DNA of 64,000 bases from Desulfuromonas sp. (GTDB lineage: Bacteria > Desulfobacterota > Desulfuromonadia > Desulfuromonadales > BM501), in the NCBI RefSeq assembly GCF_002868845.1, contig NZ_PKUB01000006.1:1-64000 (forward strand), in the 5' to 3' direction. The translations under genes were made by a program, and so were the position numbers. Shown piece after piece: positions 1 through 64,000 of this stretch; the first letter of the stretch is position 1, and each line of letters begins with the position of its first letter. The notes beneath the pieces were generated by a model that did no database searches, had not been told where the DNA came from, and saw only the letters and a program-made list of their open reading frames with translations.

Positions 1-204
1 GTCGCCGGGAGCGTCGGGGAAGGACCAGGTGTGCTCCTGGGGCGGATGCACCGTGACCTGCACCTCCTCGGCCACCAGGTTCACCGTCTCGAAGGTCCGA
101 ATCATGGTGCTCGTGTATTCTGACATGGCGGCCGAAGCCACCCCGGCACTCAGTACAAACGCCGCCACCATCACGAGGCAGAGAACCCGTTGGAACCATT
201 TCAT
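1..204 (-). CDS. Secreted protein of unknown function, 3' end outside window
   Basis: The frame is open from an ATG at 204 to the window edge, giving the first 68 residues. A GGAGG ribosome site lies about 7 bases upstream of the ATG. The N terminus is a clear Sec signal peptide: MKWFQR, a hydrophobic stretch of about 15 residues, then a cleavage region around AGVASAA at residues 20-26. The visible mature part (MSEYTSTMIRTFETVNLVA, then VQVTVHPPQEHTWSFPDAP) is polar and has no motif I recognise. I infer a periplasmic or exported protein. Function unknown; everything after residue 68 lies outside the window. Confidence 0.75.
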   Translation of the reverse strand, partial: MKWFQRVLCLVMVAAFVLSAGVASAAMSEYTSTMIRTFETVNLVAEEVQVTVHPPQEHTWSFPDAPGD

Positions 205-522
205 CTGTCAACCTCCTTGAAAATAGATTTCATAGCTTCCGCCTCCCGGTTGCACTTAAGCACCGGCGGGACCAGGCGCGAGCCACTCTCGAAACGCAGG
301 CTCATTATCTTCCTACAATTTCCATTCCACAAATGAGGTTATTTTTACCTTCTCTCTCAATCCGGTGATTTTGTCGCTTAAAAGCTTGGTTTTCCGAGCA
401 AAACACCCTCAGCCGGCATAGTTGCCCCGTCTGCTGCCCCCCCAGGGGAGGGGCACCGGCTTCTTCCCGGGGGATTTGCCCCAAGAAAAATGGGCAAATC
501 CCCCAGCAACAGACCAACGGAC
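205..522. other. Intergenic region with no gene, holding one long hairpin
   Basis: No convincing coding frame is present; the only ORF of note (305-526, minus) lacks a ribosome site and resembles no family. The stretch holds the upstream region of the secreted protein ending at the left edge and, at 469-504, a perfect 13-bp inverted repeat described separately. Confidence 0.5.
469..504. repeat. Perfect 13-bp inverted repeat (hairpin)
   Basis: GGGGGATTTGCCC at 469-481 is exactly complementary to GGGCAAATCCCCC at 492-504, leaving a 10-base A-rich loop. It lies beyond the hemG terminator on the minus strand. There is no T tract directly after either arm, so a simple intrinsic terminator is not obvious. 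It may be a REP-like element or part of a small transcript. Confidence 0.5.
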
Positions 523-556
523 ACAAAAAAGGCCAGCCGTCAGGCTGACCCTTTTT
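523..556 (-). terminator. Intrinsic terminator after hemG
   Basis: On the minus strand GGTCAGCC, a TGAC loop and GGCTGGCC form an 8-bp stem (one G-T pair, 531-550) followed by a run of seven T. It starts about 28 bases past the hemG stop. The plus strand has five T after the stem, so it may work both ways. Confidence 0.8.
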
Positions 557-577
557 GCCGACAGTGCTGCTGCCCCC

Positions 578-1984
578 CTATAAGCGGTTTAGAAAATCGA
601 TCACCTTGGCCGCGATCTGGTTGGAGGCGTTGACGCAATCGTTCAGACCCACCCCGGAAAAGGCGTTGCCGGTGAAGTACAGGCCGGGGTGCTTTTCGAG
701 CTGTTGGTCGAGAGCGACCAGTCGCTTGCCATGGCCCGCCGTGTACTGAGGGATGGCCTTTTCGTGCCGAAAGATGCGAACGAAGTCGGGCTCGGCGTCG
801 ATCCCCATGATCTGCTTCAGGTCGGCCATGGTCCTGGCCTTCACCTCTGCCTCGGCCAGGTCGATGGCACCGGGGTTGGTCGCCCCCCCCATCATGGAAC
901 GCAGCAGAACGTGCCCCTCGGGGGCCCGGTTGGGGAAGATGCTCGAATCCCAGAGGGTCCCGAGAGTGCTGCGCCCCTCCTTTTTGGGGGTCAGGTAGCC
1001 GAAGCCATCCAGGTCGCGGGCGATCTTGTCGCGCTCGTAGCCGAAGCAGACGACGTTCATGGTGGCGTAGGGGATCTGGCCGAGGATCTCGGCAACGCCC
1101 CCGTCGAGGCCGGCTATCACCGGCACCAGGGCATGGGCGGGCGCGGAGCTGACCACGACCTCGGCGTCCATAATGCCGCCGTCCTCCAGGCACAGTTCGT
1201 AGCCCCCCTCTTTCTTTTTGAGAGCGGCGAGGCCGGCACCGGTCCGCACATTCGAAACGAGGGCCGCGGAGGTGCTGTCGGTCAGTTCCTGGATGCCGTC
1301 CACGAAGGAGGTGAGTATGCCGCCCGGGCCGGCGGCGCTGGCGACCGCCTTGCCCGCCTTGCGCTCGGCCTTCTTCTGCTTGGCCAGCTTCGCCATGGCC
1401 TTGATCAGGCCGCCGTACTCGGTCTCCAGCTGGTGAATGCGGGGGAAGCAGCTCTTCAGGCTCATGGTCTCCGGGTCGCCGGCGAAAATGCCGGAGACCA
1501 TCGGCGCGATGAGCTTGTCGAGGGCCTCGGCCCCCAGGCGGCGCCGACCGAAGTCGGCCAGGGTCTCGTCGGCATCCCCCCGGTAGGGCGGCACGAGCAT
1601 CTCGTAGGCCAGACGCAGCTTGCCGGGCCAGGAGATCAGCTTCGACTTGAGGAAGGAGGGCCCGTTTTCGGGCAGCCGGTGCAACACCCCTTCCGAATAG
1701 ATAAAGCGCTTGCGGGCGTTGTCGTCGGAGCGCAGCAGGCGGTCGCGAATGCCGAGGCTTTGGCATAGCTCCAGGGTCATCGGCTTGTTGTCGAGAAAGC
1801 CGTTGGGGCCCCACTCGCACAGAAAGCCCTCCTCCCGGATGCTCCAGATCTTACCGCCGATCCGATCCTTCTTCTCCAGAACGACGATCTCCACCTCCAG
1901 GCCGGCCGCCCGGGCCTGCCCCTGGAGGGCGTAGGCGGTGGAGAGCCCTGAAATTCCTGCTCCGATTACGGCGATGCGGGTCAT
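578..1984 (-). CDS. hemG: Protoporphyrinogen/coproporphyrinogen oxidase, HemY type
   Basis: FAD enzyme of 468 residues that oxidises a porphyrinogen to the porphyrin late in heme synthesis. The N terminus has the dinucleotide-binding motif IAVIGAGISGLSTAYAL (residues 4-20) followed by a VVLEKKDRIGGK segment typical of the amine-oxidase/PPOX superfamily. The C terminus carries the second FAD contact GLYFTGNAFSGVGLNDCV. Length fits HemY. The ATG at 1984 is chosen because GGAGGAAGGGAT lies directly upstream; the frame stays open further 5' into marR but without coding logic. It follows marR by 19 bases and probably shares its promoter. HemY enzymes normally use oxygen and may act on coproporphyrinogen III or protoporphyrinogen IX. 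The substrate cannot be told from sequence by eye. Confidence 0.93.
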   Translation of the reverse strand: MTRIAVIGAGISGLSTAYALQGQARAAGLEVEIVVLEKKDRIGGKIWSIREEGFLCEWGPNGFLDNKPMTLELCQSLGIRDRLLRSDDNARKRFIYSEGVLHRLPENGPSFLKSKLISWPGKLRLAYEMLVPPYRGDADETLADFGRRRLGAEALDKLIAPMVSGIFAGDPETMSLKSCFPRIHQLETEYGGLIKAMAKLAKQKKAERKAGKAVASAAGPGGILTSFVDGIQELTDSTSAALVSNVRTGAGLAALKKKEGGYELCLEDGGIMDAEVVVSSAPAHALVPVIAGLDGGVAEILGQIPYATMNVVCFGYERDKIARDLDGFGYLTPKKEGRSTLGTLWDSSIFPNRAPEGHVLLRSMMGGATNPGAIDLAEAEVKARTMADLKQIMGIDAEPDFVRIFRHEKAIPQYTAGHGKRLVALDQQLEKHPGLYFTGNAFSGVGLNDCVNASNQIAAKVIDFLNRL

Positions 1985-2003
1985 ATCCCTTCCTCCTCGC
2001 GAT

Positions 2004-2432
2004 TCAGGTGAGTTTGTCGAGTATGCGGGCGATGGTTTCGAAGGAGCGGACCAGGTCCTCCTGGTCGCTCTCCGGCAGCCGGGCCAGGACCTTTTCGTAT
2101 CCCGAAAGGATGCCCTGCTGCAGTTCGTCGATGAGATCACGCCCTGATGGGGTAAGGCGGATGACCACCTGGCGCCGGTTGGCCGCGTCCTGCTCCCGCT
2201 CCACCAGGCCCTGCCCCACCAGCCGCTCCACCATCTGGCTGGCGCTGCTCATGGCCACCTCCAGGTCCCGGGCCAGGTCCCCCAGGGAACAGGCGTCCCG
2301 GTCGGCAATGGTCAGCAGGGTCTTGTACTGGTTGTAGGTGAGGTCCATGCCCTCGTGAACCAGGGCGCGCAGCCGTCCCATGCCCCGCATGAGGGGGGGA
2401 TAGAGGCGGGCGATGCGTTCGATATGTTCCAA
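2004..2432 (-). CDS. MarR-family transcriptional regulator
   Basis: 142-residue protein with the MarR winged-helix layout: an N-terminal dimerisation helix, the HTH around residues 45-75 (SLGDLARDLEVAMSSASQMV) and the wing segment VEREQDAANRRQVVIRLT. The last part matches the family DxRD-type wing (here DAANRRQ). The start is a TTG at 2432 preceded by AGGAGAAGG. hemG follows 19 bases downstream on the same strand, so it likely controls its own expression and that of hemG. An 11/13 inverted repeat lies over the proposed promoter just upstream. The ligand is unknown; a porphyrin or redox signal would make sense but is only inference. Confidence 0.88.
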   Translation of the reverse strand: MEHIERIARLYPPLMRGMGRLRALVHEGMDLTYNQYKTLLTIADRDACSLGDLARDLEVAMSSASQMVERLVGQGLVEREQDAANRRQVVIRLTPSGRDLIDELQQGILSGYEKVLARLPESDQEDLVRSFETIARILDKLT

Positions 2433-2442
2433 GATTCCTTCT

Positions 2443-2471
2443 CCTAATATTTTGGATACCTAAACATTAGG
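2443..2471. promoter_or_regulatory. Probable MarR operator
   Basis: CCTAATATTTTGG and CCTAAACATTAGG form an inverted repeat, 11 of 13 positions matching, around a 3-base centre. It covers the proposed -10 box of the marR-hemG promoter and ends 11 bases before the TTG start. Size and placement are typical of autoregulatory MarR sites. Confidence 0.6.
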
Positions 2472-2493
2472 ACATAAAAGACTTGCGAGTCAA
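2464..2493 (-). promoter_or_regulatory. Sigma-70-type promoter of marR-hemG
   Basis: On the minus strand TTGACT (2493-2488) and TAATGT (2469-2464) are spaced by 18 bases, about 31 bases upstream of the marR start. The -10 box lies inside the palindrome listed as the operator. Confidence 0.5.
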
Positions 2494-2673
2494 GCCCTGT
2501 TTCGAAAAAAGCGCACCCGGCCGCCGCGAGGCGGACATTCTCCGCGGCATCGACGACTCCGCAAGATGGTGCCTTCGCCTGGCAAAATCAAAAACATACG
2601 GGTCATTTGAGCAAGTTTAGCGCAAACGGAAGGGGCGGCAAGATGACGGGGAGGGAAGTCCAGGCCGTTTCCC

Positions 2674-2702
2674 TTGACGCTGGGCCTCCCGCTCACTATA
2701 TT
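2674..2702 (+). promoter_or_regulatory. Sigma-70-type promoter of the cbpA-like gene
   Basis: TTGACG (2674-2679) and TATATT (2697-2702) are separated by 17 bases, and the ATG follows 34 bases later. No heat-shock (sigma-32) or CIRCE element was recognised. Confidence 0.55.
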
Positions 2703-2736
2703 TGCAGGGCGACTGAAACCACCATCAGGAGGCCCC

Positions 2737-3630
2737 ATGGCCAAGGACTACTATGCCGTTCTCGGTATCCGCAAGGACACCACGGAAACCGAGATAAAGA
2801 AGGCTTACAGAAAACTCGCCCTCAAGTACCATCCCGACAAAAACCCCGGCGACAAAAAGGCCGAAGAGAAGTTCAAGGAGATCACCGAAGCCTACGCCGT
2901 CCTGTCCGACCCGGACAAGCGGCGCCAGTACGACCAGTTCGGCGACAGCGGCTTCCACCAGCGCTATTCTCAGGAGGACATCTACCGGGACTTTGACGTG
3001 GGGGACATCTTCCGCGAATTCGGTTTCGGCACCGACGACATCTTCGGCCACCTGTTCGGGGGCGGACGGGGCCGCGCCACCGGCTTCAGCGGCGGACGCC
3101 CCCAGGCGCCCAAGGGACAGGACTACGTCATGCGCCTCTCTATCCCCCTGCGCCAGGCGCTCCAGGGCGGGGAGCGGCGGGTCGAGTTCCGCCGGGAGGG
3201 TCGGGTGGAGCAGCTCCAGGTGCGCATCCCTGCCGGGGTCGAAGCAGGGCAAAAACTGCGGGTGGCCGGCAAGGGAGGAACCAGCCCCTCCGGGGGGCCG
3301 CCGGGAAACCTGTTCCTCGAGATTCAGGTGGAGGCCGACCCCCTCTTCACCCGCGAGGGCAACGACCTGCTGGTCAAGATCAGGATTCCCTTCAGCGGAG
3401 CCTGCCTCGGCACCTCCGTGGAGGTTCCCACCCTCGATGGAAAGAAGCGGGTCAAGGTCCCCGCGGGCATGCAGGGCGGAGGCAAGATTCGCCTCAAAGG
3501 GGACGGCGCGCCCGGGAAGAAGAAGGCGGCGGCGGGCGATCTCTACGCCGTCGTTGAAGTGGAGGTCCCGCAGACCCTCTCCGAAGGGCAGAAGAAACTT
3601 CTGGAGCAGTTGCGCTCCGAAGGACTCTGA
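2737..3630 (+). CDS. cbpA: DnaJ-class co-chaperone, CbpA type
   Basis: 297-residue J-domain protein that stimulates DnaK ATPase and presents clients. The J domain fills residues 1-70 with the HPD motif inside [15 protein letters not shown] and the usual YDQFGDSGF end. It is followed by a G/F-rich linker ([14 protein letters not shown]) and the two C-terminal beta domains, including [19 protein letters not shown]. There is no CxxCxGxG zinc domain, so it is type II (CbpA/DnaJ2) rather than DnaJ proper. The ATG at 2737 is preceded by AGGAGG; the frame is open 21 codons further upstream but that part overlaps the promoter. Transcribed alone and ends in a strong terminator. Confidence 0.93.
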
Positions 3631-3656
3631 TCCCCCAGGCATCGAAACCTGCACAC

Positions 3657-3694
3657 AAAAAAGCCAGGAGACCGGAAGGTTCCCTGGCTTTTTT
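3657..3694. terminator. Bidirectional terminator between cbpA and the heme operon
   Basis: AAAAAAGCCAGG and CCTGGCTTTTTT form a 12-bp stem with partly paired inner bases and a GGAA tip. It serves the cbpA-like gene (plus) and the small CxxC gene of the heme operon (minus). Confidence 0.85.
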
Positions 3695-3717
3695 CATGCG
3701 CATTGATTGGTCAACCC

Positions 3718-3900
3718 CTATCCGGAAAACTCCCGGCAGTACATCATCCCCAGGGTTCCCCGGCTGGCCAGGCACGTGAGGCAGAGCTGCCCGTCGTCGC
3801 CCCACTGCTCCCGGGCCATGATGGCGCCTGCCTCCTCGGCCGGGTCGGAGGCGGCCCGATCGGGATCGAAGTCTTTCCCGCAGACGGTACAGGTCCTCAC
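3718..3900 (-). CDS. Small CxxC protein translationally coupled to hemH
   Basis: 60-residue protein that starts with GTG inside the hemH stop (GTGA overlap). It has two Cys pairs, CTVC near residue 4 and CLTC near residue 42, plus one further Cys near residue 55 in MMYCREF; the pairs are about 36 residues apart. This looks like a small zinc-ribbon or metal-binding fold. The region between is acidic (DFDPDRAASDPAEEAG). The four-base overlap suggests coupled translation and roughly matched amounts of this protein and ferrochelatase. I do not recognise the family. A role in iron handling or enzyme assembly is only suggested by position. The terminator lies 24 bases after the stop, so this is the last gene of the operon. 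Confidence 0.7.
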   Translation of the reverse strand: MRTCTVCGKDFDPDRAASDPAEEAGAIMAREQWGDDGQLCLTCLASRGTLGMMYCREFSG

Positions 3901-4874
3901 GCCCCGTCCTCCAGGTTCGACCGGACCAGATCGGCCATGGCGCTGATGAAAAGAGGATGGTCGTTCAGGGAGGGGCTGCGCCCGAATGAGCGGATGCCCC
4001 TGCCATGGGCGTGATCGCGGTACTCCACATCGATTTCCTGAAGGGTTTCGATATGGTCCGAGACGAAGGAGATGGGCACCATCAACACCGCCTCGTGGCC
4101 GTCCGAAGCCAGCTGATCGAGCACCTCCTCGGTCCCCGGCTCCATCCATTTGACCGGACCGCTGCGACTCTGGAAGCCGATGTGCCAGGGGCGCTCTCCG
4201 ACCCGCTCCATCACGCCCCGAACAGTCTCCATCACGTGCTCCAGATAGGGATCGCCGCGATCGATGAACTTCTGGGGCAGGGCGTGGGCGGAAAAGAAGA
4301 TCTGCACCCCGTCGCGCATCAATTCGTGGAACTGGTTCAGCCCCTCGTTGACCTGGTGCGCCAGAGCATCGAGATAGGCGGGCCAGTCGTACCACTGCTC
4401 GACGACGGAAAACGTCAACTCCGGATAAACACGGGAGGCGGTTCTGCGAAAATCCTTGACGCTGCTGCCGGTGGTGGCGCCGGTGTAGTGGGGATACATG
4501 GAGACCACAACGGCGCGCTCGATGCCGTCGGCCGCCATCCGGCGAAGGGTCTCCTCGGCGGTAGGGTGCCAGTAGCGCATCGCCACGTAGGGGCGGAACG
4601 CCTCGCCCAGTTCCCGGGCGATCCCCTCGGCCTGGCGACCCGTCCAGTGCAGCAGCGGGGAGGCCCCGCCGATGTTGCGGTAGTTCTCCGCCACGTGCTT
4701 GGCCCGGAAGTGGGAGATCATCCGGGCGAAAGGCTTCTGCAACAGGGCGCCGAGGGGCAGCTGGATCAGGTCGCGGTCGGAAAAGAGATTATAGAGGAAA
4801 GGCTCGACCGCCTCGAGGGAGTCGGGGCCGCCCATGTTGAGCAGGACGAGGCCGATCGGTTTTTCAGAATCCAT
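3897..4874 (-). CDS. hemH: Ferrochelatase
   Basis: 325-residue enzyme that inserts Fe2+ into protoporphyrin IX or coproporphyrin III. Family signatures seen: GLVLLNMGGP at residues 8-17, SMYPHYTGAT with His129, the catalytic FFSAHALP with His197, and SDHIETLQEIDVEY with Glu276. Length matches the minimal bacterial enzyme without a C-terminal [2Fe-2S] extension. The gene lies 75 bases after hemE in the same direction and overlaps the next small gene. Whether it prefers copro- or protoporphyrin cannot be read by eye, but the nearby AhbD-like gene makes the coproporphyrin form worth testing. Confidence 0.96.
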   Translation of the reverse strand: MDSEKPIGLVLLNMGGPDSLEAVEPFLYNLFSDRDLIQLPLGALLQKPFARMISHFRAKHVAENYRNIGGASPLLHWTGRQAEGIARELGEAFRPYVAMRYWHPTAEETLRRMAADGIERAVVVSMYPHYTGATTGSSVKDFRRTASRVYPELTFSVVEQWYDWPAYLDALAHQVNEGLNQFHELMRDGVQIFFSAHALPQKFIDRGDPYLEHVMETVRGVMERVGERPWHIGFQSRSGPVKWMEPGTEEVLDQLASDGHEAVLMVPISFVSDHIETLQEIDVEYRDHAHGRGIRSFGRSPSLNDHPLFISAMADLVRSNLEDGA

Positions 4875-4906
4875 GATCAGAACGATGCTCCTGCGGCGGA
4901 AATGAA

Positions 4907-4938
4907 ACGGGCGCGGGACTGATGCCCCGCGCCCGCCG
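4907..4938 (-). terminator. GC-rich hairpin between hemE and hemH
   Basis: GGGCGCGGG and CCCCGCGCCC form a near-perfect stem of about 9-10 bp with a short loop. On the minus strand it is followed by the T-rich TTTCATTT. It lies in the 75-base hemE-hemH gap and could be a partial terminator or an mRNA-stabilising hairpin that lowers hemH relative to hemE. Confidence 0.45.
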
Positions 4939-4949
4939 TTGCGTTCAGG

Positions 4950-5984
4950 TTACTTGCGGCTGAGCCGGTGTACGCACTCGACCATGTGGATGGCGTTCTC
5001 CGGCGGCACCGTCGGCAGAATGCCGTGGCCGAGATTGAAAATGAAGCCGGGGCGGCCGGCGTTCTCGTCGAGGATGCGCTGCACCTCTTTCTCGATGTAA
5101 GGCTTCGGCGCGTAGAGGACGGTCGGATCGAGGTTGCCCTGCACCGCCACGTCGTCGCCGAGGATATCGCGGGCCTTGCCGAGGTTGACGTGCCAGTCGA
5201 GGCCGAGTACGTCGGCGCCGGCTTCCTTGACCAGTTCGAGCATGGTGCCGCCGTTCTTGACGAAGTAGATGACCGGGATGCCGTCGCGGTTCAGGCCGTC
5301 GATGAGCTGCTTGACGTAGGGGAGGATGTAGCGCTCGAAATCGTGGGGAGCCAGCAGCCCGCCCCAGGTGTCGAAGATCTGGATCGCCTGGGCCCCGGCC
5401 TCGATCTGCATGTTGAGGTAGCGCCGGTCCATCTCGGTGACCTTCTTCATCAGGGCGTCGTAGAGGGGGAAGTCGGCGTACATCATCTCCTTGAGGGAGG
5501 CGAAGTCCTTGCTCCCCTTCCCTTCGACCATGTAGCAGGCGAGGGTGAAGGGGGCCCCGCCGAAGCCGATCAGCGGCACCCGCCCCTCAAAGGCGACGCG
5601 CAGGCGCTTGATAATCGCCGGCACGTAGGGAACCGCCTCGGCCATGTCCTCGGGCACGACGAGGGCGTCGACGTCGGCGGCGGTGCGGATCGGCTTCTCG
5701 AAGACCGGCCCCGGCACGAAGTCGAGGGCCATCCCCATCGGCTCGATGGGGGTGAGGATGTCGGAGAAGAGGATCGCCGCATCTGCGTTCAGAATGTCGA
5801 TAGGCTGGATGGTGACTTCCGCCGCCCGGGCCGGGTCCTTGCAAAGGTCGAGAAAGGTGCCGCCGCCCTTAGCGCGCACATCCTTGTAGCATTGAAGATA
5901 GCGGCCGGCCTGACGCATGAGCCAGACGGGAACGTAGTCGGTCGGCTGGCCCCAGCAGGCCTTGAGAAAGGTGTATTCGGACAT
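4950..5984 (-). CDS. hemE: Uroporphyrinogen decarboxylase
   Basis: 344-residue cytosolic enzyme that removes four acetate carboxyls from uroporphyrinogen III to give coproporphyrinogen III. The N-terminal signature PVWLMRQAGRYL (residues 19-30) carries the two substrate-binding Arg residues. ILFSDILTP holds the catalytic Asp at about residue 75, and the segments GFGGAPFTLACYMVEG and QIFDTWGGLL are as in the family. Full length. It sits between the radical SAM gene and hemH in one minus-strand operon, and so supplies the last metabolite shared by the classical and coproporphyrin-dependent heme routes. Confidence 0.97.
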   Translation of the reverse strand: MSEYTFLKACWGQPTDYVPVWLMRQAGRYLQCYKDVRAKGGGTFLDLCKDPARAAEVTIQPIDILNADAAILFSDILTPIEPMGMALDFVPGPVFEKPIRTAADVDALVVPEDMAEAVPYVPAIIKRLRVAFEGRVPLIGFGGAPFTLACYMVEGKGSKDFASLKEMMYADFPLYDALMKKVTEMDRRYLNMQIEAGAQAIQIFDTWGGLLAPHDFERYILPYVKQLIDGLNRDGIPVIYFVKNGGTMLELVKEAGADVLGLDWHVNLGKARDILGDDVAVQGNLDPTVLYAPKPYIEKEVQRILDENAGRPGFIFNLGHGILPTVPPENAIHMVECVHRLSRK

Positions 5985-6077
5985 AGGATTCCTCCTTCAG
6001 CGGGCAGTGCCCGGGAATTGATTCGTATAGCCGGGGCAGATCCTGAGACCTCCCCCGGGCGGGTTTGGAACCAGCCC

Positions 6078-7190
6078 CTACGGTTTCGGCGCGTTCTCCG
6101 CGGCCTCTTTTTCCATGCGCTTGCGGGTGCGAGCCGGGATGTAGTTGCAGAACGGCTCCTCGGCCATGTAGTCGCCGTAGACCGCGTCGGCCCGGGCCCG
6201 GCAGCCTCCGCAGACGTTGATGAACTCGCATTCGCCGCACTTGCCGGTGTACTTCTTGAAATCGCGCAGATCGTTGAAGGTCTTGCTGTTGAACCACAAT
6301 TCCTTGAAAGGGATCTGCTTGACGTTGCCGACCGAAGAGTGGAAATAGGAGCAGGGCTTGAGGTTGCCGAAGCAGTCGATGAGGCAGATCGTCTGGGCCG
6401 CGATGCACCCCTTGCCCCCGCCGGTTGAAAAGGTCAGGGAGCGGCGCTTGAAGTCGACCCCCTCGGCCTTGGCCATCTGCGGCACGACGCGGTAGTAGTG
6501 GGGAGCGCAGGTCGGACGCATGAGGATCTCGTCCTCGTGCTTCTCCTGCTCGTAGTGCCAGGCGAGCAGTTCCTCGTAGTCGTCCTTGCTGATCAGCTCG
6601 TTCATGATCTCCTCGCCGCGACCGGTCGGGACGATCATGAACATGTACCAGGCGGTCGCCCCGAGGCCCTTGGCGACCTTGAAAGTGGCGGCGATATCGT
6701 TCTGGTTGCGCTTGGTGAAGGAGGAGTTGACGAGAAACTTGATGCCGTTGCGCTTCAGGGTCTCGGCACCGCGCACCGTCCCCTCGAAGGCGCCGGGGCA
6801 GTTGCGGAAATCGTCGTGGACCTGGGCGTTCGAGCCGTCGAGGGAGAGGGAGACCATCTTGATGTCCGCCTCCTTCATCTTCTGGCAGACCTCGTCGGTG
6901 ATCAGGGTGCCGTTGGTCGCCATGCACATGCGCAGGCCCTTGTCGGTTCCGTAGCGGGCGATCTCCCAGATGTCCTTGCGCAGCAGCGGCTCGCCCCCGG
7001 AGAGGACCATCACCGGCATGCTGACCTCGCAGATATCGTCAATCAGCTTGTAGGCTTCCTCGGTGGTGAAATCCCCCTCGGCCGATTCCATGTCCGAGGA
7101 GCAGCGGCAGTGAACGCAGTTCAGGTTGCAGCGCTGGGTCGTCTCCCAGGCAATCCATTTGGGGATGAAGTCTTGTTCTTTCACTGACAT
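6078..7190 (-). CDS. Radical SAM/SPASM protein, AhbD/NirJ-like (heme b synthase candidate)
   Basis: 370-residue radical SAM enzyme. Residues 21-28 form the canonical CxxxCxxC (CNLNCVHC) for the SAM-binding [4Fe-4S] cluster, followed by VLSGGEPLL. The C-terminal SPASM-like region is Cys-rich: [22 protein letters not shown], then [17 protein letters not shown] and EEPFC. That last pattern with [17 protein letters not shown] is the one I associate with AhbC/AhbD and NirJ, the heme-modifying members. AhbD oxidatively decarboxylates the two propionates of Fe-coproporphyrin III to vinyls. The gene is first in an operon with hemE and hemH, which supports a heme role. Other SPASM enzymes that modify peptides cannot be excluded, but no precursor-peptide gene is visible. 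Confidence 0.85.
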
Positions 7191-7205
7191 TTGCGATCCT
7201 TTATG

Positions 7206-7234
7206 AAGATAGGATTCAAAGTGAGTTCAAGCAA
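7206..7234 (-). promoter_or_regulatory. Candidate promoter of the radical SAM-hemE-hemH operon
   Basis: On the minus strand TTGCTT and TATCTT are 17 bases apart, ending 15 bases before the first ATG. The -35 match is weak, so this is tentative. Confidence 0.35.
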
Positions 7235-7355
7235 TGAGTGAAATCTTACACCAGACGGGTCAACAATGACAAGAAAATAGGATCAATAGGCCCTGTCCCG
7301 AAGCGCCGAGGGGGAAAAGCCCTAATACAAAAAACCATTCCTTTTGTTCAAGAAA

Positions 7356-7393
7356 CAAAAAAAGCGGACCGCTTGGGATCCGCTTTTTTATTT
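7356..7393 (-). terminator. Intrinsic terminator after the nitronate monooxygenase gene
   Basis: AAAAAAGCGGA and TCCGCTTTTTT form an 11-bp stem with T and A runs on both sides. It lies 20 bases past the stop at 7414, and separates this gene from the heme operon downstream. Confidence 0.8.
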
Positions 7394-7413
7394 CTACTGA
7401 GCCGGAAACCCGG

Positions 7414-8499
7414 TCAGGAGTTGACGGCCGCTGTGGCCGTCCCGGAGGCGAAAAGTTCGTCGAATATCTCCTGCACCGTGGTGATCCGGTCGGCCTTCCA
7501 GGCGTTGGTTCCGCAGAAAACCAGGCCGGTCTCCACATCGCCGCGCTGGGCGCGGTCGAGGGCGTGGACGATGCAGAAGCGCTCCTGGCCCGCCTTGTAG
7601 GTACACTTCTTCAGGCAACCGGAGGGACACTTGACGCCCAAATCGACATCCCGCTGACGGACCTGCTCGATGTTTCCCTTGATGGCCCGCCCGGGAAGTC
7701 CGGCAGGGCTCATGATCAGGCCGATATCCTCCTGCCGGCAGTCGAGATACGTCTGCTTGAAGGCATCCGATGCGTCGCATTCCTCGGTGCAAACAAAGCG
7801 ACTGGCCATCTGAACCCCGTCGCTGCCCTGCTCCAGAGCGTGAAGAAGGTCCGCCCTGTCCCAGACGCCCCCGGCGGCGATGACCGGCACCTCGACCTGC
7901 CACTTCTCCCGGAAATAGGCTTTCACCCCCCGCACCGTGGCGTACTGGTCGTAATCTCCGGAGCCGATCTTCTCCAACTTTTCACCGAGATGCCCGCCGG
8001 CGGTATCGGGGTCTTCCACCACCACGGCGTCGGGAAACCGATCGAAACCCTTCTTCCACTTGCGAACGATGAGTTCGGCGGCCTTGACCGAGGAGACGAT
8101 GGGCACCAGGGCCACATCCGGCCACTCGGCGGTCAACTCGGGCAGGTTCATGGGAAGACCGGCGCCGCTGACGATAACCTTGGCTCCGGCCTCGCAGGAC
8201 GCCCGCACAATCTCGTTATAGTTGGTCACCGCCACCATGCAGTTGGTCCCGACGACGCCGTCCGGAGCGATTTCATAGGCCTTGCGGATCTCGTCCTTGA
8301 GCGCCAGGGGGTCTGCAGTGAAAAAGTTCTTGCCGTCGTAATGGGGGCTGTTGAGGCTGATGCCGGCGGTGGCGATCAGGCCGATTCCGCCACAGCGGGC
8401 CACGTGCCCCGCGAGGTTGCCCGCGGAGATGCGAACTCCCATCCCCCCCTGAACAAGAGGGAAGGGGACAGTATGTTTTCCAATGGTCAAGGGCTTCAT
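7414..8499 (-). CDS. Nitronate monooxygenase-family flavoprotein with a Cys cluster
   Basis: 361-residue FMN TIM-barrel protein of the nitronate monooxygenase/2-nitropropane dioxygenase superfamily (FabK-like fold). Seen: PLVQGGMGVRISAGNLAG at the N terminus, phosphate-binding turns VIAAGGVWDRADLL and GSDGVQMASRFVCT, and DTAGGHLGE. The C-terminal third carries eight Cys (237, 241, 254, 291, 295, 299, 309, 329), among them C-x3-C-x3-C-x9-C in CPSGCLKKCTYKAGQERFC. This suggests an Fe-S site in addition to FMN, as in oxygen-sensitive relatives. The true substrate is unknown; a reductase of enoyl or nitro compounds is as likely as an oxygenase in an anaerobe. An AGGAAAGG site precedes the ATG. 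Confidence 0.85.
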   Translation of the reverse strand: MKPLTIGKHTVPFPLVQGGMGVRISAGNLAGHVARCGGIGLIATAGISLNSPHYDGKNFFTADPLALKDEIRKAYEIAPDGVVGTNCMVAVTNYNEIVRASCEAGAKVIVSGAGLPMNLPELTAEWPDVALVPIVSSVKAAELIVRKWKKGFDRFPDAVVVEDPDTAGGHLGEKLEKIGSGDYDQYATVRGVKAYFREKWQVEVPVIAAGGVWDRADLLHALEQGSDGVQMASRFVCTEECDASDAFKQTYLDCRQEDIGLIMSPAGLPGRAIKGNIEQVRQRDVDLGVKCPSGCLKKCTYKAGQERFCIVHALDRAQRGDVETGLVFCGTNAWKADRITTVQEIFDELFASGTATAAVNS

Positions 8500-8518
8500 A
8501 ATACACCTTTCCTGGCGA

Positions 8519-8552
8519 AGACTGTCTGTTTAGAGGGGCGCCAAAACAGTCT
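8519..8552. repeat. Inverted repeat upstream of the nitronate monooxygenase gene
   Basis: AGACTGT at 8519-8525 and ACAGTCT at 8546-8552 are perfect complements, 20 bases apart, within the 5' region of the minus-strand gene. A binding site or leader hairpin is possible. Confidence 0.3.
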
Positions 8553-8602
8553 CCATCCTAGCAGGGACAAGCCGATTTTAATGTAATAGTTGTGTAAAAA
8601 TC

Positions 8603-8625
8603 CCCTTGTCCCCCCTCGACAAGGG
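8603..8625. other. Hairpin in the leader of the sensor kinase gene
   Basis: CCCTTGTC and GACAAGGG form a perfect 8-bp stem around a 7-base pyrimidine loop, 16 bases before the sensor kinase ATG. On the minus strand a GATTTTTAC run follows, so it could also stop antisense transcription. Confidence 0.4.
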
Positions 8626-8641
8626 ATGGTAAAGAGGTGCT

Positions 8642-9600
8642 ATGAAACTTTTCGGTCGCATCGTCAGCCCCCTGATGACCTTTATCGGCATCCAGCTCGT
8701 CTGGATTATGGTGGTCATCTTCTGGGTCTCCTGGTTCATGGGAAGCCACCGGCGTTTGCGCCTGCTGGCCGAAAAGTACAGCCCCGAACTGCTTCAGGGC
8801 GGGATCGACTGGTTCATCCTGGTCGAAGGCCTGGTCCTGCTGGGCGCCATCCTGGTCGGGGTCTACGTGATTTTCCTCTACTGGCGCCGCCAGGTGGCCC
8901 TGAACCGGGCCCAGCGCGACTTCGTCGCCCAGGTCACCCATGAACTCAAATCGCCCCTGGCCTCGCTGAAGTTGCATCTGGAAACGATCCGCCGCCACCA
9001 CCCCTCGCCGGAAAAGATGGAGACCTTTCTCGATACCATGCTGGCCGACACCGAGCGACTGGACGACCTGACCAACAACATGCTCAGCGCCAACAAGGTC
9101 GGCCAGCGGGGGATCCGGCTCACCCTCCGCCCCTGCGACCTCTCCGACCTGGTCACCGGCTATTTTCGCCCCCGCCAGTTCGCGCTGCCCAAAGCGGGCA
9201 CCATGAACCTGGACATCGCCCCCGGCCTTTTTGCCCGGGTCGACAAGGAAAGCCTGGAAACCGTCTTTCGCAACCTCATGGAGAACGCCCTGCTCTACGC
9301 CTCCGGCCCGCCCGTCATACGGGTCACCATGGAGCGGGAGGGGACATTCGCCCACTTCACCTTTTCCGACCAGGGCATGGGAATCGCGAAAAGGGACCAG
9401 AAAAAGGTCTTCCGCATGTTCTACCGGGTGCGCCAGACGGGGAAAACGATCCGCGGCTCCGGACTTGGGCTGTTCATCGTACGCGCCCTGGTGCGCCTGC
9501 ACCGGGGCAAGGTCTGGCTGGAGAGCTCCGGGGAGGGGCGGGGAACGGCCATTCACATCCTCCTGCCCCTGATCGACCCGGCCGAAGCGGAGGGAACGCC

Positions 9601-9604
<4 letters not shown>
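8642..9604 (+). CDS. Sensor histidine kinase
   Basis: 320-residue membrane kinase. Two hydrophobic segments (about residues 10-33 and 57-80) flank a short loop of about 24 residues, so there is little room for a periplasmic sensor domain. No clear HAMP follows. The H box is VTHELKSPLASL with His100, the N box NLMENALLYA, then GMGIAKRDQKKVF and GSGLGLFIVRAL. Its GTGA stop overlaps the start of the response regulator, so the two form a co-translated pair. The signal may be sensed in the membrane or by the cytoplasmic linker. Target genes are not evident; the neighbours are redox enzymes. Confidence 0.93.
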
Positions 9605-10307
<703 letters not shown>

Positions 10308-10311
<4 letters not shown>

Positions 10312-10982
10312 ATCTTTAGGCCGTCGAGCACCTCTGCCTTGAAGGCTTCAATACCCATTTCCTCGACGAACTTGCCGAGGCGGCAGCGGCGGTCCTTGGC
10401 CTTGAACCAGGTCACGATGTGATCCACGACCTTCAAGGCCTCCTCGTCGCTCGGCACGTGCTCCATAAGCTTGAACGAAAGGCGGGGCCGACCGCCTCCG
10501 TTGCCGCCGACCATGACGTTCCAGCCCTTGGGGCTTCCGATCAGGCCGACATCCTTGATGCACACCTCGCCGCAGTCGTTGGGACAGCCCGAAACGCCCA
10601 TCTTGAACTTCCAGGGAAGCTCCATGCCGTGGTACTTCCTGTCCAGCTCCAGACCGACCTCCACCGAATTTTGCTGGCCGCGCTTGCAGAAGGTCGTGCC
10701 GGGGCAGATCTTCACCGAGCGCACGCACATGCCGATGGCGGCCCCGGGCTTCTCGCCGAGCTCCTCCCAGATCTGGTCAAGCTTCTCCTCGGGAAGCCCG
10801 ACAATGGCGATGCGCTTGGCGCTTGTGAGCTTAAGGGCCTGAGCCCCGAAGCGTTCAGCGACATCGGCGATCCTGCGCAGTTGCGCCGGCTCGGTAAGCC
10901 CTCCGGGAATATGTGGAGCGATGGCGTAGGTCTCCTTGTCCCGCTGGACGATCGCCCCTTTTTCCAAAATATCCTTTTTCAT
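10308..10982 (-). CDS. Small siroheme sulfite/nitrite reductase (P590-like)
   Basis: 224-residue protein with one half-repeat of the siroheme reductase fold instead of the usual two. It has the siroheme-[4Fe-4S] motif: Cys93-x5-Cys99 in KICPGTTFCKRG and Cys133-x3-Cys137 in SGCPNDCGEVC, with extra Cys86 and Cys141. Length and layout match the small low-spin 'assimilatory-type' sulfite reductase (P590) known from Desulfovibrio and Desulfuromonas. It would reduce sulfite or nitrite in the cytoplasm with an unidentified donor; no reductase partner lies next to it. The ATG has a GGAGG site. Transcribed alone, convergent with the two-component genes. Confidence 0.85.
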
Positions 10983-11111
10983 CGTTCAACCTCCATGAAA
11001 TCACTGCGACTATTCCACACCGGCCCACACCTAAGAGAGCATACTATTGCCGACAAGGACCACACCTGTCAAGCGGGCCCTTGGCCAAACGAGCAAAAGA
11101 GAACTTTCTGG

Positions 11112-11139
11112 TTGCACCCCCCACCCGTTTCTTTATAAT
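11112..11139 (+). promoter_or_regulatory. Promoter of the quinone oxidoreductase gene
   Basis: TTGCAC (11112-11117) and a perfect TATAAT (11134-11139) are spaced by 16 bases, 51 bases before the ATG. A short palindrome follows immediately. Confidence 0.65.
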
Positions 11140-11141
11140 CG

Positions 11142-11154
11142 GAAACAATGTTTC
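11142..11154. promoter_or_regulatory. Palindrome GAAACAATGTTTC at the quinone oxidoreductase start region
   Basis: GAAAC-AAT-GTTTC is a perfect 5+5 palindrome three bases after the -10 box, overlapping the expected transcription start. This is a common repressor position, but the regulator is unknown. Confidence 0.4.
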
Positions 11155-11190
11155 ATTACGACCGATAAATTCTAAAAGGGGGATTTTACC

Positions 11191-12177
11191 ATGAAAGCGG
11201 TTTTGCTGGACGGATTCGGCGGGTTGGATGTTCTCAAGACAGGGGAAATCGAAAAGCCCAGGCCCAAAGAGGACGAGGTGCTGGTGCGGGTGGCGGCCAC
11301 GTCGATCAACCGGCCCGACCTGGTACAGCGCGAAGGCAAATACCCGGCTCCGCCGGGAGACTCTGAGATCCTCGGCCTGGAAGTCGCCGGGATCGTCGAG
11401 GAGCTCGGCCCCGGGGTGAAGGGCTGGAAGACCGGCGACCGGGTCATGGGACTGGTGGGCGGAGGCGGCTACGCCGAGTACGCCGTCGCCTACGCCAACC
11501 ACCTGATGCCGATCCCCGACAATATGAGCTTCGAGGAGGCGGCCTGCGTCTGCGAGTCCTACATCACGGCCTTTCTCAACGTCTTCATGATCGGGGGACT
11601 CACAGACGGGCAGACCGCCATCTTTCACGGCGGCGGCGGCGGGGTCAACACCGCGGCGATGCAACTGGCCAAGGCCCTGACCCCCGCTGTCAAGACGATC
11701 GTCACGGCCCACCCGGACAAGATCGAGCGGGTCAGGCAACTCGGCGCCGACCTGGTCATCGATTATACCGAAAGCCCCGACTTCACCGACCACGTCAAAG
11801 AATTCACCGGCAAGAAGGGGGTCGACCTGGTCCTCGACCACGTCGGCGCAAAGTACCTCAAACCGAACATGAACTCCCTGGCCTACAAGGGCAAGCTCGT
11901 GATCATCGGGGTCATCAGCGGCATCAAGGCCGAACTCAACCTCGCCCTGATGATGGTCAAGCGCCAGCAGATCATCGGCTCGGTGCTGCGTTCCCGACCC
12001 GTGCCGGAGAAAGCCGAGATCATCGCCGAATTCACCAAAACCGCACTGCCGAAATTCGCCGACCGCACCATCGTGCCGATCATCTAAAAGGTCTTCCCCC
12101 TCGACCAGGTCGCCGAAGCCCACCGAATGATGGAAGAGGACAAGCACTTCGGCAAGATCGTGCTGAAAGTCGGGTAA
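11191..12177 (+). pseudogene. NAD(P)H:quinone oxidoreductase (zinc-free MDR family), in-frame TAA
   Basis: Medium-chain reductase of the PIG3/quinone oxidoreductase group, which reduces quinones or enones with NAD(P)H. Seen: the N-terminal GroES-like domain (MKAVLLDGFGG, INRPDLVQREGKYP), the GDRVMGLVGGGGYAEYA segment, and the Rossmann region (FHGGGGGVNTAAMQLAK; GADLVIDYT). An in-frame TAA at 12085-12087 (codon 299) ends the frame. The next 29 codons read KVFPLDQVAEAHRMM and end HFGKIVLKVG, exactly the expected C terminus, before a TAA at 12175-12177. The intact product would be 328 residues, normal for the family. The change could be TAC or TAT to TAA. Either a nonsense mutation or a sequencing error. 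Confidence 0.85.
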
Positions 12178-12230
12178 TGGTTCGAGTTTCGAGGAAAGAG
12201 GGCTTTCACCATTGGCCTTGACTCTGCGCC

Positions 12231-12719
12231 ATGTACGATAAGAGACATTTCGACTGGGACAAGCTCCCTCCCCTGACCTCTCCCCGCCGCATGCTCGGCC
12301 TGAAGGGCGTGGCGCTGGGCCTGATCAACCTGCCCCCGGGGCAGGGGTACACCTTTACCCACTCCCACCGGGAGCAGGAAGAGGTCTACATGGTTTTGGA
12401 GGGAGAGGGGATTTTGCTGGTGGACGGGGAAGAGCTTCCCCTCGGCTCCGGCGACATGGTGCGGGTCGATCCCGAATCGAAACGGGCCCTGAACAACAAC
12501 GGCCGGGTCCCGCTGCGCATCATTTGCGCCGGCGGGGTCCCGGCCGGATATCCCAAGCACCCGGAGGCCCGCTACCTCATCGACGACGGAAGGCCCGACT
12601 ACGACGACGTCCCTCCTTGGTGCGCGAACGACCCGGAGGTCGCCGCCAACAACGCCAGGCTCAAAAAGCGCTACCCGGCCTCCCTGGCCAAGCGGGCCGC
12701 CGCCCCCCGGAAGCCCTGA
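12231..12719 (+). CDS. Cupin-domain protein
   Basis: 162-residue single-domain cupin. The two cupin motifs are visible: motif 1 in HSHREQEEVYMVLEGEG (residues about 44-60; His-x-His, then Glu) and motif 2 in LGSGDMVRVDP. It therefore probably binds a metal ion. The C-terminal 50 residues are hydrophilic and Lys/Arg rich. Substrate unknown: cupins range from sugar isomerases to dioxygenases. No good ribosome site precedes the ATG. It lies 53 bases after the quinone oxidoreductase. Confidence 0.8.
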   Translation: MYDKRHFDWDKLPPLTSPRRMLGLKGVALGLINLPPGQGYTFTHSHREQEEVYMVLEGEGILLVDGEELPLGSGDMVRVDPESKRALNNNGRVPLRIICAGGVPAGYPKHPEARYLIDDGRPDYDDVPPWCANDPEVAANNARLKKRYPASLAKRAAAPRKP

Positions 12720-12764
12720 AGGTCAGCGGGCCTTCTGACGGAAATCTGACCCACCCTCCCCGAA

Positions 12765-12788
12765 CCGACCGGCGCCCGTCGGACTTTT
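12765..12788 (+). terminator. Weak hairpin after the cupin gene
   Basis: CCGAC and GTCGG form a 5-bp stem followed by ACTTTTG. Short stem and T run; possible terminator between the convergent cupin and HDOD genes. Confidence 0.3.
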
Positions 12789-12804
12789 GACCTCCGGCGG
12801 GGGC

Positions 12805-13656
12805 TCAGGCCAGCAGAGCCTCCCGGTCCTTTTCGAAAATCCTGCCGAACTCCTCCAGAAGCGAGGCCACCTGCTCCCGATCGAGTCCAAGGGCACAGGC
12901 TCCGGGGCTCTGTTCCAGCTCGATGTCCGGCTCCGCATCGCGTCGCCCGATACCGAGATGGCGGCACAGGTTGTCGGCCAGGTTCACCACCGACAACAGC
13001 CGAAACAGGGCGGGATCATCCTCCGGGGAGACCCCAAGGTCCTCGTGGTGCCGCGCCGCCTGGCTGAGATTTTCCGAGAAGTTCCACTTCTCCAGGACCG
13101 CCGCACCGATCACCTGGTGAGAGAAAGGAAAGTAGCGCCGCTCCATCTCGCCCCCATCCCCCTCCCCGTTGTAGACGCCCTCCACCACCTGACGGTACTT
13201 CTGGCTGTCCAGGCTGTTCATGGCCATCTTGCCGATATGACGGAACAGCCCGGCCAGGAAAGCCTCTTCCGGGTCGCAGCCCGACACGCGCAATGCCACG
13301 ACCCTTGCGGCAATCGCCCCCCCGACGGAATCTTCCCAGAGCATCTTCTCCATCAGCCCGAAGGATGTTCCCATGCCTTTGAGGCTGGCGGCCAGAACCT
13401 GGCTCTTCAGGGTCTTCTCCCCGAGGATCATGATGGCGTGCTCCAGGGTCTTCACCTGCCGCTTCAAACTGTAGAAGGAGGAGTTTGCGATCTTCAGGAT
13501 GCGGGCCGAAACCCCCTGGTCGCTGGAGATGGTCCGGGCCAGATCCTCGGGACGGGTTTGGGGGTTCTGCAAGAGCTGCAGGACCTTCGCGGCAACCACC
13601 GGCACCGGAGGGAGGTCCCCGACCGCCTTGATTACAAGTTGCAGTTCACTCGACAT
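12805..13656 (-). CDS. HDOD-domain signalling protein
   Basis: 283-residue protein made almost entirely of an HDOD domain (residues about 5-220), a degenerate relative of HD phosphohydrolases. The N terminus has the family pattern LPPVPVVAAKVLQLLQNP, then ISSDQGVSARILKIANSSFY and AIMILGEKTLKSQVLAAS. The site corresponding to the HD pair reads GLFRHIGKMAMNS, so the Asp is absent and metal-dependent catalysis is unlikely. No receiver or output domain is fused. Such proteins act as regulatory scaffolds in c-di-GMP or stress networks. Transcribed alone. Confidence 0.85.
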   Translation of the reverse strand: MSSELQLVIKAVGDLPPVPVVAAKVLQLLQNPQTRPEDLARTISSDQGVSARILKIANSSFYSLKRQVKTLEHAIMILGEKTLKSQVLAASLKGMGTSFGLMEKMLWEDSVGGAIAARVVALRVSGCDPEEAFLAGLFRHIGKMAMNSLDSQKYRQVVEGVYNGEGDGGEMERRYFPFSHQVIGAAVLEKWNFSENLSQAARHHEDLGVSPEDDPALFRLLSVVNLADNLCRHLGIGRRDAEPDIELEQSPGACALGLDREQVASLLEEFGRIFEKDREALLA

Positions 13657-13860
13657 CTGGAATAACTCCGAAAGGGGAAATAGGCTTCCATCTCAAGGAA
13701 AAGCAAAAAACACGCCACTTGGCACTCACTCTAAAAATAAGTTCTTCGAAATGGATGAAGACACAAAAGAGGGGAAGCAGTCTCCCTTTCGACAGCCGAA
13801 GCCTCGAAACGGACTGAGGGGTATGAGGAGGAGACAGGTTTCTGAGACCGCCTGATCGTC
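13657..13860. other. Gene-free stretch upstream of the HDOD gene
   Basis: No ORF with a ribosome site or family likeness. It contains the upstream region of the HDOD gene (minus) and leads into the mltA terminator at 13861-13890. No strong promoter box was recognised. Confidence 0.4.
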
Positions 13861-13890
13861 AAAAAAAACTCCCCAGGATTTCCCGAGGAG
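13861..13890 (-). terminator. Intrinsic terminator after mltA
   Basis: On the minus strand CTCCTCGGG, loop AAAT and CCTGGGGAG form a 9-bp stem with two wobble pairs, followed by eight T. It lies about 75 bases past the mltA stop. Confidence 0.75.
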
Positions 13891-13963
13891 CCGAACCGCC
13901 GAACAAGGTGAATTCTACAAGAGGGAATCTACTCCCCCGGACCGTTCAAGACAGGAGTACCTC

Positions 13964-15160
13964 TCAGTGGCCCTCCTGGCGAAGCGCAAATGCCTTCGGC
14001 AGAAGAACCCAGAGCCTCCCCTCCTGCTTCATTCGGCCCGCAAAGAACGCAGCCTCGTCTCCCAGGCCCCAGAAGAAATCGGCCCGCACCGCACCCCTGA
14101 TGGCCCCCCCGGTGTCCTGAGCGACCATAACCCGCCTGAGGGGGTCGGTGCTGCCCGGCCAGGTCGTATCCAGAAAGACCGGCGCCCCGAGGGGAATAAC
14201 ATCGGGATCGACGGCCAGACTGCGCCCTGCAGTCAAGGGAACCCCCAGGTCTCCGGGCGGACTTTGAAATTCAGCGGGCAACTCGCGGAAGAAAACGTAG
14301 CTGGGATTCTCTCCGAGCAGAGCTCCAACCTGTTCGGGATTCTCCTGCGTCCAGGCCATGATGTTCTGCATCGACATCTGATCCCGGGTCATCTCCCCCC
14401 GGTCAAGCAGCAGCTTGCCGATTGAGCGATAGGGATGCCCGTTTTGATCGGAATAATTGACCATGACCCGGTCGCCGCCCTCAAGGTTGACGCGGCCCGA
14501 GCCCTGGATATGAAGAAAAAAAAGCTCCACGGGATCTTCGACCCAAAACAACTCCCTGCCCTTCACCGGAGCCTGCTCACCGTCGATCTGCGATCGTTCC
14601 CAGTAGGGCACCACCCTGCGCCCCTCTAGCCTTCCCCGCAGCCGGTAGCCCTTCAGCTCCGGGTAAATCATGGCAAGGTCGATCACCAGGAGGTCGTCGG
14701 GAACCCCGTAAACAGGATAGGGAAAACGGTCCGAACGCTGCCGGCTGCCGTCCAGGTCGGGAACGTAGTAGCCGGTGATGAGACCGGTCGTGCTCCCGTC
14801 GGGACGGCTCACCCGGTAAGGGATGAAACCCTCCTCGAGAAAACGGCGCACCGCTTCTTCGTCTCCGGGGGAGATTTCCCGGGCGGCGAGACAGGCGGCC
14901 GCCCAAGGCTCCTTGCGGCCCAGCGCCTTGCAACTCTCCAGAATCGCCCCCAGGGAGGCCTCGGCACCGGAGCCGGGCCAGCCCTCGAGGGCGGCCCATG
15001 AGACGGCCTCCAGAGGTGCAACCTTTTCGGGGATCCGCGCGCACCCGCCTAAAACCGATAGGAGAAGCGCCGTCAATACCAGGAGAACATGCAGGGATTT
15101 GGACAACACGAAAAGACTCGCTTTGAGCCCGCCCCTGCTGACAGCCGCAAAGGCGGCCAC
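13964..15160 (-). CDS. mltA: Membrane-bound lytic murein transglycosylase A
   Basis: About 398-residue outer-membrane lipoprotein that cleaves peptidoglycan glycan strands to 1,6-anhydro products. The lipobox is LLSVLGGC near residue 40. The MltA domain includes LITGYYVPDLDGS and ELFWVEDPVELFFLHIQGSG. The C-terminal 3D domain has VMVAQDTGGAIRG with the catalytic Asp, followed by ADFFWG. The start is uncertain. GTG at 15160 is the longest form, but a later GTG or TTG in front of SKSLHVLLVL would give a more normal short n-region. It follows the PQQ-propeller gene by about 25 bases and is probably co-transcribed with it. Confidence 0.92.
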   Translation of the reverse strand: MAAFAAVSRGGLKASLFVLSKSLHVLLVLTALLLSVLGGCARIPEKVAPLEAVSWAALEGWPGSGAEASLGAILESCKALGRKEPWAAACLAAREISPGDEEAVRRFLEEGFIPYRVSRPDGSTTGLITGYYVPDLDGSRQRSDRFPYPVYGVPDDLLVIDLAMIYPELKGYRLRGRLEGRRVVPYWERSQIDGEQAPVKGRELFWVEDPVELFFLHIQGSGRVNLEGGDRVMVNYSDQNGHPYRSIGKLLLDRGEMTRDQMSMQNIMAWTQENPEQVGALLGENPSYVFFRELPAEFQSPPGDLGVPLTAGRSLAVDPDVIPLGAPVFLDTTWPGSTDPLRRVMVAQDTGGAIRGAVRADFFWGLGDEAAFFAGRMKQEGRLWVLLPKAFALRQEGH

Positions 15161-15184
15161 AGGGTCGGGGAAGGGGCCGGCCGA

Positions 15185-16339
15185 TCAGCGAACGGCCCTC
15201 AAGCTGCCGTCGTTGCTGCCGAAGAAAACCACTCCCGAGGCGATGGCCGGGGAGGAGTTGATGGGTCCACCGGTTTTGAACTTCCACTTCTCCTGCCCAC
15301 TTGAGACATCGAGGGCGTAGAGGTGCTGGTCAAGGCTGCCGATATAAACGATCTCGCCCGCCAGGGAAGGCGAGGCCACCACCTCGGCCCCGCACTGAAA
15401 ATGCCACCGCAGCTCTCCGCTACCGGCATCGACCGCGTAGAAATTGCCGTCGTTGCAGCCAAAATAGACCGTCCCGGCCAGGACCGCCGGCGAAGAGCGG
15501 ATCTCACCTCCGGCAACGAACTCCCATCTCTTTTCGCCGCTGATCGGATCGAGGGCATACAGGCGATTGTCACCGCCGAAGTATACCGCTTCGCCGGTCA
15601 CGGCCGGAGCCGAGAAGCGCCCGCTTTCGGTCTTCACTTGCCCCTGGAACTTCCACAACTCCTGGCCGGTCCGGGTATCCAGAGCATAAAGGAAACCGTC
15701 CGTGCTGCCGAAGTAAACCGCCTGCCCCGCCACGGCGGGGGCCGAATCGACCGCCCCGGTGGTCCGGAAGTTCCAACGCTCCTTGCCGGTCAGGGCATCG
15801 ACGGCATACAGGGGCTGATCGGGGGATTCGCCGTAGGCCCCGAAATAGACCACGCCATCAGCAACCACAGGGGAAGAATAGATGAGCGAGCCATCGGTTT
15901 CAAGAACCCATTTCACTTTGCCTGTCTCAGCATCCAGGGCGTAGAAGCGGTTCTGGGATGTGCTGCCGAAATAAACCATGCCGTAGGCAACGGCAGGCGA
16001 AGGGAAAATGCCCTCATGACCCTTGAAGCGCCACTTCTCCTGCCCAGTGAGAAGGTCAACCGCATAAAGGTTCTTGTCGTCGCTTCCGAAATAGACCACC
16101 CCGTCGGCTACGCAGGGCGAAGAGTAGATGGGACCGCCGGTCTTGAAATTCCAGAGCAGCTTCGAGAGTTGAGCCGGTCCGGGAGCATCGTAGACACCGG
16201 TACGCTGGGGGTTGGCCCGATACATGGCCGTGGCCCCCTCCAGGTTCGGCTCCCCTGCCCTTTCGCAGCCAGCACACAACAATACTCCAAAAATCGCCAG
16301 CACCAGGGGAAGTCCCGGATGCCTGATGTCAAACCGCAT
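15185..16339 (-). CDS. PQQ/WD-like beta-propeller lipoprotein
   Basis: 384-residue exported lipoprotein. A Sec signal with lipobox GVLLCAGC at the N terminus is followed by about eight blades of a pyrrolo-quinoline-quinone-like propeller. Each blade has the pattern SSPxVADGVVYFGSxDxxLYALDxxTGxxxW. The repeats are very regular. It resembles BamB, the accessory protein of the outer-membrane assembly machine, and PQQ-binding domains of dehydrogenases. No dehydrogenase catalytic region is present, so a scaffold role is more likely. The ATG at 16339 is chosen because AAGGAGG lies 6-7 bases upstream; an ATG 8 codons further 5' has none. Likely co-transcribed with mltA. Confidence 0.85.
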   Translation of the reverse strand: MRFDIRHPGLPLVLAIFGVLLCAGCERAGEPNLEGATAMYRANPQRTGVYDAPGPAQLSKLLWNFKTGGPIYSSPCVADGVVYFGSDDKNLYAVDLLTGQEKWRFKGHEGIFPSPAVAYGMVYFGSTSQNRFYALDAETGKVKWVLETDGSLIYSSPVVADGVVYFGAYGESPDQPLYAVDALTGKERWNFRTTGAVDSAPAVAGQAVYFGSTDGFLYALDTRTGQELWKFQGQVKTESGRFSAPAVTGEAVYFGGDNRLYALDPISGEKRWEFVAGGEIRSSPAVLAGTVYFGCNDGNFYAVDAGSGELRWHFQCGAEVVASPSLAGEIVYIGSLDQHLYALDVSSGQEKWKFKTGGPINSSPAIASGVVFFGSNDGSLRAVR

Positions 16340-16745
16340 GGATGGCCTCCTTTGCCTTGCCAAAATAATTCCCGATCACACCGGCCCCTTCCAAGACGGG
16401 CGGAAGAAATCAAACAAAGCCAAGAGTTGACTCCCCCCAACCTTCGTCTGGGTCCCGCTTATCCGGCTTGCTACTTCAACACATGAAATTAAACCACAAA
16501 TGTCGGAGATCTCAAGTACACCTAAACTATTAGTTGGTTTTTTTAAAAACCGATAATTCGTAAACCTTTCAACACCTTACAGCCGAAACATCCAGAGAGC
16601 CCCCCCTCCCCAAGCCCGACCGTTCATCCTGAACGATCCCCAACCAGAAAGAGACGGTCTCGCTTTTTACCGAAAAGGGGTAGCCAAAAAAAAATGGCGA
16701 CGACCCGGTGCATTAGCCTCGAAAAATTAGAATTGCTTCTCAAAA
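16340..16745. other. Gene-free, locally AT-rich region upstream of the Tad cluster
   Basis: About 400 bases without a believable gene. The part from about 16480 to 16800 is visibly richer in A and T than its surroundings. It includes GGTTTTTTTAAAAACC at about 16534-16549, a short AT palindrome. It separates the divergent PQQ gene from the first pilin promoter and is a natural place for regulator binding. Confidence 0.45.
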
Positions 16746-16773
16746 TTGACAACCCCCGATTTAACGATATTCT
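16746..16773 (+). promoter_or_regulatory. Promoter of the first Flp pilin gene
   Basis: Consensus TTGACA (16746-16751) and TATTCT (16768-16773), 16 bases apart, with a leader of about 65 bases. A strong sigma-70 site suits a major structural subunit. Confidence 0.65.
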
Positions 16774-16843
16774 TTTCCTACAAAAGATGTAGATGGCATA
16801 TCCATCAAACGCGGTCCAACTCATCCCTTCTAAGGAGACTAAA

Positions 16844-17017
16844 ATGGAAGGCTTTTTGAGGGAAATCGAACATTTCATCCGCGAGGAAAAGGGCGCTACG
16901 GCCGTCGAATATGCCATCATCGCCGCGGCTATCGCCGCAGTTATTGTCGCGATCGTTTGGACTATCGGGGGCAAAACGAGCGAGAACTTCAAATCTGTAA
17001 ACGAAAAAATCAAATAA
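16844..17017 (+). CDS. flp1: Flp/Fap-type pilin 1
   Basis: 57-residue class III prepilin, the structural subunit of the Tad pilus. A 17-residue leader ends in EEKG and is followed by ATAVEYAIIAAAIAAV. Cleavage after Gly17 by the CpaA peptidase would leave a 40-residue mature pilin with the conserved Glu5-Tyr6 pair. A single hydrophobic helix follows and the tail is hydrophilic. The ATG at 16844 follows AAGGAG; an upstream in-frame ATG at 16793 lacks a ribosome site and would add 17 unlikely residues. It is transcribed from its own strong promoter ahead of the second pilin. Confidence 0.9.
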   Translation: MEGFLREIEHFIREEKGATAVEYAIIAAAIAAVIVAIVWTIGGKTSENFKSVNEKIK

Positions 17018-17022
17018 TACCA

Positions 17023-17041
17023 GAGGGAACCGAGTTCCCTC
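17023..17041 (+). other. Hairpin directly after pilin 1
   Basis: GAGGGAAC, a CGA loop and GTTCCCTC form a perfect 8-bp stem starting five bases after the flp1 stop. There is no T run. Such hairpins often protect pilin mRNA 3' ends or reduce readthrough into the rest of the cluster. Confidence 0.5.
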
Positions 17042-17251
17042 CCCCGGTCCCCTTTCAGGTTGCCTTGTCCTTGCGGCGGATCGGGTCCGAGCAACCAGGC
17101 TGAACCAGTGACGATCCTTTTGGCGTCCAGAGGGGAACTCGACAAGGAGCAAAAGAATTTTTCAAAAAAGGCGCCGGGGGGAGAGGGACCCCATCTTTTT
17201 CGACCCGGCCTCGTTGCCGGACGAAATTTGTTGATTTTTCTTAACATTATC

Positions 17252-17279
17252 TTGACATAGATTTGTTGGGAGATACATT
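17252..17279 (+). promoter_or_regulatory. Promoter of the second Flp pilin gene
   Basis: TTGACA (17252-17257) and TACATT (17274-17279) spaced by 16 bases, 54 bases before the ATG. It suggests that the second pilin and the assembly genes can be expressed separately from pilin 1. Confidence 0.5.
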
Positions 17280-17332
17280 GAAACAAACGAACGGTGCCAT
17301 GCACACCCAACCCACAGGAAAGGAGACAAAAG

Positions 17333-17494
17333 ATGAGAACTTTCTGGGCATTTCTCAAGGAGGAAGAAGGAGCAACGGCCGTTGAGTACGGGATTATGGT
17401 TGCAGCGATTGCCGCGGTCATTGTCGCCGTCGTCTACACCATCGGCGGCAAAGTCAAAGCGGGCTTTGACACAGTCAATACCGAGATGGGCTAG
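17333..17494 (+). CDS. flp2: Flp/Fap-type pilin 2
   Basis: 53-residue prepilin related to the first. A 13-residue leader MRTFWAFLKEEEG is followed by ATAVEYGIMVAAIAAVIVAV; the predicted mature form is again 40 residues. The processing site and the Glu5-Tyr6 pair are kept, and the C-terminal tail (KVKAGFDTVNTEMG) differs from pilin 1. The ATG at 17333 follows AAAGGAGA, a leader very like that of pilin 1. The two genes look like a local duplication that has diverged mainly in leader and tail. Minor and major pilin roles cannot be assigned by eye. Confidence 0.9.
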   Translation: MRTFWAFLKEEEGATAVEYGIMVAAIAAVIVAVVYTIGGKVKAGFDTVNTEMG

Positions 17495-17533
17495 TCAATC
17501 AGCAGGGCATATGAAGATCACCCTTTAGGGCTC

Positions 17534-18193
17534 TTGAAATTGAAATCAAGCATCAAAGACATCCTTGGCATGGAAGACAGCACAATGGGGGAGAGGACTC
17601 GCCAGATACTGCCACGGTTCATCATGGGCTTGGCTGCAGCGGGCCTCTCCCTCTTCTTTCTCTTTGCCGAAAGGGGCGACATGCCCATCCTTTTGGCCTC
17701 TTCGTTTTTCTTAATGATCTGCCTGACAGACACGCTTTATGCAAAGATCCCCAACCTTCTGAACCTCGCCCTTGTCTTGGCGGGGGTCGGATTCAACGTC
17801 TGGGCGACAGGCCTTCCAGGCCTCCTCTTCTCCCTTGGAGGGTTGGCCTTGGGGCTCGGACTTCTCCTGCCCTTTTATTTAATGGGGGGGATGGGGGCCG
17901 GGGACGTGAAGGCCCTGGCAGCCCTCGGAGCCCTTATCGGCCCCTCGGACATCTTCCAGGTTTTCCTTTTGATGGCCATGTTCGGAGGCCTGATGGCGAT
18001 TGTCCACTACGCTCTCGCCCATAACTTAAGAAAAAAATGCGCCGCCGGGTGGCTCACCCTGCGAACCTTTTTCATAACCAGGGACATTGAATCCCTGAAA
18101 CCTGACCGCTCATCGGAAAAACTGCGTTTCCCTTATGCAGCGGCGATCGCCTTCGGTTTTTTCGCTTTTGTCCATTGGGGCGGTTTCTTTTGA
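17534..18193 (+). CDS. cpaA: Prepilin peptidase, CpaA/TadV family
   Basis: About 219-residue integral membrane aspartyl protease (A24 family) that cleaves the leaders of Flp pilins and of TadE-type pseudopilins. Both catalytic Asp motifs are present: LTDTLYAKIPN (Asp66) and GGMGAGDVKALAALG (Asp124). Several hydrophobic segments surround them. It lacks the N-terminal methylase domain of PilD, as expected for CpaA. The start is uncertain: TTG at 17534 or one of the ATGs at 17570 and 17585. It follows pilin 2 by 39 bases. Confidence 0.9.
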   Translation: MKLKSSIKDILGMEDSTMGERTRQILPRFIMGLAAAGLSLFFLFAERGDMPILLASSFFLMICLTDTLYAKIPNLLNLALVLAGVGFNVWATGLPGLLFSLGGLALGLGLLLPFYLMGGMGAGDVKALAALGALIGPSDIFQVFLLMAMFGGLMAIVHYALAHNLRKKCAAGWLTLRTFFITRDIESLKPDRSSEKLRFPYAAAIAFGFFAFVHWGGFF

Positions 18194-18341
18194 CGATCGA
18201 TTTGGCCGCTTGGCCCGAGGATTTACGCGGTGAAAGCTCATGCCGCATCCAATCCGGGCCGGGGCACTTTATTTCTTTTTCCTGATTTTTGGGGATTGAA
18301 ACTGGTCAGCTTTACCCAAAAGGCTCTGCGGAGGTAACAAG

Positions 18342-19196
18342 ATGAAGAAATACGGGACTGTAATCGCTCTTGGGGTGGCGGTGCTTTTCGGCGTAGTGGC
18401 GGTCATCCTGGCGAACCGATGGCTCGAGGCACGCACCCTGGAGGAACGGGTGGTGGTCAAAGAGTCCGTCCCCCTCACCAAGGTGGTCATCGCCACACAG
18501 GACCTCAACATCGGCAGCCGGTTGACGATGGACAAACTGGCTCTGGCCGACTGGCCCAAATCGAGCCTTCCTGCTGGGGCCTTTGAAAACCTCGAGGAGG
18601 TTGAGGGACGAATCACTGTAAGCAAAATGATCGCCGGCAACCCGGTGATGGCCTCCGGACTGGCCGGAGAGGGGGCGGGCGTCGGCCTCGTCGCTGTTAT
18701 CACGCACGGCAAGCGCGCCATGTCGATCAAGGTCGACGAAGTCGTCGGCGTGGGCGGGTTTATTCTTCCCCACACCTTCGTCGATGTCATCTCGGTGAAG
18801 AAAAATGGCAGCAGCAGCAACCAGACCGCCAAGACCATTCTTCAAAAAATCGAGGTCCTGGCCATTGCCCAGGAAACCTTTGCCGAGGACGGCAAGGCCC
18901 AGATCGTCCGCACCGTCACCCTGGAGGTGGACCCCAAGCAGGCTGAGAGACTGGCCCTCGCCACCAACGAGGGGAAGGTCCACCTGGTCCTGCGAAACCC
19001 CATCGAAGAGATCGCCGAGGCCCCCAAGCCAAAACCCGTGGCAAAAAAACGGGTCGCCAGAGTGGTGGCGCCGAAAGCCCTCAAGCCAAGAGTATACGTG
19101 CCCAAGCCCTCACCCCACGCGGTTGAGGTTATCCGCGGGACGAAGGGCATGGAAAAAATTGAATTCAAGAATGTCAATTCCGAGGAAAAACTTTAA
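18342..19196 (+). CDS. cpaB: Flp pilus assembly protein CpaB/RcpC
   Basis: 284-residue periplasmic protein anchored by one N-terminal transmembrane segment (residues 6-24). It has an SAF domain at about residues 45-110 (VVIATQDLNIGSRLTMDKLALADWP), followed by the family segment AMSIKVDEVVGVGGFILPHTFVDVI. CpaB works with the secretin in the outer-membrane channel of the Tad system. The C terminus after about residue 225 is Lys/Pro/Val rich and lower in complexity (PKPKPVAKKRVARVVAPK), probably a flexible or peptidoglycan-contacting tail. A 148-base gap without a gene precedes it. Confidence 0.92.
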   Translation: MKKYGTVIALGVAVLFGVVAVILANRWLEARTLEERVVVKESVPLTKVVIATQDLNIGSRLTMDKLALADWPKSSLPAGAFENLEEVEGRITVSKMIAGNPVMASGLAGEGAGVGLVAVITHGKRAMSIKVDEVVGVGGFILPHTFVDVISVKKNGSSSNQTAKTILQKIEVLAIAQETFAEDGKAQIVRTVTLEVDPKQAERLALATNEGKVHLVLRNPIEEIAEAPKPKPVAKKRVARVVAPKALKPRVYVPKPSPHAVEVIRGTKGMEKIEFKNVNSEEKL

Positions 19197-19214
19197 TCAC
19201 CCATGGAGGCCAAC

Positions 19215-20801
19215 ATGAACAACTGCCGGTGTGCAGCTCTCTGGAGGGGAATCCTGGTAGTGGCCATTCTCGGCCTGCTGTGCAGTCTCTCCTTAGCCGC
19301 CAACGTCGAGCGCAAAACCCTGGAGCTTAAAATGGGCGGGTCGGACCTGATCCAGACCAGCCACCCCTTCAAAAGGGTCTCCATTGCCAACCCCCAAATC
19401 GCCGACGTGGTGGTCCTGTCCCCGCGAGAGATCTACGTCTTCGGCAAAAAGGTCGGCTACACCAGCGTCATGCTCTGGGAGGAAGGCAGGGGACGAACCC
19501 TCCTCGACGTTGTCGTCGCCCTTGACCTCACCGCGCTCAAGCAGAAATTGCACGAACTCTACCCCGAGCAAAACATCGAGGTCTATGCCTCGGAGACGGG
19601 GGTCGTCCTGTCTGGAACCGTCTCCGGACCGGAGGTCATCGAGCAGGTCGTCCGCCTCACCCAGACCTTCCTGCCCAAAGAAGCTGAGGAAGAAGGGGAT
19701 ATGAAGGGAACGGGCCGATCGGAAGGAGTGGTGATCACCAACCTGCTCAAGGTCGGCGGGATTCAGCAGGTCATGCTCGAGGTCAAGTTTGCGGAGGTCA
19801 ACCGCAACTCCACCAAGGACTGGCAGGCCGCACTTGGCCTGGCGGGCCTGGGCAACGACTTTACCGGCGCGGTCGGCACCAGCGGCCTCCTCACTCCCAT
19901 CGAGGATGCCTTCGTCAATGCCTTCTTTCCCACCGCAGGCCAGCAGTCGGGCATCTTCGAGGGAGCCATCGACGGGCTGATCCAGAACCCGGGATCCCTC
20001 CTGCTCAACTTCGCAGGCAACACCCCCAACATGCTCATCAACATCGACAACTTCACCGCCTCCCTGAAGTTCCTCGAAGGCGAAGGCTTGGCCCGCACCC
20101 TCGCCGAACCGCACCTCGTCACCCAGACCGGTCAGGAGGCGAGTTTCCTGGCGGGGGGGGAATTTCCCATCCCCCTGGTTGACGACGACGGAAACCCGAC
20201 CGTGGAATTCAAGGAGTTCGGCGTGGGCCTGGTCTTTACGCCGGTGGTCCTGAGTGACGGGAAGATCAGCCTGCGCGTCGCCCCCAGCGTCTCTACGACA
20301 ACCGGAGACTCTTCGGTTACCATAAGCAATGGAGCGGCATCGATCACCGGAGGCGGCCAGGTTTTCTTCGTCCCCAGTCTCTCGACGCGCAAACTGGAGT
20401 CCACCGTCCAGCTCTATGACGGCCAGACCCTGGCCCTGGCGGGCCTGCTGCAGGACAACGTCCGGGAAACGGTCCGAAAAGTCCCGGGCCTGGGGGACAT
20501 CCCCATTCTCGGATCCCTCTTCCGCAGCACCAGCTACCTCCAGGAAAAGACCGACCTCCTGATCACGGTCACGCCTCACCTGGTCAAGCCTGTCAGAGAG
20601 GGCTCAATCCACTATCCCGGCGAAGATTTCCAGCCCCCCAATGGATACGAATTCTACCTGGAAGGCCGACTTGAAGGCAGAAGGGCGGCCGAGGGCAACA
20701 AGGGGACCCATCGACACAACTTCGCAAAACACCAGACGCAGGCCCAAAGGGCCGGCGGACTTGAAGGGGAATTCGGCCACCAACCGGTCCTGATCCAGTA
20801 A
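19215..20801 (+). CDS. cpaC: Tad secretin CpaC/RcpA
   Basis: 528-residue outer-membrane secretin of the Tad pilus. A signal peptide (ILVVAILGLLCSLSLAA) comes first, then the pilus/secretin N-terminal domain with IANPQIADVVVLSPREIYVFGKKVG. A BON-like segment follows (VYASETGVVLSGTVSGPEV). The secretin core is at about residues 310-470 and includes GGEFPIPL, VGLVFTPVVLSDGKI and the secretin signature VPGLGDIPILGSLFR. The ATG at 19215 is preferred because GGAGG lies 6 bases upstream; another ATG at 19203 lacks a site. It lies 18 bases after cpaB. Confidence 0.94.
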   Translation: MNNCRCAALWRGILVVAILGLLCSLSLAANVERKTLELKMGGSDLIQTSHPFKRVSIANPQIADVVVLSPREIYVFGKKVGYTSVMLWEEGRGRTLLDVVVALDLTALKQKLHELYPEQNIEVYASETGVVLSGTVSGPEVIEQVVRLTQTFLPKEAEEEGDMKGTGRSEGVVITNLLKVGGIQQVMLEVKFAEVNRNSTKDWQAALGLAGLGNDFTGAVGTSGLLTPIEDAFVNAFFPTAGQQSGIFEGAIDGLIQNPGSLLLNFAGNTPNMLINIDNFTASLKFLEGEGLARTLAEPHLVTQTGQEASFLAGGEFPIPLVDDDGNPTVEFKEFGVGLVFTPVVLSDGKISLRVAPSVSTTTGDSSVTISNGAASITGGGQVFFVPSLSTRKLESTVQLYDGQTLALAGLLQDNVRETVRKVPGLGDIPILGSLFRSTSYLQEKTDLLITVTPHLVKPVREGSIHYPGEDFQPPNGYEFYLEGRLEGRRAAEGNKGTHRHNFAKHQTQAQRAGGLEGEFGHQPVLIQ

Positions 20802-20816
20802 AGGAGGGAAACAGCC

Positions 20817-21086
20817 ATGAAAAAAGCGGCTTTGATCATCTCGGGAATTCTTCTTCTGGCAGGTTGCGCCCCCCTTGAAGAGGCCTATTACCTCGACCGT
20901 GAATACGGCCAAGCCAACCTTGACGCCCGCTCCCGGCAGGTCGCCTACCCCGATTACCGCTACGCGGGCAAGACCCCGCAAGGGACGGAGGGCATCGCGG
21001 CCGAGGAGATCATGAGCGTTCACAACAGCACTTTTGGGAAGGCGCCGGAACAGGTCAATGTTTTCCAGCTCGATATCGCAAGATAA
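20817..21086 (+). CDS. Small lipoprotein in the Tad cluster (pilotin candidate)
   Basis: 89-residue predicted lipoprotein: signal MKKAALIISGILLLAGC with lipobox LLAGC at residues 14-18, then a Tyr-rich hydrophilic stretch (PLEEAYYLDREYGQANLDA and VAYPDYRYAGKTP). It directly follows the secretin gene, where CpaD/TadF-type accessory lipoproteins are found. Its small size fits a secretin pilotin. There is no CpaD domain that I recognise. A strong AAAGGAGGG site precedes the ATG. Function inferred from position only. Confidence 0.7.
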   Translation: MKKAALIISGILLLAGCAPLEEAYYLDREYGQANLDARSRQVAYPDYRYAGKTPQGTEGIAAEEIMSVHNSTFGKAPEQVNVFQLDIAR

Positions 21087-21138
21087 TTCTTCTTGACCGT
21101 CCCGGACGTTATCCGCATCAGCAGAAACGGTTGAGCCT

Positions 21139-21567
21139 ATGAAAACACTAGCGAAAAAGAACAGTCAAAAAGGGGCGACCGCGGTTGAGTTCGCCCTCAT
21201 CCTGCCCTTTCTGCTCATCCTGGTTTTCGGGATCATCGAATTCGGGTGTTTCCTTTTCGACAAGGCGGTCATCACCAATGCCAGCCGGGAAGGGGCCAGG
21301 GCGGCCTGTGTTTACCAGGAACCGCGCATGCCCCTGGCCGAGATCAAAAACGTGGTCAACGGCTATCTCGGCGACAACCTGATAAGCTTCGGCCCCGGAT
21401 CCCACAAAAGCAGCACAGATCCTGTCGTTCCCGACTCCGTGGTCTCTGGAGATTACCTCAAAGTCACCGTTTCCTATCACTACGACTTTCTCCTTCTCCC
21501 TGCTTTCATCGGGTCCCTTGTCGGAGGCACCAACATTGTTGCCGAAACAAGCATGAGGGTTGAATAA
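21139..21567 (+). CDS. tadE: TadE-like pseudopilin
   Basis: 142-residue TadE/TadF-family minor pilin. The N terminus SQKGATAVEFALILPFLLI has the same G-ATAVE processing site as the Flp pilins, so CpaA should cleave it too. The hydrophobic helix runs through FGIIEFGCFLFDKAVI, followed by the family motif TNASREGARAA. The C-terminal part is a small globular domain. Its TAA stop overlaps the ATG of tadG by one base (TAATG), pointing to translational coupling. Confidence 0.9.
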   Translation: MKTLAKKNSQKGATAVEFALILPFLLILVFGIIEFGCFLFDKAVITNASREGARAACVYQEPRMPLAEIKNVVNGYLGDNLISFGPGSHKSSTDPVVPDSVVSGDYLKVTVSYHYDFLLLPAFIGSLVGGTNIVAETSMRVE

Positions 21568-23012
21568 TGCGATCCAGAAAGTCCGTCTCAAAAAACAAGC
21601 GTCTCCATTGCCTTGCCAGCCAAAAAGGCGCAGTCCTGGTTATCGTGCTGGTGGGCTTTTTTGCCTTCCTCGGGTTTACGGCCCTGGCCATCGACATCGG
21701 CCATCTCGCCGTGGTGGGCAACGAACTCCAGAACGCCGCCGACGCCGGAGCCCTTGCCGGCGCCGCCGACCTCTATTACCCGGAGGGCACTGTTCCGAAA
21801 AGCAAAGTCGGCACCGTCAACGACGACTCCAACAAAACGGCGTGGGAGACCGCCCTGAAAAACACCGCGGACGGGTCCGCCGTGGAGGTCAAAGACTACT
21901 CCACCAATAAGGCCGACGTCCAGAGGGGCCACTGGAACATGAAAACCCGGACCTTCACCCAGAGCGACGTCCTGGACCCGGTCAACCTTGCCGGAGCGAC
22001 CAAGGACGACCTCGACAAGATGGACGGCACCTACACCTTCCCGCCGGGTACGGGAAACAAACCGGTCTTCATCAACGCCGTCAAGGTCATCGCCCGCCGG
22101 GAAGCCACGCCGGCAAAATCCTTCTTCGCCGGCATTTTCGGCATTGACGGCTTTGCGCGGCAGAAGGACGCGATCGCGATCGTCGGCCCGGCCGGCCCGC
22201 CGGTGCAGGTGGACGTGCCCATCGTCATCTGCGAGGGCAGCCTGCGGGACGCGGACGGCAAATTAACCTGCAACCTGGGACGCCTGATCAACAGTTCGGA
22301 CAAAACCGACTCCAACACCGGGGCGTGGACCAACCTGTCCGAGGGCTGCGCGCAAAACTTTAATGCAAGCGACTTGAAAGACCTTATCGACTATCCCGAT
22401 CAATGCATCGAGGCGGACCGGAAGATCAGCACCGGGACATCCATCTCGACCGGCGGAGGACAGGTCCAGGGCCCCTTCGACTCCCTGCGGATGTGCGGAA
22501 GCTTTTTCAACCAGAAGGAGCTCTCCAAGGACCCCACCCTCGTGCAGGCGTCGGAACCCTGGGAGGTCAATGTCCCCGTCGTGGACTGTCGCGCGGACAC
22601 CTCCGACCCCGACAGCCCGGACCTGAAAAACCCCAGTGGCTGCATGGAGGTGATCGGGACCGTCACCATGGAAATCATCATGATAACCGACGTCTTTCCC
22701 GCGACCGCGGAAAAGAAATTCGAGGATCTGGTGCCGGTGATGGCCGGCTGCATTGACACGGGCGTTTTAGAGTGCACTTCAACCGCGGACGGCACCCTCT
22801 GGGATGGCTCGGCTTTTACCGGAGAGGATCGCTGGAACAGCTACGTGGACGCCTTTGACCTGGAGATCTCACCCGGTGTCCCCGCCACAGCGGACAACTA
22901 TTACCAGAAGGCGATCTACGCCAAGCCCGACTGCGAATTCAAACCCGAGGACAGCACCGTTGGCGGAACAATGTCCAACAAGCTTGCCAGGTTTCCTGTT
23001 CTGGTGAAGTAA
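21567..23012 (+). CDS. tadG: TadG-like pilus assembly protein with a Cys-rich domain
   Basis: 481-residue protein with an N-terminal Tad-like helix (GAVLVIVLVGFFAFLGFTALAIDIGHLA) and the conserved NELQNAADAGALAGA segment of TadG/TadE proteins. The remaining 400 or so residues are exported. They carry about ten Cys, mostly well spaced (VVDCRAD, GCMEVIG, MAGCIDTG and others), which suggests disulfides. No von Willebrand A MIDAS motif (DxSxS) was found, although many TadG proteins have one. It may anchor or cap the pilus or act as an adhesin. Coupled to tadE. Confidence 0.82.
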   Translation: MRSRKSVSKNKRLHCLASQKGAVLVIVLVGFFAFLGFTALAIDIGHLAVVGNELQNAADAGALAGAADLYYPEGTVPKSKVGTVNDDSNKTAWETALKNTADGSAVEVKDYSTNKADVQRGHWNMKTRTFTQSDVLDPVNLAGATKDDLDKMDGTYTFPPGTGNKPVFINAVKVIARREATPAKSFFAGIFGIDGFARQKDAIAIVGPAGPPVQVDVPIVICEGSLRDADGKLTCNLGRLINSSDKTDSNTGAWTNLSEGCAQNFNASDLKDLIDYPDQCIEADRKISTGTSISTGGGQVQGPFDSLRMCGSFFNQKELSKDPTLVQASEPWEVNVPVVDCRADTSDPDSPDLKNPSGCMEVIGTVTMEIIMITDVFPATAEKKFEDLVPVMAGCIDTGVLECTSTADGTLWDGSAFTGEDRWNSYVDAFDLEISPGVPATADNYYQKAIYAKPDCEFKPEDSTVGGTMSNKLARFPVLVK

Positions 23013-23050
23013 TTTCATGGCCTTAATTATCAATCCTGAAGGAAAGCAGT

Positions 23051-24229
23051 ATGGCGAAGGAACTCTCCATTGCAATCGACATCCCGGACCGCCGGCTGGC
23101 TAAATCGATCGAGGACCATCTCAAAAGCCTGGCCGACACCCTACTCTCCCGCCTGCCCGACCCTACGGAGGGTTCGGGGCACGGCCATGTGAAGGGCCAC
23201 CCCGACATCATCATTCTCGGGGAGAGCCCGGAGACAGGGGACCTCTTTACCCGATTACACCACCTCAAGAGTGAATACCCCGCGGCAGCGGTTTTCCTGA
23301 TGTCCACCGACCAGAGCCCGGAACACATCGTCGAGGCGATGAAAGCCGGAGTGTCCGAGTTCCTGGTTGCCCCCAGCAACCCGGCCAAGCTGACCGCCGC
23401 GGTGGAAGAGGTCCGCGCCAAACTGGCCAACGCCGGTAAAAGCGCCAAAGGGAACGCCTTTAGCTTTATCAGCGCAAAGGGCGGACTGGGCGCCACCGTC
23501 ATCGCCGTCAACTCCGCGACCGCCATGACCATGCGAAAGGACAACTCGGTTGCCTTCTGCGACATGAGCACCCAGTCGGGCGACGCCTCGGTGTTGCTGG
23601 ACATCGTCCCACAGACCACCATCATCGATATCTGTCTGAATTTCCACCGTCTGGATATCGCCTTTTTGAGGGGGGCCATGACAAAGAACAAAACCGGCCT
23701 CGACTTTCTGGCCGCCCCCCTCAACCCCGAAGAGTGCGAAAACATCTCCCCTGAGCACGTGGCCCGGATCATGGAACTGGCCAAAAAGCTCTACGACAAC
23801 GTGATCGTCGATTGCACCTCGATGTTCATCGACGACTCGACCGTGGAAGCCTTGAAGCTTTCCAAAAAGGTCTTCGTCGTCTCCGACCTTTCGGTTCCGG
23901 CGGTCCGCAACACGGCCCGCCTGATCCAGCTGATGAAAAAAGTCGGCATCGACCCGGGCAATATCGAAATCGTCATCAACCGCTATATCAAGGGAGGCGC
24001 GCTTTCCATCGAAGAGGTCGAGAGCACCCTCGAGAAGCATATTTTCTGGCTCTTCCCCAACGACTTCACCGACGTCGTTTCGTCCATCAACCGAGGCATC
24101 CCCCTGATCAAGTATCATCCAACAGCGCCATTTTCCAAAAACGTCGTGGACTTCGTCGACAAGATCCTGACTCCCGGCGCGAGCGGGGACTACCGGGGCA
24201 TCCGTGGGACATTCGGAAGAGCGATCTAG
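23051..24229 (+). CDS. cpaE: Tad pilus localisation ATPase CpaE/TadZ
   Basis: 392-residue protein with an N-terminal receiver-like domain (residues about 1-125, no proper phosphoacceptor set) and a C-terminal MinD/ParA-type ATPase domain. The deviant Walker A is FISAKGGLGATVIAVN. The signature lysine Lys143 is kept, but the P-loop Lys is Ala148. Downstream it has the DMSTQSGDASVLLDIV and VIVDCTSMFIDDSTVE segments. TadZ proteins mark the pole or site where the pilus is built, and their ATP site is often altered. It lies 38 bases after tadG and is followed by cpaF. Confidence 0.9.
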   Translation: MAKELSIAIDIPDRRLAKSIEDHLKSLADTLLSRLPDPTEGSGHGHVKGHPDIIILGESPETGDLFTRLHHLKSEYPAAAVFLMSTDQSPEHIVEAMKAGVSEFLVAPSNPAKLTAAVEEVRAKLANAGKSAKGNAFSFISAKGGLGATVIAVNSATAMTMRKDNSVAFCDMSTQSGDASVLLDIVPQTTIIDICLNFHRLDIAFLRGAMTKNKTGLDFLAAPLNPEECENISPEHVARIMELAKKLYDNVIVDCTSMFIDDSTVEALKLSKKVFVVSDLSVPAVRNTARLIQLMKKVGIDPGNIEIVINRYIKGGALSIEEVESTLEKHIFWLFPNDFTDVVSSINRGIPLIKYHPTAPFSKNVVDFVDKILTPGASGDYRGIRGTFGRAI

Positions 24230-24238
24230 GAGGACATC

Positions 24239-25594
24239 GTGGCATTCAGGGAAATGTTTTCAAAAAATCACCGCACCACCGACGCCGCCCCCCCAGCATC
24301 CACGGAAACGGGAAGGGACTACACCTCCTTTTATGATCTGAAGCATAAGATCCACGGCCGCCTCATCGAAGAGACCAACCTGGCCGCCCTCGACTCCATG
24401 GACCCGGCTGAAATCAAGACCGAGGTCGGCGGGGTGGTGGAATACTTCCTCCAGGAGGAGCAGGCCCTGCTCAACGAGGAGGAAAAACGCCAACTCATCG
24501 TAGAGGTCCTCAACGAGCTCATGGGCCTGGGGCCCATTGAGCCGTTTTTAAAGGATCCCACCATTTCCGACATCCTCTGCAATACCTACAAGGACATCTT
24601 TGTCGAGCGTTTCGGACTGCTGGAAAAGACCAGCGCCCGCTTTATCGACAACGCCCACCTGATGAACATCATAGACCGGATCATTTCGCGGGTGGGCCGG
24701 CGCATCGACGAATCGTCCCCGATGGTGGACGCCCGCCTCCCGGACGGGTCGAGGGTCAACGCCATCATTCCTCCCCTGGCCATCGACGGCCCGATCCTCT
24801 CCATCCGCCGATTCGCCGTCAACCCCCTGAAGATGCAAGACCTGGTCAACTACCGCACCCTCACACCCCAGATCGCTGAATTTCTCGCCGGATGCGTCAA
24901 GGCCAAGCTCAACATCATGATCTCCGGCGGCACCGGGGCCGGCAAGACAACCCTGCTCAACATCCTTTCGGGCTTTATACCGGCCAACGAGAGGATCGTC
25001 ACCATCGAGGATTCGGCCGAACTCCAGATGCAGCAACCGCACGTGGTCCGGCTGGAGACCCGACCTGCAAGCATCGAGGGGACGGGTACCGTCACCCAGA
25101 GGGACCTGGTTCGCAACAGCCTGAGGATGCGGCCCGACAGGATCATCATCGGCGAGGTCCGCGGCGCCGAGTCCTTCGACATGCTTCAGGCGATGAACAC
25201 CGGCCACGAGGGCTCTCTGACCACCATCCACGCCAACACCCCACGCGACTCCCTGACCCGGTTGGAATCGATGATTCTCATGACCGGAACCAACCTGCCG
25301 GAATCGGCCATGCGCTTCATGCTCTCATCGGCCCTCGACCTGATCATCCAGTCGACCCGCCTCACCGACGGCACACGCAAGGTCACCGCCATCAGCGAGG
25401 TGGTCGGGATGGAGGGAGAGGTCATCACCCTGCAGGACATCTTCGTGTTCGAGAAGAAGGGGGTGGACAAGGACGGCAAGGTGCTTGGCCGCTTCATGGC
25501 AACGGGAATCCGCCCGAAATTCGCGGACAGACTTGAACTGGCTGGCATCGAAGTCCCGGAAGATTTGTTCTCGATTGACAGGTATTACGAGTAG
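24239..25594 (+). CDS. cpaF: Tad pilus assembly ATPase CpaF/TadA
   Basis: 451-residue GspE/VirB11-superfamily ATPase that powers pilin polymerisation and retraction. It starts with GTG after AGGAGGACATC. The N-terminal domain has the family segment [22 protein letters not shown]. The catalytic core has Walker [14 protein letters not shown] (residues about 229-240), the Asp box [12 protein letters not shown], Walker [12 protein letters not shown] and the His box [14 protein letters not shown]. All catalytic residues are present. Nine bases separate it from cpaE. Confidence 0.96.
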
Positions 25595-25604
25595 CGGAGG
25601 CAAA

Positions 25605-26582
25605 ATGGACCTTTTGACAATCCTATTACTGGGCTCCGTATTCCTCTTCACCACCGGCATAATGGCCATGGTCTTTCTGTTTGCCAAAGAAAGCCGCTTT
25701 GCCGAAAAGCGCACCATCAAAAAGCGCCTGTACTACATCTCTGCAGGGGGCATGCACGGCCGGGAGAAACTCTCCCTCTACCGGAACAAGGTTCTCCAGG
25801 ACGTGGGGGTCTTGGAGAGGTTGGCCTTCAAACTGCCCCGCATCAGTCGCCTCGACGGCCTCCTCATCAAGGCCAGGGTGCCCATCAATGCCTCGACCTT
25901 CATCCTCGCAAGCCTTTTCCTTGGGGGCCTGGGACTGCTTGTGAGCCTTCAGTTCCTGCCCCAGAAGATCGCCGCCGTCGCCATTGGGTGCGTGTGCCTT
26001 CTGATCCCCTACTTCATGCTCCGGATGGCCGAAAGATCCTACTACGCGAAATTCGACGAGCAGCTGCCCGAGGCCCTCGATCTCCTCTCCAGGGCCATGA
26101 AATCGGGGCATGCCCTGACCTCGGGACTGGAGATGATCGTTTCCGAAATGGAGAACCCCATCAAGTCCGAATTCTCCGCGACGGTTGACGAGATCAAACT
26201 CGGGCTCACCCTCCAGGAAGCGTTCGACAACCTGTGTGACCGTGTCCCGACCACCGATCTGCGGTTTTTCGCGGTGTCGGTGCAGATCCAGAAGGAGACC
26301 GGGGGGAACCTCACGGAAATCCTCGACAACATCAGTCGCCTGATCCGGGACCGGGTCCAGTTCGACAGGCAGGTCAGGGCTCTGACCGCCGAGGGCAGGC
26401 TTTCCGCGGTGGTACTCGTATCCCTTCCCCTTTTGATGTTCCTCTACATCTATTTTGTGAACTACGAATACATCTCCCTCCTCTGGAAGGAAGAGATTGG
26501 GCGCATCATGCTGTACAGTGGGATTGTTTCCGCCATTGTCGGCGCCTACCTTATCAACAAAATCGTCACCGTAGAAATGTAA
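25605..26582 (+). CDS. tadB: Tad inner-membrane platform protein TadB
   Basis: 325-residue GspF-type membrane protein. A transmembrane segment near the N terminus (LLTILLLGSVFLFTTGIMAMV) is followed by two more near residues 95-135 and a pair at the C terminus. In between is the T2SSF domain with FDEQLPEALDLLSRAMKSG and ETGGNLTEILDNIS. It forms the platform with TadC on which CpaF acts. ATG at 25605 has CGGAGG upstream; the frame is open 40 codons earlier, overlapping cpaF, but that is not a credible start. It lies 10 bases after cpaF. Confidence 0.93.
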   Translation: MDLLTILLLGSVFLFTTGIMAMVFLFAKESRFAEKRTIKKRLYYISAGGMHGREKLSLYRNKVLQDVGVLERLAFKLPRISRLDGLLIKARVPINASTFILASLFLGGLGLLVSLQFLPQKIAAVAIGCVCLLIPYFMLRMAERSYYAKFDEQLPEALDLLSRAMKSGHALTSGLEMIVSEMENPIKSEFSATVDEIKLGLTLQEAFDNLCDRVPTTDLRFFAVSVQIQKETGGNLTEILDNISRLIRDRVQFDRQVRALTAEGRLSAVVLVSLPLLMFLYIYFVNYEYISLLWKEEIGRIMLYSGIVSAIVGAYLINKIVTVEM

Positions 26583-26592
26583 GGGGATTGGG

Positions 26593-27582
26593 ATGAACAG
26601 GCTTTTAAATTCGTTTTTTTCTATCCTGGAAACCCCAGAGTACTTCGGCGTTCTCGCCATGACCTTCTTGGCCGCTGTCGGCCTCGTGCTTGGTCTTTAT
26701 CTCCTGTTTACCCGCAGCAACGTCCTGCAGCGGCGCCTGAAACGCCTCACCTTGAGCCAAAAGGAACCCGAACAAAGCAAAAAGAAAATCCGACTCTTTG
26801 AAGAAGAACAGCAGGGCTTCGTCGGCAAGATCGCCAAGCCCCTGCATAATGTCGTGGCTCCAGCCGAAGGAGCCACAAAGAAAAAACTGCGCCTCAAGCT
26901 TATCCAGGCGGGTTTCCGTTCGGAACGAGCTTACCAGAACTACCTTGCCGCCAAGGTGGTTGGCGCCGTCGTCTTCCCCGCCATCCTGGTAGGCACCCGT
27001 TTCTTTTACGGCTTCAACGCCGAGGCAGCCGCACTGTGCCTGGTTCTAGCCCTTGCCGGCTTTCTTCTTCCCAATCTATTCCTCCATTACCTCACCAAGG
27101 CGCGGCAGCAGAGAATCGTCAAGGCCCTGCCCGACGCCCTGGACCTGATGGTCGTCTGTGTGGAAGCCGGCCTCGGCCTGGACATGACCTTTAAAAGGAT
27201 CGGTGAGGAAATCAGACCCATGAACCAGGACCTCAGCGATGAATTCTTCCTCACAAACCTGGAGATCCGGGGCGGGAGGCCACGGCACGAAAGCTTGAAA
27301 AACATGGCCCTGCGAACGGGAATCTCGGAAATCAACGCGCTGATGACCATTCTGGTTCAGACCGCCCGTTTCGGAACGAGTTTGGCCAAGTCTCTGCGCG
27401 TACACGCCGACAGCATGCGGGTCAAGAGGCGCCAGATGGCCGAAGAGAAAGCGGCCAAGGCGGCGGTCAAGCTCCTGTTCCCCTTGATCTTTTTCATTTT
27501 CCCGGCCCTCTTCGTGGTTCTCGTCGGTCCGGCGGCCATCAAGATCGTCACCATTCTCTTCCCCGCAATGAGCGGCAACTAA
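26593..27582 (+). CDS. tadC: Tad inner-membrane platform protein TadC
   Basis: 329-residue partner of TadB with the same T2SSF fold. Transmembrane segments lie near residues 17-38, about 115-160 and the C terminus (LLFPLIFFIFPALFVVLVGPA). The cytoplasmic part contains ALPDALDLMVVCVEAGLGLDMT and ALMTILVQTARFGTSLAKSL, both typical of TadC. A GGGATTGGGATG start region follows tadB by 10 bases. Together the two platform proteins replace the single GspF/PilC of type II and type IV systems. Confidence 0.93.
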   Translation: MNRLLNSFFSILETPEYFGVLAMTFLAAVGLVLGLYLLFTRSNVLQRRLKRLTLSQKEPEQSKKKIRLFEEEQQGFVGKIAKPLHNVVAPAEGATKKKLRLKLIQAGFRSERAYQNYLAAKVVGAVVFPAILVGTRFFYGFNAEAAALCLVLALAGFLLPNLFLHYLTKARQQRIVKALPDALDLMVVCVEAGLGLDMTFKRIGEEIRPMNQDLSDEFFLTNLEIRGGRPRHESLKNMALRTGISEINALMTILVQTARFGTSLAKSLRVHADSMRVKRRQMAEEKAAKAAVKLLFPLIFFIFPALFVVLVGPAAIKIVTILFPAMSGN

Positions 27583-27665
27583 GAGGGCGGTGCGGCCTTC
27601 AACAGGGCGAACCAACGCAAGCCATGGACATCAAGATTGATTTCATATCGACAGGAGGAAAGACT

Positions 27666-28640
27666 TTGAACCCGGTTTCGAATACTTCGCCAGAGAAAAA
27701 TTTCAAAAAAACATCGACTCGTGTCGGCCGACAACTCTTGTTCTGTTTCATTTTTCTGGGCCTGTGCTCTTGCACCACATCCGTTCAGACCCTGAACGGA
27801 AACTATTCGGACATCCCTGAGGGTAAATTGCCCTCCCAGGACGCAATTCAACAAAAACAGCTGGAAAAACTGTCTCCTGCGGAACTGGTGCGGGAAGGCA
27901 ACCTCCACCTGGCCAAGGACAATCTTCAATTGGCCAAACTGCACTTCAGCCTGGCCCTCAAAAAAGCCCCCCATTCCCCAGCACCCTACGTCGGTATGGG
28001 CCAGATCCTGCAGAGGGGGGGCAAATTGAAAGAGGCGCAGCAGGCCTATCAGCAAGCCGTGAAAGAAGGCCCGCTGCATCGCCCTGCCCTGTTGTCCCTG
28101 GCGATTCTTTCGAGGGAACTCGGAGAGCACGAAACCGCGGTGGTCTTTCTTCGCAAACTCCTCGACCGCAACCCCGGCGACCAGGAGTCAATGACGGAGT
28201 TGGCCATAACCTACGATGACATGGGAGAAGAGATGCTCGCCGAACCTCTTTTTTCCCAGATTGTCCAGACCCAGCCCGAGGCGGCCTCGGCCTACAACAA
28301 CCTGGGCTTCAACTTCCTCCTTCAGGGACGCTACTCCGACGCGATTACAGCCCTTGGCACCGCCCTCGGGCAGGACCCCGGCGACAGGCAGATTCTGAAC
28401 AATTTGGCAACCGCCTACGCCCTGCATGGAGACGAGGACAAGGCCCTGCAACTGTTCGAGGAAGCAGTCGGCAAACCTGCGGCCTTCAACAACCTCGGAT
28501 ATCTTTATATGACCCAAGGCCATTGGGATAGGGCCGAGGAGGCTTTTTTGCAGGCAATGAAACTCAACCCAAGGTTCTATCCCCGGGCCCAGGAGAACCT
28601 CGATCAACTCGCCCGCCTGCGCTCCCGTTCCGAGCCGTAA
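27666..28640 (+). CDS. tadD: TPR lipoprotein TadD
   Basis: 324-residue TPR protein. The TTG at 27666 is chosen because GGAGG lies at the right distance (27655-27659); the ATG 14 codons upstream has none. The N terminus then has a signal with lipobox LGLCSC at about residue 36, so it is an outer-membrane lipoprotein. Six or so TPR units follow from about residue 75 (LVREGNLHLAKDNLQLAKL and AYNNLGFNFLLQGRYSDA). TadD is needed for Tad pilus biogenesis, perhaps as a secretin assembly factor. Confidence 0.87.
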   Translation: MNPVSNTSPEKNFKKTSTRVGRQLLFCFIFLGLCSCTTSVQTLNGNYSDIPEGKLPSQDAIQQKQLEKLSPAELVREGNLHLAKDNLQLAKLHFSLALKKAPHSPAPYVGMGQILQRGGKLKEAQQAYQQAVKEGPLHRPALLSLAILSRELGEHETAVVFLRKLLDRNPGDQESMTELAITYDDMGEEMLAEPLFSQIVQTQPEAASAYNNLGFNFLLQGRYSDAITALGTALGQDPGDRQILNNLATAYALHGDEDKALQLFEEAVGKPAAFNNLGYLYMTQGHWDRAEEAFLQAMKLNPRFYPRAQENLDQLARLRSRSEP

Positions 28641-28751
28641 GAGGCGTGACATGGAGAATCCATTGAATCAGACCTTCACACTTAAGTTGGTGTTTCTTCC
28701 ACACATGAGGGAGTCGGTTTTGGGCAATGGTTGGATTTTAGTCACCCGCCA

Positions 28752-28779
28752 TTGAAATAGATCCCTATTCAGCTATCGT
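28752..28779 (+). promoter_or_regulatory. Candidate promoter before the SH3-domain gene
   Basis: TTGAAA (28752-28757) and TATCGT (28774-28779) are 16 bases apart. It would allow separate expression of the SH3 and LuxR genes, behind a 178-base gap after tadD. Confidence 0.4.
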
Positions 28780-28818
28780 ATTAACTAAATGAGAGATTCC
28801 AATCAATTCGAGGGATAT

Positions 28819-29253
28819 GTGAAATACGTCTTGGGGTTCATTCTGTCCTTCTTCCTGTGGGGAACGTGTCAGGCGGAAATCGTCTCGGTGATTTCCGAAA
28901 CTGCTGAATTGCGCAGCAAGCCCTCACCCACGAATTCCTACGTTGTGATGCAGGTCCCCCGCTACTACCCCCTTTCTGTTCAAGCGTCCCGGGGGGACTA
29001 CTATGAGGTGAGAGATTTTCAGGACCACAGGGGGTGGATTCACAAATCAATGGTGGACCATTCTAGAAGCGTCGTGGTTGAAGTGGACCGGATGAATGTA
29101 AGGAAGGGCCCCGGCACCAACTACCCCGTCACCTTCCATGCATATCAGGGGGTGGTCTTCCGGGTCATGGGAGAAAAAGGATTGTGGCTGGAGGTGGAAC
29201 ACGAAGACGGAGAACGGGGCTGGGTTTCCAGTTCGCTCACCTGGGGGCAATGA
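28819..29253 (+). CDS. Exported protein with two bacterial SH3 domains
   Basis: 144-residue secreted protein. The GTG at 28819 gives a clean signal peptide (VKYVLGFILSFFLWGTCQA, then E) and has a GAGGG just upstream, although close. An ATG at 28789 lacks a ribosome site and lies only about 10 bases after the proposed -10 box. Two SH3b units follow (ELRSKPSPTNSYVVMQV and MNVRKGPGTNYPVTF). The family binds peptidoglycan or peptides. Located between TadD and the regulator; a role in anchoring or in sensing the wall is plausible, not shown. Confidence 0.78.
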   Translation: MKYVLGFILSFFLWGTCQAEIVSVISETAELRSKPSPTNSYVVMQVPRYYPLSVQASRGDYYEVRDFQDHRGWIHKSMVDHSRSVVVEVDRMNVRKGPGTNYPVTFHAYQGVVFRVMGEKGLWLEVEHEDGERGWVSSSLTWGQ

Positions 29254-29387
29254 CTTGAGTCCCCCCCAAACCACCGTCGATGTTCGAACACCGGTGGGAC
29301 GATTCCTCCTTCTGTAGGGCTGAAACGGGAATCGGGTTTTCCTCAACACGCCCCGGAATCTTCACCCCGTGCCGGAAAGGAAACAAG

Positions 29388-30014
29388 ATGGCCATCAACG
29401 TTCTTATCTACTGCGGCTACAGACTCTTCGCCGAAGGCTTGCAAAAACTTTTGGAAGAGGATAAAAGCCTGCGAATTGTGGGCATCCACGCCGGTGACGA
29501 GGGTGTCAGCGGCATCCTGCAAAACGACCCCGATGTTATCGTGGCCGACCTGCCGAGCTGCAATTTCCTGGTCAATAACTATGAAAAAAAACTTCCCGCA
29601 AAAACCATCCTGATCACCGACGACCGAAAGGCCCCTTTTGGAAACGGCGGTCTGCAAAAACTAATTGCCAAAGGACTGGTGGGCATCTTTCACAAGAGCT
29701 ACGATTCCGACCTGTTGAAAAAGGCCATTGCAACAGTCCATGCCGGCGAGTTGTGGATCGACAGGAAGACCCTCACAGAGTCCTTGAGCAGTTCCCAAAA
29801 CGCCCATAAGAAAATCAGCCTGACCAAAAAAGAAAAGGAAATCCTCGACTGCATCTGCGAGGGCATGACCAACAAGGAGACGGCAGAGAAGCTGTCCATC
29901 AGCGAATTAACCGTAAAATCTCACTGCAACCACCTCTTCAAAAAGTTCGGCGTCTCCAACCGACTCAAACTGGCCCTCTTGGCATCGCAGATGTACCCCA
30001 GTCGCCTGGCCTAG
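29388..30014 (+). CDS. LuxR-type regulator with degenerate receiver
   Basis: 208-residue protein with the NarL/FixJ layout. Residues 1-115 are receiver-like, and a GerE helix-turn-helix follows at about 143-205 (LTKKEKEILDCICEGMTNKETAEKL). The receiver keeps Asp54 (VIVADLPS) and Lys103 (FHKSY), but the acidic pair expected after the first beta strand reads YCGY, so Mg2+ binding and phosphorylation are unlikely. Degenerate receivers of this kind occur in CsgD-like biofilm regulators. No kinase gene is next to it. As the last gene of the cluster it is a candidate regulator of the pilus. The ATG at 29388 follows GGAAAGG. Confidence 0.85.
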   Translation: MAINVLIYCGYRLFAEGLQKLLEEDKSLRIVGIHAGDEGVSGILQNDPDVIVADLPSCNFLVNNYEKKLPAKTILITDDRKAPFGNGGLQKLIAKGLVGIFHKSYDSDLLKKAIATVHAGELWIDRKTLTESLSSSQNAHKKISLTKKEKEILDCICEGMTNKETAEKLSISELTVKSHCNHLFKKFGVSNRLKLALLASQMYPSRLA

Positions 30015-30059
30015 CCTCTTCGCTGCCGAGGCCCCTTCCTTTGCTTTGCCCTGCCCAAC

Positions 30060-30088
30060 CATGCGGACTCGGTTGATGAGTCCGCATG
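30060..30088 (+). terminator. Hairpin after the Tad cluster regulator
   Basis: CATGCGGACTC and GAGTCCGCATG are perfect 11-bp complements around a 7-base loop, 46 bases after the LuxR-type stop. No T run follows, so it may be a factor-assisted terminator or an RNA-stabilising hairpin. Confidence 0.55.
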
Positions 30089-30166
30089 AAGCCGCACTCC
30101 CCCCTGACAAACACCCTCGCCCCAAAAGGTTCCTTCGACGAACAAGTCCCTGCGCGTCCCCGTGCA

Positions 30167-30192
30167 CAAAAAAGCCCGGCAGAGGCCGGGCA
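30167..30192 (-). terminator. Intrinsic terminator after priA
   Basis: GCCCGGC and GCCGGGC pair around a 4-base loop, and the minus strand then reads TTTTTTG. It lies about 28 bases past the priA stop and closes the convergent region with the Tad cluster. Confidence 0.85.
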
Positions 30193-30219
30193 CCGGATTT
30201 CTTTGGGTTCTCCAGGGAA

Positions 30220-32418
30220 TCACAACATGTCGAGGGGATCGACATCGACCACTAAACTCACCCCTGAGGGAATCCTCCCCTTTACGGCGTCCAGTTGTGC
30301 AAGAGCCTGCCGCAGAGGGGCGCGCAGCGGGGCCTTGAGCAGGATCTGCATGCGGCTCTTGCCCCGCAACCTAGCTAGGGGACAGGGAGCGGGACCGAGG
30401 ACCTCGAGTCCGCCCGGTGCCGGCTGCAGATCGGCGCTGAGTTGCGCGGCGGCCTTGCCCACCCTGTCGGCGTCGTTGCCGGCCAGGACCAGGTTGACCA
30501 GGTAGCCAAAGGGGGGATAACCGAGCACCTGGCGAAAACCAGCTTCCTGCTCGTAGAACTCCTGGTAGTCGTGGTTTGCGGCGCAGGCCAGAGCATAGTG
30601 GTCGGGGGAATAGGTCTGGATAAAGACCCGACCCGGCCGCTGCCCGCGTCCGGCCCTTCCGGCGACTTGGGTGAGCAGGGCAAAGGTGCGCTCGGCGCTG
30701 CGGAAATCCGGAAAGTTGAGGGTGTTATCGGCGTTGACCACCCCGACCAGAGTGACCCCGGGGAAATCGTGCCCCTTGGCCACCATCTGGGTGCCGACCA
30801 GGATGTCCAACTCCCCGTCCCGCATGCGACTGACCAGGTCCTGGTGAGCCCCCTTGCGACCGGTGGTGTCCCGGTCCATTCGGCCGATGCGGGCCTCGGG
30901 AAAAACGTCCGCCAACTCTTCTTCGAGGCGTTCGGTTCCGGCCCCTTCAGGCTGCAGGTTTCCCCCCTTGCACCCGGGGCAGAGTTCCGGCGGAACCAAC
31001 TGATAGTCGCAATAGTGGCAGCGCAACTGGCGCCGCCGTTGATGAAAGGTGAGGGTGATTTCGCAGTTAGGGCAGCGGAAGGTCTGACCGCAATCCTGAC
31101 AGAGCAGGAAGGGGGCGAAACCCCGCCGGTTGAGAAGGACCAGGGCCTGTTCCCCCCGCACCAGGGTTTCCGCCAGGGCTTCGGCGAGGGGTGCGGAGAG
31201 AGTCCCCTCGGGGCGTTCCTGCGCGAGGTCGACCAGGCACACCTCGGGAAGGGGCCGGTCCTGAACCCGACTGCCGAGAGGCAGGTAGCCGCAGGAACCG
31301 GTCTTGGCCCGCTGGAAGGTCGTCAGTGCCGGGGTCGCGCTACCGAGGAGAACGACGGCGGAACACATCTGGCCCCGGAGCAAGGCCAGGTCGCGGGCAT
31401 GATAGCGAAACCCCTCGCCCTGCTTGTAGCTGCTTTCGTGCTCTTCATCAACGACGATGATGCCCAGGTCCTGGAGGGGAGCAAAGACCGCCGAACGGGC
31501 CCCGATGACGATCGGCACGTCCCCACGGGCGATGCTCCGCCAGGCATCGTAGCGCTCACCATCGGAAAGCCCGGAATGCAGAACAGCGATGGCGGTGTCG
31601 GAGGGCAGAAAACGGGCCCGGAATCGACCCACGAGTTGGGGAGTGAGGGCGATTTCCGGGACCAGTACCAGGGCCCGTTTGCCCCGCTTGAGGGCCGAAT
31701 CGATGGCCCGCAGGTAGACCTCGGTCTTGCCGCTGCCGGTTACCCCGTGAAGCAGGAAGGGGGAAAAATCTCCCGCAACAAGGGCCTGCTCGATCCTCTC
31801 CAGGGCCGACGACTGCTCATCGCTCGGCTCGACGGGGCGGTCAGGCTCCGGCGGGAGGGCGGAAAAAGGGTCGCGCAGGCTCTCCACCGAAGACTCTTCG
31901 ACCAGCCCCTGCTCCAGCAGGCGCTTCAACGGGGCGTGGGGTTCGGGGAAATGTTCCCGCAGCTCAGGCAGTGGCACCGCGCCGCGGGAGCGAAGAAAGG
32001 ACAGGATGGCACGCTGCTTCGGCCCGGAGGGTTCCCCCTCTCCCTGGCACGGGGAAAAGACCCGCTCGCGACGCACGGAAACGCCCTCGCCCCGCCCCGA
32101 GAGGCCGGCCGGCAGGGCGGTCCGGATGACCTCCCCGAGAGGAAACCGGTAATAGTCTGCGGCACGGACGAAAAAGGGAACAAGGGATTCGGGGAAAAGG
32201 GGTTCGTCGTCGAGGACCTCATCGATGTCTTTGAGCCCCGCGGGGTCGCCGAGGCGAAGCTCCAGCAGGTAGCCGACGACCCGCCGGCGCCCGAGGGGCA
32301 CCCGCAGGCGCATCCCCACCCGGGCCCTCTCCCGCAGTCTCTCCGGAATCCTGTAGAAGAGGGTTTTGTCCAGCGGAGCGGCAACGGCCACGACAGCGAT
32401 CGAGGTTGTGGAATTCAA
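30220..32418 (-). CDS. priA: Primosomal helicase PriA
   Basis: 732-residue 3'-5' helicase that reloads the replisome at stalled forks. Walker A LLHGVTGSGKTEVYLRA (residues about 222-238), the DEEH box IIVVDEEHESSYKQ, and helicase motifs IVIGARSAVFAP and AGRAGRGQRPGRVFIQT are present. The zinc-binding Cys set is CQDCGQTFRCPNCEIT followed by CHYCDY and CPGC. The N-terminal 3'BD domain is intact. The start is TTG with GGGAG about 10 bases upstream. It lies 17 bases after the symporter gene in the same direction. Confidence 0.96.
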   Translation of the reverse strand: MNSTTSIAVVAVAAPLDKTLFYRIPERLRERARVGMRLRVPLGRRRVVGYLLELRLGDPAGLKDIDEVLDDEPLFPESLVPFFVRAADYYRFPLGEVIRTALPAGLSGRGEGVSVRRERVFSPCQGEGEPSGPKQRAILSFLRSRGAVPLPELREHFPEPHAPLKRLLEQGLVEESSVESLRDPFSALPPEPDRPVEPSDEQSSALERIEQALVAGDFSPFLLHGVTGSGKTEVYLRAIDSALKRGKRALVLVPEIALTPQLVGRFRARFLPSDTAIAVLHSGLSDGERYDAWRSIARGDVPIVIGARSAVFAPLQDLGIIVVDEEHESSYKQGEGFRYHARDLALLRGQMCSAVVLLGSATPALTTFQRAKTGSCGYLPLGSRVQDRPLPEVCLVDLAQERPEGTLSAPLAEALAETLVRGEQALVLLNRRGFAPFLLCQDCGQTFRCPNCEITLTFHQRRRQLRCHYCDYQLVPPELCPGCKGGNLQPEGAGTERLEEELADVFPEARIGRMDRDTTGRKGAHQDLVSRMRDGELDILVGTQMVAKGHDFPGVTLVGVVNADNTLNFPDFRSAERTFALLTQVAGRAGRGQRPGRVFIQTYSPDHYALACAANHDYQEFYEQEAGFRQVLGYPPFGYLVNLVLAGNDADRVGKAAAQLSADLQPAPGGLEVLGPAPCPLARLRGKSRMQILLKAPLRAPLRQALAQLDAVKGRIPSGVSLVVDVDPLDML

Positions 32419-32435
32419 CTGCGGCGGCTCCCGGC

Positions 32436-33788
32436 TCAGCTCAGGGTTTCAGGGCTGGCCAGACCCTCCCGAGTGGCCTTGACCAGGACCCCGGAGAGCC
32501 CAAGCAGACCGATGAGGTTGGGGATGGCCATGGCGCCGTTCATGGTGTCGGAGAAGTCCCAGACGAACCCGACCTTCTGAAAGGCGCCGAGGGCGACCAC
32601 CGAACAGAAGACGTAACGGTAGGGGGTCCGCGCCTTGAGCCCGAAGAGATATTCTATGCACTCCTCGCCGTAATAGGCCCAGCCGATCATGGTCGAGTAG
32701 GCGAAGACCGCGATGCCGATTGTGACGATGAGTCCTCCGGGACCGGGCAGCCCCTGCTGAAAGGCCATGTAGGTCAGGGCGCTGGAGGTCTCCCCGCTCT
32801 GCCAGGCCCCGGTGGAGAGGATCACCAGGGCGGTCATGGAGCAGACGATGATTGTGTCGAAGAAGACCCCGGTCATGGCGATGAGGCCCTGGCGCACTGC
32901 GCTCTCGGTGCGGGCTGCTGCATGGGCTATGGGGGCGCTGCCAAGGCCTGCCTCGTTGGAAAAGACCCCGCGGGCCACCCCGAAGCGAACCGCGGCGGCC
33001 ACCGTCGCCCCGGCAAATCCGCCGGCGGCCGACGCGGGGGCGAAGGCGTGGCTGAAAATCAGGCTGAGGGCCTGGGGGATATGGGCCGCGTGAAGGACCA
33101 GAATGACCAGGGCCCCCGCCACGTAGAAGAGGGCCATCGTCGGCACCAGCTTTTCGGTCACCTTGCCGATGCGCCGGATGCCGCCGATGATGACCGCCCC
33201 GGTAAGCAGGGCCAACACAAGCCCGGTAGCCAGCGGCGGCACGCTCCAGGTGGTCTCCAGGGCCACTGCCACCGAGTTGGACTGGACCATGCTGCCGATA
33301 CCGAAGGCGGCGAGACTGCCGAAAAGGGCGAACAGCCAGCCGAGCCACTTCAGCCCAAGCCCCTCGGCAATGTAACGCATAGGTCCGCCCTGCATGGTGC
33401 CGTCCGGGAGATGTTCCCGATACTTCACCGCCAGGACCGCCTCGGCGTACTTGGTCGCCATGCCGAACAGGGCGCAGACCCACATCCAGAAGATGGCGCC
33501 GGGGCCGCCCAGGTAAATGGCCGTCGCCACCCCCGCGATGTTTCCCGTGCCGATCGTCGCCGACAGGGCAGTGGTCAGCGCCTGGAAGGGGGTGATGTCC
33601 CCCTCGCCCAGATCCTTGCCGCTCCGGCTAAAGACCAGTTTCAGAGCCCTGGGCAGGTAGGTGAACTGCAGGAAACCGAGCCGCAGACTCAGAAATATCC
33701 CCGTTCCGACCAGCAGGGCCAGCATGTAAGGGCCCCAGACAAAACTGTTCAGACTGGACATGGCTTGAGACAGCACCGTTTCCTCCAC
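32436..33788 (-). CDS. Alanine/glycine:cation symporter (AGCS family)
   Basis: 450-residue membrane transporter with about 11 hydrophobic segments. The family signature is seen in TTALSATIGTGNIAGVATAI and GGPGAIFWMWVCALFGMATKY, followed by GGPMRYI. Proteins of this family import alanine or glycine with Na+ or H+. The start is GTG at 33788 with a weak ribosome site; an in-frame ATG nine codons later is an alternative. It precedes priA by 17 bases, probably a chance pairing in one operon. Confidence 0.93.
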   Translation of the reverse strand: MEETVLSQAMSSLNSFVWGPYMLALLVGTGIFLSLRLGFLQFTYLPRALKLVFSRSGKDLGEGDITPFQALTTALSATIGTGNIAGVATAIYLGGPGAIFWMWVCALFGMATKYAEAVLAVKYREHLPDGTMQGGPMRYIAEGLGLKWLGWLFALFGSLAAFGIGSMVQSNSVAVALETTWSVPPLATGLVLALLTGAVIIGGIRRIGKVTEKLVPTMALFYVAGALVILVLHAAHIPQALSLIFSHAFAPASAAGGFAGATVAAAVRFGVARGVFSNEAGLGSAPIAHAAARTESAVRQGLIAMTGVFFDTIIVCSMTALVILSTGAWQSGETSSALTYMAFQQGLPGPGGLIVTIGIAVFAYSTMIGWAYYGEECIEYLFGLKARTPYRYVFCSVVALGAFQKVGFVWDFSDTMNGAMAIPNLIGLLGLSGVLVKATREGLASPETLS

Positions 33789-33903
33789 TTCTGTTCTTCA
33801 GGGAATTCAGCGACCCAGACGCATCAGGCGGCATGGCCGCTCAAAGGGAAAAGGGCGGGAAAAGGCCGACCCACAAGATGCTCCGGCGCCGGATGCAAAA
33901 TTG

Positions 33904-35100
33904 TTATACCTCGTCCGAAAGGGCTTGGCCCACCGCTTCGCCAAGCTGCCGGCAGGCCTGAAGATCCTCCTCGGTGGGGCGGAACCGGAACGAGAGACCG
34001 GGGGCCGCAAGGGTGTACTTGAGCCCCAGGAGCCGCTCCTCGACGATTTTGATCGCCTCGCCGCTCCAGCCGAAGGAACCGAACACCGCCCCCACCCTGC
34101 CCTTGGGGGTCACGCTCGAGAGGAGGGACAGGGCCTTCCAGACCGGCGGGGGCGCGTCCCGGTTGATGGTGGGGGTACCGACGAGAAGGGCATCGGCCCG
34201 CTCGATCTCGTCGCGCAGTTCCTCGTCCTTCATGTCAATGATGGCCCGCTCCAGCACCTCGACACCCCGGGCTTCGAGCCCGGCGCGCACCGCCTTGGCC
34301 ATGGTCCGGGTGTTTCCATGGGGGGAGAGGGTCAGCAGCAGGGCCCGCTTGGCTCCTGTCGAAGGGGGAGCTGCCGCCATGCGGCGGTAGGCTCTCACCG
34401 CATCCATCGGGTCGCGTCGCAGGAGTGGCCCGTGGGAGGGACAGACGAGGCTGAGATCAAGACCTTCCACCTTTGCCACCGCTTCCCGGATCTTATCCTT
34501 GAAAGGACGCATGATCGTGTAGAAGTAGTGGGCGAACTCGGAGGAGAAGTCGGGCACCTCGTCGTCGAACAGACCGTCTGCACAATAATGGGCCCCGAAG
34601 GCGTCGCAGGGGAAAAGGACCTTCTCCTCGGGGAGATGGGTGAACATGGTGTCGGGCCAGTGCAGGTAGGGGGCCAGCACAAAGCGCAGGGTCCTGCCTC
34701 CCAGGTCGATTTCCTCCCCGTCGGCCACGACGTGGGTCCGCATCGGCGCCTCGATCAGCTGTTTGAGGAAATTTTCCCCGGGGCGGGTGCAGTAGACCTC
34801 GATTTCAGGGTTGTGCAGAAGCAGCTTCTCCAGGGCGCCCGAATGGTCGGGTTCGGTGTGGTTGACCACCACCAGGTCGATCATCTCCAGGGGAACGAGG
34901 CTGCGGACGGTCTCCAGGTAACGATCGGCGAAAGGCGCCTTGACCGTGTCGATCAGGGCCACTTTCTGCCGCCCCCGGACCAGGAAGGCGTTGTATGTGG
35001 TGCCGTGCCGGGTGGGAAAGAGCTCGTCGAAAACCTTCAACTCGGGGTGCTTGGCCCCGACCCAGTGGACGCCTGCACAAACTTCACGGCTGCCGGACAT
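33904..35100 (-). CDS. Flavodiiron protein (oxygen/NO reductase)
   Basis: 398-residue A-type flavodiiron protein that reduces O2 to water or NO to N2O in anaerobes. The beta-lactamase-like domain holds the diiron ligands: His81, Glu83, Asp85 and His86 in NHTEPDHSG, His147 (PYLHWPDT), Asp166 (PCDAFGAH) and His223 (CPSHGPLLR). The C-terminal flavodoxin domain starts near residue 255 with LTLSPHGNTRTMA. No rubredoxin domain is fused, so it needs an external donor. The position of His147, aligned by eye, supports full diiron binding. Well-placed AGGGGTGA precedes the ATG. Confidence 0.94.
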   Translation of the reverse strand: MSGSREVCAGVHWVGAKHPELKVFDELFPTRHGTTYNAFLVRGRQKVALIDTVKAPFADRYLETVRSLVPLEMIDLVVVNHTEPDHSGALEKLLLHNPEIEVYCTRPGENFLKQLIEAPMRTHVVADGEEIDLGGRTLRFVLAPYLHWPDTMFTHLPEEKVLFPCDAFGAHYCADGLFDDEVPDFSSEFAHYFYTIMRPFKDKIREAVAKVEGLDLSLVCPSHGPLLRRDPMDAVRAYRRMAAAPPSTGAKRALLLTLSPHGNTRTMAKAVRAGLEARGVEVLERAIIDMKDEELRDEIERADALLVGTPTINRDAPPPVWKALSLLSSVTPKGRVGAVFGSFGWSGEAIKIVEERLLGLKYTLAAPGLSFRFRPTEEDLQACRQLGEAVGQALSDEV

Positions 35101-35267
35101 GGATTCACCCCTTTCTCAATGATCGCTCAAGGGAGGGAAAGGCTCTTCTCCGGAATATACCCCAACCTCCAGGAAGAGACAAGGCGACCTTGGTGGAACC
35201 GGCCGGCCATGGTATATTGGCTGCAACGGCCGTTGCTGCTCTTGGAAAACGCAGGAGAGGTAAAAGG

Positions 35268-36128
35268 GTGAATCGGGAGGCGGAAGAGAACAAGAAGAAC
35301 CGGAGACGCTCGAGAGTGTCCCGGCGAGCCTTCCTGCTCGGCGGCGGCGCTGCAGGAGGTTTGGTTCTGGCCGACGCCCTGGTCCGGGAACCGCGGGCCT
35401 TCCAGGTGCAGGAGGTGGTCCTGCCCCTGGCCAAGGTCCCGCCGGGCCGGGAATTGCGCCTTGTCCACCTCTCGGACCTGCACATCCGTTCATTTCACGG
35501 CTACTTCGAAAAAGTGGCACGGACCGTCAACGGTCTCGAACCGGACCTCATCCTCCTGACCGGCGACTACCTCGAGCAGCGCCGGAACCTTGACGGGGTG
35601 CAGCGCTTCGTGAGCATGCTCAAGGCCCCGGGAGGCATCTTCGCCGTACAGGGGAACTGGGAGTACTGGGCGCGGCTCGAAGGGGAGAACCTGCGCAGGC
35701 ACTTTGCCCGATGGGGCGCCACCCTCCTCATCAACCGGAGCCACGACCTTGACCTGCACGGGGTCCCCCTGTCCGTCCTCGGGCTCGACTATCCCTCCCC
35801 ATCCGACCGGGTGAAACTGCTCGCTCGAATGGCCGCACCGGAGCGCGTCAACCTGCTCCTCTCCCACGTGCCGGCATTCGACCACCAAGCTCTGGAGGGA
35901 CGGATCGATCTCATCCTCTGCGGCCACACCCACGGCGGCCAGGTCCGCCTCCCCTTTGTCCCGCCCTTCTACCTGCCTCGCTTTTCGGAGCCCTTCATCG
36001 AAGGACTCTACCGGGTAGGGCCCGAAGAGACGCCCCTCTACGTGACTCGCGGAGTGGGGACCAGCATCCTTCCGGTCCGTTTTTTGTGTCGGCCCGAGAT
36101 CACCCTGCTGCGGCTCCACGCCGCCTGA
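35268..36128 (+). CDS. Exported metallophosphoesterase (Tat signal)
   Basis: 286-residue calcineurin-like phosphoesterase. The N terminus SRRAFLLGGGAAGGLVLADA is a twin-arginine signal. Metal motifs: SDLHIRS, GDYLEQR, GNWEYW (His of the usual GNHE replaced by Trp), LLSHVPAFD and CGHTHGGQ. The close relatives are YkuE-type enzymes that act on lipids such as UDP-diacylglucosamine or on wall lipids. The GTG at 35268 has AGGAGAGG upstream; the frame is open earlier but overlaps the divergent flavodiiron gene. Acts in the periplasm or at the membrane surface. Confidence 0.87.
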   Translation: MNREAEENKKNRRRSRVSRRAFLLGGGAAGGLVLADALVREPRAFQVQEVVLPLAKVPPGRELRLVHLSDLHIRSFHGYFEKVARTVNGLEPDLILLTGDYLEQRRNLDGVQRFVSMLKAPGGIFAVQGNWEYWARLEGENLRRHFARWGATLLINRSHDLDLHGVPLSVLGLDYPSPSDRVKLLARMAAPERVNLLLSHVPAFDHQALEGRIDLILCGHTHGGQVRLPFVPPFYLPRFSEPFIEGLYRVGPEETPLYVTRGVGTSILPVRFLCRPEITLLRLHAA

Positions 36129-36140
36129 GGTCCCCCCGGC

Positions 36141-37151
36141 TCAGTAACCCAGGTATGACATCAAGCTCCGCATCTCGTCCATGAGCGCCCTGAAGCCCGG
36201 TCCGGCCAGGCTCTGAGCCCCATCGCAGAGAGCTTTCTCCGGGGCCGGGTGGACCTCGATCATGAGGCCATGGGTGCCTGCCACCAGGGCGGCCTTGGCC
36301 ATGACCGGCACCAGACTGCGTTTGCCCGTGGCGTGACTGGGATCGACTATAATGGGAAGGTGGCTCATCTCCTTGATGAGAGGGACCACCGACAGGTCCA
36401 GGGTATTGCGAGTGGCCCTCTCGAAGGTTCGCACCCCCCGCTCGCAGAGGATCACCCGGGAGTTGCCCTCGGCCAGGATGTACTCGGCGGCGGCCAGGAA
36501 TTCCTCGAGGGTGGCGCTCATTCCCCGTTTGAGCAGGACCGGGTGGCCGGTTTTCCCGGCCTCCTTGAGCAGATCGAAGTTCTGCATGTTACGGGCTCCG
36601 ATCTGAAGAATGTCGGCGTGGCGGCAGACGTCATCGAGTTGCCCGATGCGCATCACTTCGGTGATGACCGGCATGCCCGCCTCGTCCCCGGCGCGCCGCA
36701 GGTACTTGAGGCCTTCCTTGCCGAGTCCCTGGAAGGAATGGGGGCCGGTGCGGGGTTTGAATGCCCCCCCCCGAAGGATCTGCGCCCCCGCGCCCTTGAC
36801 CAGGAGTGCGGCCTCGACCATCTGCTCCTCGCTCTCGATGGAGCAGGGGCCGGCGATGATGACGGGGGGATGCCCCTCCCCCACCGAAACCCCGCCAACT
36901 TCCACCACCGTGGAGGCGGGATGAAAATCGCGGGAAACCATTTTATAGGGCTTGCTGACGTGGATGATCTCCCGGATGCCGGGCAGATGGCGAATGGAGG
37001 TATCATCGACATATCCCTGGTTGCCGAGAACGCCGATGGCGGTCCGCTCGCTGCCGGGAATCGGCTCCGCCCGCAGTCCCATCTGCTCGACCGCCCGGCG
37101 CACGGCCTCGATCTGATCGGCTGGGGCGCTGTGATGCATGACGATAAGCAT
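36141..37151 (-). CDS. aroF: 3-deoxy-7-phosphoheptulonate synthase (AroAII-beta/AroF type)
   Basis: 336-residue DAHP synthase, first step of the shikimate pathway (PEP + erythrose 4-phosphate). An N-terminal FLD-like regulatory domain (residues 1-70) precedes the KDO8P/DAHP barrel. Seen: VIIAGPCSIESEEQM, RGGAFKPRTGPHSFQGLG, QIGARNMQNFDLL and the metal region LPIIVDPSHATGKRSLV. The type Ibeta enzymes with this N-terminal domain are feedback-regulated. AAGGAGA precedes the ATG. It faces the phosphoesterase gene tail to tail with only 12 bases between. Confidence 0.96.
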   Translation of the reverse strand: MLIVMHHSAPADQIEAVRRAVEQMGLRAEPIPGSERTAIGVLGNQGYVDDTSIRHLPGIREIIHVSKPYKMVSRDFHPASTVVEVGGVSVGEGHPPVIIAGPCSIESEEQMVEAALLVKGAGAQILRGGAFKPRTGPHSFQGLGKEGLKYLRRAGDEAGMPVITEVMRIGQLDDVCRHADILQIGARNMQNFDLLKEAGKTGHPVLLKRGMSATLEEFLAAAEYILAEGNSRVILCERGVRTFERATRNTLDLSVVPLIKEMSHLPIIVDPSHATGKRSLVPVMAKAALVAGTHGLMIEVHPAPEKALCDGAQSLAGPGFRALMDEMRSLMSYLGY

Positions 37152-37373
37152 AACTATACATCTCCTTGAACAAAAAGAATCGGCGGAAAACTGGCCCGTC
37201 CCCGCGCATGGGCCATTCAGGCCTTAAGGTTAGCCCTCCCCGGGGGGGAATACAACTTTTTTCCTTCCGGCGAGCCCCTGGGATGGAGTAATATTGAGGA
37301 CATGTCATGTTTTCCGGCGTCGGCCTGCCCGCGGCCGCCACTGCCCCTTCGCCCCTCAAAGGAGATGCCCGTC

Positions 37374-37700
37374 ATGGACCGAAGAGCCCTCGCCACCCTT
37401 CTCGTCGCCGCCTCCGCCTCCCTGATTCTCGCCGCCCCCCTGCTCGGGGCGGAGCCGGAAGACCGGGCCCTGGAACTGATAAACGCCCAAGGATGCCGGG
37501 GATGCCACTCCATCGGCGGACAGGGCGGCAGCCTCGGCCCCGCCCTGGATGGAGTCGGCGCTCGCCTCGACTCCCACCAGGTCATGCGGCAGCTGACCGA
37601 CCCCAAGGCCCTCAACGAAAAGTCTCTCATGCCCTCCTACAAGCACCTGCCCCAAGAGAACCTGACGGTCATCGCCGATTACCTGGCAGGACTGAAGTAA
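37374..37700 (+). CDS. Monoheme c-type cytochrome
   Basis: 108-residue exported cytochrome c. Signal peptide MDRRALATLLVAASASLILA with cleavage near residue 25; heme motif CRGCH (residues 41-45) right after it, and the likely Met ligand Met86 in KSLMPSYKHL. The fold is a class I small cytochrome of the c552/c5 kind. The ATG at 37374 follows AAAGGAG by about nine bases; an ATG three codons earlier is closer. No operon partner on the same strand; it is an electron carrier of unknown partners. A 14-bp hairpin follows. Confidence 0.9.
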   Translation: MDRRALATLLVAASASLILAAPLLGAEPEDRALELINAQGCRGCHSIGGQGGSLGPALDGVGARLDSHQVMRQLTDPKALNEKSLMPSYKHLPQENLTVIADYLAGLK

Positions 37701-37714
37701 AGCTTTGCCCCAAT

Positions 37715-37750
37715 GACGGATCGATCGGACGCGCAGCCGGTCGATCCGTC
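37715..37750. repeat. 14-bp hairpin after the cytochrome c gene
   Basis: GACGGATCGATCGG pairs fully (one G-T) with CCGGTCGATCCGTC around an 8-base loop, starting 14 bases after the stop. There is no T run. It may act as a terminator with help, or as an RNA 3'-end stabiliser. Confidence 0.5.
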
Positions 37751-37915
37751 TGACCTGCGGAAGAAGGCCGGGCTATTGCGGCGAACCGCCGGGGTGAGTT
37801 TCCGGAACGATCCCAACATCTTAATTGCACTCCCCCGGCAGATGGGCTAAACTTGGCGCAGTACCCGCGGGGGCTTATCCCCCCGAAAAACCAGCTTGGA
37901 GGATGACCGCTTCAG

Positions 37916-38611
37916 ATGACCCAAAGAATGATCGAGATCACGTCCCCGAATTTCATCCGGGAGGAGCAACTGGGAGAGGATTCCGACCTGTCGGGCTTTT
38001 TCGGCGCCCCCCGCCCCCTGGCCCTCGAGATCGGTTGCGGCACCGGGCACTTCGCCCTGGAATGGGCCCGCAAAAACCCCGCCACCAACCTCCTGGCCAT
38101 CGACATCTACAACCAGGGCTGCTTCAAGACCTGCCGCAAGGCGGACGAGGCCCAACTCGACAATCTGCGAGTCATGCGCCTGGAGGCCCGCTACCTCCTC
38201 TCCCGCGTCCTTGGACCCGGAAGTCTGGCAGCGGTCTTCGTCAACTGCCCCGACCCCTGGCCGAAGAAGAGGCACCGTCGGCGCCGCCTGGTCAACAAGG
38301 ACTTCCTCGACCTGCTGCTCTACTCCCTGGGTCCGAGCGGGGACTTCTTCTTCAGCCCCGATTTCGCCAACTACGCCCACGAGGTGGCGGACCTTCTCCA
38401 AAGCCACAAGGGTTTCGCCAACTGCCTCGCCTCACCCTACACCACGACCCTTCCAGGCTACCCCCTATCCAAGTACATGCGCCGTTTCCTCGACAAGGGC
38501 CAGCCGATCCACTTCATGCATTACCGTAAGCAGAAGGGCGTCGACATCGACTCCCCTCCCGAAGTCTGCCGCGGCTTCCGGGTCCGCTGGGACAAGGCCG
38601 GCAATGAGTAG
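37916..38611 (+). CDS. trmB: tRNA (guanine-N7-)-methyltransferase
   Basis: 231-residue SAM-dependent methyltransferase for m7G46 in tRNA. LALEIGCGTGHFALEWA is the SAM-binding loop, IDIYNQGC follows, and VNCPDPWPKKRHRRRRLVNK is the specific TrmB motif with the catalytic Asp. Length fits. GGAGG lies about 11 bases upstream of the ATG. The stop TAG overlaps the ATG of truD (ATGAGTAG), so two tRNA modification genes are translationally coupled. Confidence 0.95.
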   Translation: MTQRMIEITSPNFIREEQLGEDSDLSGFFGAPRPLALEIGCGTGHFALEWARKNPATNLLAIDIYNQGCFKTCRKADEAQLDNLRVMRLEARYLLSRVLGPGSLAAVFVNCPDPWPKKRHRRRRLVNKDFLDLLLYSLGPSGDFFFSPDFANYAHEVADLLQSHKGFANCLASPYTTTLPGYPLSKYMRRFLDKGQPIHFMHYRKQKGVDIDSPPEVCRGFRVRWDKAGNE

Positions 38612-39827
38612 CCCCTACCTCACGACCCAGATCCCGGGCACCGGCGGTCTCATCAAGGAGACGCCGGAGGACTTTCTGGTCGAGGAAATCCCCCTCTACG
38701 CCCCCTGCGGCGAAGGCGAGCACCTTTATCTCCAGGTCGAAAAGCAGGGACTGACCACCTTCGCCATGATGGAGCGCCTGGCGCGGGCCCTGGGGGTGAA
38801 GGAGCGGGACATGGGCTACGCCGGGCTCAAGGACGCCCGGGCCACCACCCGGCAGACCGTCTCCATTCCCGGAGTGCTCCCGGAGCAAATCCAGGGCCTG
38901 AACCTGGAGGGGGTGCGCATCCTCTCCGCGACCCTGCACGGCAACAAGCTGCGCCCAGGGCACCTCGCCGGCAACCGCTTCGCCATCCGCGTCCGGCAGG
39001 TCGAAGGCGACGCCCTGGAGGCTGCCCGGGCCACCCTCGGCGCCCTTCAGGAGTTCGGTGTCCCCAACCTTTTCGGACAGCAGCGCTACGGCTCCCTCGG
39101 CAACTCCCACCTGGTCGGCCGGGCCCTGCTGCGCAAAGAGTACGAGGCCGCCGCCGGCAAGGTCCTTGGAGATCCGGCCCGGATCAGCAACGCGCGGTGG
39201 CGCCAGGGTGCCGAACGTTTCGCGGCAGGAGACCTCGAGGGAGCCCTGGCCGCCCTGCCCCCCCGCATGCGCAACGAGCGCGCCCTGATCCGCGACCTCC
39301 TGGCAGGCCGACCGGCCGGCAAGGCGGTCCTCTGATTACCGCGCAAATTGCTGCGCCTCTACCTCTCCGCCTACCAGTCGAGCCTCTTCGATCGCCTGGT
39401 CGCCATGCGCCTCGCCACCCTCTGCACCCTGTGGCCTGGAGACCTGGCATACAAGCACGGCAACGGCGCCTGCTTCACGGTTGAAGAGCCGGCCGCCGAG
39501 CAACCCCGCGCCGACCGTTTGGAAATCAGCCCCTCGGCCCCCCTGTTCGGCTACAAAGTGACCCTGGCCGGTGGCCAGGCGGGCATTCTGGAAGAAGCGC
39601 TGCTGGAGAAGGAAAGTCTGCGGACCGAGGACTTCCGCCTGGAGCGGGGCCTGAGTATGGAAGGGGAGCGCCGCCCATTGCGGGTGCCCCTGACCGGGGC
39701 CGAGGTTCGCCAGGAAGGGGATGACCTGCTGCTTGGGTTCGGACTTCCCAGGGGAAGTTACGCCACAAGCGTCCTGCGGGAGATCATGAAGCCCCCGGAG
39801 AACGACACCCTTCACGGGGACCATTAA
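38604..39827 (+). pseudogene. truD: tRNA pseudouridine(13) synthase TruD, in-frame TGA
   Basis: TruD makes pseudouridine 13 in tRNA-Glu. The frame from ATG 38604 shows MGYAGLKDARATTRQTVS (catalytic Asp), GNRFAIRVRQV and GVPNLFGQQRYG. A TGA at 39333-39335 (codon 244) then stops it. The same frame continues without break: LPRKLLRLYLSAYQSSLFD, then GLPRGSYATSVLREIM, and ends with TAA at 39825-39827. Both parts are clearly TruD, and the full length (407 residues) is normal. The most likely original codon is CGA (Arg). A truncated product would lose about 160 residues of the catalytic domain. Nonsense mutation or sequencing error. Confidence 0.87.
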
Positions 39828-39850
39828 GGCCACTCTTCAGGGAGGACAGC

Positions 39851-40180
39851 ATGCGACAGGAACACCCCCCCGACGGCGGGGCGCCCAGGGACTACCGCGT
39901 CAACCTGTTCCGCCCCCGCCCCGGATACATGCGCAAGGAGGCGATCTGCATCTGGACCATGCTCGCGGGATGGGCCCTCGCCACCTTCGGTTTCCAGTTC
40001 TGGCTCGCCCTGAGCCAGCGCAACCCGTCCGGAGTCGGGCCCCTTACCGAGGCCAGCTTCCTCGGTTTCCCCTTTTACTACTGGTTCACCGGGCAGTTCC
40101 TTGTCCTTTTTTTCATCCTGCTCTGTTTTCTGTTCAATGTCTTCATCGACCGGCTGTCGGAGACGTACCGTCGCCATTAA
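39851..40180 (+). CDS. DUF4212 small subunit of a sodium:solute symporter
   Basis: 109-residue membrane protein with two hydrophobic segments (about residues 35-53 and 72-96). It has the usual family signs: an N-terminal RVNLFRPRPGYMRKEA, then FGFQFWLAL and FPFYYWFTGQFLVLFFILLC. It is always found next to an SSS transporter and is thought to be its small subunit. Here it is 13 bases upstream of one. A CAGGGAGG site precedes the ATG. Confidence 0.87.
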   Translation: MRQEHPPDGGAPRDYRVNLFRPRPGYMRKEAICIWTMLAGWALATFGFQFWLALSQRNPSGVGPLTEASFLGFPFYYWFTGQFLVLFFILLCFLFNVFIDRLSETYRRH

Positions 40181-40193
40181 ATAAGGAGGGCGT

Positions 40194-41717
40194 ATGACTG
40201 CCGGTGACTTCAAAATGGCTCCAGCCCTGCTGCTGATGGCCTTTCTCGTCTTCTCGGTCATGGTCGGACTGGCCAGTCGAACCAGCAAAGGGGAGTACTA
40301 CCTGGTCAGGGGACGCTCCTTCGGCCGCCTCGGGATCGGGGCGGCAATCGCCTCCAACTGGATGAGCGCCGCCTCCTTCCTGGGCATCGCTGGGGTCTTC
40401 TATCTGCAGGGCTATTTCGCCCTCGCCTACGTGATCGGCTGGACGGGGGGCTACGTCCTGCTGCTCTTCCTGATGGCGGGCCAGATCCGCCGCTTCGGCA
40501 AGTACACGGCCCCGGAGTTCGTCGACGCCCGCTACGCCTCGCCGGTGGCCCGTTTCCTGTCGGCCCTGATCACCATACTGATCACCCTGGTCTACTGCGT
40601 TGCCCAGTACAAGGGCATCGGCCTGATTTTTTCCTGGATCTTCGGCCTGGACTACACCCCGGCCCTGTTCCTGGGAACCGCCGTGGTCATCTCCTACCTC
40701 GTCCTATCGGGAAGCCTCGGGGTCGCCCGCAACCAGCAGTTCCACTACGCGGTCCTCATCCTCTGCTTCATCCTGCCCCTGATGGCCCTGGCCAAGACGC
40801 TCGGTTTCCCCTGGCTCATCCCCCAGATGGGCTACGGCGGGGCAATTCGGGAACTGACCGAAGGCGCCGCTGCGGCCCACGCAGCCCCCTGGACCTACGG
40901 CACCCCCTTCGAATGGATCGCCCTCTGTTTCACCCTCATGGTGGGAACCGCGGGACTGCCCCATGTCCTCTCCCGCTTCTACACCGTCCCCAACATCAGG
41001 GACGCCAGCTGGAGCGTGGTCTGGGGGCTTTTCTTTATCGGCCTTCTCTACTGGAGCGCCCCGGCCTACGGAGCCCTCGCCAAGATCTGGGAGATGCGCA
41101 ACGGCCTGGCGGGCGATCCCGAATCGGCCCGTGCGGTCGCCGACCTGATCGCGGTCATGGCCGGGGAATGGGCCGGCCTGCCGACCTGGGTGACCGGGAT
41201 CGTTGCCACCGGAGCGATCGTGGCCGCCTTCTCCACCGTCACCGGGCTGCTCATAACCGGGGCGGGCGCCTTCTCCTACGATATCTACTTCCGCCTCATC
41301 AACCCCCGGGCCAGCGAAAGACAGTTGATGAAAGTCGCCAAAACGGCGACCCTGGCGCTGGCGCTTCTGGTGGTGGTCCTGGCCGTCAACCCCCCGGGGC
41401 TGATCGCCCAGATCACAGCGGTCGCCTTCGCCCTGGCCGGCAACACCCTGTTCCCGGTCTTTCTCCTCGGCATCTGGTGGGACCGGACAAACAAGCACGG
41501 GGCCATCGCCGGCATGGTGACCGGCCTTCTCATTACCACCGCATCGCTCTTCCTGGGAGGGGCCTTCCCCCTGGTCGCGACCCTTTTCCCGCCGACCTCC
41601 TCCGCACTTATAGGAGCCCCCCTCGTCATTGTGACCATGATCGCCGTTTCCCTGGCCACCCCCCCGCCTCCAGAGGAGATTCGCCGCTTCCTTGCCGAGG
41701 AGGTTAACCGCCTTTAG
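40194..41717 (+). CDS. Sodium:solute symporter (VC_2705-like, SSS family)
   Basis: 507-residue transporter with about 13 hydrophobic segments. SSS family marks: SNWMSAASFLGIAGV and GGYVLLLFLMAG near the N terminus, and GTAGLPHVLSRFYTVPNIRDA in the middle, the usual SSS signature. Together with the DUF4212 subunit upstream it resembles carboxylate or acetate importers, but the substrate cannot be read from sequence. AAGGAGGG precedes the ATG. Followed by the TIM-barrel gene. Confidence 0.93.
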   Translation: MTAGDFKMAPALLLMAFLVFSVMVGLASRTSKGEYYLVRGRSFGRLGIGAAIASNWMSAASFLGIAGVFYLQGYFALAYVIGWTGGYVLLLFLMAGQIRRFGKYTAPEFVDARYASPVARFLSALITILITLVYCVAQYKGIGLIFSWIFGLDYTPALFLGTAVVISYLVLSGSLGVARNQQFHYAVLILCFILPLMALAKTLGFPWLIPQMGYGGAIRELTEGAAAAHAAPWTYGTPFEWIALCFTLMVGTAGLPHVLSRFYTVPNIRDASWSVVWGLFFIGLLYWSAPAYGALAKIWEMRNGLAGDPESARAVADLIAVMAGEWAGLPTWVTGIVATGAIVAAFSTVTGLLITGAGAFSYDIYFRLINPRASERQLMKVAKTATLALALLVVVLAVNPPGLIAQITAVAFALAGNTLFPVFLLGIWWDRTNKHGAIAGMVTGLLITTASLFLGGAFPLVATLFPPTSSALIGAPLVIVTMIAVSLATPPPPEEIRRFLAEEVNRL

Positions 41718-41772
41718 CCCGATACGAACGTCCGCCCCCAAAGAGCGTTCTTTCACGCGCTTGCAGAGTCCT

Positions 41773-42558
41773 ATGAAACTTGTCCTATCCGCCGGCAGCC
41801 TATACACCCTCCCCCTGGAAAAGGTCTTCGAGATCGCCAGGGATACGGGGTTCGATGGCATGGAAGTCATCATCGGCTACGACTTCCAGTACCAGGACAA
41901 TGGCGCCCTGATTCGGGATCTGCAGACCATCCTCCCGATCTGCTCCCTGCACGCCCCCTTTCTGGAGCTCGACGGCTGGGGCAACAAGATCGACCAGCTT
42001 CACCGCACCACCCGGCTCGCCCTCGATACCGGCATCCCCCTTATCAACTTCCACCCCCCTGCCTGGATGGCTCTGGAGTTCAAGTTCTGGCGCTGGTTCA
42101 ACCGGGTGAGGAACTTCCAGAAAGAAGTCGGTCAAGACCAGATCCTCATCACTATCGAGAACATGCCCTGCTCCGGCGCCTTCAAGCTCAACCCCTACCT
42201 CCTCGGAGCCACAGGGGCGATGATCTCCTTCATGCAGGAACGCAACCTCTACATGACCTTCGACACGGCCCACATGGGCTCGTCCAAGGCCAATTTCCTG
42301 CAAGACTTTCACCGGTTCTACGATTCGGGGAGGATGCGCAACATCCACTTCTCCGACTACGGCTACGGCCGAGAGCACCTGCTGCCCGGCCACGGGGTCC
42401 TGCACCTGACCCGTTTTCTCAACCATCTGGGCGAGACGGGGTACAACGAGGCCCTGACCCTGGAGCTGTCCCCCCACGAATTCCCCAAGGAAGAGGAGCT
42501 CATTCGGGAGAGCATGTCGGAAATCTTCGACTACCTCTGCCAGGAGACCCGGTTCTGA
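41773..42558 (+). CDS. TIM-barrel protein of the xylose isomerase-like family
   Basis: 261-residue AP-endonuclease-2/sugar isomerase-like barrel. Seen: LHAPF and HPPAW after the third and fourth strands, ITIENMPC (metal Glu), FDTAHMG and NIHFSDYG, and the final TLELSPHEF; these supply the metal-binding His, Asp and Glu residues. Its role could be a sugar isomerase, epimerase or endonuclease IV-like; sequence does not decide. The ATG at 41773 is taken as the start; the longer frame overlaps the transporter. It follows the transporter by 55 bases and may serve the same substrate. Confidence 0.82.
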   Translation: MKLVLSAGSLYTLPLEKVFEIARDTGFDGMEVIIGYDFQYQDNGALIRDLQTILPICSLHAPFLELDGWGNKIDQLHRTTRLALDTGIPLINFHPPAWMALEFKFWRWFNRVRNFQKEVGQDQILITIENMPCSGAFKLNPYLLGATGAMISFMQERNLYMTFDTAHMGSSKANFLQDFHRFYDSGRMRNIHFSDYGYGREHLLPGHGVLHLTRFLNHLGETGYNEALTLELSPHEFPKEEELIRESMSEIFDYLCQETRF

Positions 42559-42643
42559 GGCATGACAGGAATGCGGCAAGATCCGCCGGAGCGGGGCAGG
42601 AATGGGACGGCGGGGAAAAGAGCCGTGGGGAAAGGATGTAGAC

Positions 42644-43096
42644 CTAACGAACGATGTAGACCGAGTGCCTGGCGTGAAGGGCAACCTTGGTGGAAACACT
42701 TCCCATGAACGCCCGCTTGACCCGCCCTGCCCCGGAAGACCCGATGACGATGACGTCGATCTCCTCCTTCTCGGCAAAGGCCATGATCTCCTCGGAGGCG
42801 TCGCCGTAGACCACCTCGCTCGCAAGGGGGATTTCGGCCTGGGAGGCGGCTTTCTCGACCACGTAAAAGATGCGCTTGCGTTTCTCCTCCCAGCCGGGAC
42901 GCTCGGTATCCGGAAGGGAGGGGAAAAAATCTGTGAAAGACGGCGCCCGCATGCTGGGCAGAACCAGAAGGGCGTACACCTTGCTCTTAAAGCGGGCCCC
43001 GGAGCCGGCGGCCAGGCGCACCGCCTCTTCGGCCGCCTTGTCCGATTGCGGGGACCCGTCGATTGCCACCAGGATTTTCTTGCTGAGATTGAGCAC
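42644..43096 (-). CDS. Universal stress protein UspA
   Basis: 150-residue single-domain Usp. KILVAIDGSPQSDKAAEEA at the N terminus and the ATP-binding signature GSSGAGRVKRAFMGSVS (G-2x-G-9x-G-S/T pattern) near residue 122, so it belongs to the nucleotide-binding group. Start is GTG with GGAGG six bases upstream. Tail-to-tail with the TIM-barrel gene. Confidence 0.93.
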   Translation of the reverse strand: MLNLSKKILVAIDGSPQSDKAAEEAVRLAAGSGARFKSKVYALLVLPSMRAPSFTDFFPSLPDTERPGWEEKRKRIFYVVEKAASQAEIPLASEVVYGDASEEIMAFAEKEEIDVIVIGSSGAGRVKRAFMGSVSTKVALHARHSVYIVR

Positions 43097-43128
43097 AGGC
43101 CGCCTCCATAAAGGGCAAATACCCGTAA

Positions 43129-43157
43129 AGACTAACGAAAACCGATGCCGATGTCAA
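43129..43157 (-). promoter_or_regulatory. Promoter of the uspA gene
   Basis: On the minus strand TTGACA (43157-43152) and TAGTCT (43134-43129) are 17 bases apart, about 33 bases before the GTG. Confidence 0.55.
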
Positions 43158-43318
43158 CCGCAAGATTATCTCGGAGCATCGACCCCCGCGAACAGAAAAA
43201 ACCCTTGTTAATGTTGACTTTTTTAAAACAACATTTTATATTGCTCTCAAGAGATTCATCAAACCCTGCACCCGGGTCGTAAAAACGGTCTGTCTCCCCC
43301 CATGCATGGACATATCTC

Positions 43319-43337
43319 GCATAAATTCCCATTATGC
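43319..43337. promoter_or_regulatory. Palindrome before the IclR promoter
   Basis: GCATAA-ATTCCCA-TTATGC is a perfect 6+6 inverted repeat directly before the -35 box TTGACA of the IclR gene. IclR proteins often bind such sites to control themselves or the divergent gene. Confidence 0.4.
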
Positions 43338-43365
43338 TTGACATGGGGTACGGAATTAATAAAAA
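43338..43365 (+). promoter_or_regulatory. Candidate promoter of the iclR-type gene
   Basis: Consensus TTGACA (43338-43343) with TAAAAA (43360-43365) after 16 bases; the -10 box is imperfect. The ATG follows about 48 bases later. Confidence 0.4.
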
Positions 43366-43413
43366 TGGTGTCGGTTCATGTCCTGAAATCCGCCTAAAGA
43401 GGGAACAAGCACC

Positions 43414-44196
43414 ATGGCAAAAAAAGAGAAATCCGAATACATCATTCAAGCAGTATCCCACGCCCTCGACCTGCTTGAGCAGTTCCACGACGATGTTGAC
43501 GAACTGGGCGTCACCGAACTCAGCAAACGACTCAAGCTCCACAAGAACAACGTCTTCCGACTCCTGGCGACACTGGAGTCGCGCGGCTATATTGAACAGA
43601 ATCGAGCCACCGAAAACTACCGACTCGGCCTCAAGGCCCTCGAATTGGGGCAGACCTTTATCAAGCAGATGGGGCTTTTGCGGCAAGCCAAACCGATCCT
43701 CGAGCGCCTGGTCGGCGAGTGCAACGAGACCTCCTACGTGGCCATCTTCAAAGAAGGTTTCATCGTCTACCTCGACGTGGTGGAGACCGACCTGACGGTG
43801 CGGGTGGTGTCCCGGGTCGGGTCCCGACTGCCGGCTTACAGCACGGCCGCCGGCAAGGTCCACCTGGCCCACATGTCCGACGAGGAGATCGACGCCCTCT
43901 ACCCGAATGGGGAGTTTAAAACCTACACCCCCCACACCATCACCGACAGGGCGACTCTCAAGGAGCACCTCAAGACGGTCGCCGAGCAGGGATACGCCCT
44001 CGACGACGAGGAGATGGATCCGGGTGTCCGCTGCGTCGCCGCTCCGATCCGCGATTACACCCGCCGCATCGTGGGTGCGGTAAGCGTCTCGGGCCCTTCC
44101 ATGCGATTCCCCGATGAGCGCATCGAGAAGGATTTGATCCCCTTGGTGATGAAAGCCGGCGAGGACCTCTCCACCCGGCTCGGCTTCCACAAGTAG
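43414..44196 (+). CDS. IclR-family transcriptional regulator
   Basis: 260-residue regulator. The N-terminal winged helix covers residues 10-75 (ALDLLEQFHDDVDELGVTELSKRL to YRLGLKALELG). The IclR effector domain follows, with the family segments SRVGSRLPAYSTAAGKVHLAHM and GVRCVAAPIRDYTRRIVGAVSVSGP. The ligand is probably a small carboxylate or aromatic acid. It is divergent from uspA; the two share a 317-base intergenic region. Confidence 0.92.
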   Translation: MAKKEKSEYIIQAVSHALDLLEQFHDDVDELGVTELSKRLKLHKNNVFRLLATLESRGYIEQNRATENYRLGLKALELGQTFIKQMGLLRQAKPILERLVGECNETSYVAIFKEGFIVYLDVVETDLTVRVVSRVGSRLPAYSTAAGKVHLAHMSDEEIDALYPNGEFKTYTPHTITDRATLKEHLKTVAEQGYALDDEEMDPGVRCVAAPIRDYTRRIVGAVSVSGPSMRFPDERIEKDLIPLVMKAGEDLSTRLGFHK

Positions 44197-44227
44197 CGAC
44201 GCCTCAACCCGAAACCCGCCACACCGG

Positions 44228-44258
44228 AATCCCCCTCTTTGCAGGGGGATTTTTTTTA
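44228..44258 (+). terminator. Intrinsic terminator after the IclR gene
   Basis: AATCCCCC, a loop of about 8 bases, GGGGGATT and then a run of T. Perfect 8-bp stem, 32 bases after the stop. Confidence 0.9.
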
Positions 44259-44485
44259 TTCCTCCGCCAAGCCCTAAAACCCGCACCAGGCGCGCCGCCC
44301 GGCCATGTCCCAGCCCCCGATTGACAGCTGAGAGCCTCCTGATAGACTGTAAGTAGTTATATTTAATGCGATTTAAAGATAAGAGCCGCCTGAAGGCGAA
44401 CGGTTGACCGGGGGAAACAGTGGATGAAACTCGAAACCTCCGAGTACGAACAGGCACCAAAGACGGACGGGGGTCCGAGCCTTCC

Positions 44486-45085
44486 TCAGCCAGACGCGCC
44501 GACAAGCCGCCGGAAGAGGGCTTTGACCTCTTCTGCGGCGGCCTGCCGGTCTCCCGAATTGTAGATGACAAAGTCGGCCCTGGACGCCTTTTCGGCTTGG
44601 GGCATCTGTGCGGCAACCCTGCCCCGGGCTTCGGCCTCGCCGATGCCGTCCCGGGCCATGAGGCGCTCGAGCTGGGTCGGCTCATCCACGGTCACCACCA
44701 GGACCTCATCGACCCGTTTCTCCGCCCCTGCCTCGAAAAGGAGTGGGGCCTCGTAAACGATCAGGCGCTCTCCTTCGAGGACGAGGGAGCGCAGGCGCTC
44801 TTCGGCACGAGCGGCAATGGCCGGGTGGGTGATGGCGTTGAGCCTCTCCCGCATGGCCGGGTCGGAAAAGACGATCTCCCCCAGTGCCTTGCGATCGAGG
44901 GTCCCGTCACTGCGGAGGATGCCGGGCCCGAAGGCCTGCACGATGCGCTCCAGGGTTGGCGTACCCGGACGCACGACCTCGCGGGACAACTCGTCGGCGC
45001 TCACCACCGCAGCCCCGAGAGAGCGAAAAACGTCGGTCACGGTGCTTTTGCCGGAGGCAATGCCGCCGGTAATTCCGAGAATCAT
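44486..45085 (-). CDS. coaE: Dephospho-CoA kinase
   Basis: 199-residue kinase for the last step of CoA synthesis. P-loop LGITGGIASGKSTV at the N terminus, SADELSREVV, FSDPAMRERLNAITHPAI and YEAPLLFEAG are all family segments. The ATG at 45085 has AAAGGTGA just upstream; the frame is open 39 codons further 5' but overlaps the neighbour's promoter region. Divergent from the acyl-CoA synthetase gene, 98 bases apart: both touch CoA metabolism. Confidence 0.95.
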   Translation of the reverse strand: MILGITGGIASGKSTVTDVFRSLGAAVVSADELSREVVRPGTPTLERIVQAFGPGILRSDGTLDRKALGEIVFSDPAMRERLNAITHPAIAARAEERLRSLVLEGERLIVYEAPLLFEAGAEKRVDEVLVVTVDEPTQLERLMARDGIGEAEARGRVAAQMPQAEKASRADFVIYNSGDRQAAAEEVKALFRRLVGASG

Positions 45086-45183
45086 TGGTTCACCTTTCGC
45101 TCCGAAAACCGGTTCAGGCTTCCACACCGCTGAACGGACTGTCAAGCTCTTTCCTGGAGACCCTGTGCAGAGAGGATGGCCAG

Positions 45184-47019
45184 ATGAATGAAACCCTTCC
45201 AAAGATGGTCAGCCGCCAAGCCCGCCGCCTATCCAGCCAAACCGCCCTGCGCTACAAAGAGAAGGGAGCGTACCGGGACATTTCATGGAAGGCCATGGAG
45301 CAGGCCTGGCGCGGCTACGCCCTGGGGCTTTTGAGCCTCGGCCTGCGCCCCGGAGAACGGGTGGCAATCATGGGGCCCAACGGGCCGGCATGGGTCTTCG
45401 CAGACCTGGCCGCAATGCACTGCGGGGCCGTATCCGTCCCCATATATCACACCGAGGGGCTGGAGGCCATCCTCCATGTGGTCAACGACTCCCAAAGCCG
45501 CTTCCTTTTTCTCTTTTCGCCCCTGCTTGCCGAGGAGTTGCTTTCGCACCTGGCGGAGGTCCCGCAACTGGAGAGGGTTATCCTCCTGGAGGGTTCCCTT
45601 GAGCACCCCTCCTTCGTTTCCCTGCAGGAGTTCCTGGCCGGGGGCGACCAGCAGCAGCAGGCCAGCCTGGACACCCTGACGGAGAAGGGCTCCGCCGAGG
45701 ACCCGGCCACCATTATCTACACCTCCGGCACGACGGGCCCGCCCAAGGGGGTGACCCTGAGCCATCGAAACATCCTGGCCAATATCGAAGCGGCGGTGAA
45801 GTCATTTGAAATCTCCGAAAAAGACACCTGCCTCTCCTTCCTGCCGCTTTCCCACGTCTTCGAGCGGGTCGACGGCTACTACCTGATGCTCCACCAGGGC
45901 GCGGTAATCGCCTACGCCGAAAATATCGACACGGTCCCCCTGAACCTTCAGGAGATCGCTCCGACGATCGTCATCAGCGTTCCCCGGCTCTTCGAGAAGA
46001 TGTTCGCCCGGATCATGGAGAGGGTCCTGGCCGGTCCATGGCATAAAAAGCAGATATTCTTCACGGCGCTGAAGGCCGGGAGGGCCGCAGTCGCGAGGCG
46101 TCAGGGCGGCCGCAACCCCGGGGTTTTGCTGGAGATGGCCGTCGCCGCGGCAAATGCTCTTGTCTTTACCAAACTCAAGGGGCACCTTGGGGGCCAGGTG
46201 CGCTTTTTCATATCGGGCGGCGCTCCCCTGCCCCGCAATGTGGCCGAATTCTTCCTCGCCGCGAACCTGCCGATCTATGAGGGGTACGGGCTGACCGAAA
46301 CCGCGGCCGGAATCACCGTCAACAGCCCCCAAGCCCACCGCATCGGAACCGTGGGGCGCCCCTTCGAGGGCACTGATGTCCGCATCGCCGATGACGGGGA
46401 AATCGTCGTCCGGGGACCGGGCATCTTCCAGGGCTACTGGAACGCACCGGAGCGGACCGCGGAGACCTTCGCCGACGGCTGGTTTAAAACCGGCGACATC
46501 GGCGAATTCGACCCGGAAGGTTTCCTGCTCATCACCGACCGCAAGAAGGACATCATCGTAACCGCCGGCGGCAAAAACATAGCCCCCCAGGTGATCGAGA
46601 GCCTCTTCAAGCACGACAAGTTCCTGTCCAACGCCATGGTCTACGGAGACCGAAAGCCCTACCTCACCGCTCTTCTCGTCCCCAACTTCGACAACCTGTA
46701 GAAATACGCCCGCTTCAAGAAACTCGATTTCCTCAATCATTGCGACCTGGTCAACCACCCCCGGGTCCTCGACCTGATCCGCCGCCGCATCGACCGCCTG
46801 CAGGAAGGACTGCCCTCCTTCAAGAGGATCAAGCGCTTCACCCTGCTCTCCCGGGACTTTTCCATGAAGGAGGTCACACCCACCCTCAAGGTCAAGCGCA
46901 AGCTGGTCACCGAGAACTTTCGCCAAGTCCTGGATGGGATGTACCTGGCCAAGGATCACGGCATCCACGACAACGGATTCTGCATGGTCGAAGAAGAGGC
47001 CTCCGAAGAGCAAGACTGA
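45184..47019 (+). pseudogene. Long-chain acyl-CoA synthetase (AMP-forming), in-frame TAG
   Basis: Adenylating enzyme that activates long-chain fatty acids to acyl-CoA. Seen: TIIYTSGTTGPPKGVTLSH (P-loop, about residues 178-196), PLSHVFERV, YEGYGLTETA and WFKTGDIGEFDPEGF. A TAG at 46699-46701 (codon 506, after VPNFDNL) ends the frame. The same frame continues for 105 codons: KYARFKKLDFLNHCDLVNHP, then FSMKEVTPTLKVKRKLVTEN with the conserved A10 lysine, to a TGA at 47017. The intact protein would have 611 residues, normal for the family. GAG to TAG would explain it. The truncated form would lack the A10 lysine and should not make acyl-adenylate. Confidence 0.87.
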
Positions 47020-47126
47020 CCAGCGCCGCCCTCCAGCGGAAACCCATTTACAATCGCCCCCGAAGAGGCTATGTTATTTTTTTGAAATCGATTCGCCGAG
47101 CCGCGACTGCAGGAGGGGAGGAGCCA

Positions 47127-48707
47127 TTGGGGGGACAGGTCTTTCTGAACAACCTTGAACAGGCCCTGACAGGCCTGGTCAAACTCATCAAGGCTGTCCA
47201 GTACTACCCTCCCCGCCACCCTTCCCTGACCGCGGCCGTCGAAGAGGCTAGAAACCGCTTCGCTCCGCTTCTGGAGGGGGACACCCCCCTCAACTGCACG
47301 GTCCACCGGGACGGCTTCACCGTAGCGGAGCGAAAAATCGCTCCGAACAGCCCGATCCTGAAGAGCCTTGCCCCTTTTCTCTTCGCCCGCCGCATTCATC
47401 AACTCATGGTGATGCCCGATCTCTGCGCGAGCGACCTCGAGGCCCTGGCCCGTTGCCTCACCCTGGAGCCAGGAGAACTGCAGAAGGAGGGAGGCGTTCC
47501 CGAAGCGCTGCGCCGGGCGCGGGTCACCACGGTCTGGATCAACGAAGTCGACCTCGCCCGGGTCCTGGCCATGCGGGAAGAAATCGAGGAATTGGGCTCC
47601 GACGGACACGAAGCTGAGGCCCAGGCACTTCACACGCCAGAAGACGTCCTGGAGGTCACCCGGGAGAACCGGGATCTGGAGCGGGTCATCCAGGAGTTGG
47701 CACGGGAAACCGACCCGGCCCGCTACCAGGACCTCCTCCGGGAACTGGCCCCCCTGATGCACCAGAACCTGACCGAAACCGGCCGCCCCCTGGTGCTCCA
47801 GGCCCTGACACTCGTCGGCCGCCACGCGATTGACAGCAAGGACTCCGGGGAGCGAAAAACCAGCGCACGGCAGGCCCTGACCGAACTGACCGGTGAGGAC
47901 ATCCTCGATTTCCTCATCGAATCGGCGGGCACCGTGCGACTGGCCGAGGACATACGCCAGCGGGTCATCCGGACCCTGGCCTTCCTGGGAAAGCGCGCCG
48001 GGCAGAGGGTCATGACAAGGCTGGCCGGGGAAGAAAACCCGGAGACGCGCCGCCGCCTCGCCCAGATACTGATCCGCCAGGGCCCGGCGGCAATCCCGGT
48101 CCTCGCCACCCACCTCGGTGATAACCGGACGCGGGGGGTGGGCGACGCCGTAGCGATGCTCGGAGACATTCGCGACCCCCAGGCAACGCCCTACCTTCAC
48201 CCCATGCTGTTTCACCCGGAGGGGCGGATCCGGCGGGAGGCGCTGCGGGCCCTGACCAAGATCGGAGGCCTGGCCGCCGTGGGGGTCCTGATCCAGGCCA
48301 TGCGGGGAAAGGACCAGGATCTTCGCACCCGGGCCATCCGCGCCCTGGGCGCGTTGCGGAACACGGCCGCCGTCGCTCCTCTCAGGAAGCTGGTCGGCAA
48401 ACCGGACCCCCTGTCCCGCCACGTCGAGGCGAAAAAGGCGGCCGTCCTGGCTCTCGGAGAAATCGGCTCCGAGGATGCCGTCCCGACCCTCCTGGGGACC
48501 CTTCGACGTCGCAAATTCTGGGGCCGGGCCCGCAACGACGAACTGCGTGCGGCGGCCGCCTTCGCCCTCGGAAAACTGGCTGCGCCCCGCGCTGCGAAAG
48601 GGCTGAAACGCGCCTCCCGGGACCGCGCCGCGACGGTGGCCGACGCCGCGAAACAATCCCTCAAACTGATCGAAGATACCCAGGACCATGAACCCGGAAG
48701 AGATTAA
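47127..48707 (+). CDS. HEAT-repeat protein with N-terminal YPxxHP module
   Basis: 526-residue protein. A TTG at 47127 follows GGAGGGGAGGAG and is the likely start, although other starts are possible. Residues about 1-140 form a helical module with YYPPRHPSL and a DGFTVAERK stretch. From about residue 170 on, and mainly after 310, HEAT/PBS-lyase-like repeats occur (DILDFLIESAGTVRLAED, GRIRREALRALTKIGGLAAV, DLRTRAIRALGALRNTAAVA). A protein-protein scaffold is likely. The C-terminal end overlaps the next gene by 20 bases. The N-terminal module is similar to that of the following HD-GYP protein. Confidence 0.82.
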   Translation: MGGQVFLNNLEQALTGLVKLIKAVQYYPPRHPSLTAAVEEARNRFAPLLEGDTPLNCTVHRDGFTVAERKIAPNSPILKSLAPFLFARRIHQLMVMPDLCASDLEALARCLTLEPGELQKEGGVPEALRRARVTTVWINEVDLARVLAMREEIEELGSDGHEAEAQALHTPEDVLEVTRENRDLERVIQELARETDPARYQDLLRELAPLMHQNLTETGRPLVLQALTLVGRHAIDSKDSGERKTSARQALTELTGEDILDFLIESAGTVRLAEDIRQRVIRTLAFLGKRAGQRVMTRLAGEENPETRRRLAQILIRQGPAAIPVLATHLGDNRTRGVGDAVAMLGDIRDPQATPYLHPMLFHPEGRIRREALRALTKIGGLAAVGVLIQAMRGKDQDLRTRAIRALGALRNTAAVAPLRKLVGKPDPLSRHVEAKKAAVLALGEIGSEDAVPTLLGTLRRRKFWGRARNDELRAAAAFALGKLAAPRAAKGLKRASRDRAATVADAAKQSLKLIEDTQDHEPGRD

Positions 48708-50022
48708 ACAGGTCGTACAGGGCCTTGCCGGAGCATTCAAGATGCTCCGCCTCTACCCCCTTGGCCACCCCGCCATCGAGCGCCAGATTCAGGGCCTTCT
48801 GGTCGCGTTGCGCTCCCTGTTCCGATCTCAGAAAGTCCTCCACATGGGACTTCTGGAGGGAGCCCTCTTTTTCGAGGAGCATCTCTTCGCCCAGAGCCAG
48901 CCTGCAGCCGAGGAACTCGCCCGTACGCTCAAGTCCCTCGCCCTGAAGGGACTGGAATTCCACCCAGGCCTGACCGCAAAGGAACTCCAGATCCTTCTTG
49001 ACCTGCTCGACCGCAAAGAGGCCAGGGGCGAAGCCCTAGAGGATGCCCTGGCCGAACGGGGAGTGCACAACATCCGCCCCCTCGCCGACGAGGACGAGGA
49101 CGAGACGGCCGACGATCCGCCACGCAAGGTCTACGGACGGGCACTGCAGGTTATGGAGAAAATTTTCCACGACGTGCGCCTCGGCAAAAACCCCACCTCG
49201 GACGACGCGGTGAAGGTGGTCAAGAGCATGGTGCAGCTCACCCTCTCCGAGCCCCATGCCCTCTTTGCCCTCTCCATGCTCAAGGATTACGACAACTACA
49301 CCTTCACCCATTCAGTCAACGTAGCGGTCATCGCCCTGACCCTTGGCCGCGCCTGCGACCTCACCCCGGAGCGGCTCAGAACCCTCGGACTCGGCTCGCT
49401 GCTGCACGACCTGGGCAAACTCCATATCGATCGGGACATCATTACAAAGCCGGGCAAGCTCACCGAAGAGGAGTTCGCCCTCATCCGCCAGCACCCCCGC
49501 CTCGGCGCCGACATCGTCGGCGAGATGGAAGGTGTCCCCCCCGAAGCCATGGACATCGTGCTCGGCCACCACCTGCGCTTCGACGGGCAGGGATACCCGG
49601 TAGAGGCCCGCGGCCGGACGGTCTCGCCCCTGGTCGAATTGGCGGCGATCGCCGACACCTACGACGCGATCACCACCTTCCGCTCCTACCAGCGTCCCAT
49701 GACCCCCCGACAGGCGATCCAGAGGTTGCGGGAGGTGTCGGGAACGGTGCTCAACCCCGGCTACGTGAAGCGCTTCATCGCCTCCCTCGGCAGCTACCCG
49801 GTCGGGAGCCTGGTCCGGCTCGACAGCAACGAGATCGGAGTCGTCGTTCGGGTCGGGGAGAAAGACCCGGATGCGGTGACCCTCACCGTCCTTTTTGACC
49901 CTGGCGGCAAGCAGATCGCCTCCCCTCGACGGATGGACCTGAACGGCACCGACGCGGTGCGCATCGTCGCCGAAGTCGACCCCTTTGTCAGGGGCATCGA
50001 GGTGACCGACTACTTCGACTGA
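48688..50022 (+). CDS. HD-GYP phosphohydrolase (c-di-GMP family)
   Basis: 444-residue protein. N-terminal module of about 130 residues with LYPLGHPAI, an acidic linker DEDEDETADD, then an HD-GYP domain from about residue 190. The HD pair is in LGSLLHDLGKLHID (His240, Asp241). The GYP motif is HHLRFDGQGYP, where the usual Glu of HHExxDGxGYP is Leu. This may affect a second metal or the activity. HD-GYP enzymes degrade c-di-GMP to GMP or pGpG. A C-terminal extension of about 80 residues is present (GSLVRLDSNEIGVVVRV). Coupled to the HEAT gene by a 20-base overlap. Confidence 0.9.
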   Translation: MNPEEIKQVVQGLAGAFKMLRLYPLGHPAIERQIQGLLVALRSLFRSQKVLHMGLLEGALFFEEHLFAQSQPAAEELARTLKSLALKGLEFHPGLTAKELQILLDLLDRKEARGEALEDALAERGVHNIRPLADEDEDETADDPPRKVYGRALQVMEKIFHDVRLGKNPTSDDAVKVVKSMVQLTLSEPHALFALSMLKDYDNYTFTHSVNVAVIALTLGRACDLTPERLRTLGLGSLLHDLGKLHIDRDIITKPGKLTEEEFALIRQHPRLGADIVGEMEGVPPEAMDIVLGHHLRFDGQGYPVEARGRTVSPLVELAAIADTYDAITTFRSYQRPMTPRQAIQRLREVSGTVLNPGYVKRFIASLGSYPVGSLVRLDSNEIGVVVRVGEKDPDAVTLTVLFDPGGKQIASPRRMDLNGTDAVRIVAEVDPFVRGIEVTDYFD

Positions 50023-50198
50023 TCCCTTCGCCGAGGGCAACGTTCCACCCGAACCAGGACTCAACCGAAGAACACGACCGGAATGGATGGAAGGCGGAGT
50101 CACGGGGAGCGGACCAGAGAAGGGTCCATCGCGGCACCCGCTGCCTCAACGGCGCGTCTGCGCCGAAACCACTGCCCTTGGTGGGGTTTCCCCAAAAG

Positions 50199-50228
50199 AA
50201 AAGGCCGGGTCAGCGACCCGGCCTTTTC
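50199..50228. terminator. Strong bidirectional terminator
   Basis: AAGGCCGGGTC, an AGC loop and GACCCGGCCTT form a perfect 11-bp stem, flanked by AAAAG and TTTTC. It closes the HD-GYP operon (plus) and the small HEAT gene (minus). Confidence 0.9.
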
Positions 50229-50246
50229 ACATCCATGAAATCGCCC

Positions 50247-50813
50247 TCAGGCGTCCAGCCGTCCGAGGGCCTGCGCCGTTTCACGGCGCACTGCGGAGCG
50301 ACGGTCCTGAAGCAGGGGCAGGAGATCCGCTTCCGCTTCGGAGAGTCCCATCTTCCCCAGGGAACGAACTGCGCTCACCACCAGTTCCTCGTTTCCTTCC
50401 CGAAACAGTGCACTGAGATAAGGGATCAGGCGCCCATCACGAAAATTCCCCAAAGCCTCTACGGCATGAACCTGCACGGCGGGATGGGGATCCTTGAGGC
50501 GCTGGACCAGTCCCCCGAGGGACTTGGGGTGGCCCTTCTTGCCCAGCACCTGCACGGCCGCCGCCCGCACATCGGCATCAGGATCCTTGAGGGCGGAAAG
50601 AAGGAGAGGGAAAGCCTTGGGAGAGGTCAGGCGCTCCAAGGCAAAGACCGCACGCACCCGCGGGCCTCGGTTCTCCGATTTCAGAGCCTCGGCGACCTGC
50701 TCCAGTCCGAGAACGGACTCCAGCTGCTCCAGAGCCTCCGCAGCGGCGCTGCACACCCCCTCGTCCGGATCCTGCAGGGCCAACCTCAGCAAGCGTTTCC
50801 GCTCATCCAGCAT
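50247..50813 (-). CDS. HEAT-repeat protein
   Basis: 188-residue protein made of about five HEAT/PBS-lyase-like repeats (DPDADVRAAAVQVLGKKGHP, DPHPAVQVHAVEALGNFRDG and EELVVSAVRSLGKMG). No other domain or signal peptide. Proteins of this type usually bind another protein. The ATG at 50813 has GGGGAG upstream; an ATG ten codons earlier has none. It lies beside the HEAT/HD-GYP pair in the opposite direction, which may or may not be meaningful. Confidence 0.82.
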   Translation of the reverse strand: MLDERKRLLRLALQDPDEGVCSAAAEALEQLESVLGLEQVAEALKSENRGPRVRAVFALERLTSPKAFPLLLSALKDPDADVRAAAVQVLGKKGHPKSLGGLVQRLKDPHPAVQVHAVEALGNFRDGRLIPYLSALFREGNEELVVSAVRSLGKMGLSEAEADLLPLLQDRRSAVRRETAQALGRLDA

Positions 50814-50931
50814 GACCGCCGTCTCCCCCCTACTCCATGTCAAACGCAGATCGCCCGGGGAACCACTGCCGTTCCCGGCGAATCAAAATTAGCAGAAACA
50901 GATCATCGGCGCAACCGGTTTCCAGCCCGGA

Positions 50932-51201
50932 TCAACCCTCCCAGAAGAGGTAATGGGGGTTGTCGGAGAGGAATTCCAGACATTCCTCGAGACGGCCCTG
51001 GAAGTCGAGGCATTCCCACTCTTCCAGGTTGCGAAAGAGTTCCATGCGCCAGCGCCCCTCCTTCGGCATCGGGATGAGGCGGGCGAAGTGTGCATCGCCC
51101 CGGAACAGGTGCAGTTCCCTCCCGTCTTCACGGACTAGGACCTCGGCGAACCTGGGATCAGCCCCGAGAACCTGCTTCACCTTGTCGAGCGTTTCCGTCA
51201 T
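50932..51201 (-). CDS. Conserved-looking small protein of unknown function
   Basis: 89-residue soluble protein. The ATG at 51201 has GGGAGG 6-7 bases upstream, which fixes the start well; the frame is open further 5' without support. It is acidic, with the segments VLGADPRFAEVLVREDGREL, HLFRGDAHFARLIPMPKEGR and WECLDFQGRLEECLEFLSDN. No motif recognised; the spread of polar and hydrophobic residues suggests an alpha/beta fold. Precedes the HEAT gene on the same strand by 118 bases. No role assigned. Confidence 0.7.
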   Translation of the reverse strand: MTETLDKVKQVLGADPRFAEVLVREDGRELHLFRGDAHFARLIPMPKEGRWRMELFRNLEEWECLDFQGRLEECLEFLSDNPHYLFWEG

Positions 51202-51525
51202 GGCGAGCCTCCCGCTGTGGTGAACCGGATGTCTTTGGTTAACTAAACCAGTTGAAAATGAGGGCGTCAAGAATAGGAGATGATGAATAGGACGGCATCC
51301 TGCCGCCTGGCCCTTCGGGGAGGGGCCAATGTCCCCAGCTCTTCATGCCCGGCCCAACCATCATCGATCGGTTCATCATCGAAAAATCAAAAACGGATAT
51401 TCATTCCGGCGGCCGCCTGGAGACCGGACGGTCTTCCTTCTTGCACCCCCACGCCACCCGGTCGTCACCACAACCACCGGGACAGCTCCAATCGAGGCGC
51501 GACTCGCCATCCCTGGCACACCCAA
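51202..51525. other. Gene-free stretch between the small protein and ssb terminator
   Basis: About 320 bases with no ribosome-site-supported ORF; the plus-strand ORFs here look random. It holds the 5' region of the 89-residue gene and nothing else I can name. Confidence 0.4.
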
Positions 51526-51552
51526 CAAAAAAAGCCCCGCAATGCGGGGCTT
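51526..51552 (-). terminator. Intrinsic terminator after ssb
   Basis: On the minus strand AAGCCCCGC, ATT, GCGGGGCTT and then TTTTTG. Perfect 9-bp stem, about 48 bases past the ssb stop. Confidence 0.9.
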
Positions 51553-51600
51553 AGAGAACTACTTTCGGAGTTTTCATATACAAAAAATGAAAGGGCCTGT

Positions 51601-52086
51601 CTAAAACGGAATATCGTCATCCGGATTATAGGAGGAATCGGCGATATCCTCGTAGGCCGGGGCGCCGCCCTGGTTCCCCTGATTGCCCTGGGCGGGCGTC
51701 TGCTGCGCCGGCCGGCTCTGGCGGGGCTCGCCGCGCTGGGCGTAACCGCCCTCATCGCCGACCCGGCCGAGCATCTGCATCTTGTCAGCGACGATCTCGG
51801 TGATATACCGCTTGTTGCCGTCGCGATCGTCGTAGGAGCGGGTCTGGATGCGCCCCTCGATGTAGATATGCTTCCCCTTGTGCAGGTACTTGCCGCAGAT
51901 CTCGGCGAGGTTGCGCCAGACCACGATATTGTGCCACTCGGTTTTTTCCTGCTGCTCCCCGTTGCGGTCCTTGTACCGCTCCGAGGTGGCGAGAGAGAAG
52001 TTGGCCACAGCGGCCCCGCTCGGGGTGTAGCGCAGTTCGGGGTCCTTGCCCAGATTTCCCACCAGGATAACTTTATTGACGCTCAT
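51601..52086 (-). CDS. ssb: Single-stranded DNA-binding protein
   Basis: 161-residue SSB. OB fold at residues 1-110 ([51 protein letters not shown]). A Gln/Gly/Pro-rich linker follows, then the acidic tip DDDIPF, the standard docking site for SSB-interacting proteins. AAGGGAGG lies upstream of the ATG. Own promoter; alone on this strand. Confidence 0.97.
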
Positions 52087-52118
52087 GGCCGACGACCTCC
52101 CTTGATTGAATTCGCCCG

Positions 52119-52147
52119 AGTGTAACCAAAATCCCCGGGAGTGTAAA
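52119..52147 (-). promoter_or_regulatory. Promoter of ssb
   Basis: On the minus strand TTTACA and TACACT are spaced by 17 bases, about 32 bases before the ATG. It faces the plsC promoter in the shared 141-base gap. Confidence 0.55.
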
Positions 52148-52166
52148 GCCCCTTGCCGAAAAAGGT

Positions 52167-52196
52167 TTGACTCCCCCGCAGCATCTCCCGTAAACT
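52167..52196 (+). promoter_or_regulatory. Promoter of the plsC-like gene
   Basis: TTGACT (52167-52172) and TAAACT (52191-52196), 18 bases apart, 31 bases before the ATG. Confidence 0.5.
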
Positions 52197-52227
52197 TGCG
52201 GATTCAACACTTTACGGAGACTCGTGG

Positions 52228-52926
52228 ATGCTGCGCACCCTCTTTTTCAAGATCATCTTTTATCCCTGGACCCTCTTCGTCATCCTCACCGGCGTGCCCC
52301 TCTCCTTCATCAACCCCGACCTGCTGCACTCCTATTCCCAGTTCTGGGCCCGGGTCTGTCTGGTGCTGGCCGGGGTGCGCCTGGAGGTCACAGGGGAGGA
52401 GCTTCTGGAAAGGGAACAGAGCGTCATCTACATGGCGAACCACCAGGGCAACTTCGACATCCTCGCCCTGATGGCCGGACTGCCCGGCCAGTTCCGCTGG
52501 CTGGCCAAGGAGGAGCTGTTCCGCGTCCCCCTCTTCGGCTTCGCCATGCGCCGCAGCGGCTACATCCCCATCGACCGCTCCGACCGCAAAAAGGCGATCA
52601 GGAGCATGAGCGAGGCGGCGCGGCGCATCGCAGGAGGATCCTCGGTGGTCGTTTTCCCCGAGGGGACCCGCTCCCCGGACGGCAGCCTCCTCCCCTTTAA
52701 AAAGGGCGGCTTCATGCTCGCGCTCCAGTCCCGGGTGCCGATGGTGCCGGTGGCCATCCTCGGCAGCGGGGACATCATGCCGAAGGGCAGCCGCTGGATC
52801 CACCCGGGAACGATCCGGGTAAAGATCTTCCCGCCGTTGGAGACGGCGGACAAAGGCACTCGGGACCGTGAGGAATTGATGGCGGCGGTGCGCCGCCCCA
52901 TCGAAAATGCCCTGCTAGACAGTTGA
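52228..52926 (+). CDS. plsC: 1-acyl-sn-glycerol-3-phosphate acyltransferase
   Basis: 232-residue membrane acyltransferase that makes phosphatidic acid. The N terminus has a hydrophobic anchor (IIFYPWTLFVILTGVPLSFI). Acyltransferase motif I is NHQGNFD (NHxxxxD) near residue 72, and motif III is VVFPEGTRSPDG, with GYIPIDRSDRKKA between. It starts a run of genes with RNase J. The ACGGAG before the ATG is modest. Confidence 0.95.
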   Translation: MLRTLFFKIIFYPWTLFVILTGVPLSFINPDLLHSYSQFWARVCLVLAGVRLEVTGEELLEREQSVIYMANHQGNFDILALMAGLPGQFRWLAKEELFRVPLFGFAMRRSGYIPIDRSDRKKAIRSMSEAARRIAGGSSVVVFPEGTRSPDGSLLPFKKGGFMLALQSRVPMVPVAILGSGDIMPKGSRWIHPGTIRVKIFPPLETADKGTRDREELMAAVRRPIENALLDS

Positions 52927-52944
52927 CAGACGGGACGTGACACC

Positions 52945-54636
52945 TTGAGCAGCGAACCCGGAAAATCGCCCCTCCACCCCGACGCCCTGCGCCTGACCCC
53001 CCTGGGGGGCCTCGGGGAAATCGGGATTAACATGATGGCCCTCGAGTGCCGGGGCCGGATTCTGGTCATCGACTGCGGGCTGATGTTTCCCGAAGCCTAC
53101 ATGCTCGGGATCGACCTTGTCATCCCCGACATCTCCGCACTTGCCGGCCGGGAGAAGGACATCGTCGGCCTGGTGCTGACACACGGCCACGAGGACCACA
53201 TCGGCGCCGTCCCCTTCCTGCTCGAGAGATTGGGCAATCCCCCCGTCTACGCCACGGGGCTGACCCTGGGCCTGCTGCGCAACAAGCTCGAAGAGCACGG
53301 CCTGGCCCGCAGCGCCCGGCTGGAGCAGGTCGCGCCGCGCCAGAGCGTCGAGCTGGGGCCTTTCACCGTGGAGTTCTTCCGCTCCGCCCACTCCATCGTC
53401 GACGGCGTCGGGCTCGGCATCCGCACCCCGGCCGGGCTCGTCGTCCACACCGGCGACATCAAGCTCGACCCCACCCCGGTCGACGGCCAGCCGACCGACC
53501 TGGCCAGGCTGGCCGCCTACGGCGAGGAGGGGGTCCTGCTGCTGCTGTCGGACTCGACCAACGTGGAGCGGGAGGGGCACACTCTCTCGGAGCGGGTGGT
53601 CGGCGAGGCCCTGGCGGGGATCCTCCCCCGCTGCGCAGGCCGCGTGCTGGTGGCGACCTTTTCCTCCAACATCCACCGCATCCAGCAGGTGGTCGATGCC
53701 GCCGTCGCCTGCGGCCGCAAAATCCACGTCACCGGCCGCAGCATGGTCGCCAACATGGCGGTCGCCCGCCAGCTCGGCTACTTGCAGGTCCCCGACGACA
53801 CCCTGATCGGGCTCGGCCAGATGCGCGACCTGGCCAAAGACCAGGTCCTGATCATCACCACCGGCAGCCAGGGCGAACCGCTGTCGGCCCTGTCCCGCAT
53901 CGCCATGGACGACCACCGCCAGATCCAACTGGAGAAGGGCGACTCGGTCATCCTCTCCTCCAAGTTCATCCCCGGCAACGAAAAAGCCATCTCCGACCTC
54001 ATCAACCACCTTTACCGCCGGGGCGCCGAGGTCTTCTACGAAACGACCAGCGAGGTCCACGTCTCGGGCCACGCAAGCCAGGAGGAGCTGAAACAGATCC
54101 TCGCGCTGGCCCGCCCGCGCTTTTTCGTCCCCGTGCACGGCGAATACCGTCACCTGGTCAAGCACGCCCAGCTCGCCCGCTCGATGGGGGTGGCGCCGGA
54201 GAACGCGGTGGTCATCGAGAACGGCCTGCCGCTGGTCCTCTCCGAAAACGGCCTGCGCCTGGAGGACCGGGTGGAAACCGGCCGGGTCTTTGTCGACGGC
54301 AAGGGCGTGGGGGACGTCGGCTTCATGGAACTGCGCGACCGCAGCCATCTGGCCAATCACGGCCTTGTGGTCATCCTGCTGGCCCTCAACCAGACGAGCG
54401 GGCAGATCATCTACGGCCCGGAGCTCTTCACCCGCGGCTTCGTCCCCGAGGAAGAGAGCCAGGAGCTTCTCGACCAGGCCCGCCAGGTCATCTGCGGCAC
54501 CCTCACCGAGCACAGCCTCGCGGCCCTCGCCGACTGGGAGGAGCTGAGGGTGGAGGTCCGCAAGGCCCTGCGCCGCTTCTTCAACCGGACCATCGGCCGG
54601 AGGCCCCTGATCCTGCCCATGGTCCTGGAACTTTAA
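52945..54636 (+). CDS. rnj: Ribonuclease J
   Basis: 563-residue RNase J-type nuclease (5'-3' exo/endo, RNA maturation and decay). The metallo-beta-lactamase core has the HxHxDH motif LTHGHEDHIGAVPF (His80, His82, Asp84, His85), then ADSTNVEREG-like SDSTNVEREGHT and the beta-CASP segment with SGHASQEELK. The C-terminal domain is full length. The start is TTG at 52945 with a weak ribosome site and lies 18 bases after plsC, so coupling is likely. Confidence 0.95.
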   Translation: MSSEPGKSPLHPDALRLTPLGGLGEIGINMMALECRGRILVIDCGLMFPEAYMLGIDLVIPDISALAGREKDIVGLVLTHGHEDHIGAVPFLLERLGNPPVYATGLTLGLLRNKLEEHGLARSARLEQVAPRQSVELGPFTVEFFRSAHSIVDGVGLGIRTPAGLVVHTGDIKLDPTPVDGQPTDLARLAAYGEEGVLLLLSDSTNVEREGHTLSERVVGEALAGILPRCAGRVLVATFSSNIHRIQQVVDAAVACGRKIHVTGRSMVANMAVARQLGYLQVPDDTLIGLGQMRDLAKDQVLIITTGSQGEPLSALSRIAMDDHRQIQLEKGDSVILSSKFIPGNEKAISDLINHLYRRGAEVFYETTSEVHVSGHASQEELKQILALARPRFFVPVHGEYRHLVKHAQLARSMGVAPENAVVIENGLPLVLSENGLRLEDRVETGRVFVDGKGVGDVGFMELRDRSHLANHGLVVILLALNQTSGQIIYGPELFTRGFVPEEESQELLDQARQVICGTLTEHSLAALADWEELRVEVRKALRRFFNRTIGRRPLILPMVLEL

Positions 54637-54672
54637 CCGCAGGCGATCATCCAAACTCAGGACTTTATCCCT

Positions 54673-55464
54673 ATGGACCTTATCCACGCCCTGTTCCTCG
54701 GGACCCTGCAGGGGCTGACAGAGTTCCTCCCGGTCTCCTCCTCCGGCCACCTGGCCATCGCCCAGCATTTCCTTCCGGGGTTCGAGCAGCCCGGGGTGCT
54801 CTTCGACGTGCTGCTCCACGTCGGCACCATGGTGGCGGTGGTGATCTATTTCCGCCGGGAGGTCGGCAACCTGCTGAGTTCTCCCTTCCGCTCCGGCGAG
54901 GAGGCCCGCGTCCACCGGCGGCTCCTGTTCCTGGTGATCGCCGGTTCGGTGCCGACGGCCCTGCTCGGCCTGACCTTCAAGGACTTCTTCGAGGGGTTGT
55001 TCGAGAACATACCGGTGGTCTCGATCATGCTCCTGGTGACCGGGACCCTGCTGTTTCTCTCCGAGCGCTTCCGCAAGGGGAGCCGCCGGGAGGGCGAACT
55101 GACCCTGCACGACGCCCTGGTGGTGGGGACGGTCCAGGGCTGCGCCATCATCCCCGGCATCTCCCGGTCCGGGTCGACCATCGCCGCCCTTCTGATCAAG
55201 GGGGTGGACGGCGAGACCGCGGCCCGCTTCTCCTTCCTGCTCGCCCTGCCTGCCGTATTCGGCGCAGCCCTCCTGTCCCTGAAGGACCTGGAGGGCATCC
55301 CGGCCGGCGAGTTCTCCGTCTACCTGGCGGGCACCGCCGTGGCCATGGTCTCCGGACTCTTCTCCATCCACTTCCTGATGGCGATCATCCGCAAGAAACG
55401 TCTCTTCGCCTTCGCCATCTACTGCTGGCTCGCGGGCGGGCTGTTCTTCACGCTGTCGATCTGA
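54673..55464 (+). CDS. uppP: Undecaprenyl-diphosphatase
   Basis: 263-residue integral membrane phosphatase that recycles the wall carrier lipid and gives bacitracin resistance. The N-terminal motif LQGLTEFLPVSSSGHL (residues about 12-27) and the second motif IPGISRSGSTIAALL (about residues 158-172) hold the catalytic Glu, Ser and Arg. About eight hydrophobic segments. It follows RNase J by 36 bases; only CAGGA is seen upstream. Confidence 0.96.
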   Translation: MDLIHALFLGTLQGLTEFLPVSSSGHLAIAQHFLPGFEQPGVLFDVLLHVGTMVAVVIYFRREVGNLLSSPFRSGEEARVHRRLLFLVIAGSVPTALLGLTFKDFFEGLFENIPVVSIMLLVTGTLLFLSERFRKGSRREGELTLHDALVVGTVQGCAIIPGISRSGSTIAALLIKGVDGETAARFSFLLALPAVFGAALLSLKDLEGIPAGEFSVYLAGTAVAMVSGLFSIHFLMAIIRKKRLFAFAIYCWLAGGLFFTLSI

Positions 55465-55537
55465 GGGTGCCGGGGAGGGGGTTTGGCGCTATTCCCTCTT
55501 GCCATTGCGGGGTCTGCCGCGCTATAAGGTAGAGATA

Positions 55538-57838
55538 ATGAGCGAACAAACCAAACCCTTCTTCCAGGAACATCTCAAAAAGGAAATTGCCGGATTCTTC
55601 CTCCTGGCGGTCGGTGCCTTCCTTCTGCTCTGCCTGGTCTCCTTCGACAACGGCGACCCCTCATTCAACAACAACCTTCACCCTGAGGTGGTGCGCAACT
55701 ACGGCGGCACCGTGGGGGCTCACCTGGCCGACCTGCTCTACCAGATCTTCGGCTTTCCGGCCCTTCTGCTCCCCCTGACCTGCCTGTTGTCATCCTGGCG
55801 CCTGTTCAAGTTCCGGGACATTCGCCTGCCCCTCTACAAGGCCGGGGCCTTCTCCGTGCTGCTCCTCTCCCTGGACGGTCTCATCGCCCTGCGCTTCCGG
55901 GAGGCCACATTATCCGGCCAGACCATCAGCGAGGCGGGCGGCGCGGCGGGACGCCTTCTGGTCGACGCCCTGGCCGACTACATCAACCTCACCGGGGCGG
56001 CAATTTTCCTGACCGTCTTCTTCCTCGTCTCCCTGATGTTGGTCGCGCGCTTCTCCATGGTGCTCTTTCTCGAGGGGCTGCTCGGGCGCTTCGCCGCCCT
56101 GCTCGGGCGCGCCCGCGAGCGGCGCGCCGCCAGGAAGTCCCGGAGAGCCGAGAAAAGGGGCAGAGAGAAGAAGGAGGCCGGCCCGATCATCGTCCAGGCC
56201 GAGACCTTGACCCTGCCCGCCCCTCCCAAGGTCGAGAAAAAGAAGAAGAAAAAAGCGACCGAAGCCGAAATCCAGGAGGCCTTCGACTTCCTGGAACCGG
56301 AGGGGACATACCATCCCCCGTCCCTCTCCCTGCTCGACCACGATGGGGAACCGCCCGTGCCGGTGGACCGGGACGCCCTGACCATGAATGCCCGCATCCT
56401 CAGCAAGAAACTGGAGGACTTCGGGGTGCGGGGCGAGGTGGTGGAGGTCAAGCCGGGGCCGGTGGTCACCATGTACGAGTTCTCCCCGGCCCCCGGGGTC
56501 AAGGTGAACAAGATCGCCGGCCTCTCCGACGACTTGTCCATGGCGCTGAAGGCCCTCTCCATCCGCATCGTCGCCCCCATCCCCGGGCGCGGGGGGGTCG
56601 GCATCGAGATCCCCAACCGCGACCGGCAGACCGTCTACCTCAAGGAGATCTTCGAAACCGGCGAATTCCAGAAGTCGGGTGGCCGGCTGCCCATGGCCCT
56701 GGGCAAGGACATCTTCGGCCACACCGTCGTCTCCGACCTGGCGAAGATGCCGCACCTTCTGGTGGCCGGGTCGACCGGCAGCGGCAAGTCGGTCTCCATC
56801 AACACCATGGTCCTCTCCCTCCTCTACCGCGCCACCCCCCGGGACGTGCGCGTCATCATGGTCGATCCCAAGATGCTCGAACTCTCCATCTACGAGGGCA
56901 TCCCCCACCTCCTGCTGCCGGTTGTCACCAACCCCAAGAAGGCGGCCCTGGCCATGGCCTGGGCGGTCCGCGAGATGGAGCGGCGCTACAAGCTGATGGC
57001 CGACAAGGGGGTGCGCAACATCGACGGCTACAACAAGAAGGTCGCCAAGGAGGAAAAGGAGAAGGAAAAACTCCGGGCCAAGGGGAAGATGGTGGTCGAA
57101 GCGGTTCCGGAACCGATGGAGGACGCGGAGGAACTGCCGCCGGTCCAGATCGAAGAGGGCGAGGAACTCGAGCACGGCCACCTGCCCTACATCGTGGTCA
57201 TCGTCGACGAACTGGCCGACCTGATGATGGTCGCCGGCCGCGAAATCGAGGAGTCGATCGCCCGCCTCGCGCAGATGGCCCGGGCCGCCGGCATCCATCT
57301 CATCCTCGCCACTCAGCGCCCCAGCGTCGACGTCATCACCGGCCTGATCAAGGCCAACTTCCCGACCCGCATCTCCTTCAAGGTCTTCTCGCGCACCGAC
57401 TCGCGCACCATCCTCGACCAGATGGGTGCCGAAGCCCTGCTCGGCATGGGGGACATGCTCTTTCTGCCGCCGGGCACCGGCGCCCTGACGCGGGTCCACG
57501 GCGCCTTCGTCTCCGCGCTCGAGGTGCAGAGGGTCGTCGAGTTCCTCAAAAAGCAGGGCGATCCCGAGTACGACAAGTCGATCCTCGATGCGCCTCCCTC
57601 CGGCGAGGGCGTCCCCGGCGACGACGAGGACGGCTACGACGAGAAGTGGGACGAAGCCGTGGCCCTGGTCGCCGACAGGCGCCAGGCCTCCATCTCCATG
57701 CTGCAGCGCCACCTGCGCCTCGGCTACAACCGCGCCGCGCGAATGATCGAGAAAATGGAACAGGAGGGCATCGTCGGCCCCTCCGACGGAACCAGCCGGC
57801 CCCGCGAGGTGTTCGTCAACCCCGCCCCCCCGCCGTAA
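55538..57838 (+). CDS. ftsK: DNA translocase FtsK/SpoIIIE
   Basis: 766-residue septal DNA pump. The N-terminal membrane region of four hydrophobic segments ends near residue 180. A Lys/Glu-rich linker follows, shorter than in E. coli. The motor domain then has Walker A VAGSTGSGKSVSINT, VMVDPKMLELSIYEGIPHLL and LATQRPSVDVITGLIKANFP. The C-terminal gamma winged helix (SMLQRHLRLGYNRAARMIE) recognises KOPS-type sites. A long charged insert (EKEKEKLRAKGKM) sits between the motor segments. The ATG at 55538 follows AAGGT; the frame is open 13 codons earlier. Confidence 0.96.
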   Translation: MSEQTKPFFQEHLKKEIAGFFLLAVGAFLLLCLVSFDNGDPSFNNNLHPEVVRNYGGTVGAHLADLLYQIFGFPALLLPLTCLLSSWRLFKFRDIRLPLYKAGAFSVLLLSLDGLIALRFREATLSGQTISEAGGAAGRLLVDALADYINLTGAAIFLTVFFLVSLMLVARFSMVLFLEGLLGRFAALLGRARERRAARKSRRAEKRGREKKEAGPIIVQAETLTLPAPPKVEKKKKKKATEAEIQEAFDFLEPEGTYHPPSLSLLDHDGEPPVPVDRDALTMNARILSKKLEDFGVRGEVVEVKPGPVVTMYEFSPAPGVKVNKIAGLSDDLSMALKALSIRIVAPIPGRGGVGIEIPNRDRQTVYLKEIFETGEFQKSGGRLPMALGKDIFGHTVVSDLAKMPHLLVAGSTGSGKSVSINTMVLSLLYRATPRDVRVIMVDPKMLELSIYEGIPHLLLPVVTNPKKAALAMAWAVREMERRYKLMADKGVRNIDGYNKKVAKEEKEKEKLRAKGKMVVEAVPEPMEDAEELPPVQIEEGEELEHGHLPYIVVIVDELADLMMVAGREIEESIARLAQMARAAGIHLILATQRPSVDVITGLIKANFPTRISFKVFSRTDSRTILDQMGAEALLGMGDMLFLPPGTGALTRVHGAFVSALEVQRVVEFLKKQGDPEYDKSILDAPPSGEGVPGDDEDGYDEKWDEAVALVADRRQASISMLQRHLRLGYNRAARMIEKMEQEGIVGPSDGTSRPREVFVNPAPPP

Positions 57839-57898
57839 CAAGGCGCATCGGGAAACTCTCGGGCCAGCCATAACCCTTTCGCCACAAAGGACCGATCG

Positions 57899-59590
57899 AT
57901 GGACAGACTCCGCTCCCTCCTCCAGCGCGTCGACGGCCGCGGCTACAAGGCCTACAAGGACCTTCAGGGGACCTACCGCTTCCCACTCTTTTCCCTCAGC
58001 ATCGACCACGTCCAGGGCGACCCCTTCGCCGCCCCTTCGCGGCTTTCTATCCATGTCCCCGCCGCGACGGCCCTCTTCCCTCCTGAGCTATGGAACTCCG
58101 ACACCCGCAGGATCGCCCTCGAGGACTATCTCGGCCGGGCGACGGCCGCAGCCATCGGACGACACGTGCGCGGCCGGCGGGGCATCGGCAAGAGCGGCGA
58201 GTTCGCCATCTCGACCAGCGGGCAACAGGTCCTGAGGCGCAACGCCGTCCTCGTCTCCGCAGCCGGTGTGGAGGCGCGCCTCACCGTCGGCCTGCCCGCC
58301 GCCGGCCGCACCATCCGCGGCCGGGACGCCGAAGAGATGCTGCTGCAAGAGCTTCCGGAGGTGGTGCAGGCCGCCCTCCTCTGGCAAAGCCTCGATGCGG
58401 CGGAACTGGAACGACAGGTGAAAAGCGCCGAGGACCAGGACTTCCTGCGGAGCTGGCTCGCCGGGCAAAACCTGGTCGCCTTTGTCGCCGACGGCTCGGC
58501 GCTGCCGCGCCGTTCGGGCATCGACGACCGGCCCCTGCCCGACGGCGCCGTTCCCTTTCGCGCCCCCGAGAGCCTGGCCCGCACCGCCGTCCTGCCCAAC
58601 GGGGGAGCGGTCCGCGGCATGGGCGTCCCTCGGGGGGTCACCCTGATCGTCGGCGGCGGATTCCACGGCAAGTCGACCCTGCTCCACGCCCTGGAGCGGG
58701 GGGTTTACAACCACCTCCCCGGCGACGGCCGCGAACGGGTCGCCACCGACCCCACGGCGGTGAAGATCCGCGCCGAGGACGGCCGCGCCATCCACCAGGT
58801 CAACATCGGCCCCTTTATCAGCAACCTCCCCTTCGGCCGCGACACAGAGCGTTTCAGCACCGAAAACGCCAGCGGCTCCACCTCCCAGGCCGCGAACATC
58901 ATGGAGGCCCTGGAGTCGGGCGCCAGGGTGCTGCTCATCGACGAGGACACCTCGGCCACCAACTTCATGATCCGGGACGGGCGCATGCAGCGCCTCGTCA
59001 CCAAGGACAAGGAGCCGATCACCCCCCTGCTGCACCGGGTGCGCGAACTCAGCGATGCCCACGACGTCTCGACGGTCATCGTCATGGGCGGCTCGGGGGA
59101 CTACCTCGAGGTCGCCGACACGGTGATCATGCTCGACAGCTACGAGGCCCGGGACGTCACCGCAGAGGCCCGCGAGGTCGCCGGCGAGAAGCGAGTCGTT
59201 CGCGAGGTCGAGGGGCTCTCCCCCCTCGACGTCTTCGCCCCCCGCACCCCCGCTCCACGCTCCCTCGACCCCTCCCGGGGGCGACGCGATGTCAAGATCG
59301 ACGCCCGGGGCCGCGACACCATCCTCTTCGGCGAGCACGTCATCGACCTCTCCGGGGTCGAGCAGCTCGTCGACAGCGGCCAGACCCGCGCCATCGGCCT
59401 GCTCATCCACCATTACGCCCGCCATTTCGCCCGGCAGGCCCCCGACCTCGTCGCCGGCCTGCGACTGGCCCTGCATGACGTGGAGACGAAGGGCCTCGAC
59501 GTCCTCCCCCCCTGGAAGAGCGGCGACCTCGCCCTGCCCCGCCTGCACGAAGTCGCGGCCGCGATCAACCGGATTCGGACCCGCAGGTAG
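57899..59590 (+). CDS. Predicted ABC-class ATPase (PF09818-type)
   Basis: 563-residue protein of the COG3044/PF09818 kind. It lacks a normal ABC transporter layout. Walker A IVGGGFHGKSTLLHALERG is near residue 250. An ABC-like signature ENASGSTSQAANIMEALESG comes before the Walker B VLLIDEDTSATNFMIRD. The N-terminal 200 residues are the family-specific domain (RGYKAYKDLQGTY). It is soluble and has no membrane partner nearby. Relatives are linked to RNA or nucleotide processing, but function is not established. GGACCG before the ATG; lies 60 bases after ftsK. Confidence 0.87.
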   Translation: MDRLRSLLQRVDGRGYKAYKDLQGTYRFPLFSLSIDHVQGDPFAAPSRLSIHVPAATALFPPELWNSDTRRIALEDYLGRATAAAIGRHVRGRRGIGKSGEFAISTSGQQVLRRNAVLVSAAGVEARLTVGLPAAGRTIRGRDAEEMLLQELPEVVQAALLWQSLDAAELERQVKSAEDQDFLRSWLAGQNLVAFVADGSALPRRSGIDDRPLPDGAVPFRAPESLARTAVLPNGGAVRGMGVPRGVTLIVGGGFHGKSTLLHALERGVYNHLPGDGRERVATDPTAVKIRAEDGRAIHQVNIGPFISNLPFGRDTERFSTENASGSTSQAANIMEALESGARVLLIDEDTSATNFMIRDGRMQRLVTKDKEPITPLLHRVRELSDAHDVSTVIVMGGSGDYLEVADTVIMLDSYEARDVTAEAREVAGEKRVVREVEGLSPLDVFAPRTPAPRSLDPSRGRRDVKIDARGRDTILFGEHVIDLSGVEQLVDSGQTRAIGLLIHHYARHFARQAPDLVAGLRLALHDVETKGLDVLPPWKSGDLALPRLHEVAAAINRIRTRR

Positions 59591-59770
59591 GCGGACGAAG
59601 ACCTGGCCGGTGGCGCGCCCGCCTCCTCCCCGGGGCCATTTCGGCAGCGCCCTCCCTCACCCTCGAAGTCCGCTCCCGGCCTCACGCAACAATTTACCGC
59701 CCCTCCCCCATTGCATCCCCTCCCTTCTGAGGTAACTTTTTAATAAGAACCCGTCGCCTCGGGAGGATCC

Positions 59771-62700
59771 ATGAAAATCGTGAAATGGTTCGGGGGTGGG
59801 CTGCTGATACTGGCGGTCCTGGTCCTCGGCTTTGCCGCCTTCGGGCTCCCATCCCTGGTCAAGACCCAGGCTTCCGCCTGGGTCAAGGAGAACACCGGCC
59901 GCGAACTGGTCATCGAGCGGCTCGCCGTCAACCCCCTGCGCCTGTCCGTCGAGGCGGACGGGGTGCGCCTTTCCGAAGCCCAGAGCGAGGAGGTCTTCGT
60001 CTCCCTGGAGCACCTGCGGGTCAACCTCAGCGCCAAGTCCCTCCTTCAACGCGCCCTGATCCTCAGCGAAGTCCTCCTCGACGGCCCCTCCGTACAGGTC
60101 GTCCGCCTGCGGGAAAAGGTCTTCAATTTTTCCGACCTCCTCCCCCCGCCCGGCCCGGAGGAGGACCAGACGGCGAAGGAAGCCGGAGAGCCCTTCCGCT
60201 TCTCGGTCAACAACCTGCAGGTCACTGGCGGTGCCGTCACCTACCTCGACCGCACCCTTTCTCCGGAAAAGCGCCACACCGTGCGCAGGCTCAGCCTGGC
60301 CGTCCCGTTCTTCGGCAATGTCCCCTATCTCGCCGAGCGATACATCACCCCGGCCTTCAGCGCGATGATCAACGATTCCCCCGTCGCCTTCGGGGGGCGC
60401 ATGAAGCCCTTTGCGCAAAAGGTGGAAGTCGCGGTGAACGTCGACCTGCAGGACCTCAACCTCCCCTTCTACCTGGCCCACCTCCCGGTGGAATTGCCGG
60501 TGAAGCTCAAATCGGGGCGACTGGCCACGGATTTTGAAGTGGTCTACCGGGTCACCGAAACCGAGAGGCCGGAGTTGGAAATCGAGGGAACGGCGACCTT
60601 CACCGGCCTGTCGGCTCTCGACCGCACCGGCCAGAAACTGGTTTTCCTGCCCTTTATCCAGATTCCCGTCAAACCCTCCCGGGTGCTGGAAAGGGAACTG
60701 CACATGGGAGAGGTGGCCGTCTACGACCTGGAGGTCTACGTCGCCCGCGACGACGCCGGCTCTTGGAACTTCGCCCGTCTGACCGTCCCGGAACAGGACG
60801 CGGCGGCCGTCGCCGACAAAGGGGAAGCCCCCCCGCCTTTCCTGGCCACCATGAAAGGGCTGCGCCTTCGCGAGGGCCGACTCTTCTTCGCAGACGCCCA
60901 GCCTTCGGGCGGATTCGCCACCAAAGCCCGGGAACTGACCCTGGACGTGGGCCCCCTCGCCACCGCCGGCGGGGAGAAGACACCCTTCGCCCTCTCCCTG
61001 GAAACCGAGCGGGGAGAGTCGGCCAAGGCCACCGGGGACTTCTCGCTGCAGCCCGTGTCCCTGACCGCCTCGACCGAGATCCGGGGCGTGCCCCTGGCCG
61101 CCTACTACCCCTACATGGAGGCCCTCCTTTCCGCACCGGTGGCAGGGACGGCCGAGGTCCGGGCGAACCTGGCCTTTGACGGCGAAAGCGGGCTAAGGGT
61201 GTCGGCCGGGCAACTGGAGGCACGGAACGTCTCGGTCCCCTTCGGCCCGGATGAGGGTTTCGCCCTGGCGCGCCTCGCCGTCGACGGCGCCGCCATCGCC
61301 GCCGCGGACAACCGTGTAGCGGTGGAGACCGTCTCCCTGGAAGGAGGGGACCTGCGCTTCTCCCGCAGCCCCGAAGGAGAACTCTAGCCCCTGAGCCTGC
61401 TGCGGGAAGAGCGCAAAGGGGAAAAACCGGCGGTTCAAGAGACCGGGGGCGGCCAGCCCTGGGACTACCGGGTCGGCCGGATCGCAGGAGGCGGCTGGCA
61501 GATCGCCTTTCGCGACGAGCTCCCCGGGGGGAAACCGGCCTTCAACCTCTCCGGCCTCGAGTTCGCCCTGGAAAACCTTGCCGGGCCACGGCCGGCCGAA
61601 AGCCCCTTCCGCTTGGCAGCGACCTACGGCCGCCGCGGGGGCGTCGAACTTTCCGGCCAGGCCGTCCTTGCCGAACCGAAGGTCAAGGGAACGATCCGGC
61701 TGAAGGGCCTCCCCCTGCCGGACTTTGCCCCCTATCTGCCGGAGAAGGTGCGGGCCGAGCTGGCCGGAGGCCTGCTCTACGCGACCCTGGAGCTCGACGT
61801 CCTGGCCGGCGGGAAGGAACTGCAGGCGACCTTCGGGGGGGATCTTATGGTCCGCGACTTCCTCCTCCTCGACGGCCGCAGGAGGGCCGACCTGCTGCGT
61901 TTCGGCACCCTGCAGATCGACGGCGTCCGGGGCACAGCGGCCCCCTTCTCCCTGGAGGTCGCCACCGTAGCCCTCAGCGACTACGCCGCCAAGGTCGCCA
62001 TCGACGAGGAGGGGCGCGTCAACCTGCAGGACATCGTCGCCGCCGGGGAAGAGCCTGCGCAGGAGACGCCGCCAGGCGAAGAGGCGGCGGCCGGGCCGCC
62101 GCCCGAGATCAGCATCGGGGCGATCACCCTGCAGGGAGGCACCGTCGACTTCTCCGACCGCCAGGTTCGCCCCTCCTTCGCCACCACCATGGTCAACCTC
62201 GGCGGGAGGGTCAGCGGCCTCAGTTCTGCCCCGGGCACCCTGGCCGAGGTCGACCTGCGTGGCAACTTGGAGAACCAGGCCCCCCTGAGCATCACCGGCC
62301 GGATCCACCCCCTCGGAGAGCCGTTCTTCCTCGACCTGAAAGTGAGCTTTCACGGCATCGAACTCACCCCGACGACCCCCTACTCGGGGACCTTCCTCGG
62401 CTACACCATCGACAAGGGCAAACTGGACCTGGACCTCGCCTACCGGGTCGAGGAGAAAAACCTCGAGGCGCGCAACAAGGTTTTCCTCGACCAGTTCACC
62501 CTCGGAGGGCGGGTGAAGAGCGAGAAGGCAACGGGCCTGCCGGTGAAACTGGCCGTGGCCCTGCTCAAGGACCGCAGGGGAGAGATCCGCCTCGACCTGC
62601 CGGTGACCGGGCGCACCGACGACCCCAAATTCAGCATCTTCTCAGTGGTGCTGAAAATCCTCAAAAACCTGCTCGTCAAGGCCGCTACGTCTCCACTCGC

Positions 62701-63313
62701 CCTGCTGCAGGTCGCTTTCGGCGGCGGGGACTCGGACTTCAGTTCGGTCGTCTTTCCCCCCGGGAGTTCCAACCTCACGCCGCCCGAGGAGGAAAAGCTG
62801 CGCCGGTTGGCCACCGCCTTTCAGGACCGTCCAGCCCTGCGCCTGGAGGTCAAGGGTTTCTTCGACCCCGAACGCGACCCCGAAGGATACCGGCGCAACC
62901 TCCTGGAGCAGAAAATGCGGCAGGAAAAATTCCTGCACCTGGTGAAGGAGAAGCAGAACCTGCCCGGGCAGACCGCCGCCGACCTCGAGATCGCGCCGGA
63001 GGAGCGCTCCGGCTACCTGGAGGCGGTCTACAAGAAGGCCGACTTTCCCAAGCCGCGCGGCTTTTTCGGCATCGCCAAAAAACTCCCCGACGCCGAGATG
63101 GAGAAGCTGATCCTCGCCAGCACTCCCGTCGGCCCGGACGAAATGGCCCAGGTTGCCCGCTCCCGGGCGGTGCGGGTGATGAACTTTCTCGTCGCCGAGG
63201 GGGGGCTGCCGAAAGAGAGACTGTTCCTGACCCGCCCCCCTGACGCCGCCGCGCCGCCGAAGACGAAGGGTGCCGACCGCAGCCGGGTGGAGCTCGGGGT
63301 GTCGGCGAAGTAG
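59771..63313 (+). pseudogene. DUF748/AsmA-like periplasmic protein, in-frame TAG
   Basis: Large AsmA-like protein of the DUF748 group, thought to act in the envelope as a lipid-transfer or scaffold protein. One N-terminal transmembrane helix (WFGGGLLILAVLVLGFAAF), then repeated beta-rich segments (LVIERLAVNPLRLSVEA and similar). A TAG at 61385-61387 (codon 539) stops the frame after SPEGEL. The frame then continues without a break through YRVGRIAGGGWQIAFRDEL to TAG at 63311. The tail has an OmpA-like part (FPPGSSNLTPPEEEKLRRLA). Intact length about 1180 residues, normal for the family. Nonsense or sequencing error. Confidence 0.85.
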
Positions 63314-63373
63314 GCGGCAAGCCGACCGCCAAGTCGGTTTCCGTGATCATGAAGCGAGCACGAGGAGGCAGTC

Positions 63374-64000
63374 ATGTTCGAGGCCGTGTCCAGTCCCTAC
63401 CTGGTTCCCTTCGACGGCGCCTTTCGGATCAAAAAGGCTCCCACCGCGCCGCCGCCCAAGGCTCCGGGCAAAAAAGCCTGCAAGGAAGGCCTGCAGGACC
63501 TCGTTGATCAACTGGACGAACTGCAGCGCCTCCTCTACGCCCACGACAACCACGCCCTGCTCCTCGTCTTCCAGGCCATGGACGCCGCCGGCAAGGACAG
63601 CACCATCCGCGCGGTGATGAGCGGGGTCAACCCGGCCGGGTGCCAGGTCTTCTCCTTCAAGCAGCCCTCGACGGAGGAACTGGACCACGACTTTCTCTGG
63701 CGAACGGTTCGCTGCCTGCCCGAAAGGGGCCGCATCGGCATCTTCAACCGCAGTTATTACGAAGAGGTGCTGGTCGTCCGCGTCCACCCCGAGTACCTCG
63801 GGGCCCAGAAGCTGCCCGACCGGAACCCCACCGAGACCTTCTGGCAGGAGCGCTGCGCCTCGATCGGCGACCACGAACGACACCTGGCCCTCAACGGCAC
63901 GGTGGTGGTCAAGTTCTGGCTCAACGTCTCGGAAGAAGAGCAGCGACGACGCTTCCTCTCCCGCCTCGATGAACCCCACAAGCACTGGAAGTTCGCCCCC
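63374..64000 (+). CDS. ppk2: Polyphosphate kinase 2, 3' end outside window
   Basis: First 209 residues of a PPK2-family kinase, which transfers phosphate between polyphosphate and nucleotides. Walker A is [15 protein letters not shown] (residues 67-81), with the PPK2 segments [40 protein letters not shown] and [19 protein letters not shown]. The ATG at 63374 has GAGGAGG upstream. The window ends before the C-terminal lid helices. Class (I, II or III) is not determinable here. Confidence 0.93.

Follow-up and report, generated by a model that had tools for sequence, protein, structure and literature searches.

Why should two adjoining genes, one for a HEAT-repeat protein and one for an HD-GYP-type protein, begin with the same domain, and what might their products do together? 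HEAT arrays and HD-GYP-type enzymes are both well-known kinds of protein. The question is raised by a stretch of 64,000 nucleotides of Desulfuromonas sp. DNA (the window), in which an earlier note had placed a HEAT gene (47127-48707) and an HD-GYP-type gene (48688-50022) and had described a collinear N-terminal region in their products. Both reading frames lie where the note put them, and they overlap by the 20 bases it gave (48688..48707, + strand). Since the two proteins carry the same domain and their genes are kept together in many related bacteria, we suggest that they act as one signalling unit.

Gene 1 (47127..48707, + strand) is an open reading frame for 526 residues with a TTG start; this start is the assignment of the earlier reader, and a purine-rich AGGAGGGGAGGAG lies 3 bases 5' of the TTG. 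The AlphaFold model (pLDDT 89.9) and Pfam together divide the protein into an N-terminal module of about 140 residues (47148..47555, + strand), a low-confidence linker (residues 159-180) and a HEAT-repeat array covering residues about 180-520 (47664..48686, + strand), where the model has helix pairs and alphaRep and HEAT structures match. Pfam HEAT_2 (PF13646) scores 98 bits against a cut-off of 27.7, and the model has a helical repeat fold, which places the protein among the HEAT proteins. The C-terminal two thirds resemble known HEAT-repeat proteins (Pfam HEAT_2 and HEAT_PBS; YibA, PDB 1oyz; alphaRep), as does a small convergent protein described below, whereas the N-terminal module, which also occurs in the HD-GYP-type partner, does not consist of HEAT repeats. 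When the whole gene 1 model was used as the query of a structure search, none of the listed structures aligned to the module, but the HEAT array fills that list, so this is not evidence of a new fold.

Gene 2 (48688..50022, + strand; 444 residues, model pLDDT 87.9) combines its own copy of the module (48697..49089, + strand) with an HD-GYP-type catalytic domain (49276..49743, + strand), delimited by Pfam and an alignment of 30 relatives, and a C-terminal domain of beta strands in the model (residues about 371-444; 49798..50019, + strand). Pfam HD_5 (PF13487) scores 84 bits against a cut-off of 27.2, and the NCBIfam HDIG model TIGR00277 reaches 27.4 bits, below its curated cut-off of 27.6.

The two products share one N-terminal domain of about 130 residues. 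BLASTP of the two window sequences alone aligns residues 10-111 with residues 6-107 without a gap at 23% identity (E 9e-4, a single comparison). Profile-profile comparison with 30 relatives each, which the earlier note had named beforehand as one of two tests that could overturn its proposal, gave E 4.1e-11 over 123 columns at 21% identity and, on repetition, E 2.7e-11 over 122 columns. Chance similarity is rejected by the controls, in which E ranged from 0.0078 to 0.52 for 12 reversed profiles and did not fall below 0.021 for 100 column-shuffled ones. Nor did the modules match the remainder of the partner: E was 0.41 for the HEAT module with the HD domain and 0.36 for the HD module with the HEAT array. 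The segments quoted in the note (YYPPRHPSL and LYPLGHPAI, DGFTVAER and EGALFFEE, MPDLCASDLEALARCL and HPGLTAKELQILLDLL) are present and collinear. Its run of ARxL-rich helices is borne out as to the helices, which occur there in both models, although the wording is loose. A profile built from 53 modules finds the HEAT copy at E 1.2e-43 and the HD-GYP-type copy at E 6.6e-42, in each case with the window's own copy as a row of the searching profile.

The two AlphaFold models, for each of which only the relatives of the protein in question were used, agree on how helices and strands succeed one another in the module: two helices, a beta hairpin, a helix, a strand, further helices and a strand. 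In gene 1 the helices span residues 2-26, 32-49, 76-86, 101-111, 115-120 and 124-130 and the strands 55-60, 63-66, 69-71, 92-95 and 136-138; in gene 2 the helices span 3-19, 28-45, 72-83, 97-109 and 115-123 and the strands 51-56, 59-62, 86-91 and 129-133. Just two columns are invariant in all 53 aligned modules: a Tyr and, four residues further on, a His, both in the turn that links the first helix of the models to the second. They form part of Y27-P-P-R-H31-P in gene 1 (47205..47222, + strand) and of Y23-P-L-G-H27-P in gene 2 (48754..48771, + strand). Their presence in both partners suggests a site that is possibly structural or ligand-binding rather than an interface. The module corresponds to no convincing Pfam domain, as a scan of the 53 rows found no family that matched more than two of them (best E 0.0033, mixed families). 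The sole match of the module profile under E 0.001, the designed protein Octarellin V.1 (E 0.00022 in total, best piece i-E 1.5), is taken as chance.

The pairing of the two genes is strongly conserved. A search with the N-terminal stretches of both proteins found the gene 1 type in 104 of 136 genomes of the order, and the HD-GYP gene directly follows it in 92 of the 96 genomes that could be decided, which answers the genome survey proposed earlier in favour of the pair. In 90 of the 104, the listed rows alone place the start of the HD-GYP match 1286 to 1655 bases past the HEAT match; this tally omitted weaker rows, mostly paralogues of 720-810 residues. Seven loci (L084 to L090) read among the other 14 genomes added two further pairs, in G039 (L089), whose row was among those omitted, and G076 (L086, a fragment at a contig end). 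The eight undecidable genomes have the HEAT gene at or close to a contig end (G004, G014, G017, G063, G072, G114, G119, G134). The remaining four have kept the HEAT gene and lost the HD-GYP gene, of which a C-terminal remnant persists in L084 and none was found in L085, L087 or L088; the HEAT protein can therefore act without the HD-GYP-type protein. The genes overlap by 4, 11 or 20 bases in 28 of 30 measured pairs, which is consistent with translational coupling.

A third gene belongs to this neighbourhood, encoding a small HEAT-repeat protein (50247..50843, - strand; Pfam HEAT_2, 134 bits) that is convergent on gene 2. It is present in 95 of the 136 order genomes, 94 of which also have the HEAT gene of the pair (Fisher p 8e-21, with kinship ignored). 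Where the small gene and the HD-GYP gene lie on one contig, they are convergent and adjoining in 79 of 83 genomes; the same adjacency holds at all 16 read loci that have both genes of the pair (L009, L089, L091-L098, L128-L131, L137, L139), the weakest match being L131 at E 4e-12. At E 1e-12 the small gene was not found in G062, G079 and G081, three of the four genomes from which the HD-GYP gene has been lost. The product of the small gene would probably be one more partner in binding, or else a competitor. As to other neighbours, CoaE lies upstream in 16 of the 16 order loci read, and IclR, an acyl-CoA synthetase, SSB, PlsC and RNase J are common to some. No known RNA, riboswitches included, was found in the window at Rfam gathering scores.

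The module also occurs in a further HEAT/HD-GYP pair that is paralogous to the first; neither this second pair nor the small HEAT gene figured in the earlier note. Measured as stop-to-stop frames, it consists of a protein of 720-760 residues followed by one of about 390-470. All three of the first proteins scanned have the module and HEAT_2, and all three of the second proteins scanned have the module and HD_5, one of them interrupted by a stop. The genome from which the window comes has this second pair on contig C15 (L072). The gene neighbours of the second pair, listed without annotation, indicate no clear pathway. Compared by profile in all six combinations, the four module families (HEAT and HD-GYP, first and second pair) match one another significantly (E 4.8e-8 to 3e-21). 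In a tree of 74 modules a single branch, found in 88% of bootstrap trees (support 88/62), parts 39 HEAT modules from 35 HD modules; the support is moderate, with few columns and some long rows from the wider phylum. The HEAT/HD label changes once on this tree, against a mean of 24.9 for shuffled labels, and the modules of the first and second pairs separate inside both the HEAT and the HD side. Since the tree parts HEAT from HD modules by one branch, the pair would appear to have been duplicated as a unit, and one duplication of the module followed by duplication of the whole pair would be the simplest reading.

The module extends well beyond the order. In a sample of 146 genomes of the class the 53-row profile matched 133; in one of 296 from the phylum it matched 118, of which 12 belonged to the order or class sets searched before. 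Among the matches listed outside the order (126, with the rows of order genomes left out), at least 92 stand in tandem pairs, in at least 43 of 72 genomes. Of 14 loci read there, 12 have a module-HEAT gene and then a module-HD gene; in one of the others (L133) the module sits in a 740-residue frame with neither HEAT nor HD, and the other (L135) has a module-HEAT gene with the HD gene absent within the fetched stretch. Weak module matches occur in 3 of 144 genomes from the phylum of a Bdellovibrionales genome, and the module was not found at E 0.1 in two genomes reached via the loci of other groups.

What the pair might do depends on the catalytic domain of gene 2, for which the active enzyme PmGH of Persephonella marina is the reference, its residue roles and metal ligands being those given in the available part of PMC4159591. 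Eleven residues of gene 2 (D202, H208, H240, D241, K244, H269, H294, H295, D323, D326 and R332) are invariant in 30 of 30 relatives. Seven of the eight PmGH metal ligands (H189, H221, D222, H250, H276, H277 and D305) are kept throughout these 30, as are the equivalents of D183, K225, D308, Y285 and R314 and the GYP motif itself (G302, Y303, P304); on this basis a phosphodiesterase is predicted. The eighth ligand, the bridging E185, is a Tyr in all 30, and the position of K317 is a Gln in 29. These two replacements may mean an altered activity or substrate. According to section 11 of PMC4159591, as far as that text was available, a large HD-GYP subfamily has Tyr or Phe at E185, and a two-metal centre is predicted for it.

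The earlier note had also remarked on a Leu where Glu is usual. The segment HHLRFDGQGYP (49567..49599, + strand) does read HHL and not HHE at residues 294-296, but any special meaning is weak: the Glu of the full HHExxDGxGYP motif is replaced by Leu, Thr, Ser or Val in all 30 relatives and is absent from all 11 paralogues of the second pair. As the full motif is lacking, we call the product HD-GYP-type rather than canonical HD-GYP. The HHE Glu is not among the PmGH metal or catalytic residues tested by loss in the sections of PMC4159591 available. A Leu at this position, considered as a sign of a dead enzyme, was rejected on the family-wide absence of the Glu; judged by the alignments, it is a family trait and no sign of inactivity. 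Taken together, the kept ligands, the prediction for the Tyr/Phe subfamily and the absence across the family of a Glu that is not among the residues tested in PmGH lead us to expect that gene 2 likely encodes an active two-metal phosphodiesterase.

The nearest characterised phosphodiesterases are PmGH (PDB 4mcw), PA4781 (4r8z) and DvhD (9rbz). PmGH chain 4mcw_B aligns with the gene 2 model from residue 146 on (Z 19.3, rmsd 3.2, 183 residues), and the gene 2 product is like PmGH in seven of eight metal ligands, in the D183 and K225 equivalents and in GYP. It differs from all three in the Tyr for E185 and the HHE motif without its Glu, in an N-terminal module that is not a GAF, REC or PAS domain, and in its fixed HEAT partner gene. 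The top structural match to the whole gene 2 model is Bd1817 of Bdellovibrio bacteriovorus (PDB 3tm8, 3tmb), with chain 3tmb_B aligned to model residues 85-368 (Z 23.6, rmsd 3.1, 226 residues) and chain 3tmc_A aligned from model residue 50 (Z 21.0, rmsd 4.0, 249 residues). The matches listed for this model are dominated by its HD domain. The start of this alignment, made with the whole protein as query, varies with the chain between residues 50 and 85 and in either case falls within the module. Because the structural alignment extends into the N-terminal domain of Bd1817, we raise a relationship between that domain and the module as a lead; by sequence, the module profile did not find Bd1817 at E up to 10. 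Bd1817 itself lacks the GYP tyrosine, which the gene 2 product keeps, and is inactive, as reported in the part of PMC4159591 available; it also lacks several active-site residues (PMC4159591, PMC3774798, both in the parts available).

We propose, with a probability of roughly 0.55, that the two proteins form a signalling unit in which a heteromer of the modules would couple the HEAT scaffold to a two-metal cyclic-dinucleotide phosphodiesterase, both the contact and the activity being predictions. One old duplication of the module would have given one copy to a HEAT scaffold and the other to an HD-GYP-type phosphodiesterase, and the pair would later have been copied as a pair. The two paralogous modules would bind each other, the HEAT arm would position or gate the phosphodiesterase close to a client, or else restrain it, and the cleavage of a cyclic dinucleotide by the enzyme, whether c-di-GMP or 3',3'-cGAMP, would be local. 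Modules that bind each other are the simplest account of two copies at a fixed place, coupled genes and two paralogous pairs, and from the sequences we infer a scaffold linked to c-di-GMP turnover. Against this reading we count the loss from the window's HEAT protein of a DRWYVVRNA motif found in its relatives, the four genomes in which the HEAT gene persists and the HD-GYP gene does not, and the replacements at E185 and K317. A more ambitious version, with a new cyclic-dinucleotide unit across the phylum built on a once-duplicated domain, an obligate HEAT/HD-GYP-type heteromer, a duplicated pair, the small HEAT protein as regulator and the Bd1817 N-terminal domain as a distant relative, is tentative and in our judgement falls short of an even chance.

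Either a heteromer or a ligand common to the modules fits the evidence. HD-GYP proteins often bear an N-terminal sensor domain, and the module, which stands in that usual place, could be a ligand-binding sensor used separately, so that both proteins answer the same small molecule without contact. The sole invariant residues, Tyr and His, are identical in both partners and both pairs, as a shared site requires, but the strict adjacency, together with the short overlaps in 28 of 30 pairs, speaks for production at a fixed ratio and assembly during synthesis rather than for a common signal alone, and the module has few other partners (HEAT plus HD in 12 of 14 loci read outside the order); we regard separate sensing as unlikely. 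If instead the modules only homodimerise, the HEAT and HD-GYP-type proteins would serve one pathway from one operon in separate complexes. The four genomes with a HEAT gene and no HD-GYP gene would suit this arrangement, and PmGH is a homodimer (PMC4159591, in the part available), yet it leaves unexplained why one domain is retained by each gene of each paralogous pair, and we consider it decidedly improbable.

A last alternative, to which we give very little weight, is that the HD-GYP-type protein has lost its catalytic activity and, as a regulator in the manner of Bd1817, acts by nucleotide or protein binding. It would accord with the inactive Bd1817 as top structural match (Z 23.6 over 226 residues), with the HHE motif that lacks its Glu and with Gln for K317 in 29 of 30 relatives. 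However, GYP, HD, both His of HHx, D323, D326, R332, D202 and K244 are invariant in all 30, whereas Bd1817 is without the GYP Tyr and several active-site residues, and Tyr at E185 marks a large subfamily predicted to be binuclear rather than dead (PMC4159591, section 11, in the text available). Of these readings we favour the heteromer, which would couple a HEAT scaffold to a predicted phosphodiesterase.

No account of a HEAT/HD-GYP pair was found in the open-access literature, the subscription literature being mostly outside the search, and the available part of PMC8835794, on cGAMP in Geobacter, names no such pair. Papers that join HD-GYP and HEAT repeat concern, by their titles, xanthomonad genomes and jumbo phages. 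The novelty lies in a shared domain that has no name, in a pairing that is fixed in both of its paralogous forms, and in the third gene.

To our knowledge, little is understood of the localisation and activation of HD-GYP enzymes. Here genomes alone allow the prediction of a dedicated scaffold partner for such an enzyme, with one domain common to the two proteins, in two paralogous pairs and over much of the phylum. Protein family databases would gain a new domain that can be defined, and partner choice could be tested in a small set of gene pairs, first pair against second pair within one cell.

Upstream of the gene pair that encodes the HEAT-repeat protein and its HD-GYP-type partner, the acyl-CoA synthetase gene carries an in-frame TAG at 46700-46702 of the window, past which the frame meets no further stop until about 47017. 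This codon is either a true nonsense mutation or an assembly error.

Within the pair, a D-RW-VVRNA-ILG segment present in almost all relatives of the HEAT protein is missing from the copy encoded here (window 48120-48175); one conserved surface may therefore have been lost from it. A related genome (locus L084) has an intact HEAT gene followed by an HD-GYP gene reduced to a remnant, of which only the C-terminal part is present (4517-4876 of the locus).

The second, paralogous pair is found in the window's own genome (G000) on contig C15 (locus L072), where the HD-GYP-type gene has an in-frame TGA within its N-terminal module, at about 56808-57128 of the contig. Some genomes contain this pair twice in tandem, giving four consecutive module genes (L073, L075 and L076).

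At a further locus, L133, the module also occurs in a 740-residue frame (1186-3405) that has neither a HEAT nor an HD match and possibly represents a third architecture.
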